NCBI RefSeq assembly: GCF_008831285.2
Contig: NC_045140.1
Coordinates: 20,458,370 to 20,522,369 of the forward strand
Direction of reading: 5' to 3'
DNA from: Nymphaea colorata
Lineage: Eukaryota; Streptophyta; Magnoliopsida; Nymphaeales; Nymphaeaceae
Length of the DNA: 64,000 nucleotides
The notes under the pieces were generated by a model, which saw only the letters and a program-made list of their open reading frames with translations, did no database searches and had not been told where the DNA came from. This document shows positions 1-64,000 of this stretch, one piece after another. The position numbers and the translations under genes are program-made. Numbering within the stretch: position 1 is the stretch's first letter; every line of letters starts with the position of its first letter.

Positions 1-178
1 ACTGCTAACATGAAAAGGAAGAAAATGTGGAAAAAGAGATGAAACGAACAAGGACCGGATGCAACTCGAACATATCTGATGGTTTTAGACTTCAGACTTC
101 AGTATTTAGAATATCCATCCTTCTTGCTGCCTAAAAATCTGTTCCATTGTATGGGAAATGGGTCCTGCTTAATATATG

Positions 179-199
179 TGAGAGAGAGAGAGAGAGAGA
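179..199. repeat. (GA)n microsatellite
   Basis: About ten uninterrupted GA units. It is a simple repeat in non-coding sequence. Confidence 0.9.
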
Positions 200-1670
200 A
201 AGTAGAATTCAATATATAAGTTCCTAAATTTTTCAGCAAAACTCTTTTGTATTTTTCTATAAGAACTTGATTCTTATTGGAACAATAGGAAAAACGAAGA
301 TGCCATCCACCATCGTCTGCCCATGTGTGACTGGCTGGGAGAGACACGACCAAAATGAGAGATGTCTCCCTTCCATGAACCTTCTCATCTCTTCAGTATT
401 GAATGATAATTCTGGAAGTTGTTCTTCATACCATGTGAAGGTGAAGAAGACACTTGGGTTGTTAAATCACGCTATCATAATCAGTGGGTCTCTTGCTTAA
501 AGCCTATGTGTCATCCACAGCTTGTCCCCCGAAAATACAAATGCCAATCCTTTTTTCCCTGGTTATGAAACATGGCGCCTGACCATTTTTCAAATTCTGC
601 AAAATTAAATGTAGATAATCTTTTCGAAACTTTTTAATGAAATCACTAAGATTTTAATAATAACAAGCACGACCGTTTTTTCATCATCAAAGAGCCTTTA
701 GATGTGTCGGCAATGTAATTGTGCAGTCAAAATAGCAACGACCAAAATTTGGCATAGGCTACATAAGCATGAACCGAATCATGTTTTCCATGTCAAACGG
801 TCGGTCGACAGAGAACTGATAAAATAAAAATGCATAATAAAATTTGGAGACAAGAAGTTCCCTAAATACAAGAACTAACCTCAAAAACAAAATAGAAAAT
901 ACAAGACAACACAAGTGAGAGAAAGAAAAGTTACAACTTTCAATTTGATGTGGAAAATTCAACTTACTGATGGGCCACAATGTTTCAGCAATGGCTGTGA
1001 ATTCAACACTTTTCATGGATATGAATTCAACGACTAAGGTTATTAAGCACCGGAATAGTCTCTCTCCTCATTGTGGCGCACAACCATGTGTTTCAGAAAT
1101 GGTAGCCTCTAACCTACAAGATATTTGGAGGGCGCATCCGGAGCTCACCTTAAATTCACTGTGTCATCAAACTTCTGATCTTAAGATCATAAATTTGAGA
1201 TTCCTTTTGTTCACCAAATATTTGGATCTCTAGCCGAAACATGTGGCTTCAGATCTATAGATTAAGGAGACACGAATTTTGGTTCATATAATTGATGCAT
1301 CTTTCGAACCAAGAGTGTAAAATCCTTGCCGAAAGCCATGAACCTGAGATCTAAGCCATGCAAAATACGGCGTTGGTGTCGCATAGAGAAGTAAATTCCC
1401 GGTTCAGATACAGGGACTCAAAAATGGATTTCATCATTTTTCCTATCATGTTCTCAACTCTGATTTACACTGGTGATATTTGAGACATTGAAAGCAGGAT
1501 TGCAAGCGGTCGAAAGCTGGCATAAAGATATTGTTGATTTCTCATATACAGAAGCAAATTTTGATCTGAACTCTCCTGCATTTTGATGTCAATATCTAAT
1601 TCCATCTGTTTCCAACCCAAGTGGGAAAGTAAAGTGGCTTTTCAGCTTAGTCTCCCTTTAACTTTGAAGA

Positions 1671-2268
1671 ACATTGAATGCCAAGCAACCGACCTAGAAT
1701 TTTATAAGACCCTGCTTTTTTCTTTTCCTTCTCTCTTTTCATCAATAATTTTTTGCAAGGTTTCGATTTCATTTTCTTGCTGCTTTACATTCTTTCATTA
1801 CTATTTTGATTTGAATAATACGAAACAGAATCATGGAACCGCCCTTATAATTTGTAAACAAACCCCATTTTTATCGAATTCAGAGCCAAATTTTCATTGT
1901 TTAAGTTGATAATTGGATCATTCCAACCTATTCAAATCAGCTCTTTAGGAACATTGAATGCCAAGCAAGCGACCTAGAATTTTATAAGACCTTGCTTTTT
2001 TCTTTTCCTTCTATCTTTTCATCAATAACTTTTTCCAACATTCAATTTCATTTTCTTGCGGCTTCACATTCTTTCATTACTATTTTTATTATAATAATAC
2101 GAAGTCGAATTGATGGAACCGCTCCTATAATTTGTAAACAAACCCCATTTTTATCGCCTACCTGCCAAAAAAGCAACAAACACCTTGGCTGATCGAATTC
2201 ACAGCCAAATTTCATTGTTTAAGTTGATAGTTGTATCATTCCAACGTATTCAAATCAGCTCCTTAGGA
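1671..2268. repeat. diverged tandem duplication, period 280 bp
   Basis: The unit beginning acattgaatgccaagcaa at 1671 starts again at 1951. Both copies run through the same landmarks: a T-rich stretch, the word tttgtaaacaaaccccattt, and a shared end near attcaaatcagctc. The second copy carries an extra block of about 35 bases near 2158-2195. There are scattered substitutions, so the event is not recent. Confidence 0.85.
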
Positions 2269-5075
2269 AAAAATCCATTTTTTTTTTTGAACAATTATTA
2301 AATAATGTCAAGAGATGCTACAGAACTGTTTCAATTTTGAGGATTCGAATCTAACTCCTAGCCGGCGATGGGGTTTGGTTGCAACACTTTCTCATTTAAT
2401 TGAGATCAATAAGTGGGTGTAGTTCATCTTAGGCCAGTGGCTGGCACTTTACTTTCACTTTATTATATGGGTGCATTAAAATGATTGCTGGTGAAGTTGG
2501 AATTTTCTGAAGGAAATCGTTAAATATTGACGAAAATCAAGGAAGAAAAGCCGGGTCCTGTGAAAGAGGATTGTTTTTAGTCCGTACCCATATTCTCTAA
2601 GCCACATGGCCTCATATTTTTTTTTTTTTGGGCATGAAAGCTTCGGAAGATGCCCAGAGGAATCGATGTCCAAGAGTTTGGGCATCATCATCCTCTTGTC
2701 CTTATTCCATTTCCCTTTCAGGATTGGAAATATTGTTTGCCATGGAACCATAATTCACTTTCCATGGAATCTTAATGACTTAGAATGAAGGAAGAACGGT
2801 GAACAAGTAAAAAACAAAAATGTGGCACTCTCAACTAAGGATGTCCATAATATTTCATGCTTGCCCGATTGGGGAGCCAAATCTGGCTTTGTTTGGCTCG
2901 AAACATTTTCATTGTTTCTATTTCTTCCACCGCCAATGCCAAATCAGCATTGGCGGTTCTTTCGAGGACAAGGACCTGTTTTCCTAAAAAAAAATAAAAA
3001 TTTAAAACTTTACATATATATTTTGAAAAAATTCATGTATTATATTTTGGTTTCTGTCAAAATTTTAAAACTATAATTCGACCTTTTTCATGAAAAATTC
3101 TTAGTTTACCTTTATGATATGCATGATCTTAGATATGGACAATTCTTCTCTATATTGTTTAATTCTATATTGTTTAATGATATGTTTTCTTTGCGCATTG
3201 GAAAAAAAAAAAAAAAAACTGATCCAGTCAAACCTCCATGGCCGCCTAGAACTAGAGTAGTTTGAATGTAACGCCGGATCTGAACATATTCGATTGATCT
3301 CTGATTCAATTTGAGAAAACTGAGTCTTAGTTGGAATTTGAATGGTAAACTCATTGAAGTCCGGTCTGGCTGGACCTGACCGGTTGTTGCCTGGATCCAA
3401 CCAGAGGCCATCTCGCTTGCAAGTAAAAATGAAGGGTCAAACTGGCTGTAATTTCTTTCACGTGTCTGCGCCTTGTGTATGCATTCTTTTTTAACATATG
3501 TGCAACCATTGTCAACCAAAGAGCTGTCCATTGCACTTTTATAGTTTTCCTTTAGTGGATAAATTTAATGTAGGGTAGGGACTAAGCAACAAAACTTAGC
3601 TGTGAAGGAAGCGTTTTTTAGAAAGGTAGTACGTTTGGCGCATTTTTTAACCCTATTGTTTGACATTTAATTAACACACATTCAGGGCAAGGTGAAGCAA
3701 TAAAGTAGAGAGAGAAAGAAAGAGAGCCGATAAAATGAGAATATATAACAAAATTACAAAAACAATCTACAAAAAATAAACCACAAAAAAAGAAGCAGGA
3801 AGAAGAAATGAAAGAGAGAGAATGTGTGTTTCGAGGAAATCTCAGCATTGAGTAAGAGCCAAAGTCTCTCCTCTTTTTCTTAGGGTCCACAATGTTTTTG
3901 GTGTCTCATGATAATATTTTTACTATATGCTTTAACTTGTGTATATCGGTGCTTTTATTTTTTCAGCAAAAGAATTGACACCAAAGAGTTTTTGAAATGA
4001 AAACAACAAGATGAAAAAACAACAAGATATGAAAAACCTGGAGACTACAAGATTTTTCAACATTGGGTTGCTGCCAAGTTCTGAATTTGGAAGCCTGATT
4101 TCGTAGAAGGTTCGAGTTTTTTAACTGGGTTTTAACTTGGTTTTATTTATCAGCAATTTTCGTGTTTTTTGATAGCATTTTTCTATGAGAGGACGCTCGA
4201 TGTGATGGTTAAACTGTCAATCTCTTCATCGACTTGAATAGCTTGATTAGGAGGTCAACTTTATCCTCATAAAAAATGGTTTACAGCTCTCAATTGATTG
4301 AATGGAATCACTGTTAAGCACTGAAAAGATCTTTATTTGATCATGCAAAGACCGAAGATGTCAGTAATAAGCAGTCGTAGATCAATTCCATAACGCTAGA
4401 ATTTTGTGACTCGGACCCTTCACCAAAATGATGATCTGGATCACAGATTTGATATTTCTCAATATTTAAAATTTCATTTCTGCAGTTACGGTTTAGTTTA
4501 TATATATATATATATTAAAATTTGGCAATGCATATACTAATTTAGCGTTTTATCTCCATTTCCACACGAAAAAGAAAAACAAAACTTAAAAGTTACTCGG
4601 TTAGGACGCCAACTCACCAACTTTGCACGTCACGGAAAGGGTCGCGCCCATCTAACCAAACGTTTCACCAAGGGAGTTGTATCGGTTGGAAAAACTCGGC
4701 TTTGTGGGAGTCGTATCATCGTTCCATATCAAGTTAAAACACATTCTCATAATAGAAAATCACAAAACAAAGTTCCATTAGCTTTCCCCTTTCTTTTTTC
4801 CATAGTGAAAGACATATCTGATTTTATTTTTCTCTTTTCATCCTGCCGAAAGCGAGTTCGTAGCTGTAAGTTTGAAGAAAAATCAGGATTTTCGTATCCG
4901 ATTCGATCGGTTCCAGAAAACCGGTTTGAGACGAGACGGGGGCCATCGGTTTGACAACGGAAACGGTTTTAGGGTTTGCTAGGTCATGCCGTGTGTCCCT
5001 GCGCAGGGCCACCGCCTTTCAAGTTTTCAAAGGGTTGATTGGGATTGTTAGCTAATCGCAACCGCCGCTTCCGCC

Positions 5076-5083
5076 CATAAAAG
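5076..5083 (+). promoter_or_regulatory. TATA-like box of the decapping-motif gene
   Basis: The word CATAAAAG lies about 90 bp before the ATG at 5175. It is followed by a pyrimidine-rich leader containing a (CT)n tract at 5131-5159, typical of plant core promoters with Y-patch leaders. A transcription start near 5105-5115 is inferred from spacing only. Confidence 0.4.
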
Positions 5084-5128
5084 GCCGCCTTCTCCCCCCG
5101 TCCATCGCAAACAAGAAGAATAACCTAG

Positions 5129-5130
<2 letters not shown>

Positions 5131-5162
<32 letters not shown>

Positions 5163-5165
5163 CGC
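5131..5165. repeat. (CT)n tract in the 5' leader
   Basis: About 15 CT units continue into ctcgctctgc just before the ATG at 5175. It probably lies inside the transcribed leader. Pyrimidine repeats here are common in plant 5' UTRs. Confidence 0.85.
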
Positions 5166-5174
5166 TCTGCGGCC

Positions 5175-5696
5175 ATGTCTGCCGTTGTCTTGAGATCGCA
5201 GGATTGCCTGGCGGATAGATTCGGGAAGTTGTCGATGGGCTGCCTTTCTCGGACGCCCAAGACCGGGCGGAATCGCCCTAGATCAGGCCGGAGAAAACGC
5301 AGCCCGGCGAAGTCGGATGGGAAGGACTCCTTGACGGTGAAATTTCCGGCCGCTAACCTGGTTATGGAGAGAGTTCACATCTTGAAACGGGGCGAGGCGT
5401 TGAGATACGAAGGTTCCAAGGCGGAGGAGAAGCGGCGGGCGGACGGCGATTTCCTTGTCTGCTCGACGGAGAGGATCGGGCCGGAACCCGAGTTGGTTCC
5501 CAGGAAGATCCGGCTGCCGGATATCAAGACGGGACGCCTTTCTGTGGACAGTTCGGGCCCTTACGCAGGGACTGCGTTCGAGTCGTCCCCCTCGCCGAGC
5601 TCCCTGCCTCTCCCGGCGTTTTGCAGGAAGACGAAGTCCAGATCCGAAGAAATGGCGACTAAGGATATTCGCCGGATGTTGCAGCTCGATTTCTAG
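5175..5696 (+). CDS. small protein with Edc1/PNRC2-type decapping-activator motif
   Basis: An intron-free frame of 173 codons, GC-rich unlike its flanks. The start is the first ATG after the TATA-like box and CT leader. Residues 33-50 are basic, with RSGRRKRSP as a possible nuclear localisation signal. The middle is low in hydrophobics and probably disordered. Residues 130-149 contain YAGTAF followed by SPSPSSLPLPAF. This matches the bipartite motif YAGxxF plus PSxLPxP of yeast Edc1/Edc2 and animal PNRC2, where the LPxP part docks on the Dcp1 EVH1 domain and YAGxxF stabilises active Dcp2. The last residues (ATKDIRRMLQLDF) form a short amphipathic tail recalling the C-terminal leucine motif of PNRC2. 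Plants have many small proteins of this shape, usually called uncharacterised or PNRC-like. The motif is seen directly; the decapping role is inferred. Confidence 0.8.
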   Translation: MSAVVLRSQDCLADRFGKLSMGCLSRTPKTGRNRPRSGRRKRSPAKSDGKDSLTVKFPAANLVMERVHILKRGEALRYEGSKAEEKRRADGDFLVCSTERIGPEPELVPRKIRLPDIKTGRLSVDSSGPYAGTAFESSPSPSSLPLPAFCRKTKSRSEEMATKDIRRMLQLDF

Positions 5697-5720
5697 AAGG
5701 GGATCGTTGGTGTTGGTGGT

Positions 5721-5816
5721 CAATTGGGTGGCCAATCGTTGATGTTCGGGGACAATTGGGTGGCCAATCATTGATGTTCGGAGACAATTGGGTAGCCAAT
5801 CGTCGATGTTCGTGGA
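5721..5816. repeat. three tandem 32-bp units in the probable 3' UTR
   Basis: The words CAATTGGGTGGCCAAT, CAATTGGGTGGCCAAT and CAATTGGGTAGCCAAT begin at 5721, 5753 and 5785. Each is followed by a variant of cGTTGATGTTCGGGGA. The period is exactly 32 with a few substitutions per copy. The array starts 24 bp after the stop codon. Confidence 0.9.
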
Positions 5817-7090
5817 CGATTGTGGTTCCTACTTTCTTTTGACAACGTTCTCTCGGAACGTTCTCGGTTACGAGTTTCTCCTTTATCTTTTCAACAGGAA
5901 GACTCGGAATGGGATGCAGGAGGGAGTGTGGCTGAAGAAAACTAATTGTCCTCTTACTTAGAGGTTCGATGGTTCTAATCTAGGTTTTTAGGATCTCTCT
6001 CTCTCTCTCTTTCTTTCTCTCTTCTTCGTAGTCGGTGTTGCTGTGAATATATGTTCCACGGAAGCTATGTCTGAGTCGGTGTTGCTAGGCGTGGGGACAA
6101 GATTATGTTAGCGTTTACAGGTCTGATCAGTTTGCTTTAGGGTTCAATATGTTAGGTTGCTAGGGCAATGGTCTCAGTAGTTATATGTCTGAATCAGTAG
6201 GGTGTACGTACCAATAGTTATATGATCTGAATCAGTGGGATGTAAGGATCAATACTGTGGTATAAATAGATGAATTTGTTGATTACTGCTAGCCCTGTTG
6301 CTTGCTCGGTTTTGCTTTCTCTTTTCCCAATTCCGTTTAGCTGTGAGTAAATACAACCGTGAGCGGTGAGAACGCGAAGGAGGTTATGATTGTTTTGTTG
6401 GAAGATGTTTATAGTGAAATATTGGTGCCACAGAACAGAAGTGCAAAGATCCTGAAATTTTCAAAGCGCATATTAGCGCAGGACATCTACCGCGTCGTTG
6501 ATGTTGCTTCGTGAAAGCTAGTTTATTGTCATATCAATGTATAAAGACGCATCGTTGAGCTACAACTTCTCCAAAGATGGAGGGATCTTCTTATGGCACG
6601 TCTCCTTTGTTACGAGGCTGAAACTAATTTGGTATCGCCGTATTCATTATTGCTAGCCATGCCGTGGAAGGACTTCTAAAGTGCCGAAGTTTTTCTCCCT
6701 CTAACGAGGATTCTTCTTTCTTGGATGCACAAAGATTGCCGCTCTTGAGATGGAGGCGTGTGCTTTCCCTGTCAGCCGGAAAATTTCCCGGCTAGAAGGT
6801 ATTATGCTATAAGCCGCGTCCAACCCGAAGACGGCTTCTTGGACCATGGAGACAACCTCTTAGTGGCTAAGAAAGGTATGTTTTGGGTCTTAACTTGACC
6901 TTTCTGCCGTGTAGGCCTGGGTGGTTATTGAGTCCACACGTATATCTGTCGGTGAGGCTTAACTCGTGCTGCTCTGGCTTCTTAGAAAGTGGGTCCTGTC
7001 ACCATTAGTAGTTTACTGCTTTTTACATCCCACGTGACTCCCGAGAAGCACCAGCCATTGATTTCTTTTTGCTGCCGTCTAAGGCCGGGC

Positions 7091-7290
7091 AAGGCACCTC
7101 ATGTAACATCTGGTGCTGTCAGAGTCTTATCTTTAGTTGTGGAGTGTGATGCGAGGAAAATGGAAAATAAGCATGAAACCAGAGCCAACAAGGCACCTCA
7201 TGCAACGTCCGTTGCTATCAGAGTCAAGTATCTCTTAATTTTGTGGACCGTAATGTGACCAAGTCGGAGAATAAGCACATTAAGTCCGAG
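7091..7290. repeat. imperfect tandem duplication, period about 99 bp
   Basis: The word aaggcacctcatg occurs at 7091 and 7190. Both copies continue through similar landmarks (trtcagagtc, then aataagca, then a word ending gagcc). The copies have diverged considerably. Confidence 0.65.
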
Positions 7291-8028
7291 CCACCTAATC
7301 TCAACTTCCTCAGGAAGGCAACTACAAGCATTCTAAGCTTGTGTCATGAACATCCCCTGTTGCATAAAATCCTTACATTATGTCTTCGCAAATAAACCAT
7401 CCAATGCGTCTCTGGCATAAAATCCTTAGATAGTGTCCTTGCAAGTGTGCCTTCGAAGCACGCCTTTTGATATTTGAAGTTTTCATTTAATTCTTGGATT
7501 AAGTTTAATGAATGTAAAATGTCTCAAAAGCAAAGTGAGAAAAAAAAAATAAAAGCCATGTTGAGATTAAATTTTGTGAGCTAAGTCCGCTAATTCTAAA
7601 ATGAAAACGTGGTCTGGAAATGATCTACTTCATCTGATATATTTAGTCAAGTTAGATTATTTGTTTTTAAAATCGGATAGGTTTGGTCAAATTACATTTA
7701 TCAAACGTTAGATTTGTGAGAAGCAGAACAATTGCTGACGGGGGGGAGGCTCTTTAGCTTATCCTTGTCATGCATGATCAATGATGAACCGAAACGAGAA
7801 ATCAAAATCTCGATATGCAACGAAGCATATCCTTATAAAAACAGAAATTGGCGCTGTCAACAATCCTATCTTGAACGCACGCATGCACATCCAAATTTTG
7901 AAAAGCTAAGTGTCAACTACCCAAAAGACATGGAGGCACCCATTGTGAATCTGACGGTGGTGGAAATACTAACGATGGCAGGAGAAGAGGTGTCGGTGGC
8001 GAAAATTGCAGACTTGGCTCAACTGCAG

Positions 8029-8694
8029 CTACGGGTAAGGTGGCGGGCATTGAACAGTCGCAGACGGCGGTCCTCGAAATGGCGATGGCAGTCCAGAAGG
8101 AAATTTCGGCGATCCAGGGGAAAAATTGGGAAGCAAAGGCAGCGGTAATGGCGGGAGAGTTACGTAAGGCGGCGGTGGTGCTGAGGCGGTTGGCAAGGCA
8201 GCTGGCGATTTTGGTGGTGATATGTTTGAAAGGAAAGGCATGGGCGGCAATGGTGGCAAAGGTACATAAGGCGGTGGCGGTGGTGGCTGCATAGATGACC
8301 GCGACAGTGGTGGAGAAAGATGTGGGAGCAAAGGCCTCGATGGTGGCAGAGGTACGTAAGGTGATGGTGGTGAAGATGGCAGGTGCAAAGGAGACGGAGG
8401 AGATCCCGGTGGCGATACTGTATACGGTGGCGGTGGAACTACATGGCGTCGTGGACGTTGCCGGCGTGGTGGTTGAGGGGAAGGAACAGATGCGATTGGA
8501 AGGGGAGAGGTGGGGAAAGGCCACTGCCCACAGGTCCCAAACAAGTACTGCAGAAGCGGGTCACATACTTGGCTTTCTCCATTTCCTGTCCTTCCTGGTT
8601 GCCTTCCATTTTGCCCATCAACAGCACCGCACTTTAGAAGCAAACAGAAAACTAGTTGGAGGAAAACAGTGTGGTTAGTTCCCTTCTTCTCCAT
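8029..8694 (-). CDS. secreted proline-rich protein
   Basis: A single open frame of 221 residues with a true ATG. Residues about 9-26 form a hydrophobic signal peptide (VFLQLVFCLLL core), so the product probably enters the secretory path and ends in the wall or apoplast. A short cysteine-bearing segment follows (QVCDPLLQYLFGTCGQWPF, residues 42-60). From 61 on the protein is dominated by proline, leucine and serine. The block YVPLPP recurs at 113, 143 and (as YVTLPP) 177, giving three degenerate units of about 30-34 residues, each ending near a LSPP, ISPP or FSPG word. Proline-rich or hydroxyproline-rich cell-wall proteins have this layout, but the SPPPP blocks of classical extensins are missing. 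The start and signal peptide are clear. I do not recognise a named family. The frame ends with CPPPYP and stop, and an intron near the end cannot be excluded. Confidence 0.65.
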   Translation of the reverse strand: MEKKGTNHTVFLQLVFCLLLKCGAVDGQNGRQPGRTGNGESQVCDPLLQYLFGTCGQWPFPTSPLPIASVPSPQPPRRQRPRRHVVPPPPYTVSPPGSPPSPLHLPSSPPSPYVPLPPSRPLLPHLSPPLSRSSMQPPPPPPYVPLPPLPPMPFLSNISPPKSPAALPTASAPPPPYVTLPPLPLPLLPNFSPGSPKFPSGLPSPFRGPPSATVQCPPPYP

Positions 8695-10849
8695 CCTTCG
8701 ATAGGATGCCTTTTGCGCATCTTTCCCCTATAGCTTCTCAAATAGACATATATATGCATGCAGACCAAGAATGGCAGTGCATTATATCGATTTCATTTCC
8801 CTATGCCTATAGAGTACTTAATATTCAGATCAGATTATCGACTGAAAAGTCGAGACGAATTTATGAGTTGGTTGGATGGTAGGATTAATTGGTAACTTGT
8901 CTAGTTAAGCGAGCCTCAACAACTCCAGTTACACGCTTTTATTTCAATTTCAATTCCGAGGCGTTCGATTTCTTATATCGATGAACACTTTTTTATTGGG
9001 CTTCATAAAAGGTGGGCGGCAAGTTTGAATCTATGCACTGTCCATTTGTCCTTCAAACAGAACACTTGGAATAATGCATAGGTATTCAGGTTCCATAAAC
9101 TAGTGAAAAGGGTTGACGCGCAGTTCAATTGAGGCCATGCTTTTGTGGATAGTCCCATGCACAGAAGCCCTGTTATCTGATGATACCATTTTGGGGGATG
9201 CGATGTTTCAATGGGCAAAACGAGGTCAGATAGTCTGCCAAATCACGTTATAAAGGATAACCATAACCTCCCAACGAACCTTTTCATGATAAACAGTCTC
9301 CAGAAGAATTCCTACGCATTAAAGTTGCTCCTCCTCGGTAGGTCTCCTCACCTGTACATGGAGAGTTTGCACGAGTGGAGACCGTGCTCTTCATGCGAAG
9401 CCCTCGTGGCTCAGGACATCTGGGCTTTTACACAGTTCTAATCCTAATGAATGGGATAGAGTAAAAGGTTGGTTATTTCTTGTTGTAGATGTGCTTTAAG
9501 ATATTGATCTGGCTGATATACTTAATTTCAGAAGCCATGGTTGACTTTTTAGGTTGCTGCCAATTGATCCATATAAAGGTGATGCATTTGGCAGAGTATA
9601 ATGTTTTGGTCCAGACCTGATGGCTTCTGGTTTGTTTGGCAAAGGGAACAACTACAAATTGTTCCATGAATTTGCTTGAAAAATTGAGGTAGATTTGAAT
9701 CTTCCTAATCTTTGGGCCATATTCATGGGACAGTTACATACTGTCCCATTTGCCTGGTACTTCTAGGGGTTTTCTCCTCTTTCCTATATCAAGGCCAAGT
9801 TTTTTGAGAGGAGAGAATCACAAACATTTGTTTCTGTATAGCTCACCAAAAATCTGAATCTTTCATCTCTAATCGAGACAATGAAAATCTAATAAAGTAT
9901 AATCAATGGATTAACCTATCCTAGTGATAAATGGGCTAAACTTCTCGACAATGCATTCTTAGCATTGGAACTTACGGGCTGTCTACAATTCATCCCCTAC
10001 AGAGCGTTCAGTGAGTTTTAAGGCTTCAGGAAACCGGGAGAGCAAGCTATTACTTTCGGTTCTAAGCATGAGTTTACCTGTTGACCTTTGAAATTGAAAA
10101 TATGAAGCATGAAAGCACTACGAATTGCAAAAGATGAAATGCTAGTGACCAGGATATTTAAGAGACTTCTCACGGATGCACAAACAGGGCGTGAAGCCCC
10201 CATGGACACTACTACTGACGTGCTACAGAAAATATTTCTTCAGGCAATACTGGAAGAGAATCATCTTAATTACTAACGTTGAATAACGAATGCAAGCTGA
10301 AATTGGAAGATAATCTAGTCCATAGATTTCTAAAAGGAAAAGAAAATGAATATGAAACAACTAATCAAAATCAGAAAAAGGAAAAAGTGAATGACCAAAC
10401 GATGCCTTTGTCCCATGCTGGATCTACAGTGTCCTACTCCGTCTGAGTGTCTCGGTTGACTTAACAAACACGCATATGTTCATGTAACACAGCTCATAAT
10501 ATAACACAAAAGGAAAACCCATTTTGTCTAAATATGCCGACAATAAAATAACAGAATACTAGATAAACATATGCACACTTGGAAATAATAACTTCACATT
10601 TATTTTCCTGATGCTGTGCTTTTCTGTCACCGTGACGCTGTGACAGCCACAGGATTGTCCTGACTCCTGTGTACCCCAACTCAACAAACAACTATACTCA
10701 AAAAGGAAAATAATTCATGTCAATATTTTCTACAAACAAGCAGATTGCAATTTCACAAATAGCACATCCAAAAAAGAACACATATGTACTGACCTCTTCC
10801 ATTGTAAAAGAAGTCCATCCTCACAAGCTCTGCCCGTCCATATCATAGA
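8695..10849. other. intergenic DNA and 3' region of the adenylate kinase gene
   Basis: Open frames are short and unrecognised. The stretch nearest 10850 should include the adenylate kinase 3' UTR on the minus strand. I see no clear repeat or RNA gene. Confidence 0.5.
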
Positions 10850-13800
10850 TCAAAAAATATTACTTAGGAAACCCCTGCAGTCCAGGAAAGATGTGTAAGA
10901 TGCATTCATGATAAAATTTAAATTGAAAAATATGCTGATAGAAGAAAAATGAAACAATTAACAATTCCCCTACCAAAATCCAGAAGTTGTTTCTCTGGAG
11001 TCTCTGCAAGTTTCAATTGAGAAGACAAGAGCAATAAGTATCCATTCATTAGGATAGGCACAAAATCACAACTTGAAAGGTAACTGCCTGAAACCTGACT
11101 ATTCATTAAAACAGTCATCAAATATAAGAGACAACTACAGAAAACACATGAAACTTACCTTTGCTTTCCCTCGAATGCATCATTGATTTGTAATGGCGTA
11201 GGCCTCTCAGGAAATGTAGAGATAATGACATATTTTTCCTTCCCATACCCCTCATCAACTCTTCTATACAGTTCATATTTGTATGGATATGACATCCTTT
11301 GGACAAAGAGAAAAGGAAAAATAAATTAGATACTTTCGGATCTTAAAATACATGAGAGTGAGAAAAGGACGGGGTGGTGGATGGGGGTTACCATGTTACA
11401 TGGATCAGGTAATTTTCAAAGTTCCATGGAATGTAAAGGAAAATTTTTTGCATAATATTACCAACTTACTTTAGTGGAAAAAACTGAAGTTTTTATATTC
11501 ATTGTCTCCTAATGAGAAAAAAGGGGAAAAGGGTGGCAGTGTCCAGGAAAACAAGAAGAATAGAAGACAAAAGAGGAAGAAAAGTGATACAACTCAATCA
11601 GGGAAGACTGACCAGAAACAAAATGGAGGGACTAGTTGTGACTGAGAAATGCACTAATATTTGGTTGGACCTCATAATTGCCTAGGTCCAATCCATGCTG
11701 ATTCTGGTTCCAAATTTTGAACCCTTTGTAGATTCATGTGCACATCCAAGAATGCATGAAAACCTCCATTGCGCAAGGTATTATGACGATCAAGTAAAAT
11801 AAGGTTACAAATTTGCAAACCTTGAACAGGCAAAGAGAGATTAAATACAAAAGAAAGAAAGCATGTCAATCTGGTCCCATTACCTAAGTGCACCCATGAT
11901 AGGATATAAGGTGCCTGCATAGTACAAAAGCCGAAAAAGGTAGCAACTTTGGAAAGTGGATGCATACTCAAGTCTTGCTTCTCTTCCCATAACCTTCAAC
12001 ACCAATTTACCGTCAATAACTACTGATTTTTCACTATTCATCACAAATAGGTTTAGCTATAAGGAGAGATGAGGCACACATACTTGCATTATTCCACTTG
12101 AACTTGGTAAATCCTGAAAATAGCCCCAATAAAATGTAGATAAATAAGTAAACTGAAAATAATTCAGCCACACACACAAAGACAGTTGCATACAGCATTT
12201 CTTTGCATTCAAATAGTCAGATATTGAGCAAAACAACAAATAGAACTAGAATATCAACATAGACCAACTTCACAAGGTACAGATCTTGCTTGCTCTATGA
12301 ATAACATATAATAAGATGAACACTTATACAAAGAAACCCAAGCTGGCAAGGGTGAACCAAAATAAATTAGGCAAACCAAAAGGCAATTTGCAGCTTATCA
12401 CAAGCTACACTATTAAGATACAGAACCTTTAAACGGGGGTTGACCAAAATAACAGGACGATCACCAGCCTCATCAGTCAAAGCTTTTAATTCCTACACAT
12501 ATAATAAAAAAATTAGTAGCTACGAAACATCACAAAAAAATTTAATGAAAGCAGAAAACATGCTTAAATACGCATACATGTGCACGACATACAAGCATGA
12601 GTTATGAGAAGTACTCTCTGATAGGCCTGGGCATCAGGCCGGCCCGGCCCGATAAGGAGTCGGGCTCAGGCTGGCCTGCGACTTGTAACTGTGGCGCGGG
12701 CCTAACCCAACACCTAAAACCCGAGCCCAGGTTCGGGCTAGTTAAAATTTAAAATATATATATATATATATATTAAAATAAAATAATATATAAAAATAAC
12801 TAATCGTAATAAACTATTATAATTATATATAAAAATACTATTAAAAATATCTTATCGGGCTGAACCGGTCTTAGTTAGGCCCACCTGAGCCAGCCCGGTG
12901 CCTTTTATTGTGCCCGAGCCCAGTCTTGAGTTAAGCCGGGTACCAGGTACCCGGCCCAATGCCCAGGCTTACTCTCTGGCCCATGGCAGGGTAAAAGATT
13001 AGGAAAAAATGGCATCCCATAGGCTAATTTTCGCTCTAGCAGTACTCAGCCTTCTGTAAGAGACCAATCTTGATTAATTACCCTTTCACCGACATACATA
13101 TTAATGCAAAGACCATGGACAAGGTGTTCTCTTAATTTACTACAAATATAAAGAACAGATCAGGCCTCAAGAGATGTTAATCATGTTATAGAAAGTAGCA
13201 GAAATATATTCTGAATTGCATGTTGTCACGGGTCTATGATATATGCATACGTGTGTATGTAAAACACATGCATGGACATATGAAGAAAGGTAAAACGTTC
13301 GCTACCTTAAAGACACAAGAACCTCAAGCAAAAATATGTCGGATATGTTCCTTATACAATCAATTTAACTCCACATCCTAAGAACAGCTTAAACAAAGCC
13401 AGTTAGATAATCCAAAATATGCTCAGCAGCTCAAGTACACAAACCATGTAGAGCATATCCATAGCAATGCTATTGTGGAATTGGTAATGCCACGGCTGGA
13501 GCATAGGGAGGCCGATAGGGTCATGGCGACCCCTTAGTTTTTGAAAAATTAAAAATCTACTCCTAAATATTCCAAAAATTCTATATTGGCCCTGGTAAAG
13601 ATTTTGAAAATTATATAATGGCTCCCTTTTGAAGAAAAACTGCTCTGCCACTGGGCACCGCCATCAATTTGCTCATATATACAGCATATCAGCCAATATG
13701 TATCATCTCCTATCAGCTTATTTATCATTTTCTGAATTAAAAAAATAATTTTAAATATATTAAATTTAAAGACTAATATATATGTATATATACCTGCATC

Positions 13801-16800
13801 AGCCATTTTTCTTGGCAGCAGCTGATATGGACCAATGTTAACAACACTGACCCATAGGGCTGATTGCAAAAAAAATAAGAGCACTTCAGAAACAGGTTGT
13901 TTCACTACAAATATTATGGTGTAATACAACATTTTATAGTCAAGAGCGCTACCTAGGCAGACAGACCCAAAAGCCCACTCAGAACCTGTGCTGTGGACAC
14001 ATCAAGACCTAGAAAGTTTAAACTTTAAAGACAAACCATGACACTAAAATTCCTAGAGTTGAGTTCGATTTTCAAATGAAAAAAAATTTGAAATCCACAT
14101 AAATAAGAAGTTGGAAACTTCTGTATGCTGTAACATTTTTTCATAAAAAATCAGAAAAGCAAAATGAGCTTCTATAGGTCATTCATTATGCACCAATTCT
14201 GCAGCTGCATCTTCACATAGGATGGCAAAAGTTGTAGGTGTAAGAGGCAGCATTTTCTCTCATATGTTATAAACTTTTAACATAGGAAAAATGATTGTCT
14301 AAATAACCTTTTGTTTGTGTGTGTGTGTGTGTGTGCATGTGAGCATGCATGTGGAGAGAGAGAGGGAGAGAGAGAGATCAATTTAAAGAACGCAAGCCCC
14401 TCACATCAATTATGCAGTTACCAACAGCATTCTGTGGAGCCACAATGATAAAAATATCGTCCTGTTTATTCACATCTTTAGCACCTGTTATTGTGAAAAG
14501 AGGCTTCAGTCATTCTTCCCTTAATGATAATGGCATGTTTTTTTTTTAGCTGAATGCTAGGAGTATATGAGCAACAATTACATAGTCTTGCGATTTTCAA
14601 ATGGAAGAACACAAACAAGCATACATTGACAATTCATTCATTTTTTACATCTATCACACATACGAATGCAGTTCTAGAACTTCATCTTATAGCCAATCAG
14701 ACAATAAATTAAGAGTATGTGTGTGGGCTAGCTGAACAAATTCATAAGGACCACGAACCAATGAACAACACAACCTGCATTAAGTGAACTATTTCTTAAG
14801 GAAATTGTTGCCACAAGTTTCCATTGTGTTTTCCTATCAATAGATGCTCTATGAAATGCAAGTCCTGATCTCTTCCTGCTTCAAAGCAAATTTTATATCT
14901 CTTAACCTTTCCCTGATGCATTCATTTTCAGGGCATTCAAAAAGACATATTAATGCTAATTATGTGTTCAGCACCTATAGTTGTTCATACCTGCTAAGGG
15001 TCTTCCACTTTTCAGACAAGTGCTCTTCTTTCTAATCACTACACAAAACTTAGTTTATTTAAGTTGATATTTGTCACTCAATTCTAACGAGTTGGACATT
15101 TACTGCATGAGATTCAGGCAATAATAAGATTTATGCTGATTGATGTTTTCAATAACCACATCATGAAGAACCTTAAGAAAGAAACGCAACCAGTGCATCA
15201 TAATGATTAATACCACAACAAGACTAGGACATGCTGTCAATATAAGCATGAAAAGTTGCCAAATCATAAGTGAACAACCAAGAAGTGAGGAGTTCACAAA
15301 ATAGCTTATCAGAAAACACCAGACCTACTACAATGTAAAAGCGTCCCAGTTGATTGATGATAGGAGGCTGAAAAATGAAATGCCACAATACTTTTAACGC
15401 CACAATTTTTTTATACTAGCAAAACACATACATGAAAGTTGACTATGAAATAACACACTTATAAGTAATGGTCGGAAGTCTATGGATCATTTGACAAACA
15501 AGAAATCACTGGTAGAAGTCAACAGCTTACTTTGTACGTGAGCAATTCTAACAGCAAAAAAAAAAACTTGAGAAGCAGAAAACCATAGGGAGCTTGAAGC
15601 TTCCGAATTTAGTCACAAATATAGTTCGAGATTTTATTGGTGACGTTCTCCTTAGGTATCAGAGAGGGAGCTTTTTTTCTTAGGAAATTGTCAGGAAAAT
15701 CTCAAGAATTAAAAAATTTACATATGTGTGAGTGTGTGTGTGCATAGAGAAAGACATGCACCCAATCTACAAGTTTTAGTACAAAAGCATTAATCAAATT
15801 CAGAATAATCATTAAAATGTTAAATGAAAAAAAAAATTATAATTTTTTTTTCTTGGCAGATACTAACATGATATTTTCACAATAAATTGAAATTGACGAT
15901 TTTGAAAATGTCACAATAAATTCCTTTTTTATTTTATTCTTTTTAAAATTGGTGACTATGCTTTCAACCTAGTCATAAACACTCAGCATCTATGCGTACA
16001 ATTCACAGGTAATTTGCCAAAAGACTCAGACCTATTGATCCAATGTTCACAAATGTTCCTAGTGCACCATGTTCACCCCAGTCCATGAATTCCAGAATCC
16101 TTCTACTTCCAGCTAGCTGTAATGGCATGCCAGAAAGAGCTCCTTCTCCCATAGACCCTTGCACGCAGACCTGAAGACACAATAGTTCTTAGAAGGTTCA
16201 TGTATCCACAAATCCAGGTCACATTTTTTTTTTTTTGGAAACTCAAGCACATGAAACTGCACCCAAAGAAGCATGTCTCTGACCATTCACAAACGTCCAA
16301 ACATGTCTCGTAAACAAGTAAATATGTGTGCATGTGAGTGCCTATGAAATATCACACTCCAAAACTAAGTCATGTAGATGTGTATATGGGTGCAAGTGTA
16401 GTTCCAAGTGCAGCTACAGATATCGAAGTATGATGTGACAGTTTTGGAAATCTAGGTACATGTGTAACAGTGATAGCCACACTATCCTGGTTGGAGCAAT
16501 TACAAATTGAAAAACCCCAATCCACAACAGCGCAGACTGTTAAATCCAACAAACTCAAACCTAGAAAACAAGAAGATTCAATGTTATTTCAATATGCATG
16601 AGAGTACATCAGCAGCAGCATCATCTTCACGTCATTCTCTTCTTGTGTAAAAGAGAAAGTTACAACAATAGAAAACAAAACCCTAACTAATACTCTACTA
16701 AAGACAGTAAAATACAAGGCTACCCTTAGTTAATAAACAACTGACCGCACTTGCAAGGGGTAAAACTATAAACTAAGTTAAAACATATTACAATAAGAAG

Positions 16801-19800
16801 GACATAAATAGTCTATGACTAACATGAGCAGAATTAGACCTATTAACTTTAACAACCCTCACCTGAGAAAGACCTTTATTAACATGCCGTAATCCCCAAA
16901 ACCTACCACCAACCGTATTTGTAATTATAAACCTTTTTCAGTTATAGTGTCGGTCCAATGGACCCGACTCACAGCTTGAGACCCAGATTCTATCAGAAAT
17001 GCATACACCCATTTATGTAAGGAGACTCAATCTTGACAATTGAGACAGTTCTCTCCACCTCTCTCTTCACTAAATCTTTATGGTTGAGCCCTTAATGAGG
17101 AGAGAGAGATAGAAGCAGCTGTCCCAACCTTGGGTTGTCTAGATCTAATTTACACAAACACGCCCACACACAGATATAGATATATACATGTGAAGCTATT
17201 ATCCACAGAAATTCAAGCAAAATGAATTCACAGTTTATACATTGCAATGACACAAATTCAAGCAAAATAGTTTCAGTTTTATGAGTTCATACATAACCAA
17301 TTGTAATTAAAGATTAAAAATGTTCATAATCTATACAAAACAAACTTAGGGTCACAAATATTTTGTAAAAGAATGGTTTGTATCTAGATCCAACCCAGAC
17401 TTGAATAATAAGTCACCTAATATGTTAGAAATACCTATATCCTATAATTGACCAATTGACATGAGTGTGCCATCCAAAGTATGAATCATCTGTGTTAAGT
17501 AGCTCCTCCAAAAGCTCATTTCAGATAGTTGTCTTTGCACAAGCTCCAAAAGCAGGTCTTTCGTTAGTTCTGTTTCCTACATACCTTTTCTACTACATTT
17601 TTAGAAAATGAACATACATCTGAAGACAAAATCCATCTGTTGGACATGATTCTCTCTCTCTCTCTCTCTCTCTCTGACCAAACAACATTCATGTATACAC
17701 ACACACGACATCAACTAGTAACTTCATGTACCTTAACATACTTTCCATCGTCTGCAAATGAAAGTGCAATAGCTCGAACTAGTTCCATAAGTGTGCCAAT
17801 GCGATAAACATCCTGCCCTTTGTAGAACATTGAAAATTTTCAAATAAGTAGCAAAACACAACTTATAAAGAAACACAATTAGCAGAAACAGATACGCACC
17901 ATTTCTGGATTAAGCTCTGGGATGTTAATCTCCACCTTAGGTAGCAAATTCATATCATATAATACAGAAATATTAGTGATGGCAACAAACATATCAACAT
18001 GTTTTAAGTACGTATGTAGAAAGAAAAGAACATAAAAAGCATCATTCTTGCAGAATAGGAACTATTGTCACTTTCCATGAAATGCCTTAGTATCTTATAC
18101 TAAACTCAAGTTTTGCAAAAAAAAATATTGATTTGCATGGACCAGAAAACTCAGAAGTACTTTAGTTTATCAACTTCATAAATGTTTCTCATCCATGAGA
18201 ATACAATGATATGACCTTTGAAGCATTCAAAAGTTGCATTGTCTGACATCAATGCACATCTGTGTGCAACGCAAAGCAAGATATAAAGTTAAAGGACCCA
18301 ATAAAACTAAAATTTTCTCCCCTTTTTTTCTTGATATCCTGCAACTGGTTATTACAAGCAAAATCAGTAAGCATTTAAAAGTGCTAGCCTTAAATCAAGT
18401 ATTCCTTTTTTTTATAAAATTCATCAGTGATCGCAGTTTCCAAATAGCCTTCATGAGACAAGGCATGCCACCACCTTAACCAAAATGTGTCTCTTCTTAC
18501 TTGAAACCCAAGTAAGCAGTGGGCTATTTGTCTCTTAGGTATCACGTGTCCCACAACTAGCAGATATGTTAGATCCTGGATCCGTTTCAAACCACATATG
18601 GCAAATTATTTCACACTATCATTCATCACTCATCAGCATGAGATAGGTCAATGAGGTTGGCTAAATAGGTAGGATTAAGACATGAACACTGAACCTTCAA
18701 TCTTGTTTGTTTATCTTCAATAGCTCTTTGAGTAGCTTGTAGCACATCATCATAAAAATATTCTCTTATGTCTTTGGAATGTGGAATATTGTTCAGCCTC
18801 GTTGGGATTCCTCTCCAATTTTCCTAACAAGCAATTTGGAAAGAAAAAGTAGTTAACAACTTAATATGAGAGTCTTTGGCTTTAACTTATGTTGAAAACT
18901 ACACCAAAGATCATTAATAGCAGAGAAAATAAAAGTTCATACCCTGTTGTCAAAGGGAACTATGTACCTTTCTCAAAGGAGCCATGCCTGCAGTACTACT
19001 ATCGATGGTTGCTTCATCTAATGAATATGTAATGTCACATGTAAGTGGCAAAGCCCATAGCAAAAGAAGAATGTTAAAGTGCACCATTAAGTAAAACAAT
19101 CATGTAAGATAGTAAGATCAAAACATGAAACAACAACTCTGGACAAAATCATGATGAGCAAAAAAAAAAAAGTATAAGTATATTCTGTAAATATAATTTT
19201 TTATTCTTTATTTTCGGTTTTCCTGGTGAAAGCTGGGACCTTGATCAGGGTGTGTCTAGCCTTTGTCTAGTTTCAACAGCTAGCCTCTTTGGTGTATATA
19301 TTCATAGATGACTCGCTCATCTGTCCACTGCTTGTCGTAAGCACTTCTAAGTGAAACATTACATATTTTTTAAGTGTGTTCTTTGTGCCTTAATGAGCAT
19401 TATTCATTGAGAGCACTTCTTTAATTTACAGATAATTGCTCTTGTGTGCTTAAAGACTTTCAGCCCATTTCTTTGAGTATCCTATTTTAGCTGGTTGAAG
19501 AATCCATACAATGTGTCAAAAAGGGACATACCACACACCAGGATTCACCAACGAAGCAATTTATACTTGTTATTTCAAGCAAAAAGGTTCATAGGATTTT
19601 ACCAGCCAGTATCATGTTGTAGAACCATTTAGTATTTAATCATAGTATTTGAAATTTTGAAGCAATCAACTGATTGGCACGTCAGGAGCACCCAGAAATG
19701 ACAGTTGAACTTTTGAGCATACAAAAAGGAAACAGCTAGCAGACAGAATCCTCCATGTCACAGACATTTATTTGAATTTTTGGACAAATCATGTGAAATA

Positions 19801-22800
19801 AACCTTCAACAGAACAAGTGTCTTGTGTTGTGTTTAAGATTCTGACATTACTGATGGACAAAAAGATAGTACAGAACTGTCAGAAATATTCAAAATGAAA
19901 GTGAAATTACTAAATAAAGGATACTTACTCAATATCTTTAATTTATCACTCTTCAATTTGTTAAGCAATGAATCAATGGATTCAAAAACAAGCTCTTTAG
20001 GGCGATTCCCATCAACCTGCAATTGACAATCACTGAATTAGCAAAAAAAAAAAAAGAAAAAAAAAATTGCCTCAAATTTAAATAAGAAAACAAACATGCA
20101 GGTACCTTTATCAGCAGATCTGCATATACTGATGTTACAGCTTCGACATTTTCGTTATACGATTCAATACGTGCCTTGACCTATTATAACAAAAAGAAAA
20201 TAGCCATTTTCAATGATCTACGAAAAGAGGAAACAGAACAACACATTTGGAAGACAAGAAAAAGAATATACTCTCCCAAAAAGGACACCAAGATATTCAC
20301 TTTGGAAGTAGATAAATAAAATCAATCTTTATCCATCACTTAAATGGCTTTAATTTTGGGCTTGATTATAATGCCACTTTGGACAAGGGAATCTTTTAAA
20401 AATGACAGTGCAATGCATATCACATTATAAACTGTCAAACGTCTAATATGCATGCATATATACGCAAGCTCACATATTTTAACATGCATACACACGCACA
20501 TATATTATATGTTACACACCAGGTTATACCAACCATTCAAGATATCACAAGAAGCATTGTGTGCCAATGCACAAGCAAATGCAGCATGAAGTTTGTACAC
20601 AATGTCATGAATATCAGATGCATCTACAGGACCACAGAACTACTCAAGTATTTGGAGCAAAATATATGCAACATTGTTTGACTAGCTTGAAGTTCATTTC
20701 CTTTTTAATTTATGAACTAGTAAAGACAATTATGTTTTGGAGAGGAATAGCAACCCTTCGCAGCTTCGCTGTTGCAGGCCCCTTTGGAGTTACATTAAAC
20801 TTTGAACCACCAAACCAAGCTCTTTAAAACAAAAAAGAAAAAGAAAAAGAAAAATAGTTCAACTTCATCTTGGATCATTTAGTGAACCATGTTTCATTCA
20901 TCCTAAATGTCGTGATAAACACATGCAACAAGTATACTGTAAATGTAAGGCTAAAACTGCAGTAAAGAATAAAAAACCTAATAGACTGCTACCTTTTCCT
21001 CCATGTCATCAGGACGAGTAATCAACCTTGATGAGATTTCCATAGTTTCAGGAGGAAAGTACTTAAGATGGTATATTTTTCCAGTAGTGGGATCCATTCT
21101 CCTTCCAACGCTTCTATCTATGAGCACTTCTTTTGGAACCTGAATAGCAACAATTACTATGAAAGTACCAAGAGAAAAGATCACCAGAAATCCGTCACAG
21201 CTTAAAAGAAGAATCAACCAGCGATAAAGATTAAAAAAATAAAATAAAATACACATCGGAGAAGTATGTTTTCTTTATTTTTAGTTTTAAACTCAAACTA
21301 TCAATTATTATTCTTCAAATATTGAAATCATCCATTCAATATTACATTGAATTGAAATATGGTGTTTGATATTACTAAAGAAAAAGGATTACAACAGACA
21401 AGCTGTATTCCCTTCCCACATTAACTCCAACAACAGATGTGATATTTTACCAGTACCTAGAGGTTGAAGGGCCTGTTCCTTCAACAGATAATTTTGTTCC
21501 AAAGATCTTTAAGAATGTGAATGATAGAGAAAATAAGTTATCATCACAAGATCCTCAAGCTTAATAGACACTCAATAATTCATTAGAAAAGGGAAAGGCG
21601 GCGTTAAATACAACTACTATCAAAGAGTGTACTCATTAGTTCTACCATCATTAGACAAATAAACTGATAATAAATTCTAAAATCATGTTTGTGTTACTGC
21701 ACATTTGCCAACAGAACAATCATGATACCCTTGTTAGAAAATATGTGTAAATATATATTTCAGGTTTATATACATACATATATAAAATGTGATATATACC
21801 TGTAGATAGGACTCATGTGTGTTCTTTTTTGTATTTATTTCTCTTCTGTAAGAGACGTTGGAGACTCCAACAGCTACACTTCTAGCCACTGGGTCCTCCA
21901 AGAGCTCTTTACTGTCTTATTGAATACCATGTTGTGAGGCTTTTTAACAACCCTTAATATTTCCTCAATAAAGTTTTCTCGTCATACACTCGTGTGATTC
22001 TTGTTGGGCCTTGGTGCCCCTTTGTGGTGCGTTGGTTAGGCCTTGGTGCCTGTTTCGTAAGCTTGTTGCTGCTGTGTCTACAACAGAGTTTGGGGCCCAG
22101 GTGCCACTGCTTTTTGCTGTATTATCAGCTTGAACTTCTGTCATAGTGCACCGTATTGTCTCATTGCTAAAGGGTTTGGGTATTGTACCTTGTTGAAGAT
22201 CTTGTGTCTTAGTACACTGTTTGACCTCTTGGAAGATCTTTTGTTACTGTGCTCTTGATTAAAGAGTTCCAAAAATTGAGGTTTCCTAACAGCCTCACTG
22301 CAGTTTTTCTACCAATAAAAAAAAAAACTTTCCCACCATTTCTGGAAGAGATAGCAAAGACTTGTGCAATAATATATTAAGAAATTGTTGCTTAGTAATC
22401 CCCGTAGCCCATTCACCCAAGTAACCAATGTTCATTTCTAAAATATGAGATTAAATGTTTCTTCATTTCTACTGCACATCCACTGCTTTGAAGGTGATAC
22501 TGATACCATGGTTTATAAGTCCCAACTTTATGTGGAATTAATAGCTGACCCTTCCAAATAAAGTCAGAAAGATATCAGACCATCCCTTTCAATTTACCAT
22601 GAAATGGTTTAGGAGACAACCAGTAAGAAACAGAAAAACAAAGATAGTACTAGAAGGAATCTGGAGAAGTAATGATAAGAGCGTAACTGGTAAGTGGTGA
22701 CACATGAAACAAACTGAAGCATATGTAGTGACTAGTCTTCACTAGCTTCCCTCAGTTCTTCATCTTTATTTCAAGGTTTCCTCGTTGAGACCATAGCTAG

Positions 22801-25800
22801 AAGCCATTTTTAATACTTCTTTTTTTCAAATTGGGAACAGAACAAATAAAACAGTTGAGATTGTTGAAGTGGGAAAATAGCAAGATAGAGACGGAGGCAA
22901 AGAGGTTATTGAAAAACACCTCCGTCTTCATCCTTGAGAAGAAAAACAGGTTATATGGTAAACTAAAGCTGAAGATGATAAAAATAGCTTGAAAAAAAAA
23001 AGATGTAAGACTCAAAAGGTGAAACAAATGAAGATGATAGGGAAAAAAAAGGTAGTTGATGCACTTCTTTAACACACATTAGCCTTGTAACAGCAGAGAT
23101 GTGGGAGTGACAAAATGCAGACAGTGATGAGAGAAATGTAGGCGCATAATCTCTTCGTCTGACATAAGAGAAACAACAAAATGGAGTCCATTCAAAAGTA
23201 GGTTTGACAAATTAAGCAAAAAAATTGAACAATAAAATGGCCAAAAGATTATTCATCAAACAAATGAGGTATTGTTCCTTGGTTTCTCAAGTCACTTCTG
23301 GGAAAAAAATTAAACTCAATTTCTTCAACATTTCAGCACTCAATCTACTGAAACACGTGAAATAGTACAGTATCTCGCTGTGAAAAGAAGAACACAACTA
23401 TTAGGGTCTAATATTCACAATCATAATGGCTAATGCAGTTTTAACTAAAACGGTTGCATATTAACGTCTTCACAAGTAAACATTACAGAAAATGAAAAAA
23501 AAAGTTCATATTGAAGATGCACAGTGAGCTGTCTGAAAACACAAAAAGTAGATGCTAGCATACGTCTAACAAAAGAAAGGCGTCAGGGTGAATACTGCTA
23601 CTTTCAAGGCTTTGTGCCTGTGCCAATGTCCGTGGATACCCATCAAGAAGCCACCCTTTTTCCTTTGCATCTTGCCGCGACAGCCTAGCCTTCACAATCT
23701 ACAAGCACAAAATGGGAATTCATGGTAACGCAGACGACAAAAACAGAAAACCAGCTGAACCTTAGTGACGACTGACGATACATCTGTCACAATGTCATCT
23801 GGAACTAGGAGCCCATCCTCCATAAACTTCTTCACCATCACGCCAATCTTCGTTCCAGAAGATACTTCAGCCCGCAAAAGATCACCGGTCGAAATGTGCA
23901 CCAAGCCGTACTGGAAATCATTGATCACTTTAAATGAATAGCTGCAATATGGAAAGACACGTCTAAAGGCTGGAACCTAAAGAAAATGCACGTAACATGC
24001 TAACGTATTTGCACAATTTTACGAACTGCATACTCTTCTAATAGTAACTTGCCTCTACATATAGAATAGATCGGCAACAATTGCATGGAACATAACAGGA
24101 CCATAGCTGCACCTTTCCCTTGTAAGGATACTTTGTCTAGTGTGGTAAAAATAGGTTTGTGAACCCAATTGTAGGAGCTGCCTAGTCAGTGAATCCGTCA
24201 GCCGAATCGGTTGCCAATCGGCCGAAAATATCTAAAAGGTCATCCTTAAAAAATGGAAAAAATGTATAAAATATAATTAAAAACAAGAAAAATCTTAAAA
24301 TATTTTTAAAAAATACTTAAAATCGACACGTGACAATCACAAAATCAAACTGCTTTGCCATTGCTTCTAATTCAATCAGACGTTTTGGGACGATTTTGAT
24401 AACACTAATTCTGTCAATCCACTTTCTCGTGGGCCACCATCTATATATGGAAAATGGGTGAAACAGCCTCAAAAGAATGGATTATCAAGTCCCTTTCATT
24501 TAACAATCTGAAGCTGGAGTAGACTGCTGTGAAAAGAAAAACGAAGAAAAGGGAAAGAGAGAGAAAAGCAGGTGAGTAGACTGTCAAAAAAGAGTGTGGA
24601 AATACGAACCCCAAAATCAAACCGGTTAAACCTACGCCGATTCAGCTGAATCGAAAGTCGAAACAAAATGTTAAAAAGTAACTAAAAATTGACACATGTT
24701 GGCCCTGGAATTGAATCTGTTTGCCACCGATTCGATTCGAGGTGAGTAGACTGTCAAAAAAGAGTGTGGAAATACGAACCCCAAAATCAAACCGGTTAAA
24801 CCTACGCCGATTCAGCTGAATCGAAAGTCGAAACAAAATGTTAAAAAGTAACTAAAAATTGACACATGTTGGCCCTGGAATTGAATCTGTTTGCCACCGA
24901 TTCGATTCGAATCGACCAATTCGAGCCGTTTCTGATAACAGACAGAGATATATGTCTAGGATGTTTTAGTGGAGGCCTTAGGTTTCATTCATTTATCAGT
25001 TTGATTATCGGTTGTTTGGTACCCTCTCTTGTCTGAGAATTATTAGATAGAGATAGATCCAAACTCTGCACCAGATTCCCTAAAGCACCACCCGGGTGCC
25101 TTACTCGATCCCTCTAGATGTCCTCCCTCTTGGCATCTTCCAACTCGCCGACCTACCTCTTGCCGTAAGTCACCCTTCTGCAGTAATCCTATTTCTTGCT
25201 TGCCGCTATTCCTCTCGTGTCATACTCCAGCGCCATGAATCCTCTTTCAATGGTTAATCTAAACCAAAGTTGTAGCACATTAAATATACGCATTTAATAT
25301 ATAAGAAATGGTTTAAATAATGGACAGGCTTTTTTACCACGTTTTTTTCTCTCTTCTTTTGCTTTTTTCTTCTCTATAAGCATTCTCTCCAACTTCAAAA
25401 TTGGACAATCTTAGATAGAGAAGAAGCCATACAATAGGAGCATGGATGATTCAACAAAAGGAGCACCGTATCTACGTTGTCGAGTTTGCCGCCATTTACC
25501 ATCTACTTTTTCGAATTTGGTATCCATTTATCATCTGCATTGAACGTCGTCCTTCCATGTTCTTGATTTCGAATCATGCTAATTGTTCGGTAACAAAGAG
25601 AATAAGATAAACGACGTGGAAACGCATACCTTCTTGACGATGAACTCACACTGAGTTCCTTTCCCCGAAGCAGGCGCCCCGCTGATCATCACTTTCAAGG
25701 GCTCGTGCTTGGCAACCGCGCATACCCTCTGAAAACAAACCGATAACGTTAAAAGCTGATGTGTCAGGCTGCAGAGAGCGTTATAACTTCAAGAACCGCT

Positions 25801-26035
25801 GACATTCCCTTACCCAAACACCACGTCGACTACGTGGCGGACGATCGAGACGAATGCCGGTGCCTCGGAGGTCGGCGACGGAAGAGCAACTGGCGGGTGA
25901 AGATAGGGGAAGGGAAAGAGGAAAGGTGGGGAGACGAGGAGAAGAAAGGCCGAGAGGAGAAGCGTCAGAGCAGGGGGAAGCAAAGGATCGACAGTGCGGA
26001 GCCAGAGAGAGAGAGAATGGGGTTGAGAACGCCAT
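10850..26035 (-). CDS. chloroplast adenylate kinase fused to DUF1995 domain (19 exons, 602 aa)
   Basis: Interconverts ATP + AMP and 2 ADP; plastid location inferred. Coding exons in order: 26035-25814, 25728-25630, 23910-23782, 23698-23564, 21139-20993, 20180-20106, 20016-19929, 19017-18968, 18823-18695, 17935-17900, 17812-17732, 16170-16032, 14484-14405, 12492-12427, 12113-12084, 11993-11884, 11296-11159, 11003-10974, 10874-10850. All introns are GT-AG and phases join to 1809 nt including TGA. Residues 1-74 are a Ser/Pro/Arg-rich transit peptide. The P-loop GAPASGKG is at 91-98, the AMP site STGDLLR at 114-120, DGYPRT at 169-174, and the LID arginines in DRSVGRR with RPDD follow. From about 316 ([17 protein letters not shown]) to the end is the DUF1995 region, closing WGFLSNIF. 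Arabidopsis At5g35170 has the same layout and similar length. Several exons are tiny (25-36 nt). Introns carry a solo LTR, a MITE and an exact 170-bp duplication. Confidence 0.93.
12621..12970. mobile_element. hAT-type MITE, 350 bp, in an adenylate kinase intron
   Basis: The 8-bp word ACTCTCTG directly flanks the element at 12613-12620 and 12971-12978. The ends are inverted repeats: TAGGCCTGGGCATCAGGCCG on the left, and on the right the complement of AAGCCTGGGCATTGGGCCGG. The middle is AT-rich with a TA run and no open frame. An 8-bp target duplication with TAGGNCTGGGCA-type ends fits a non-autonomous hAT element. It lies between exons 13 and 14, so it should be spliced out. Confidence 0.85.
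14316..14376. repeat. (GT)n and (GA)n compound microsatellite in an intron
   Basis: A GT run at about 14316-14334 and a GA-rich run at about 14353-14376 lie within 30 bp of the donor of adenylate kinase exon 13. Simple repeats that close to a splice site may vary between individuals. Confidence 0.8.
17651..17676. repeat. (TC)n microsatellite in an intron
   Basis: About 13 TC units lie in the intron after adenylate kinase exon 11 (the exon ends at 17732). Confidence 0.85.
21732..22291 (+). mobile_element. probable solo LTR of a Copia-like retrotransposon
   Basis: A 560-bp block begins TGTTAG and ends CTAACA, the perfect short inverted ends expected of an LTR. Its composition differs from the surrounding intron. 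It contains a TATA-rich 5' part, a polyadenylation-like AATAAA (near 21969) and T/G-rich downstream sequence. No gag or pol frame is present. The 4-bp flanks are CCCT and GCCT, so a target duplication is only suggested. It sits between adenylate kinase exons 4 and 5. Confidence 0.6.
24571..24910. repeat. exact tandem duplication, two copies of 170 bp
   Basis: Positions 24571-24740 and 24741-24910 read identically base for base by eye. The unit starts ggtgagtagactgtcaaaaa and ends ccgattcgattcga. It lies in adenylate kinase intron 2. Lack of substitutions suggests a very recent duplication or an assembly artefact. Confidence 0.93.
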
Positions 26036-26655
26036 TGGCGGGAAGCGTCTCTGTCTCGGGCGCGCGCTTCTTCCTCCTCTCAGGAGCGCGAAGATAATGG
26101 AAGGCGGGGCCCGTTGGGATTCTTTGTGTGTGGGAGATGAAAAGATTTGAAAGGTAGGAGCTCCTTGTGGACGCGGCTTCGCAGTCTCTTTTGCAATTTT
26201 ACCTTGAAGGTTCTCGTTTTACTTGCTAATTCATAGGAAACTGCTGATATTGTAATAATTACAGTTAGCTGCCTAAACCTACGAGCTATGCCTCAAAACA
26301 TGTCTCCTTTTAAGAGCTACCCTTTTGTCCAACACATGCACATGCCAAGTTGCCTACGAATACATAGATACGTTGTTTATTAAATCTAATCCGTGAGGCT
26401 GCGGGTCTGCTGATTTAGTTGAATAACTAAATGGGTTGTGAATCAGCCCAAAAAAATATTTAAAATAATGTCTTCAAAAATAAATGGAAAACACACATAA
26501 TTAAGCAAAACTAAGGGACGTTTGAAATATTTAAAAAACATTTTATAACAACCACATGGCACTCTTGAATCGGGTGTCGAATTAAATCAACTTGCCATCC
26601 ACTTGATTGAGGCCGATTTCTCTCACAAGTCATTTTTTAAGGATCAAAATTGAGT

Positions 26656-26686
<31 letters not shown>

Positions 26687-28823
26687 GTAACTTCAAAGTT
26701 ACTTAACCATCTAATCAAGACCATTCAACATGATGAACACTAATCCAACCAATTATAACGGTTGTCATGTAGAGATCTTCAATTGAAGGGTTGCAAGTAA
26801 CTCTGATTCTCTGAATCACGTCTTTGATAAGTCTAATTCTTTTCACTGTTTGAAGTAAAGCGAGCTGACTGGGCTCACTTGGACTCGAGCCCACCGCATG
26901 ACATGGATGGGTCAACAAGTTGCACCATTTTTATGCCATTTATGCAAACCAACCAAGCTTGACACCCTAAGCATGATCTATTAATACATTCGGATCATCA
27001 TAAAAATCTTTGTACCCAAATATCAAAAGATAGCCATAAATAGATCGTTGGGTTTTTCAACAAAAAAAATTCTTGAATTAAGTCATTCTCTCTTCCCCCC
27101 AACCTCCATACACCTGGCTAAGAGGCCAAGTTAGTCGAACGTTAGAGTTGTACCCTTTTTCCTTTTTCCGGGTACAGTTCACTGTGGTAACATAAGGCTG
27201 CTCATTACCACCACAGATGGAAAGCACGAGGCAAGAGCATACCTAGAGCTCACTTGCAGTTCTCCTCTTGAGTGATTTAGCACTCAGGGTGTGCCTTATT
27301 AGTAGGTGGAAGAAAGAACAGAAGGGCTCTCAGTTTCTGTAACTGTTAAACATAATTAATACAGTACTGGATAGTTATTATCAGACCTAAGAACATATCA
27401 ACTGATGTGGCAATGCAATTAATACTCGTGATGAAAGCCGCTATGATGGACACGAGGGTGAGATTTTGCAAACATGTAGTTTGTACTTGGTAAGCATAAG
27501 CATAAAGAAAAAATAAGCATTTTATTAACCTGCCCAATTTGGTACAGTTATGGCAGATGGGTGACCAAGATGAAGCTGAAAAAGCATTCTTTTTTTTTGT
27601 TTTGGCTTCGCTTACACCAAATTTTCATCAATATGTATTGCTGGATGCTGGTGAAAATAATTGAGAGAAAATGATATAACAAACATGCATAATTTCAACA
27701 AGCATGCGATAAAGAATGTCCAAGACCAGAAGTTCACAGACCTGAAACTCTTTTAGTTAATGTTACTTTTACAACATAGCATCCAGCCTCGATAAAAACT
27801 GAGAGATGAAAACTTTTCTTGGTTAGCATCTACGTACATGACAATTTCTAAGTGTCTTTCATTCAATCCCTCAGTAGGATTGAGCAATGTCATCATGCAG
27901 AATATCAAGTTTCACCAAATGCAGAATCATCCACAAGAGACTGAAAATAAACAGGTAAAAAGACTAGGAAATTTCTGAAGGGAACTTGGCTTGGTTAGAT
28001 TTTTCATGGAAAGCCAAACTGCACCGAGACTCGACATGATAGAAGGGGCAGCTGAGGTCACTAGAATGAGCAACAAAAGCATCCTCTCAAGACCTCTCGT
28101 ACCTCCATATCAAGTGAAGTGCCAAGGTCTTTTTTCAATACCGTTTCATTTCTAAGATTGTGCCTGTAGTTTTGTCAAAGGAAACTTTGGTTCACACTTG
28201 TTATTTCAGGCATCCATATCTGTCAGTTGGACAACTGCGCCTAACAATAGAAGGTGCCACCACAAATAGATTATCAAAAGAAATCAGGTCAGATACAACA
28301 AAAGAAACGGGAAAAGCTAGACTGCTGATAAAACCTAGTACAGAGAAAACACTTGCATGTCCAAAATAATGGATGAAAATGGAAATCGATGACCATGAAA
28401 AGCCAAATATTTTTTAATTTCCTTCGATAGACATACCTGAAACTTGTTATGGAATACACACTTGACACAGCCATGCTTGCGATCCATATATCTAGTTATA
28501 ACATGTGCCAGAGCAATTTAACTCAAAATACAGATTCACCGACATTATTACCTCCGTGCATAACATCCAGATGATGCAGTGCAAAATATTTTGGTTAACA
28601 ATACAATCCATTTACTGTTGTGTGTAAAGAAACAAGTTTGCAATTAAAACTATAAGGAATTGAACTAACACAACATCATTCACGTCTTGTCTTATCAATT
28701 ACATAATCTTGGAACAAAAACAAAATGGAATGAACATCCACAAAACTACATCAAACTGCTCGATTAAATGAACTTAAGCTGTGGTCCGCCTCTTCGCCTC
28801 TGAATTTTCGTGTGCTGGTGACC
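26036..28823. other. intergenic: adenylate kinase promoter side and TM9 gene 3' side
   Basis: It contains the GC-rich leader of the adenylate kinase gene near 26036-26150, a (TA)n run at 26656-26683 and otherwise AT-rich sequence. The last part (about 28500-28823) should hold the 3' UTR of the TM9 gene. No coding frame is recognisable. Confidence 0.55.
26656..26683. repeat. (TA)n microsatellite
   Basis: About 14 uninterrupted TA units in intergenic sequence. Confidence 0.9.
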
Positions 28824-30797
28824 TTAATCTAGTTTAACGGACGAGAACAGGAAATGCACAAACCAGAAAGAAGAAAGGAAGCCTGTAGTTCCCGTCGCAA
28901 GCATTATCGCTAACACCATGAGAAGCGAGTACCCAAGGTATAAAGTGGCAGAAACTGGACCACTGAGACTCTGAAGATCGAAAACAAGATAGTTGATGGA
29001 GTAGAGGAAAATGTATATGGCAACAGAACCAGAAGCAAAGAAGGACTTCCACCACCATCTCCAGTCCTCCACACACAGATGCATGTAAGTGAGAACAAGT
29101 GAAACTTCAGCGCAGACGACAACCAGCAGAACCATCACGACAAACAGGAAGCCGAAGACATAGTAAACACGGCCCATCCATAAGCTCGACATTATAAAGA
29201 AAAGCTCGATAAAGAGTGTCCCAAAAGGAAGTGTACCCGCTCCAAGAACAAGCAACCATGATGGGTACTTCTGGGAAGGTATTTCCCGAGGAATTTGATT
29301 GGTTCTGACTGGGTACTCAATATGTGGAGCCTTTGCTCCAAGATATCCTCCAACAAGTGTGAGAGGCACAGAGATACAAAACCAAAGCAAAAGCAAAATA
29401 ATGAACAAGGCGAAGGGAATAGCTCCGGTGCTGTGACTACCCCATAACAGGAAGTTTAGGACAGTGAGAATCAAGAATGCAATGCCGGGGAAGAAACAAG
29501 CAACACGCCAAGAAACCGACATCCACCCAGAGATATCACCACATTTTATTGTCTTCCAAAGTCTAACGGCCACATAACCAGCCAATATCCCAAGAACAAG
29601 GAAGAAGAACAACATGCCGGTAATGAGTGTACCCCGTGAAGCTGGAGACATGAAACCAAGAGCGGCAAAAAGAATGGTTACTACTGCCATGCCAAGAATC
29701 TGAACTCCATCTCCCACCATGACACAAAGTAAAAGAGGACTATCGGGAGCTCTGAACACATCACCAACAACAAGTTTCCATCCGGAGAGCTCCTCATTCA
29801 TCTGAGCTTGTGCTTCCTTGTCAAGCTCTTCATAACGCGTGAGATCTCGCCGAACGGTTCTGAGGAAGATCACAAACACGATACCCGCAAGAAAGGCAAT
29901 GACCATGAGAGAATTGAGAATTGAAAACCAATGCACCTTTGATCCTTCCATTTTCAAGTAAGCATCCCATCTCGACGGCCACTTTATGTCACTCTCCACG
30001 AAAGAAACCTCATAAGAAAACACTACAGGCTGCCCTTCCTTCATTACCATTGATAGTGTAGATGGGTCGCATGTTATGGCAGAAGGGTACTTGCCATACA
30101 TTTTCAAGTTCTTAACCAGATTGGCGTCATGCTGTTGGCTACAAGGGACAACCTCAAAACCCACAACCATATAACCAGGCGCGCTGCTGCCAGTCTTCTC
30201 CACTGGTGGGATCATTTCCGCCGCATCCCCTGTTCCCATCACCCTGGCCACATTGTTCTCTTCGTACTTATGAATCAATACAGTGAATTTCAAGTGATTG
30301 AACAAGTAATACCCATTAGAGGCATGATACCCAACTGGGTACCCCGTAAATCTGAGGTAATAAGTGTCCTTCTTCGCGTATCGAATCGCCGGAAGATTAT
30401 CGAGCATCGGATTCACCTGATACATCTCATCTATCCTACGCTGGAGCAACTTAACTTGGTCTGCTGTAAGGGGGGCGGTCATGCAGAGAAAGATCTCAGT
30501 TTCATTACCCTTCATCTTGAACTGATAAGGGGAGTTCTCGATCCTATCACCCATCAAGATCTCGCCGAGATTCTCCGCGCTATCCTTGATCCCTTCCTGA
30601 GGCTGGCAGAAGGGCAAGCTATAATAGCTAAAGGGCATCTCTGTATCAACCGATGTTATGGAATTCACCTTCACGGATAGCTTGTCCCCTTCCAAATATT
30701 TGTGTGGGTAACTACCTGGGAGGTAGAACCCATCTCCAGAGTTCAAGATCAAACATAGAACCAGCACCAAAAATCTGAATCTTGGAAACGGATCCAT
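28824..30797 (-). CDS. transmembrane 9 superfamily (EMP70) protein
   Basis: An intron-free coding frame of 657 residues. The open frame extends ten codons upstream, but that first codon is TTG, so I place the start at the ATG at 30797 (MDPFPRFRF). A signal peptide occupies about residues 1-23 (FLVLVLCLILNSGDG). A lumenal domain of roughly 250 residues begins FYLPGSYPHKYLEGD, a hallmark of the family. Nine hydrophobic segments follow, the first at WFSILNSLMVIAFLAG. The C-terminus is SSVKLD, containing the KXD/E signal that binds COPI and retains plant family members in the Golgi. Length and single-exon structure match Arabidopsis TMN11 (At5g35160, about 658 residues). Its neighbour in both genomes is the chloroplast adenylate kinase gene. 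The family acts in endomembrane protein sorting; the exact cargo is unknown. Confidence 0.93.
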   Translation of the reverse strand: MDPFPRFRFLVLVLCLILNSGDGFYLPGSYPHKYLEGDKLSVKVNSITSVDTEMPFSYYSLPFCQPQEGIKDSAENLGEILMGDRIENSPYQFKMKGNETEIFLCMTAPLTADQVKLLQRRIDEMYQVNPMLDNLPAIRYAKKDTYYLRFTGYPVGYHASNGYYLFNHLKFTVLIHKYEENNVARVMGTGDAAEMIPPVEKTGSSAPGYMVVGFEVVPCSQQHDANLVKNLKMYGKYPSAITCDPSTLSMVMKEGQPVVFSYEVSFVESDIKWPSRWDAYLKMEGSKVHWFSILNSLMVIAFLAGIVFVIFLRTVRRDLTRYEELDKEAQAQMNEELSGWKLVVGDVFRAPDSPLLLCVMVGDGVQILGMAVVTILFAALGFMSPASRGTLITGMLFFFLVLGILAGYVAVRLWKTIKCGDISGWMSVSWRVACFFPGIAFLILTVLNFLLWGSHSTGAIPFALFIILLLLWFCISVPLTLVGGYLGAKAPHIEYPVRTNQIPREIPSQKYPSWLLVLGAGTLPFGTLFIELFFIMSSLWMGRVYYVFGFLFVVMVLLVVVCAEVSLVLTYMHLCVEDWRWWWKSFFASGSVAIYIFLYSINYLVFDLQSLSGPVSATLYLGYSLLMVLAIMLATGTTGFLSSFWFVHFLFSSVKLD

Positions 30798-31741
30798 TGA
30801 TGAACACCCAACTTTCTGGATCACCAAGAAGTTTCTACCTTCTTTACCTTAGATCTAGAAGATGCCCAATGGAAGGGCACGGCTACAGATGACTTCTCTC
30901 AGATCTTGGCTATATTGGGATCTACAGATCTGGACTTGTGTAAAGGCACGAAAAGGCAGCAGCAAAAGGAAAATAAGGGAAGTCACAGATGAGGCCTTAC
31001 CTCTTGCTGAGAAAGAAGGGACACGATGGAGGAGGACCAAGATGGTGAGAAGCGGCACTGAGAATCAGGAGTCAGGAGAAGGCAGAGAGAGGGAGAGACA
31101 GACCGACGGAGAGATTTATTGGAAGAGAGTTGAAGAAATGTCCACAATGAATATTGAAAAGTCGACTGTATCAAAATAGGGTCTCGAAGAAACCGTCGTC
31201 AGAATCGTCTTCAGCAAAATCGTTCAAAAAATATCGGTTTGTAACACAGCGGGGAACTGATTTACAATATATCGATCAAATTACCGATTCGTTAAGGATC
31301 GCTAATTACGCAGAGAAGACTGGGTATGTAACTATTGATTCAAATTTTATGTCTTTCCTTAACAAGGCTCGACTTATGGGATGAGAAAAATGTCTGCAAA
31401 AACTTATACTGTCATCCGTATCATAATAGAAACTATGCAAAAAAAATAAAAACTTGGTAATGTGGTCATGTGGACCGTCCAATTCTGGAGTTAAAGTTGA
31501 TTGTCTTTTTGGTTGTCCACGCTTTCAGATTCGGTCCGGACCTTCCGTCCTCTTGCTTCCATCGTCCATTGCTTGGGTTGGGAAGAAAGACAATTGTAAT
31601 ATTGTATGATGGTTGATGGCTGACGGCTTGCCTATACTTGCTTGCTTAACAATTTTCCATACCTGAGCTACTAGTCTAAACCGCTAATAAAAGGGATTGT
31701 ATTATTTTTCTTCTTGACAATTTTTTAATGGTTACTTAAGG

Positions 31742-32051
31742 TTGCATTTGATAGCTTCAAATCTAGTATATAAAGTCGGATTTACTGAGTAAATCTGAAG
31801 TTTATGAAACTGTAGAGTTAAGGATTGCAGATTTCATATCCATGAAAATGCACAAATCCATGGATCTCAGATCGGATGAAAAGGGTGGTGGGGGGTGTGT
31901 GTTTGACTTAAGTGTGGATTCCATATCTACACATGCTTGAGGGGGTGCATCAAACAAGGGCTTTTAAAACCTAAGATTTAAAAACTTCCAATCTCAGATC
32001 CAAGGCTCTAAAATTTATTGTTGATCTAAGATCCATGACAAACAAATGCAA
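31742..32051. mobile_element. possible MITE of about 310 bp
   Basis: The left end reads gttgcatttgatag and the right end is the complement of ttgcatttgtttg, giving a short inverted repeat TTGCATTTG. The word TTAAG flanks both sides. The interior has inverted words for aaatccatggatctcagat and has no open frame. Ends are short and diverged, so this is tentative. Confidence 0.4.
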
Positions 32052-32366
32052 TTAAGAGAAAACACATTGAGCATACAAGGTCATACCATTATATGCCTCT
32101 AAGGTTTTGGCTTGCTTCAGAGCTTTAGGTGAACCTACGGTGCATCATCCAAATTGGGTGTCATGCTCGTCACTCTTTGTACCCTAGATTATAACATACC
32201 GGAGCATGACAAACCATGGATTTAAACCTCGAACCGCTTATGGTCTCTTAAAAAAACAACTCGACTTTATATTTCGAACTTAGTCTCCATTGTTGAATAT
32301 TCTTAGAATTGATATTCATCGATAGATCTAATATATAAGGGTATGACAGCTCCCTCTCCACCCCCC

Positions 32367-32367
<1 letters not shown>

Positions 32368-32454
<87 letters not shown>
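32368..32454. repeat. (CT)n-(TA)n compound microsatellite
   Basis: A short CT tract runs directly into about 36 TA units. It creates an artificial open frame of alternating Tyr-Ile on the minus strand, which is not a gene. Confidence 0.95.
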
Positions 32455-32456
<2 letters not shown>

Positions 32457-33412
32457 AATGAAGATTATGGATCAATAGAACTGCACGCCTCTGGTACCTT
32501 TGATTGGATTGCCTTTTAAGCATCTTTGTTTTTTTTATCTTACATGATGAGGAAGAATCCCTCCTCTTCCTTCCGCCATCGTCCATAATCTGAAAAAAAA
32601 ACCCGCCCTGGTTGGCACAGTCTTGATGATTGTTCATGAACTTTATACACACACACATACACGTTTATGCACACACACCTACGCACACACGAATCTTAGA
32701 ATATGCTATTTAGATGTATGCACGCACACACACACACACACGCGCGAACTCTTACAATATGCTATTTAGACATACGTCGTGCAAACCATCATCCATTCAT
32801 TTTATCAACTTAAGACAATACATATCAATTTTTTTTTTTTTAAAGTCTTATATTTTGGCGAATGTAATGATCTAAGACTCAGATGACTCTTTCGGAGGAA
32901 GCACAGTTGAACGTTTTGTTTATATTTTGATCTAATGCATTATCGAGAAGTCGTCTTTTTCAAGGTCTAAAACTGCGTTAAGTGGCCAGATTTCTGCATG
33001 CCTCAACTTACATGTAGGACCTATCCTTCTGTGGTACAAAAACATAACCCGTTCGAATAGCAATCGCTCACGGAAAATCGATTGGATATTCGAATCTCTC
33101 TATCCACAAGCAAAGGGGCAATTCCTCCGCTAGAAGTAAATCATATCGTCCTTTTTTTGAAGACGCACCTGTAAAATTATTACGTTATTTTACTTGAATT
33201 ACGATATTCGTAAGGGCGGTAGCACCAACTTCTGCATTTCTACGGACATTTGTTAAACGGATACCTTTTATACGGACAAAACAGGAGCTTTGAGTTGATC
33301 GCGCAAAGTTTCAACTTAGCGAGAAAAATACCGTAAGTGGGAACTAGGACGTGTGCCTCCGAGCTTTTCCGGGAGAGTTCGGAACGCGGAGGGCCTGGTA
33401 GAGGAGGGCATC

Positions 33413-36400
33413 ATGGGTGGCGGTGGCCGTCGTAGCGGTGGGGGGAAAAGGAGGTGCAACCGGAGTGGCGGTGACAGTGGTGATGGTGCTTTCCGCGGAG
33501 GGAGCTCGTCGAGAGGTTGCCGTGATGCTTTTTCTTCTCCCTGTTCTGGTTTTTCTCTGATAGCCCGATGTGACCATCTTCTTCTATTATTCGGTTGTTC
33601 TTGTTTGCGCTCAATTCATAACGTGCCCGATATGTTCTCAACTCTAACCTGTACTCTTAATTTTGTTCCTCTCTTTTTGTCATTTTTCTCCCCAATAACC
33701 CAAGGAGGTCATATTCATCTTTTTTAGATCTGTGCACCTTTCTTCTTCTTTCTGCCTAATCACTCCGAGTGACCACCTTCTTCACGTTGTTCTTTCTCTT
33801 CAGCTGCCCATCTGTCTCTTTTTTTGTTTTGATTTTTGGTCTAAAATATATAGTTCTTTTACTATTTTTTGTTTTTTTTGTTTTTAATTTTCATGATTGT
33901 TACTTCTGTGTGCCTGGATTGGATTACAGGAAAACACTGGAAATCCCACCCTGAGTCGCGCTCTATTCGATCAAAGGGGAAGGAAGGAAGTTCTTTGTCG
34001 CGGAAGAACGATCGGGGTACCTTTTATTATTCGTACCTGTCCATGGATGCGGATGCTCAGGTAAGGAGCAAAACAAGAATTCAGATTTTTTTGAAGGCGG
34101 ATTCTTTGTTTTGTCCGTTTTCTGATTCATTGCCTTATAGGATTGAATGTTTGTTGAGTTCTATGTTCTCTTCATTTTGTTCATTCGAACGTAATAGTCT
34201 AGATTTAGAAAAGGATAGTGCTCCGATGTGAAGATCATTTGTTGGTTGAACCACCACGTTGAATGGTTTGTTTAATATCATTCGCATTTTTTTGTTCCAG
34301 AACGGTTCGGAACATGATATTGTGACTACTATGGAAGATAAAACCACGATTTCTGCATTTGAAAGTCGGAATCCAGGCATGCCAATGCCTGCAGATACTT
34401 TTAAATATGACGTAGATGAGGAATTAGTCTTAGGTGAAACCAGCCACAGGGGATTGGGATTTGATGGAGGAGATGAAGGAAATGTTGCGGAGCTGGATGT
34501 CTCGTCAGTCGAATTGAATGAGAAGATTGAATTTGATGAAATTGACAATAGCGATGATGATGGGGTTGACCTTAAGAAGAAGAAAGGGTTGAAGCAAAAA
34601 AATTCTGCATTTCTGTCTATCGGGGGTGTGCGTCTGCTTACAGAAGATGTATCTGATGACGAAGAAGAATGTTCCTTGTCGGATGAGGATCAAGACTTGG
34701 TTGGGTCATTTTCCAGTGATGACGTTGAGGATTCCAGCAATGAAAGTTCCGGAGACTTTGATTATGTTAGTGGCTCCGATGTTGACGATGACGTTGCAGA
34801 GGATTACTTGAATGGTATTGGTGGCAGCACAGAATTTATAAATTTGCAGGAATTGGGAGCAGAATGTTCATCGTCTTCTACTGTTTCAAGTTCTTCCAGC
34901 GATGGTGAAGAGAATTTGGATGAAGGGCTTGATGCTGAGACACCGACACATAGCATGTTGAAAAAGAAAGAATTTAGACAGCAAGAATTAGCAAAGAAGG
35001 GCTTATCCTCAAAGACCAGAACAAACATTCAAATGAATCATGTCACTTTGAGATCAGTTGCTGAATTTGGTACCTTTGATTGTGGCTTGGACAGTATTTT
35101 GTCCCTAAAAGACTCGAGGATGAAAGTTAAGAAGAATAAAAAGAAGCACTCCCCTGATGTTTCTTTGTCATGGCCCATGGATGCTCGTAAAGATAAGAAG
35201 TATAAGAATGTCCCAGGTAAATAAGCTATAATTTCCTTTGATCTCCCTGCAGTATTAAGTTGATGAAGTCATATAGATTCTCAGTTAAGCTAATCATACT
35301 TTCTTAATATCTAGCTTAGTCGCCGCATACTTTTTAACCATGTTGCATTCTTAAGTTCATTTACGTTTCAATAATCTTTGGAGATAAGCTGTGTCATTTA
35401 TACACAAGATATTTTCTACATTTTAGATTCTTTTAGGCATTTTTTACTCATAACAAGTCTTCTTCTTTGCATATGTGCATGCATGGTCATGCATGTGTTT
35501 CAAAATGTGCCCTTTATTGTAGAGTTAGTTAAGTGTACACTTGTTGCCTGCATGACTAATGAGTAGTCAATGACTACTTGTCCCCCACCATTTCTTTAAG
35601 GAGTCAAGCCTGTAATTTTATTGATGTGGCTAGGTGGTAAGGGCTTGATTGCAATCCTGTCGTCTGTGATATTACCCCCGACTCTTATGACATGGGGTCT
35701 TGTTCTCAGGGGGGATGGAATCATTGTCCTTGTGGGAAGCTGAGCGTTTTCTTGCTTGCTTGTGTGTGCTTACCATACTTGAGTTTGAATATGCTCTGTA
35801 TGTTTTGGAAGGTTGGAAGAAAAAGCATCGGAAAGAGGTGATTGCTCTAAAGAGGAGAGAGAGAATGATACGTCGTGGTGTGGACTTGGATCAGATCAAT
35901 TTGGTAATCCATTTGTTTGTGACTTTGTATTCCCCTCTTTTATTAGTCCTTAACCTCTCCATAGTCTTTGGGTGTCATTGGCAGCTAGATTTGCAACATA
36001 TTGATTTTGGTTTTGAGGTTCTCTCTCTCTCTCTATTTTTTTTTTTAATTATAACAAATCCGATCCTTCCTGTTTACTTAGCACATCCAAGTCTGATCTA
36101 GTTACACCACCATTTCTGGTTCATTTTCTAAGTTACTAAGTTTTACTCTAATCTGTCATTTGGAATTTGTATATTCTCTTGTATTTACAATATATCATTG
36201 CATTCTTATGTTTTTGACTTTTTGTGTGTTCTATTGTATAGTGTGAAGTTTGACATTGGATTTTCTATGATATAGAAATATGATTCCTGAGGTTCGTGTT
36301 GTTGTAAAATATATGCAGAGTTTGAGAAAGATGGTCCTTGATGAGGTTGACATGATGTCTTTCCAGCCAATGCATACTCGTGACTGTGCTCAGGTATACT

Positions 36401-39345
36401 GTTTATCTTAGTACTAAATGTATAAGTTGCTTTTACCTGGTAAGAAAAACATTGCCAAAATATTGACAGATAGGCATCTACTTTTGCAAACTAATTTGTT
36501 TGTGGACTCTCCTTCATTCCTCTTTCGAAAATAAAGAGGAAATTTTTTATGATTGGGAATCACACAGATTATGTGATATGACAAAAAATGCGGTTGGTAA
36601 TTGCTATTTATGATTCATACAATGACTTGAGGGCTTGACATTCTTCTTTTGCATTCTAATGTGTCATATTTGGCGATCATATCTGATGAATTAGATTTTG
36701 CAAGATATGTGAAGAAAGGTGTAGCCTGGGAAGAGGGAAAATAAAGAAAAGAGAAAGAAAACAAGAAAAAGAATACGAAGCAAAAAATGGGTAGCAGACA
36801 AGCCAAAATTAATGTAGTTATCATTAGACTAGAGCGAAGCTTAATTAGCCTCTCATGATGAAAACTGAATAAAAAAGTAACTTGATTGCTTAGAATGCAC
36901 CATTGATCTTGTGCCTTTTCTTTTGTATTTGGTATTTGTAGGTGCAAAAACTTGCATCAGTCTATCGACTAAAGAGTGGGTCTCAAGGCTGTGGGAAAAA
37001 AAGGTAGCTGCGTTGTTTGTTCTGTTGTCTCTTGCTAAAGATTGTTGGTATTGCTGTTATTGTGTTATCGCTTCTACTTCATGACATAAACCATTATTAA
37101 TAGTTTATACTTAAAAGAAGGAGTTTTGAAATACTATAGGTAGTATGAGAAATAACAATTTAGTTAAATAATCTGAGCATCTGTTCACTAGTTGGTTTTA
37201 TGTGTATTTTTCTGCTTATTGACTGGGAACATGTCTCTTATAGCTCCAGCCTCCAAGTAGTCCCATACTTATGTTTATCGGTGTTGTCAGACATAGCTAC
37301 TCTGTGTTTAAAAGAGTTTTCGCCAAGCCTTTATATTGAAGAGGTCATACCATTGGAAAGTTTTGGCACCTTGGTGTCAGCTCTGTGCCACCTGGGATGG
37401 TTGTACGTCCTCAAAACTGAGCTGTGATGGCTGTTTCTTACCTTGACAGGGCATTTTGAGCTCCTGGTTTATTGACTGTTGCCTATCCATACGGTCAAAA
37501 GCTTTAGGTGAATATGTTATGACGGACCTCATCAAAAGGGCTGTTCTAACTGACCTGTCCACATCAGCATAAAGGAAAGTAAAAAGGGAAAGAAAGATCA
37601 AAATGAGTAAGGTGGAGGTTTTCAAACTTGTCTCCCTAGACTAACACATCGAAAGATATGACAAGAATCCCTTTTAGTGATTTTTTTTTAACATAATATT
37701 TACTTATTTGGTTCACTTATGTGCTTTTAGTGTGTCTTGTTAGTGTCTCCAATCGATAGTGATTAAGATACCTCCTGACACAAGTGGAACCCTTGGGTCA
37801 TTCTCACCTCCTGAACTTCTGAGCCACTCTGAGCCACTCTGGCATCAGTATACATGCAAAGAGAGTGGGAAGAGTGCCCATTGATGGAGGCTACTGCTTA
37901 TTCCAGATCAAATAGTCTGTGTCCTGGATGGCATTCTCTCTCTGTCTCAGCTACACAAGTGTTTGCTGGGAAGCAGGTCGGGTACTAGTTTTGCCAGTAT
38001 AAACTTGGCATATGTCTGCTGACATAATCAAGAACATAGGACCTCATGTATTATGTATTAATTTTGAGCTTAAGCATAATCGGGATTTGAAGAAGGAAGC
38101 TATTCCTGATTCCTATCTTCAAGTTTGCTCTTACAGATTTTTTTATCCATGGTTGGACCATTCTGACATGTCTTGATTTTTTTTAAAGGTTTGTGACTGT
38201 GACACGAACTGGGCATACGACATTGCCATCCTCAATTGATGAAGTTCGCTTAGAAAGGGTATGTGGTTGTGACTTTGCCATCTATTTTGCTGCGATTTTC
38301 ATGTTTGTGCTTGTTAATGATGATATCACTTTGGCTTCCTTCTTGTGCCCTCACCATACCTTTATGGTAATTTATCACCATCTCATTCATTTCTGCTTTT
38401 CTTTGCTCGCTCTTTTGTTTATTTTCTCACCTGAGACCATCAAAATATTTAGCTAGGGTATGACATGCTTCTTGTTTATTAACTTCTTTCCTGTCTTATT
38501 TGATATGTTTTACTGCATAGCAGTACGTTTCTTTCCTAGCTTACAGATGAATAAAGGAGGCAAACTTTCTGTAGCTTTTACTGACACACTGGGAAACTGT
38601 AGCTTGTCTACTGAATAGAATTCAAATTGATGATCGTGGTATCATGTCTGAAGCACATTTTCTGACCATCATTTTGTTCTTTCAGATGTTGGAATTTGGT
38701 AAACAGTATAATAATCAACACAATAAGGAGAAACTGAAGGGTGTGACATCCAGGGACCAGGCAACAGCAAACAAATTTTCTGAAAGTGTGGTCAGATCAT
38801 CCGAAGGTCGAAAAAGCAAACCTAGAAAGCAAGCTGGAAGGCAGGAGTATGGATATGCTAATGGTAAGCGTATGTCGTTTGTTGCAAGTGGTGTGATGCA
38901 AATGGATGGTCATCCTCAGGAGCCAAGCAGTCCTTTGGAGGACAACGTTTGCACAGAGACCAAGCAAGTTACTCCCTCTGCGCAGTTTGGTGCATTTGAG
39001 ATGCACACAAAGGGCATTGGATCCAAGCTCATGGCAAAGATGGGATATGTGGAAGGGGGTGGCTTAGGCAAGGATGGAAAAGGTATAGCTGAACCCATCG
39101 AGGCTGTTCAACGCCCAAAGTCACTTGGGCTGGGAAACGCCATTCCTGCAGCCACTTCCGGTGGTGAACTCCAAAAGATTGGCACATTTGAGCGGCACAC
39201 GAGGGGGTTTGGTTCGAGGATGATGGCAAAGATGGGGTTTGTCGAAGGCACAGGCTTGGGTAAGGATGGCCAAGGTATACTTGAGCCTTTGAGTGCGAAA
39301 AGGCGACCAAAGAATCTGGGCCTGGGCTCACAAAAGACTCGTTAA
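33413..39345 (+). CDS. R3H plus double G-patch RNA-helicase cofactor-like protein (8 exons, 736 aa)
   Basis: Coding exons: 33413-33515, 33930-34060, 34301-35216, 35710-35903, 36319-36393, 36942-37003, 38189-38258, 38686-39345. All introns are GT-AG and phases join to 2211 nt including the stop. The first in-frame ATG is at 33413. The N-terminus is Gly/Arg-rich. Exon 3 encodes a long acidic region with runs of D, E and S. Residues about 449-517 look like an R3H domain ([18 protein letters not shown] to [12 protein letters not shown]). Two G-patches follow at about 621-667 and 685-732 ([18 protein letters not shown] and [18 protein letters not shown]), each with GLGKDGxGI. R3H plus G-patch is the layout of yeast Sqs1/Pfa1, which activates the DEAH helicase Prp43; Arabidopsis At3g09850 is a likely counterpart. 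Nuclear RNA processing or ribosome biogenesis is inferred. Confidence 0.88.
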
Positions 39346-40910
39346 CATGTCCAAATCTGTATGTTTGTTCCATGGGCAAAGATGATGACCTCTAACCATG
39401 TAAAGGGAAAAGCCCCTAACTGGTTTCTGATGCTGATTATCCTGCCGTATCATTCCTCGTTCCCTCACAGATTGGCGGCCATGGATTTCACTTTCCAAGG
39501 TAGCTGCTGGTGATGGGCATGTTAAGTGTGATTCAACCGGTGCTCCATCCGCCTTCAACGATCATATATAATTTGTCTTTTACATTGTTGGTACGGCTGT
39601 ATATTCAATCATCCTACCCTCTTCTCTTAGTTGCGACACCATAAGGCATGTATTATCAACTGATCCGTTCACTTTCAGCTGGAAATCAATTTCTCAATTT
39701 ACGGCACTTCACTATCGCTGGCTTAACCATCATCTTTTCCTTCAGCAAATTGCTGGAGGCTTTCTCATGTTGTTGCAAACGTACGGGGGTTGATGTTGTT
39801 GAGAAATTTTCAATGGACGTGGAATCTTGTAAGATAGTTATCCCCGGATGAGTTCTCTGATTACGTCTCTCTTGATTTGCGATATGCGCGGCGGGGAGTT
39901 TTTTTTTTTTCCTTTCCCTTGAATTAATCATCTTAAACAGTAGCAGCAAAAAATAAAAATAAAAATAATATATATATATATGTATATATATATAACACGG
40001 TCTATCTCCTCATTTCTTAATTTCCCATACATATGTTCTCCGATTTCCTAATTTCTCTTAAATATGTATATTCCAACACCCTTGTGGTTGCATCTTGCAT
40101 GTTCAGGTGTCTGTAAGGCCCCCGACGACATAAAGAAAAAATAATTGATTCAAAAGAGAATAAGCTACTAAGTGCTTATACGCAGCAAGCAAAGACACGA
40201 GGGCGAGTATGGCGATCCCCGTCCATTTAAGCCATAACGCCATAGAAAAGTTATTACAACAGAAAGAAGGATTCAGGCCTGGCTGATGTCATGAGAGTTA
40301 AGCAATAACATGGCATATATGTATATATAGTTCTGTGAAATGCAAACTAAGAATGACAATGATGTTGGATGAATCTAAGAAAAATATAACCTTAAAGCAA
40401 CCTATAGCTTATCCATTCTGGAAACCGAAGGGTTAAACTGTGAAAAGGGCAGAATAAAGTTTGATCTTCACCAATTACGCTAATCCGCTAATCCTTGGTT
40501 TTCCTAACTCAGATCCTTGCTCAAGTTTAACTGAAAAAACATGCCCAACAAAAAGTTCTTGCTTTTATAAATAATGATTCCGGTAAGCTCGCCGCATTAG
40601 CAAATCCAAGATGCATCAGATATTGAATAAAATTTTGAAATTCTTGAATGCACCCATGAAAAATAGATATATAGAAGGTCCATATCAAAGAATTCCTTAC
40701 AGTTTTCAATGAAACGTAGGAGTGAGACAGACAACAATTCAGAACAATGCAAAGAAAATAATGGGGCACATTTAGAAATGTGGGCGACAAGTTAGTAGTA
40801 ACTCATGGCGGTGAACCTGCAGACATTTGTTATCAGGTTGGCGCCGTGGTGAAGGTTATACTGCTTCTCGAACTTACGTATGCTTAGGGGCAGGTTCACA
40901 GCCTGAGATC
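39346..40910. other. convergent intergenic region
   Basis: It holds the 3' ends of the R3H/G-patch gene (+) and the DLNLP-motif gene (-). There is a T run near 39901-39910 and a TA-rich patch at about 39967-39993. No other gene is recognisable. Confidence 0.6.
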
Positions 40911-42746
40911 TCAGAACCAATCTGCGTGAGGCAAATTCAAGTCGGGAAGAATAGCTGATCTACTGCAGTCAGGAAGAGAGGTGCCGCAGGATGTCTCTGC
41001 AGTAGCGGCATTCTCATGAACATGGTCAGATGGCAATGACTCGGTCAAGTTCTCAGCAACATTTGTAAGGAGGGAAGCTGCAGTGGGAGCCAGGACACCT
41101 GGTTGTGCAGGTGATTCAATCTCTGGTGTCACGGAGGGATAAGCGGCGACCTCCGACAGAGGGATGGCCACAACCTTCAGTTCTTCAGGTGCAGGTGGTT
41201 TCGACTGCAAGGCAAAAGAGAATAGTTTGAGGAAGCCCTTCATTAGAATTTAGAACTCAAAACAGCATGCATGTTCATGAACACATTCACAGAAAAGACG
41301 TGCCTTTGAAAGAAGAAAAGTGTCTAAATCAAGTAGATTTCAGTCGCTAGTCCTTGATTTTAATGACATCAACGCTTTTTCCATTACACAAAAATGAGTT
41401 TGTTCTTAGAGAACTACCACAACGAAAAACGCAAACATCAAAAGATCGTGCTCATGAAAGTAAGTTAAGACAAGGATATGCTAACAAACAGAGCAGGGAT
41501 GAAGCATGGAAGGAATGACTGTCCTTGACGCCAGAAAAACTGCGTCAGTGACAGTCTCGCCTCTTCTACGACGCAGCAGCTGCCTCCGGCAAATATAAAA
41601 AAGAAACAAAAAAGACGCAATTGGAACAAAAAAAATAATGATAGTGTATATATATAGAATGGTGTCCAACTTCACCTAACTATCAAACCAAGCTTATTCA
41701 CTTCAACATGATGAACGGTTAAAAAAGAAAAATGAGAAACAGGATTTGTGAGGCCTATCACACTGGGAAGCGATCAAAAGTAGAATAACAAAGAGGGACA
41801 GCAGGAAAACAGATAAAACATGTGAAAAAAAATTCCCATAGCTTTTCTACCACTACTTTCTTCTACATCCCAGTTTTTTTACCATTTAGGACGATGAGAG
41901 AGTGAGTCAAACAAGTTCGAAACACCAACAACTCCTGATCTAACAGGGACATAGCCAGGGCTCTCTCTCTCACTCTCTCTCTCTCTCTGAGGGCAAGCGA
42001 AGAAGTCAATGTCCCTCGCAGGACAAGCCATCCTCCACCCTTCGGCGAATCACCATTGCCGCCATGCACCAAACAAAGAACTTAGCTAATGGAATAGTTG
42101 ACTACCCACGAATAAATCATAAGAAAAAGCATCATAATTTTCGAACCGACTAATAACTAAATTTCGCTGTAACTCGATTTATATCAACGGACAGAGGACA
42201 GGAAACATGACAACAGGAGCTCGTCGGAAGAAACCAAACCTTCACTACGCTCACAGAGGGTTCACCGTTGGCCCTGCTGCTGGACGTCGATGGAGCTTCA
42301 TCTCCAGCTTGATCGACCTTCCGGCTGTTTTGGCTATTTGGAGAATCCTCCCCCTCACCTGCATTCCTTCCGGGACTCGTGTTCCACTCCAAGGGCGAAA
42401 GCGGGCTACCGTCATGACGTCCGGCCTCAACGAGCGTCAATGGCGATGCTGGCTTTGGTGCCCCCTCGTTGATAGCGCCACCGTCGAACCAACCATGCAG
42501 CCTCGGTGTGGAGGGAGAACGGCGTTTTCCGAGTCGTCCCCATCGCAATGCTGGGGACGTGAGAGGTGGTGAAGACGATGGCTTCCCATTCATGAGCTGC
42601 ATGAGCATCTGCGCCACCAGGACGTCGTCCTCCAGCATCCTCGCCACCCACTCGTCCTCCTCTGCTTCCATGGCCTCAGCCTCTGCTTCTCCTGTTCCCC
42701 GCGCACAAAGAGAACAGGTTCTCACTTTCTTTCTCGGATCGCTCAT
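40911..42746 (-). CDS. uncharacterised plant protein with C-terminal DLNLP (EAR-type) motif, 2 exons
   Basis: Exon 1 starts at the ATG at 42746. Its donor is either TCT|GTGAGC (exon ends 42255) or AAG|GTTTGG (ends 42240); both keep phase 0. Exon 2 is 41204-40911, with an excellent acceptor (TTTTGCCTTGCAG|TCG) and stop TGA. The product is 261 or 266 residues. Near residues 30-52 it has EEDEWVARMLEDDVLVAQML, an acidic amphipathic helix, then Ser/Pro-rich segments with LRWGR and SPLSPLEWNTSP. The last 14 residues are AILPDLNLPHADWF, where DLNLP fits the DLNxxP repression (EAR) motif that recruits TOPLESS-type corepressors. A plant family with an acidic WVxxML start, an LRWG-type middle and an LPDLN tail seems related. 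Most members I recall also have a basic Lys/Glu-rich helix between these parts, which I could not find here. Nuclear regulatory function is inferred. Confidence 0.65.
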
Positions 42747-42868
42747 TCAATCGAAGACCTTGAAAGCCAAATAGCAGTATAAGATTGTTCTGCCTCTGCT
42801 TCTCTCCTTCCGCGCACGAGGAGAACAGGTTCTCTGTCTCGCTAGGCCTTGAAAACCAGCATGGCAGA
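42675..42868. repeat. tandem duplication around the start of the DLNLP-motif gene
   Basis: The segment from cctctgcttctcctgtt through gaaagccaaatagcag (about 42675-42776) is repeated at about 42791-42868. The second copy shares the words cctctgcttctc, gagaacaggttctc and ccttgaaaaccagcatggcag. It lacks the block containing the start codon. Confidence 0.75.
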
Positions 42869-43128
42869 ATATGATTTTTCTACGCAATATGACGATAGAT
42901 TGTGATAACGTTTAGCTTATTTACAGATTGGCCGTTTAGAAAACGATAAAGAAACTGGATAATTATCAATCGACTGCTGTTTGCCACCATTCCCTTATCA
43001 GATTCGGCATAAGTCGTCAAAATGAAGAATAAATTCCCGTTTTGCCACTTCTCTCTTAGAGGGTAAAGACCATCTTTTTACATTATCTATAATGAAATTG
43101 TTTAAAAAGTTTTGAAAATTATAAAGGT

Positions 43129-43156
43129 TATATATATATATATATATATATATATA
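43129..43156. repeat. (TA)n microsatellite
   Basis: About 14 TA units at the edge of the first copy of the local duplication. Confidence 0.9.
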
Positions 43157-44315
43157 ATGAGATTGACAGGTACCTTGTCTTTATTTTCTTAATGGAGCGT
43201 TGAATAAGGCATGACGATCTTCTCACCTGATTAAATATTTTTTTAGCATCGAAGACAATTTTAAAAAGGCAGAAACTCAAATGTAGGTCCATGCAAATGA
43301 GTTCGAAGCTTACCGGACTCTTAGAAGGATATGAATTAACGCAAGGCACATATATGCGAGGCCACTTTGCCTAATCTCAATTCACGTTAACAAGGATTCC
43401 TAATTTTATTTCCAACCGATTTAAAAAGATAAAATTCAGTGTGTTATCTAGCTAGGGATGTCAATCTATCCGTTTTGAATCCAACATCTAACCAAACTGT
43501 TCTGACAAAAATCAAATATGAAAAGAGTTTAATATCCGATAAGAAAAAAAGAGATAAGAATCAGATCTAAAAGATATAACATCCAGTCAGATTTTGATTC
43601 AGATGTACATAAATATCTGATCAAATTTCTATTCAGATCAAATTTAGTTTGAAATTGATATCCATGTCCAATGATCTTTGAAAACCAGTCAAATTCAGTG
43701 CACAATTTGGATTCAGATTCAAACATGAACATAAAAACCGGTTTCAAATCGAATTCAGATTGTAAAATCGGATTTATACTCTGTCTTCACCGTCAAGGTA
43801 TATGAATCCAAACCATGGTCCAGATCTTTTGCAAGTTTTGCTTGCAGAAACGACGATTTGGAACTTCTCACAGCTATTACTTGTTCAAAGTAAAAGCGTG
43901 GTAACAACAAGAGAAGTAAAACAGAAAACTCAAAATGTGTAAAAGACAAAACATTGAGGGGGAAAACATTTACTCTCTTCAACAGTAGAATTAACTTTAC
44001 AAAATGAACCCACTTCCGTTTATATAGAGAAAGAGATGGATTGTGGATCTGAATCCATTTATAATATTTGAAACTTTCTATATCCAGTTACAAGTTTTGG
44101 ATCTTGATCCATTTGCTTCTGGCCCAGCATCAAGATCTGAATGAATTTTGTTGGATTCACGTGCACCAGGCATGGTTAAACTAACTTTGCAAAATGAAAC
44201 CCACGTCCCTTTATATAAAGAAAGAGATGGATAGCGGATCTGGATCCGATGGTAATAACAGAATGAGATTTTTCTACGTATATGACGATAGTTGGTGACA
44301 ACCTTTTACTTGTTT

Positions 44316-44540
44316 GTTTACCTCAAGGGGTGGTAGCGCACTGGGCGGTAAGGTGGTCCTGCTCCTTTAACGGATTTGGTTCGAGTCCGTGGAGTGACTA
44401 CTGTCACGTCTCAACGCGTGCTACTCCTGGCCTATAAAAGGGCCCGACGCAGCTCTGTGAAAACTCCGAGGGGCGAGCCCGGGGGGAAGGCCTCTCTTAG
44501 GGGAGGTGGCAATGAACCGCTCACCCCTTAAAAAAAAAAA
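44316..44540 (+). mobile_element. tRNA-derived SINE with 16-bp target duplication
   Basis: The 16-bp word AACCTTTTACTTGTTT flanks the element at 44300-44315 and 44541-44556. The body of about 225 bp has an A-box-like TGGTAGCGCACTGGG at 44331-44345 and a perfect B-box GGTTCGAGTCC at 44378-44388, 33 bp apart as in tRNA-type pol III promoters. It ends in a 12-base A run. The CAAGGGGTGG start resembles plant Au-like SINEs, though family assignment needs alignment. The paralogous stretch at 42899-42932 lacks the insert, confirming the boundaries. Confidence 0.92.
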
Positions 44541-45768
44541 AACCTTTTACTTGTTTACAAATTGGCTATTTAGAAAATGATAAAGAAATTGGATAATTAT
44601 TCAACCGACCTTGCTTCCATCGGCTTCTTTTCCGTTATTCCGGCATATGTCAATTAACGATAAAACCGTTGTGTTTGGTTGAGAGCTATTAGAGATAGAA
44701 GCCCAGATTTGGTGTCGGTACCTTATGTAATTTTTTTTGACTCATCATAGTATCATATTAGATTTTTACCATGGAAGCCAAATTTGAAAGACAAAAACTC
44801 AAATGTAGATCCGTGCAAATGAATTCCAAGCATATTGGGCCTCTAAGCATTTGTATTAACATAAAATGCACGTATGATTTGAATATTTTACTAAAAAATC
44901 AGATCAAATTCAGATTTAAAAAGTGGCATCTGATCAGATTCAGATTCAAACATACATAAATATCTGATTAGATTCACGTTTTACATAAATATTATATATT
45001 CAATGCTCTTACGTTTTGAAAATAGGTCAAGTTCAATTCAAAATTCACATCTGAATTTACATTATAATAGAAAACTCAGATTTAGATCCGATTCAAATTG
45101 TAAAATGAGACTTCATATTCACATTGCTTATATTGGAATTCAAATATGTGAATATCTGAGACCGGATATGATTACGATTATATTTAAATTGAATCAGATC
45201 GATTGAGAAACCCATTCAGCGGATATATTTTAAGAAGGTTCGATCCCCAATGAAAGACAGACCAAGGGATAACAAATGCAAATCGACCGCTAGAGCGTAT
45301 CGTTCAGGTTTTTTATACAAAGTGAAAACCGAAATCCACAGTGGTAATATAAAAAAAATTTATACTGCAATGTTCTTCCTTGCTTTTTATCTTCTTGTTC
45401 GAATAAAGGATGCTCATCTTTTTATCTTCATGGTGGATGGATCCGAGTGAAGGTCCATACCTCATTGGATTACTCATTCTTCACCGTCAAGGTATATGGA
45501 TCCAAACCATGGTTCAGATCTGAATGATTTTTGTTGAATCCAAGTGTACCAGACATGGTTGATATCCATACCCGAACCAAGTATGGACCATTTACTCTGG
45601 TTGCCGGAGCTCCCTCTGCTCCCCTTTGTGGTCTCTGCAACACTACCTCCGTCCTTCCGATCGTCTTCTCCGGCGGGCTGCCGCCCTTTCGGGGTGTTGT
45701 TCAGCGGGTGGCTGTCTCCTGGGTAATTGCTGAAGACGATTTCCCTTTTCCTCTTCGGGTCAGTAGAC

Positions 45769-45815
45769 TCTCTCGCTCTCGCTCTCGCTCTCGCTCTCGC
45801 TCTCGCTCTCTCTCG
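45769..45815. repeat. (TCTCGC)n hexamer repeat
   Basis: About seven units of a CT-rich hexamer, giving Arg-Ser repeats in one frame. The flanking frame is not otherwise gene-like. Confidence 0.85.
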
Positions 45816-48095
45816 TATATTTTAAACAGGAGCATGAAGCCCCTAAAGTTGCCGGATTTGGTCTCAAGAATTGTTGGGCATTGGGCGAATTTGATCAACG
45901 TTTAATGTTATTTTCAGATTTTGTGTCATTTATAGGGCCCGTTTAATGGCCCTGGATTTTTGTAGAGGGAGTATAAAAATCCGTGAATCGGATTCTGTCC
46001 ATGCTCCGTCATGCACAGGATAAAAGACCATGATCTCGAGTGGGAGAGCGCGGATTGTTTTCTACGGGAAAAAGTCAGGCCTTCGTAGGTCCGACTTGTA
46101 TCCACGGGCAAAAGAAGTGCCCGTTGGGCATCCCATTCCATCGTCTCAAGGGGTCTTTCACCCCATCGCAACATTCTTCCGCCGTTCACTACAGTACTCA
46201 TTCACCACAAAACTCACAGTAGTGGTCGCTTTCCCATGGCAGCATCCTCCTTCACGAGGTAGGGCTTCTCTGTCTCTGCCTATGTCTCTCTTTCTTGACT
46301 TGCGTCCCCTTTCTGCCTCTACGTGTATTCTTCTTATTCCTCTTAATCTTCTTCTTCCTCTTCTTCTGTCATCCTCATCCTATCACCGACGAATCTCCCC
46401 CCGTCTTCCTCTTCCTCTTAATCTTCCTGATTTGTATATTTGGGTGTCATATCAGGCTGTTTCTTTGCTAATTCTTGGCAGTAGAGGGAGAATTCTGAAT
46501 TGGGTTGAGAATTTACACTTTTTGGTATTCAAGTCATATAATTGTAATAGTTGCTATATTTTTAAGCTTAAGGAAGTAGCAAGATCGACTCCATCGCAAT
46601 GCCTTTCTTTGTCACAAGATTCCTGATCCTTCCGAATTGACATGTTTCTTTTTATTGTCTGTTTCTGTGATATTTGCTGCATACTGAAACCTAAGAACGA
46701 GTTAGCCAAAACTTGCTTGGATAAATAGGATTTCCTATGAGAGAACGCGTGCTGATTTGATTTTCTGGAATAGGGAGAAGCAATTCTCATACTGAGTCAT
46801 GGAAAACGGAATAGGAATTTTTATTAGCTAAAACAATGGGTCTAGGCTTCAAGAAGGGACGATCGTGAATTTGTGATAAACGTTTTAAAGTTGATCTTTA
46901 TCGTTTCTTAGTTTAATTTCTCGGAGTTATGTGATTTTGAGTTTTCCACGGTAGCTTTAGAGATTTGAAGTTGAAAGCCTGTAGGACCTTTTGATGCAAT
47001 GAGAAGAGGACAAAATGTCAATGACTCTTCCCTCTCTTACGCAATTTTTTTTCCCCTCTCTCTCTCTTTAATAGAGCGTTGCTCTTTAGTTGCTTAGCAA
47101 AGAAGCAGAAGACCTCACTTACTGAATTTTTTGTTTATCTATGACATATTTTAACTAGGATTTTTAGAATCTGTTGTTTTTGTCAACTTGCAAATTAATG
47201 TAAAATCATAACAGAAATCTTTGATGTTCTGGACCAACTTCACCTTCACTACGTGCATGGTGAGAAAAGGTTATACTCAAACTAAATTTTGCGTTTCCTA
47301 GGATCTTCTGTCTATCCGAGCCAATACAATGGCGTTTGGACATACTTGATGGGACATATGGGATAGTGGAGGTCCTTATGTGAACTTTATGATGATTTCT
47401 AGAGTATAAGAATGTAGCTGTAAAACATGAGAAGATGAAGGAATGTGTGGATAATTTGTTACTGTACCAAAAATCTCACGGTGGAAATTCAGAGGCTTTG
47501 GCAGAGCGAATCCTAGTGTGTGGAAATTGGTTGAAGTTTCTTTACTTCTCAAATTGTAGATAACTATTGATATTATGAATGATAAGCATACAAGCAGAGG
47601 TGCAACCAGAAAATTTATTTGGGGGACGGCTTCTCATTTTCCAAAGAAATTTATGTCAATGTTTGTTGTAAAAAAATCCAGCAGGACAGGGTTGCCTCTG
47701 CCCATGCATCCAAACAAGATCTTTTCTTCTTAGTGATAATGAAGCTGATTCGATCAACTTGTAGAGAATCCTTTTCAAAGTCTACTATGAAAGTATTAGT
47801 CTTCTCTATGTTGTTTTCGGTCACATTAAATGTGCCTTGCCAGGATTTGAGCATCCTCTTCCCCTTAATCTTGGTTCCATTTTCATGGATCTTTTTCTTT
47901 TTTTGGCATTAGAGAATTTGTACCCATAGAACAATGTAGCCTGGTCATGTTAAAATTATGAGCAAAGTCCTGCATAGTGGAATATTCAGTTATATGACCT
48001 TGAATGTTTGGACGATATACAAAAGGGGCTTCTCTAAGACAGATGACTCAACACCACGTGATGCTTTTATTGTGAGTAGTATGTGTGTGCTGGTT

Positions 48096-48119
48096 TATAT
48101 ATATATATATATATATATA
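48096..48119. repeat. (TA)n microsatellite
   Basis: About 12 TA units in intergenic or possibly intronic sequence. Confidence 0.9.
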
Positions 48120-49386
48120 CAAATTCCCATACATATCATACATGTTTGTGCGCCCCTATATCATATTATTGTTGGAGTAGTACAGATGGGAATTTGTTTG
48201 TGTGCTACTTATTCCAGGCACATATAGGACATCGGGTCTTTGAAAAAAAATCTTGATTTGGTGGAATTCATATCGAGACCTGATTTGTTAGAAAGTGTGG
48301 TAGGAGGTTAAAACTTGTGAAGAGAACTTCAGACTCTTCAGTAGTTTTGTGAGTTCTTAATAGTTCTGGTTGAAAATGTTAGAAGGGATTTTTCGTGTAA
48401 CTCTAATAAATTAGAGAACTGTGTGAATTTATGACAGATTTAAATTCACCTTTTTTATTAAATACTTCTGTTTTGGCCTATTTGGATACAAATAGGTTCA
48501 GTTCCTTGTTATTTCAATTAGTGAGGATATAGGTCAGCTTACAAATTGTGTTTGCATCACAGTGCAATCATAAAAAATGCATTGATTTGGTTAAAAGCAG
48601 GTTTGGGTCTTAGATGTAAAATCTGGGAACCTACTCAGCTTTTGAATGAGTTGAAATTTTGGACCAATCTACCTGTGCATTTATTTTCTTCAGGTTTGAT
48701 TGGATCAGAATAACCAGTTCTTGTTCTTCCAGGTTCTGTCATACTGATGAGGAAAGGGTCGAGGTCTTTTGTTGAAAGAATTGATACTTTAAAGTTGGAA
48801 GCACAAGTAGTGCTACTGTTTAATCACAAAATGTGTGTTAACTTTTTGTGTACAATCATGTCATGCTGGTGTAGTATCTACTTTGCTATGTAGTATATTT
48901 TTGAGGCCTCATGTATGTGATATGGCTTATTGGTAGCCATGTAAAACATATATTGAACATTAGAAGCTATATACTTGAAGCTTAAAAAGTTTAAGCCTTG
49001 TAAGAACCTATGTGTAATTAAGATGCCACTGGTGCAACATTTTTGTCAGCAAGCCAAATTTGTGAAAAAATGGTTGGTTTTATGTTGAAGATCTGATTTT
49101 TCTCAATAATGTCATCTAGTCCTTATAATATTAAGCAGTATTTATGATGTTTTGCATTTCTTTATGGAAGTCAAGTTCATTTTACAAGTATCCATTTAAT
49201 TTGAATCCAAAGAAGATCAGTAGTGTTGGAATTAAAGGAAAAAGAAATGGTTATGAGCTGGTTTCAGTCAAAGTACATGTTTATCGTCTTCTCTGTATGT
49301 GTGTGTATCTCTGTCTTTTGCTCGCTATATAGTGTCTGAAAGATATGAATTTGTTCTAAGACAGGACTGGAGGATAACATAGAACA

Positions 49387-49941
49387 ATGAGTGAGAGGTT
49401 TACAATCCAGATTAGCTCTAGCTTGGTTGATAGGCTTGCAGAACAAGATGGAAAGGTTAAGAAACCAAAGAAATCCAAGTCAAAGAGCCAGGGTAAGGAG
49501 CATGTACATCGTCCACCCATTGACTCAAAAACATCAACTCCTGCTGGAGGATGGCCACCACTCCCTTCACAGCTACCTTTGCCTTTAGTGCAGCCTCCTG
49601 CTGCTCCTCCTTCAGCCGCTGTCACAAATCCGGAGATACATGCAATTCAGTCCATCCTAAAGGAGAGTGAGCAAGTCATTGAGAGGATGAAAAAGATAGA
49701 GGCCAACATGACTGAAGAAGTTAAACAAAGGGCAAAGGAACTTCATGATAAGGAGTTTAAACTTCCCTACCAGAAGCCTCTACCCTGCGTAGCGGAAAAA
49801 GATGCTTGCTTGCAATGTTACAAGGAACACATGAAGGATCCTCTTAAATGTGCACGGGTCGCTAGAAACTTTGCAGATTGTGCGAGACAGGCTCGGCAGC
49901 AGGTAACGTCTTTACTAATGAAACCTTATTCTGTAGAGTAA
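49387..49941 (+). CDS. CHCH-domain (twin cysteine) protein, probably mitochondrial
   Basis: An open frame from ATG (MSERFTIQISSS) to a stop at 49941. The N-terminus is basic and Lys/Ser-rich (KKPKKSKSKSQGK, residues 24-36). A proline-rich stretch follows (residues about 54-78), then a charged helix (EIHAIQSILKESEQVIERMKKIEANMTEEVKQRAKEL) that may form a coiled coil. The C-terminal part has a cysteine pattern C-x6-C-x2-C-x10-C-x9-C (CVAEKDAC...CYKEHMKDPLKCARVARNFADC). This is the coiled-coil-helix-coiled-coil-helix type imported into the intermembrane space by Mia40/Erv1; a helix followed by CHCH recalls MICOS Mic19/Mic25. A likely donor CAG|GTAACG ends the exon at 49902 (172 codons), so the last 12 residues of the open frame may be intron. 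Candidate acceptors at 50291, 50549 and 50751 each keep phase 0 and reach a stop soon. Confidence 0.7.
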   Translation: MSERFTIQISSSLVDRLAEQDGKVKKPKKSKSKSQGKEHVHRPPIDSKTSTPAGGWPPLPSQLPLPLVQPPAAPPSAAVTNPEIHAIQSILKESEQVIERMKKIEANMTEEVKQRAKELHDKEFKLPYQKPLPCVAEKDACLQCYKEHMKDPLKCARVARNFADCARQARQQVTSLLMKPYSVE

Positions 49942-52142
49942 ATTTTTGGTTCCCTTACCTTGTAAGTGAAGATGCACTAGCCTTTTTTCGATAATTCTTG
50001 TTTGTCTTTACAAAGAACTTATGATGATATCATTGTTCAGGCATAATTTTCGATTACTGGCAAACTTTATGACACATATTTGGCATCGGGTGAGCTGACA
50101 TGCGTTCTGGAGTGGATTCACCTTGAATTGGAGCTTACTGTGTGTCTCTGACACTTCTGAAATTCTCAATCTTGTTCCTCATATTCCATCAATTTTCCAT
50201 GATCATCAATGGTGGATCATGTCAATAATTCTGAGATGGAATTTATTTTTGAAATGCATGTCCAGTACTTCATTTTGCTTTTGAATTTTCAGGGTGGGTC
50301 ATTTTTCCTCCGTTGGCATAGGCATGAATCCCTCAGCCATTACAGCAATGGATTTCAGTCCTACTTGTAATGAATAACTCGTCCATTTGTTCTGAAACGA
50401 GGAACAATGCTACGTGAAGTTAATTTTCAAGAATATGCTTGTGATTGTCGATCCTTTGAAGTAAGAGAATTCTGCCTTCCAATGGGAGTTATGCATAGAA
50501 CTATGGATGCCAGTTGATTTATGGTGTCCATGCCCTTTTCGATTGCAGGTGAGTTGAGAATAAAAAAAAAGAAAGAAAAGAATAGAGAATCTCGCCGTTG
50601 TTCTGAGTCTATTGGACCATTGAGCTCATTTATGTCTTCTTGACACGCGTTGATAGTAATGGTAACACGCAATGAAGTGAAAAGGAAATTGGCTCTTACA
50701 GTCAATTATGGTTTCATGCTACAGATATCCAAACTTTGTCCATTACTGCAGGTCAAACAGTAGATTCTAAAGGCTAGGATGTGCTCAATCACAATGCTGA
50801 GGACTCTGTGATATGGTGATTGAGCGCTTTAGTTTACGTTTTGTGCAGTGCTAATGCCCTTTGAAGAAGCCTTTTAATCTCATGCAAATCGAATTACTTA
50901 ATTTCCGGATGCAAATTGAGAATCTCGAACCAGGACTTCCGTTCTAAATGGTTGCTTGGTTCTTCCCTCGCACGAGGGAGTCGTTGGAATCTGCTGTTCC
51001 TACTCACAGTTTGAATATAAAATTTATTGGGATTAGAACTGCACATCTGCCCATATCGCTCAGCTGATAGCATCACGTAAGCAACAATGAGAACGTTGCC
51101 AGCGATCCCATGATGCGATACTTTATCAGCCTGTTTATTAACAAAATAATGGTTAAAAAAGATTCTTAGTTGTTTTTTTTAGACCAATACGGTTCGATAC
51201 TGACTGACGGATATTGGTGATATGTGTCTGAACTTCGGGATTCGGACACCTTCAGATACAACATTTGCAAGTTTATTGGGCCAGTAGAGTAGTATTTTAT
51301 CTACTACCCAACAAAAAAGGAGCAAGAAAATACTTACCCATCAACATCTCTAGTTCTTATATCATAATTATTTCACATATTTTTTGTTTTGGGTAAAGTA
51401 AATTTTAGAAGCACCGGTTTTGGATAGGCTTCTGCAGGCAGCGTCAGCGAAATTGATTCCAAGATGTTGATTCAAACTGAATCTATGAAACAACAATTCG
51501 ATGTGCCATTCGATTCAGTGGTGCCGCTCAATTCTTTGTCAAATTTTTTACTGATTAGAAAACGATTCCAAGTCCGATTAGTTCCAATCGATTAACTGAA
51601 CTTTCCTGCTACCATAGTTACAATAGTTTACTAGCACTTTTGTGGGCAACTGCCATTGTAGTTGATGTGGGCAATTGCCCATACCAGCTCACAAAATTTA
51701 CTTTATTTATGTGTACAAACTTCACTAAATTTCAGTTTTTTAGGTATGAGTACGTCTTAAAAGTTTATTTTAACTTAGAATACCCTTAACTGAAAATTTT
51801 TGGCTCGGCCACCACTTTGCCGCTCATCTAATGTCATCCAGCGATTGATTGAAGAGAATATTTCACAATGTCTGCATGAAAAACGTGGTATCGGAATGTG
51901 TTTTACCTGTAACATCATGTGAGCTCTCGGTCAACAATTTCATTGTTCACGTTGCCCTTGATTAAGACTTCCTTTTTCCGAAAGAAATATTACGTTGCTG
52001 ACGCGTGGTGTTGTTGAAAAACTACAAGCCCTCATGTTATCTGCTTGTATGTGGCTGTTATAATTCTTTTAATTTGAGCATTTCTTTTCCCTTTCTCCAA
52101 GAATAATGACAAGCGTCTAAAATTAACGACATTCATAAGTAC

Positions 52143-52199
<57 letters not shown>

Positions 52200-54331
52200 C
52201 TTGGAAAAAATTCCACCATTTTCATTTCAGGCACCAAAAGGGCTCTGAATTTTTACAGTAGGCAGCATGAAATGGCTGAACCTGTCTACATATGATGAAT
52301 GTGGTAGAAAGAATAATTCATTGTTGTGTAGACAGGATGAAGAACCTGTCAGCGTCATATTTTATTCTATAGTCTAAGAAGAAATCATCAATACTACCTA
52401 CGTTAATTGAAACTTTTAATGTGCAAATGAAATCGGCTTCCGAGTTATATATTGCGAAATTATACCCAACTTCGTCTAAGACAACCCTCATATGATTTGT
52501 GGATGTGACTCACCATATGGAGCATATGTAATGAGAAATGAATCCAATTAAGTTAAAGACACCAATTAAATTTGACCGTAGTCACAGGTATTCGCATCTT
52601 GCTTAATTTTGATTTTTTAAAAAAAGATAACAAAAAAAAGAAAGAAAAAAACAAAAAATACAAAAACATAAGTTGAGACCATGAATACATGACTTGGCCA
52701 ATTATCACAGATTTTAACAACAATCTCTCGCTAGTTTGCAATTTTAAGAGTTTGCGTTTTTTGTGTTTTAAATGATGAAGTTTTTCTCATATATAATTTG
52801 AAAAAGAAAATAAAAACCAATAATTTTTTAAAAAACTAAAAAATCTTAAAATTAAGGGAAAATATAATGGATGAGAAACTAATAAGATAACATAAAAAAA
52901 TGAATACATAAACAACCAACAAAAAAAGTAAAAGATTCACTTAAGAAATGTGTTTTCAATTTGCAAATTTTTTGAGGCGCACTTGTATTATTCCATGTAA
53001 AGAAGAACCTTTTTAACCTCGGCGATTTGGAGCTTCATGAAAAGATAGTGATGCATTTGACAACAGGGTGAGCATGAAGTTCTGAACTGCTAGCCACCAG
53101 ATTTAAATAACTAAACTCACCGTCACGAAGAATACCAACTTGAAGATGGATATCAATTTCCATTCCCCAAGTTAAACGAACCTTGCAAGAGATGATGCAA
53201 AAGAAATTTAGGGGACATGAGGTCAGCTTGATCAAGAATAGTGCATGCTCCTTTACTTTTAAGAGGACAAGGTGTTGGGTAAAAACTTCCCTCCCTCGAA
53301 ATCGGTTTCATGTCTCTTTTTAAAAGCTTAAATGAAGTATTGGGTGATGAAACTTGTCATTCAAAGGGCAGTTTAATTTCCCTAAATTGATAACTTCTTG
53401 CTCAAATAGATCAGTAGTATAGATCATGTCATAAAAACCACATACACAAAAATAGAAATTAGGAGAATCCATGAATTGGTAAATGGCTCGGGTACAATCG
53501 GATTCTATGGAATTGGACACATAATCAGCAAATCAATACCCGATCATCCCCACAAGCATCCCAATCATCTGGCTGAAGTCTGAACCAGTCGCCAATTTTA
53601 TCGTGTCGGTGACCGGCGTTGGTATGGTGGGTGAGATGGGGCGGGCGTTCCATGTACTGAAAAGTGGAAAACCGCCGATCGTCGCTCCCAAAACCTAATG
53701 GTTTCAACCTTCAATCACAAGCTCTGTGTTCTTTCGCTGTCAAGTTCTTTGTTTTTTGCTCTCAAGTTTCATCCCAAAAAACAATATCCATGGCGATGAT
53801 CTCAGAATTGCACGGCCTCAAAAGTTTCTCAAGACCTTTCTCAGAAGACGCTTGTTTCTATGAGTATGTACGCAAAGCGTGATCACCATCTACAGTGCCC
53901 GATTGCTAATTCCATTCCATCTGTAGCTTATGCGACTTGACTGTAATGAATGAAATTATCATAATTCATGTACAACTTACTAATGAACCATCACGTTTCC
54001 TGTATTTCGACACATTTTCCTGTAGAACTTGGAAGTACTATAGAGGAAAAAGAAATCCCCATCAAGATAATATCCAAGAACTGGAGCAACAAAAGTAGAC
54101 GGGGACCATAAAAACGTAAGAAACTTATAATTTTGAAGTAACATTTCTGGGTATTGAGCCCCATCTTCATTTTATCCCTCTGCTTGTCTACTTTCCCACA
54201 GATTTTTCCAATTACAACAACCATGAACGATCCCAGAAGAGAAAACAAAGAGGATCAGGACAAAAAAGGAACAATAGGAGAAGGAATTTCTACGCCATCG
54301 GTCTGCATGTAAAGCAATTGGCAGAGAGGGT
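49942..54331. other. intergenic, with possible terminal exon of the CHCH gene
   Basis: The first 800 bp include three acceptor-like sites for a short last exon of the CHCH gene. Farther on there is a long (TA)n array at 52146-52196 and AT-rich sequence without recognised genes. Open frames near 53525-53882 on both strands match nothing I know. Confidence 0.5.
52146..52196. repeat. (TA)n microsatellite, about 25 units
   Basis: An uninterrupted TA array in intergenic sequence. Confidence 0.95.
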
Positions 54332-54628
54332 TCAGGACCTGGAGAAGGACCGCAAACGCGAAAAACCGAAGTGTGCCATGACTCCAACTGAGAGTGCTAC
54401 CATGGAGAACATGCCCACAAAAGGCATCATCAAGACCCCGATGAAGAAGGCCATGGATCCCACAAACATCAGCGTCGACGCCGCACCCAGCAGCAGAGAG
54501 GCGAACTCCGCAGCCGTGATCCTTCTTCTGCATCTTGGTGATGGTAGCGATGAACTCATGAATTCGAGCATCAAGGAAGCCATGAGCCTCAACATTTCGT
54601 CGTTCTGCAACTTGGGCTGTGAATTCAT
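54332..54628 (-). CDS. small two-helix membrane protein, uncharacterised
   Basis: The start is the ATG at 54628 (MNSQPKLQNDEM); two further upstream codons are open but begin with TTG. The 98-residue product has a polar N-terminus, then RRRITAAEFASLLLGAASTL leading into a hydrophobic helix (about residues 50-70), a short turn with MMPFVG, and a second hydrophobic helix (about 72-88). The tail is Arg/Ser-rich (FSRLRSFSRS). The LLGAAxTLxFVGSxxFFIGxxLMP pattern recurs in unnamed small plant membrane proteins, so I believe the gene is real. No function can be assigned. The frame has no intron. A longer overlapping frame in another phase (54255-54746) looks like a shadow. Confidence 0.6.
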   Translation of the reverse strand: MNSQPKLQNDEMLRLMASLMLEFMSSSLPSPRCRRRITAAEFASLLLGAASTLMFVGSMAFFIGVLMMPFVGMFSMVALSVGVMAHFGFSRLRSFSRS

Positions 54629-55309
54629 CTCCAAAAAATGATCTGCCGACTATCAGGAAGAGAAGGAAATGGGACTGCGAAGCTATTTTGACAATTCGGC
54701 TTTCCTTCTTCTGTTGGGACGTTGCTTCGGCTTGCGTGTAAGGCATCGATTATTGCGCTCATATACGTGTATAATAAAATAGCAATTAAAACCGAAGTTT
54801 TTCTTTCTCCTTTTGCCTTCAAACAATAAACAAATAACAATATAAAACATTCACCGCTGCCTGTAATCGAGATCGAGAAAGGAAGCAGAAATTGGCGTTA
54901 GATACATTAAAAGACATGACTGCAAGCATGTTATTTTCCTAAGTTTTGTTTCATACGCGTAAGATAATACAAAATTTGTCAATTGCATGAATTTAAAAAA
55001 GGTTCCACTTTTTATTTTATTCTTTTAATTAAACTTTATAACTGTGAACAATTTTTAAATTTTATTTGTATGAGAGGATCTGGAGAAAATAACATTAACA
55101 ACGTCGTAAAAGGAAAAAATAAGCGACATGATAATATAAAATATATAAGTGAGTGGCATATTTCATGTTGGTTAAATTTTTGAAAAAATATTTGCAAAAC
55201 GCCTTTGCATTGATCTACCATACTACGGAGAAGAAAAAACTTCAAAAGTGCTGTCCTGTCATTGTCGGTTATGAAAGTGAATCCTTCGACAAAGAGGTAC
55301 AGACCGGAC

Positions 55310-55475
55310 ACGTACTCGACCCCAAGCGCACCTTCTTTAAATTAAAAAACATATATTTTGATATAAAGTAATATATAAAGATAATTAATTATAATAAAAT
55401 ATTATAATTATATATAAAAATTAATAAGATATGTATTAAAAAAAATTTTATCGGGTTGAACGGGGCTAAGCAGCC
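55310..55475. mobile_element. degenerate relative of the 12.6-kb MITE
   Basis: The AT-rich core here (tattataattatatataaaa) and the following word ttatcggg(t)tgaac.gg match the core and right arm of the element at 12621-12970 in the same order and spacing. The terminal inverted repeats are eroded. Confidence 0.6.
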
Positions 55476-57969
55476 AAGGGTGGGGGTAGGAAATATTTTT
55501 TTTCCACAAAGGTCTATTATATTTTCCAAAAGTTTATAAGTGCAAAATTAACATGTTTAAAAATATGAACATATAAAATTTTGTTTGCCAAATATCATGG
55601 GTAGCGAAATACTCTTAGTTCCCACTAAGAAAAACTTTCTTTTAAAGATAAAAAACAAATGAACTCACTTTCTCTCACAGCTGAAGAGTAGAAAGGCCAC
55701 TAAGCAAAGCCCACAAACATTTGCTCTTGATTGGCAAAGATCGGCTCCTTATTACCTTTTGTAAGGGCTTAAAATGGGTCTCTTGCTTTCAACAGGGGAG
55801 GCATGTCCTAAATTTAGAAGATGATTCCCTTTAGTCATGGTCGTACTCGTATGTGGAAGTACAGAAATGGATTCGTCATGGTGGCACCACTGTAGTTGCA
55901 AAAGTTCTTGGCAATCTCTTGCGGGACGACATGAAGAGTATCAGTATGAACAGGGGAAGTGAATTATATAATTGTGAAATAATCAACCATGGTCCTCGTT
56001 GTCCACCGGGTGTCAGGTGCTGCGTCGTTCTTACATCCGTTGCCGCACCATGAGAGAGAGAGAGAGAGAATAACGTTAGGTGGGGAAATGAAAAAACTAC
56101 TGCAACATAATCAGCAGTAAAATACTCCTTATCAAGTTATATTTTCTACTGGAAGTATTCAGATTCTGGATATCAGGATATACTATTCAAGCTTTTTGCA
56201 GCCAGTTGAGATGACGAAGACGGGAAAAGGAGGTGCCATAATACTGCTCTCGTCAACGATAGAAACAAATTGCAAGTAGCAATGGCTTACGCAAGAATTT
56301 AGACGAGAAAAACAGTCGCCACAAATATTACATCCGTAAGGATGTGGAAGAACAAGCAACTGTGACTCGTTTGCTATCCACACAGAAGAAAAGAGACAAA
56401 TCCGTCACAGATTGCAGACATCTTTTAACGGGACTGGCTCTACGGCGTGAACTCCAGTTCGAAGGAGGAAACCCAGTGATCAGAACCCAAAATGTTCCCT
56501 CTCTCAAGAGCAAATTTCTAAGGAAGACAACGGAAATCATAAACATTAACAGGAAAGACCCTTTCATCGTCAAATGCCCACAAGTGTTTCTGTGGCTTAC
56601 TTGGTAGACCGGCTTAAGATCTAGTTGAATAAGATAACGAGTTTCTTATTCTCTCGGCATATACTGGAAGATATCTGTTTATCTCAACTTAAAAGGAAGA
56701 AAAAGCACGTCCGTAAAAAAAAATCTTAGTCAGAAATTGCAGCTGCGCACGAAACATGAGAGCTCTTGATTCCAATTTCCGTGTTAGAAACTTTTAGTAT
56801 TTTCTTCTCAAACAAGAGAGAGATAAGAAAGAAATTCTGAAAAAATATTTCTGGTATGTGGTTTAAGTAAACGTCCAAATTTAATCGAATAACTAAGATA
56901 GAAAACTGAAAGACAACCTTGTAAAATAGGGTATCAATTGGACACGAAATTTTCCTTTCTCCTTGGTGGGATGATGATGTTATTATGCTATGTTTCATAC
57001 CTTCCCCGCTTTACTTCGTGTTAATTTCTCTTTCACACAAAGAGCCAAAACCCCCTTTCCTTTTTTTCTTTCCCATGATCTAAAGCCAGGTAGCGATATC
57101 TTCATGCACTTCAACTTGCACTTAAGACCCTCTTTCCTTGTGGTACAAGTGCACCAGTCACTTCTTTTGTGTTGAATATTATCCATAGCTTGTATGTAAG
57201 GCATCTTCTTCATGAAGTCCCTAAAGTCATTCTTGTTTTGCGACATTGGACACAGGATCGTCTCAATTGTTCTCTGTAGATTTGGGACATTTTTCTAAAG
57301 CATATATTGCAAGACTTTGAAAGCAATAGTTCTCAGAAAACCCGCGGTTGCTTTTATGATTTTCTTTCTTCTTTCTTTTGATCTAATACCCGTTTTGCAG
57401 CCTAGTTTCTCAGCAGAGCTGACCACACCTAGTTGGTAGTTCTTCATACTGCATTTCTAGCAAATTGGTGTGCTTTATGATTACCGGCTTTATATTAAAG
57501 ATGCAACAAAAGTTTGGTTATATGATCAGATTGCAACAGTCTTGGTAATACATTTTATTTTTGGTTCTCTATTGTTGCACAGGGGTTAGTTAAACCCTAG
57601 AACTGTTCAAGTAGAAACATGGCATCCCCAGTTAACTTGTTGCAGGTCCTATTATGATGGCTGTTCTTTCTACTGTGGTCAAGCGAATTGATGTTAGTGG
57701 AATTGAATTTTAATTTTGATTTTAATTATACCGGAGGATTGAAATTTTAGTATACTTTCCTAGGATTGTAAGTTTTAGTACTTTGTAGAACAAGTTTACA
57801 TGTTACTGGCTGATTTACAAATGCCTACTTTCTGTTATCAGAATGGCTTAAACCCAAAGTGGTGTACAATTTTAAAAAACAAACAAACTAACTTTAAGCT
57901 ACCCATTCTTCAGCTGACATACGTTTTTAAATTCAACACCAAAAACCATTTTTTGGTCATCCAAAGAAA

Positions 57970-58105
57970 AACCAGGTTTTTTGACATCCTAGCCAACCAG
58001 TAAGTTAGTAACCAGGTTTTAAAAACATTAAAAAGCCTGGTTTTCTCGAAACCAGGTTTTCACAAAACCAGTTTTTTCAAGGGATGCATCCAAACGCAGC
58101 CTTAT
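57970..58105. repeat. clustered AACCAGGTTTT inverted words
   Basis: The word accaggtttt occurs at about 57971, 58011 and 58051, and its complement context gcctggtttt at 58035, with the ends gcatccaaacgcagcctt seen in many plant MITEs. It may be one end of a decayed foldback element. No partner end was found. Confidence 0.4.
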
Positions 58106-58781
58106 GTTTCTGAGCGTTTCGTATGAGAAAAGGTTCAGTGTGACAATCAATCACCAAACAGGTCTCTTGTGTTTAAAGTTCGTCTTCTTTTATTGATTTT
58201 GGTGAATATAATATTTTGTAATTCTACGAGGCCATAAATTGGCTGTTCACTCTTGTAGGCCCACTTCAACTAGAGCAAAGGTTTCAACCTAAGACGCAAT
58301 GGCAAGGTACACCTTTATTGAACAATTGTCACCACAAATGTAGCGCCATATTGAGAAATTGAGAAATGTGCCTCGGAAGAATGTGTTGTCTTCAAGATAA
58401 ACATACACAGTGTTCTAAAAATAGTCACAAGTTCAAGCCTATTGCTTCCAATCATGCCAGATGTTACAGATGATGAAAATAGCAACTGTATGGATTGCAT
58501 CTCCAATCCAGATGGAAAATATAAGGGCCGTTTTTTTCAATTTTCATCCTCATATATTCGTGTACAATCAGCGTCCAGCTTATGAAAAACCTATATCTTA
58601 CAAAGAACTTACACTAAAAAAAAGGAGGAAAAGAATTGTGAAAGAAAAGGATACCTCTAAATGAATCATACAATTGGTGCCATGGGAAGCACTGGCTTTT
58701 ACAACATCAAAAAGGAGGAGGAAGGAGAGAAATTAAGGGTTTAACAAATGGAAAGCACAAGAGCGGAGGTCCCTAACTGCT

Positions 58782-61700
58782 TTAGGTTGTCCCGCCAACG
58801 CGCACATGGAATGGTGCACCGCTACAGAATATGGGTTCATCAGGCGAGTCCGTCCTGGCACGTGCTCTGAGGATCTCGTTCGTTTCATCAATTACAGCAG
58901 CACCCAGTAACGTGTACTCACCAGGCACGAGGAAATACAAGGAAAATGAATGAGCTATCTCTTGAAGTGGGGGAACCTCCAAGCAGATTGCGGACAACAC
59001 ACCTTGAAGCATAACAAGGAAACACGAGAGAAAAAAGTTAGCATCAAATAGAGAAAGCACGACACAAGAACAGACCATGACAAGCACATTCCTTGGCTGG
59101 TCAATGGAAGATATCAACAACCTGTTCATCTAAGCAACTCTTTTGGAAGCAGGCAAAGGTAATGAAAAGGTTCCAAATAGTAATACTGTAGCCTATCCAA
59201 AAGAGGAATAGTTTTCCTAGTAGTAGTTGTGTAGCCTATCCCAAAAACAAAACCAAGGAGAATTCCAATCTGTGGATTGACAGTTCCTTTTCATCTACAT
59301 ATCCCTCAAGTCCAATACATAAAAATAACGAAAGAGAATGAATCCAAGAAAACATCAACATAAATGAGAAAGAAAATTGAAAACAATCAAGGTCAAGCTC
59401 AAAGCGAATCTTCGCCAAATTCACTGTGGATATAATTTAGTTTGACCTACCTGATGCCCCACACATTAAAGATAGAAATCACATTCACCAATATCACTCG
59501 TCACATATTCTTGACACAATTTGCATATGATATTTTTTTTTGTGAAAGTATGGTTCTCCCAGAAACATCTTAAAAATTTTAGAAATAGAACAACACACAA
59601 ATTATGGCAAAATAATTTATTTATTTTTAGACATTAAATATAAAAAGTTAGATATAAAAACAAAAGAAACAGAAAAACATAAGTCATATAAAAGAGGTTG
59701 ACTTGAAAAACGCAAGATATTTAACATTTTCAAAATACTATACGTTATCTATTTAACATATTTGAAAATTTCAAGATATTCTGCTGATATAATAGGCCAA
59801 AGAAATTGGTAAATCCCAGACCACTTCATCCAGGACAAAATATATACCCTTTTAATTTTTTTATTGAAATATTTTTCAAAAAATCCTAACGCATTTACAA
59901 AGACTAATTTAACATAAAACATGTTTCAAGTCAGGTTGTTTATGAAAATATTATTTTTTTAACATTAAAATTTTGATCTTATAAGAGCCGTCCATTTTTT
60001 ATTATTATAAAAAAAATATTAAGCTCATGAATAATTAACTTAGTATATGTTTTCCATCAAATCATTCTTAAGATCACATGATTGCACAAAAAACACTTTA
60101 ATGGTCACACCCTTTGTAGTGGTCTGGCATCTACCAATTTCTCAACAGGCTGGATCTAAAATTCTGATACATATATCATAATAGTTGCTAGAGAAATACG
60201 GCAAATACAGTAAAGGCATAATCTTTCAAAATACCATAAATTGTAATATGAATTAATTTCATGACAAACCGTCAAGCCCTAGCCCACTTACTAAATGGGT
60301 GAGCTTGATCCAAGCCAAAGCTCTTTCAAGCAACTTATCTCCACCTTTTACACAAAAGTCCTGAAAAGAAAGCATGATATTTTCTCCTACAGCAAAAATA
60401 CATACCAGCCCAAAGGACCGTTATCTTGTTTCCCTCAAAGCAATTTGCTCCAGCTACATCTCTGCAACTGATGCTGAGTTTCATATTGATGACCTCCTTT
60501 GTGTTATTGCGAACAAGAAGTTCCATAGGAGTCATACGATGCGTCAATATGGAACTTTTGGGACTTGCATTACTTGTAATGATGGTCTCCACAGAATTGC
60601 CAACAGGACTGTGGTCATCAATATCAGCAAAGAAACGTTCTTTGGCAGAAATCCGAAAACCAAATGTCAAAGGGTCAGGTAGCAAGATATCCATAACAGA
60701 AGTCTGCAATGCTGCCTGGATTGCATCTTTAATGTTCATTTCTCCAAAACTATTCCGTCCAGAATGCCATCTCACTTTTATTCTTGAAGTTAGGTTCTTG
60801 ATAGATGCATTTAGCTCAGCTTTCATATGCTTTTCTGTAATTGCTGGACTCCTGTTGCCCTCTCCTTGACGAGGCTGTTTTCCAAAAAATGATCCATCCA
60901 GAACAGGTAGTTTGAAATGTTCAAGTGGTATTAGCACCCGGGCTGAGTAATCCCTGTCTATTCGAGTCCTATGATAATCAAAGTCAGCATTTTCATTGTC
61001 ATTTAACTCCAAGGCTCGCCCATTCATGCTCCCTTTGTGTCCTTCTAGCTGGACACACACACTGACATCAAACACAACATCTGTTGGATTAGACAACTCA
61101 AGCTCAAGAAGACGAAGACCCCAGCTTCCCCTATAGGGATCAATCTTGACCAAGCTGCCAGTTCTACCTCTTGACTCATTACCATCATTGACTTGCTCTT
61201 CCTGAGAAGGTGCAGGAATTGTTTCTGTTACACGAGCAGGAATTTCCATAGACAGTAAACGAGCCTTAACAAGACATAATCCTTGTAAAACACATATATT
61301 TAGTGGAACAACAAGGCGTCTACCAGGAGGAAGGACATGCTCACTGTTTGGACCTACATCTACAGCTTCTCGTGGTCCTGAAATATAGGTAGCAAAAATC
61401 AGAAAATTGAAAGGAGAAACGAGCTCTGAAACAATGATCACAGGAAAATCAAATTGACCTATTAATGCATACTCTAGGAAAAAATTGACAGATTGATGTG
61501 ATGAGTGAATAAAAAATGACAGTCAAAAGAAAGCATAAATGATACCAGAATTTGCTTGCAGCCTAAAAATGGAAATAATTTGGTAACAAAGAACAATCAT
61601 GCATATCTAGTAGCACGCACAAGCAGCTAAAAATGATAGTAAGAAAAAACATTGCATAGATAACCAAGAAAATACCAAATAGCAACAGGTGGACGACGCA

Positions 61701-63865
61701 TATTTGGGTGATACATAAAGGTCACAAAAATTTTTAATTCCTCAAAATGAGAAAGAAAGTTCAGGAAAAACCAAATAAAACTAACAATTATCAAGAAAAA
61801 ATGGCTGAAGACTTAAAATTCAAAGACCTTTCAAACTAAGAAACAACAGAATGTAATTTGTGAGGAAAGTGAAGCTCATGCAGTTTTCACATAATTGAAA
61901 ATGATCTAACACAAAATAATGAGTTAGTACCTGCATAATGAATAATTAACAGGGGACTACTTCCTTCTTTGGAAATTCTCCCACTGCTTCCAGATGTATT
62001 TCTGTTGATAACGTTATCAGAATCCAGTAAACTAAGTTGCCAAGCTTTTATTGTCACAGGAATTGTGACTTCTGCACCAGGCTTCAGAGGGAGAGCAGAC
62101 TTTAGAATTTCACGTGCAACTGACAAAATAGAATCTTGATTTCTACCAGAGAAAGAGATATGTGCCTCTTCAACAGGAACAGTCCCAGCATTTGCTATGT
62201 TTATAGAAACATCACGAATTTCACCTTCATACAACATGGCAGCATCGCCACCTCCAACAACATGAGAGCCAAGTAGTGGCAAGGGAGGTAGCACAGAAAT
62301 ATTTGGTGTCAAAATTTTCCGGAACTTTGATGATCCACAGCTGCGAAAAGGATCTGAAAGTACCAGGCCCTGTGTGGCTCCAAGTAACAAGTTCTCAACA
62401 TCTTTGAAAAGGTGCTCAGTTATTACACCAAAACAATGTACTATGCATCCTGGAACTGTCAATGGACCAACTGAAGTTGGAACACCAGATAATGATATAG
62501 TCTTGGCTGAGTTAGGGGCAAGACAAACACTCGTGGGGAAAGCATTGAAATTTCCAGAGTGAACTGAAAGGTATATGCTATCAACAGTTAAGTCAAAAGC
62601 ACACGGATTTGCCAACTCCACCAAAACTTGAACTGGTTCCCCAACTATCCAAGTCAGCTCCTGCTTATTTCCATCACTTGGCTCTCCTTTGCTGAAAGGT
62701 GTGTAGATAAAAGGACCAGTAGGAGCAGATCCCATCCACCATTCCTCTTTTGCTGGATTTCTCTTTACAATATCCATTTGTGAAGGATGTAATGGAAAGG
62801 AATGTAACCTAAGAAATGGTAGAGCCCATAAAAGAGGAATGTGAATATTGACATTTTATGCTAAACATAACACTTGTACAGAGGCATCCACCAAGAACTT
62901 TACAGAATGACGATGTTACGCCACATTATGAATATATTTTGAATATCAGACCGCTAATTAATACAACACTATCAGGAAAAGAGACAATGTTATGCACTGA
63001 AAATTATCAAAGCCACTTAGCAGGATTATTGTAATGCACCAGGAATAAAAACAATTTATCACACACTTAAAAACTACCCGAATCATTAACATTGATCAAG
63101 CTCAAACTGGAAATAAACTGTAGAATACATATAGGGACATAAAAAATACTCTCTGGATATTTAGTAAGCAGGTAGTCCTTCTCAAACTTCTATAGTGATT
63201 GTTTTGGCTAGGTGTCAAATGTTAACATTTCTTTGACCTATTTCACAAATATTGTTATATTTCTTGAAAAGAATACAGAAAAAAAAAACATGAATTATGT
63301 CATGGTGTGTTTAGAAATGCAGCTATAGTGCTTCTCAAAAAGAATGAGAGTAAACATTTTCATTTTCAAAAAACTTTTTAATATGATCAGAAACTATAGA
63401 AACACTTTTGTAAAATAAAAAAAAAAGTGTTCCTTTTCAATGAAGAACAGTCTTTTCTATAGTTTATCTAATTCCATTTTGCTAATATAAATTCAAGAAA
63501 GATGTACCTGATAAATGGAAGAGCAGGATCAGCACACCGAGTTCCTGAGGGGATTCTCTCTGCTGAATTTGCAAGTGCACTAGCAAGGCCACTTTGGCCA
63601 GCAGGAGTGATAAGGGGATAATAAGATCTAAGAAGGCGAGCTGCTGCACTCCATGCAGCAAGAGGATCGCCAGCACGAACAGAAGACAGCAATATCTCTC
63701 TAAGAACAACCATTTGGATGGTACTCCAGTGTGATTCGAACAATGCAACTACTGATTGAGAATGGTTCCTTCCACTTTCAGAATTGCAAGACTGTAGCTC
63801 TTTTACCTTTGAGGAATGACTAACACACAAGTCAACATGATAATCAAACCCATTATTGCACACTG
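58782..63865 (-). CDS. TRS120 (TRAPPII-specific subunit), C-terminal part, runs off the right edge
   Basis: Four coding exons are visible: 63865 (or 63862)-63508, 62808-61931, 61377-60406 and 59002-58782 (stop TAA). All are GT-AG and the phases fit (2-1-1). About 808 residues are encoded; the N-terminal third lies past 64000. Recognisable blocks are VLREILLSSVRAGDPLAAWS with GTRCADPALPFIR, the LHSFPLHPSQ block with GPFIYTPFSKG, VLVELANPCAFDL and NAGTVPVEEAH, then RTRIDRDYSARVLIPLEHFK and ALQTSVMDILLPDPLTFGF. The last is LYFLVPGEYTLLGAAVIDE. These match plant TRS120 (Arabidopsis At5g11040, about 1186 residues), relative of animal TRAPPC9. It is a subunit of the TRAPPII tether acting at the trans-Golgi, with Rab-A GTPases, in cytokinesis and polarised secretion. 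The C-terminal part is largely beta-sandwich repeats. Confidence 0.93.
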
Positions 63866-64000
63866 CTATGGTTGTGAAAAATAAAAATTCCCAACCTATG
63901 ACTTTTTCTCAATGACCCAAAAAAAGGGAAAAAAAATTGGAGACTTCTAAGACCTCAGTCCTTAACATGGGGAAATTTAGGCTTTCACCCATAATTCAGC

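Follow-up and report, generated by a model that had tools for sequence, protein, structure and literature searches.

Does the plant Nymphaea colorata encode a protein with the bipartite motif of the mRNA decapping activators Edc1 and PNRC2, and would that protein act on the plant's own decapping enzyme? The question is raised by an open reading frame in the window, which is the whole 64-kb stretch of DNA analysed here (C3:20458370-20522369, from a searched genome of 408 Mb). The frame encodes a small protein with a computed pI of 10.21 and a net charge of +15, in agreement with the basic character proposed for it in the preliminary description. Its features are listed below in window coordinates, and L002, L003 and L009 denote loci elsewhere in the genome that encode related proteins.

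5175..5696, + strand: predicted open reading frame including the stop codon, 173 amino acids, ATG start, one open frame (translation and Pfam PNRC match)
5175..5210, + strand: N-terminal MSAVVLRSQDCL, residues 1-12, similar to MGTEVLRPQDCL of L002 (paralogue alignment)
5259..5312, + strand: basic stretch KTGRNRPRSGRRKRSPAK, residues 29-46 (sequence)
5463..5510, + strand: block STERIGPEPELVPRKI, residues 97-112, similar in L002 and L003 and poorly conserved in L009 (alignments)
5562..5579, + strand: YAGTAF, residues 130-135, the half corresponding to the Dcp2-activating motif (translation, Pfam and PDB-profile alignment)
5586..5621, + strand: SPSPSSLPLPAF, residues 138-149, the half corresponding to the Dcp1-binding LPxP motif (translation, Pfam and PDB-profile alignment)
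5604-5615, + strand: LPLP within SPSPSSLPLPAF (translation)
5655..5687, + strand: C-terminal tail ATKDIRRMLQL, residues 161-171 (paralogue alignment)

Repeats lie on both sides of the frame. A (CT)n repeat of 19 copies (5131-5168) stands directly upstream of the ATG, and a tandem array with a period of 32 and 3.8 copies (5703-5822) starts right after the stop codon at 5696 and probably lies in the 3' untranslated region. RNA structure in this array was considered and rejected as not significant (fold z -1.43, with 15 of 200 shuffles equally good). An imperfect tandem repeat with a period of 38 and 2.2 copies follows at 6174-6254, and an open reading frame of 221 amino acids on the minus strand (8029-8694), with runs rich in PPPPY and SPPSP, is perhaps extensin-like. 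A scan of viral contigs with the window protein returned four stretches that fit a pattern, none of which was confirmed. Within the protein itself, the composition of the basic stretch suggests a possible nuclear-import or RNA-contact segment.

The translation of bases 5562-5621 (residues 130-149) reads YAGTAFESSPSPSSLPLPAF and covers the full 20-position Pfam model PNRC (PF15365), scoring 26.9 bits (gathering cut-off 21 bits; E 4.5e-6). No other family was matched. A six-frame scan of the window with a loosened pattern, [YWF][AS]G..F.{2,8}LP.P, gives a single hit, at this motif, and the pattern appeared in 16 of 1,000,000 shuffles of the protein. The bipartite Edc1/PNRC2 motif reported in the preliminary description is thus borne out by its order and spacing, by the Pfam match and by the paralogues described below. 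The search pattern offered alongside it, YAGxxF-x(2,8)-PxLPxP, fared worse: it finds no match in the window and misses YAGTAFESSPSPSSLPLPAF itself because P-S-S stands before LPLP, and by eye it also fails on the aligned stretches of Edc1 and PNRC2.

Comparison with chains of known structure points to the same two proteins. The single window protein retrieved five distinct PDB sequences at E values up to 10, led by S. pombe Edc1 (E 0.23 and 0.26) and followed by three unrelated AFF4 chains at 0.49-0.57. A profile built from the four paralogues retrieved four distinct sequences at E values up to 10, all of them Edc1 or PNRC2 (1.7e-4 for Edc1, 2.1e-4, 0.0047 for PNRC2, and 0.17), and no gap interrupts the motif where it is aligned to chains of Edc1 and PNRC2 from structures that contain Dcp1 (for PNRC2, up to LPxP). 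S. pombe Edc1 (C18G6.09c) has YAGxxF followed at identical spacing by SP..S.LP.P.F, with 11 of 20 residues identical by eye in a comparison limited to peptides of 26 and 41 residues, that is, to the motif region. Human PNRC2, matched as a 135-residue construct (4b6h_C), has YAGxxF and PSPSxLPxP in register with the plant protein and 11 of 18 residues identical by eye; both PNRC2 and PNRC1 carry the PF15365 motif. The plant LPLPAF resembles Edc1 in this respect, whereas PNRC2 has LPKP. For the plant protein we know of no UPF1/SMG5 link of the kind named for human PNRC2.

The genome contains a small family of such proteins. A search with the window protein gave four matches including the window gene itself; one of them (L004) covers query residues 23-71, has three internal stops, lacks the motif and was left out. 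A search with the PNRC family model gave seven matches at E values up to 10, of which four exceed the cut-off: the window gene, L002 (also on contig C3), L003 (C9) and L009 (C1), the last found by this search only. The remaining three (L013-L015) were left out of the counts. Since sub-cut-off matches also arise in 3 of 14 control genomes, weak PNRC matches are regarded as noise. One of the three, L013, lies on a small contig (C507) whose cysteine-rich open reading frames in adjoining frames look non-plant by eye, and it is a possible assembly contaminant.

All four proteins above the cut-off are encoded by single open frames (173, 182, 212 and 206 amino acids for the window gene, L002, L003 and L009; values below follow this order), and each matches Pfam PNRC by itself. 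Their alignment shows that the glycine and SPxPSSLPxPxF are kept in all four, while motif position 1 is Y, Y, W and W and position 6 is F, F, F and Y, so that both positions are aromatic throughout. The preliminary description had made its reading depend on conservation of Y, G, F and the LPxP prolines among plants; among the paralogues of this one genome, the glycine and the prolines hold and the tyrosine and phenylalanine are relaxed. Across the 20 motif codons, the six paralogue pairs have 7-11 synonymous differences, 1-7 identical codons and 4-9 replaced ones, which indicates that SPxPSSLPxPxF has been kept despite drift of the underlying DNA. Such codon counts suggest that the four loci are old copies constrained at the level of the protein. 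In the full alignment, identity with the window protein amounts to 43% for L002, 32% for L003 and 29% for L009. BLASTP of the window protein gave E values of 0.15 against L003 and 2e-4 against L009, the latter from an alignment over the tail that puts the motifs out of register; kinship of these two proteins to the window protein is thus weak outside the motif and the tail.

The tail is the less expected part of the finding. The preliminary description had noted RRMLQLDF at the end of the protein, and the observation extends to the family: AT..[LI]RR.L.[LI] stands at the C-terminal end of 4 of 4 PNRC proteins above the cut-off, separated from the motif by 11, 10, 22 and 51 residues and followed by 2, 1, 1 and 5. 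When the remainder of each protein was shuffled 100,000 times, this pattern, which was derived from these same four sequences, appeared in 0, 3, 0 and 0 of the shuffles. The tail 11-mer has a helical moment of 0.53-0.63 across the family. For the window protein this value ties with the maximum over all 11-mers, reached by an overlapping one, and the other three contain an 11-mer with a higher moment (overlapping the tail in L002 and L009, quite different in L003). The tail was thus rejected as an outstanding amphipathic segment and, given this ranking, a helix is something that we infer.

Known short helical motifs fit the tail loosely. The helical leucine-rich motif (HLM) has the core LLX-hydrophobic-L (PMC8984151), from which MLQLD of the window protein and LLRLD of L002 both depart. 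The strict NR box LXXLL is absent from the window protein (IRRML) and, among the four proteins, occurs only in L002 (LRRLL). The PNRC tail may nonetheless work like an HLM. A plant precedent is provided by URT1: its M1 motif, which resembles an HLM, is bound by DCP5 through the LSm domain (PMC7910438), and it is a guess from this analogy that the PNRC tail could bind the same domain.

The DCP2 and DCP1 of the genome, which read like plant proteins, were examined for the residues that would receive the motif. In yeast, YAGxxF contacts Dcp2 through its tyrosine, which stacks on Arg33, and its alanine, which packs on Ile96; the R33A and I96G substitutions abolish activation by Edc1, and mutations of Phe36 and Tyr92 are reported to have little effect (PMC5861098). 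In the DCP2 gene on C1 (L005 and L007), the positions corresponding to Sp Arg33 and Phe36 are occupied by Arg and Phe (aligned to 2QKL); Tyr stands at Sp 92 and Val, a conservative change, at Sp Ile96 (aligned to 5J3T). A second DCP2 locus on C12 (L006 and L008) has the same ERILFLVEQAHW stretch, with the Arg, as the C1 copy; its regulatory-domain exon lies at L008 1300-1700. This exon is the only one recognised at the C12 locus, with no Nudix exon found by patterns in the 9.9 kb searched, and the locus is perhaps a partial copy. In DCP1 (C1, L016-L018), one exon (aligned to fly and yeast Dcp1) retains Tyr and Trp within Y.F....W, and another (aligned to fly and human DCP1) retains aromatic-LLY...WFY. 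These kept aromatics may line the LPxP groove, as in human DCP1A. On these alignments, the DCP2 and DCP1 of the genome appear to keep most of the receptor residues examined.

Plant genes with the same annotation have already been named. Arabidopsis AT3G21570 is called PNRC (PMC5821449) and is given as the orthologue of a wheat PNRC gene whose expression after 6 h of cold is down in one cultivar and up in another (PMC8123233). Further PNRC genes are recorded in wheat (PMC9434867), Pinus massoniana (PMC12122422) and a Salix two-hybrid listing (PMC9176260), and a report on maize Zm00001d038160 includes one sentence that gives proteins bearing such motifs a part in mRNA decapping (PMC6850026). These 'proline-rich nuclear receptor coactivator' genes, which include wheat TraesCS5A/5B/5D copies, carry the annotation that Pfam gives the window protein and are compared with it here at the level of annotation. 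The passages that name them concern expression, trait association, co-expression or a two-hybrid listing rather than decapping assays; human PNRC is treated or cited elsewhere (PMC11530239, PMC13103063 and PMC11289641). The preliminary description knew of no plant decapping activator defined through this motif. That statement stands insofar as no plant functional test of the motif was found in the open-licence literature searched; it does not stand for the motif itself, which is catalogued through PF15365, the plant gene names and the maize remark. The family call is thus known and the link to decapping has already been mentioned for plants.

Taken together, these observations favour a small basic plant decapping coactivator of the Edc1/PNRC type that would bind DCP1 through LPLP, close DCP2 through YAG..F and recruit a partner through its tail, a reading to which we assign a probability of roughly 0.7. 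LPLPAF would tether the protein by docking on the EVH1 domain of DCP1, in its aromatic groove. YAGTAF would thread between the regulatory and Nudix domains of DCP2, with its tyrosine stacked on the conserved arginine, and would hold the enzyme in its closed, active form. The AT..IRR.L.L tail, probably a short helix, would recruit a partner such as the LSm-domain protein DCP5 or an mRNA-targeting factor, and this partner would bring the activator to particular mRNAs. In the human system, a PNRC2 motif peptide equals full-length PNRC2 in stimulating DCP2 with DCP1, and a peptide without YAG is impaired (PMC13103063). Several points count against a coactivator: the change of Phe to Tyr in one paralogue, Val in place of yeast Ile96, the weak single-protein E value for Edc1, and the basic stretch, which could put the protein in the nucleus.

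Chance likeness in a proline- and serine-rich protein is one alternative, given a short motif and a weak single-sequence PDB match in which unrelated chains reach similar E values. We consider it very improbable and reject it, since even the looser pattern is as rare in shuffles as stated above, the Pfam cut-off is exceeded and four paralogues combine synonymous drift with a common tail. An adaptor or competitor that uses LPxP only, binding DCP1 or another EVH1 domain and either bringing decapping or blocking other ligands without activating DCP2, is a more serious candidate. It would explain why most invariant motif columns fall within SP.PSSLP.P.F and why the paralogues differ from one another at the Tyr and the Phe, and it has parallels in the proline-rich sequences of Drosophila Xrn1, and possibly of PatL1, that use the Dcp1 EVH1 domain (PMC8984151). 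The invariant glycine, the aromatic residues at positions 1 and 6 in every paralogue, the unaltered YAGxxF of the window copy and the retention in DCP2 of the arginine contacted by the tyrosine nevertheless argue for a role of the first half as well, and make such an adaptor unlikely.

The name 'nuclear receptor coactivator' suggests instead a nuclear transcriptional coregulator in which the LRRLL-like tail serves as an NR-box-like helix. Human PNRC1 is described as predominantly nuclear (PMC8984151), and this proposal would also accommodate the basic stretch at residues 29-46 and a tail that is strictly LXXLL in L002 and LXXLL-like in the other three proteins. The part common to Edc1 and PNRC2, however, is the Dcp1/Dcp2-binding motif, and the window tail, IRRML, is not LXXLL. 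To our knowledge, moreover, animal-type nuclear receptors are absent from plants, and we regard this proposal as quite improbable. A more far-reaching version of the decapping coactivator is offered tentatively, as a possibility that we consider less likely than not. The genes may form a multi-gene plant family with two fixed modules, a DCP1/DCP2 clamp and a helix, AT..[LI]RR.L.[LI], onto which a plant recruiter such as the DCP5 LSm domain would dock, and may act as exchangeable units that each direct decapping to other mRNAs, perhaps in response to stress; 'nuclear receptor coactivator' would then be a misnomer that hid them.

The motif is real, conserved and catalogued, and its proposed function is well grounded. 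The points added here are a family of four members in one genome, the common tail, the receptor residues and the loosened conservation of Y and F. Plant genes labelled 'nuclear receptor coactivator' are offered a testable function; the label has been read literally as nuclear-receptor coregulation (PMC9176260) and as proline metabolism (PMC9434867). The common tail gives a second concrete handle on the recruiting partner. If the motif works as it does in yeast and humans, plants would switch on mRNA decapping through the same short motif, and this switch would either predate the divergence of plants from the fungal and animal lineages or represent a striking convergence.
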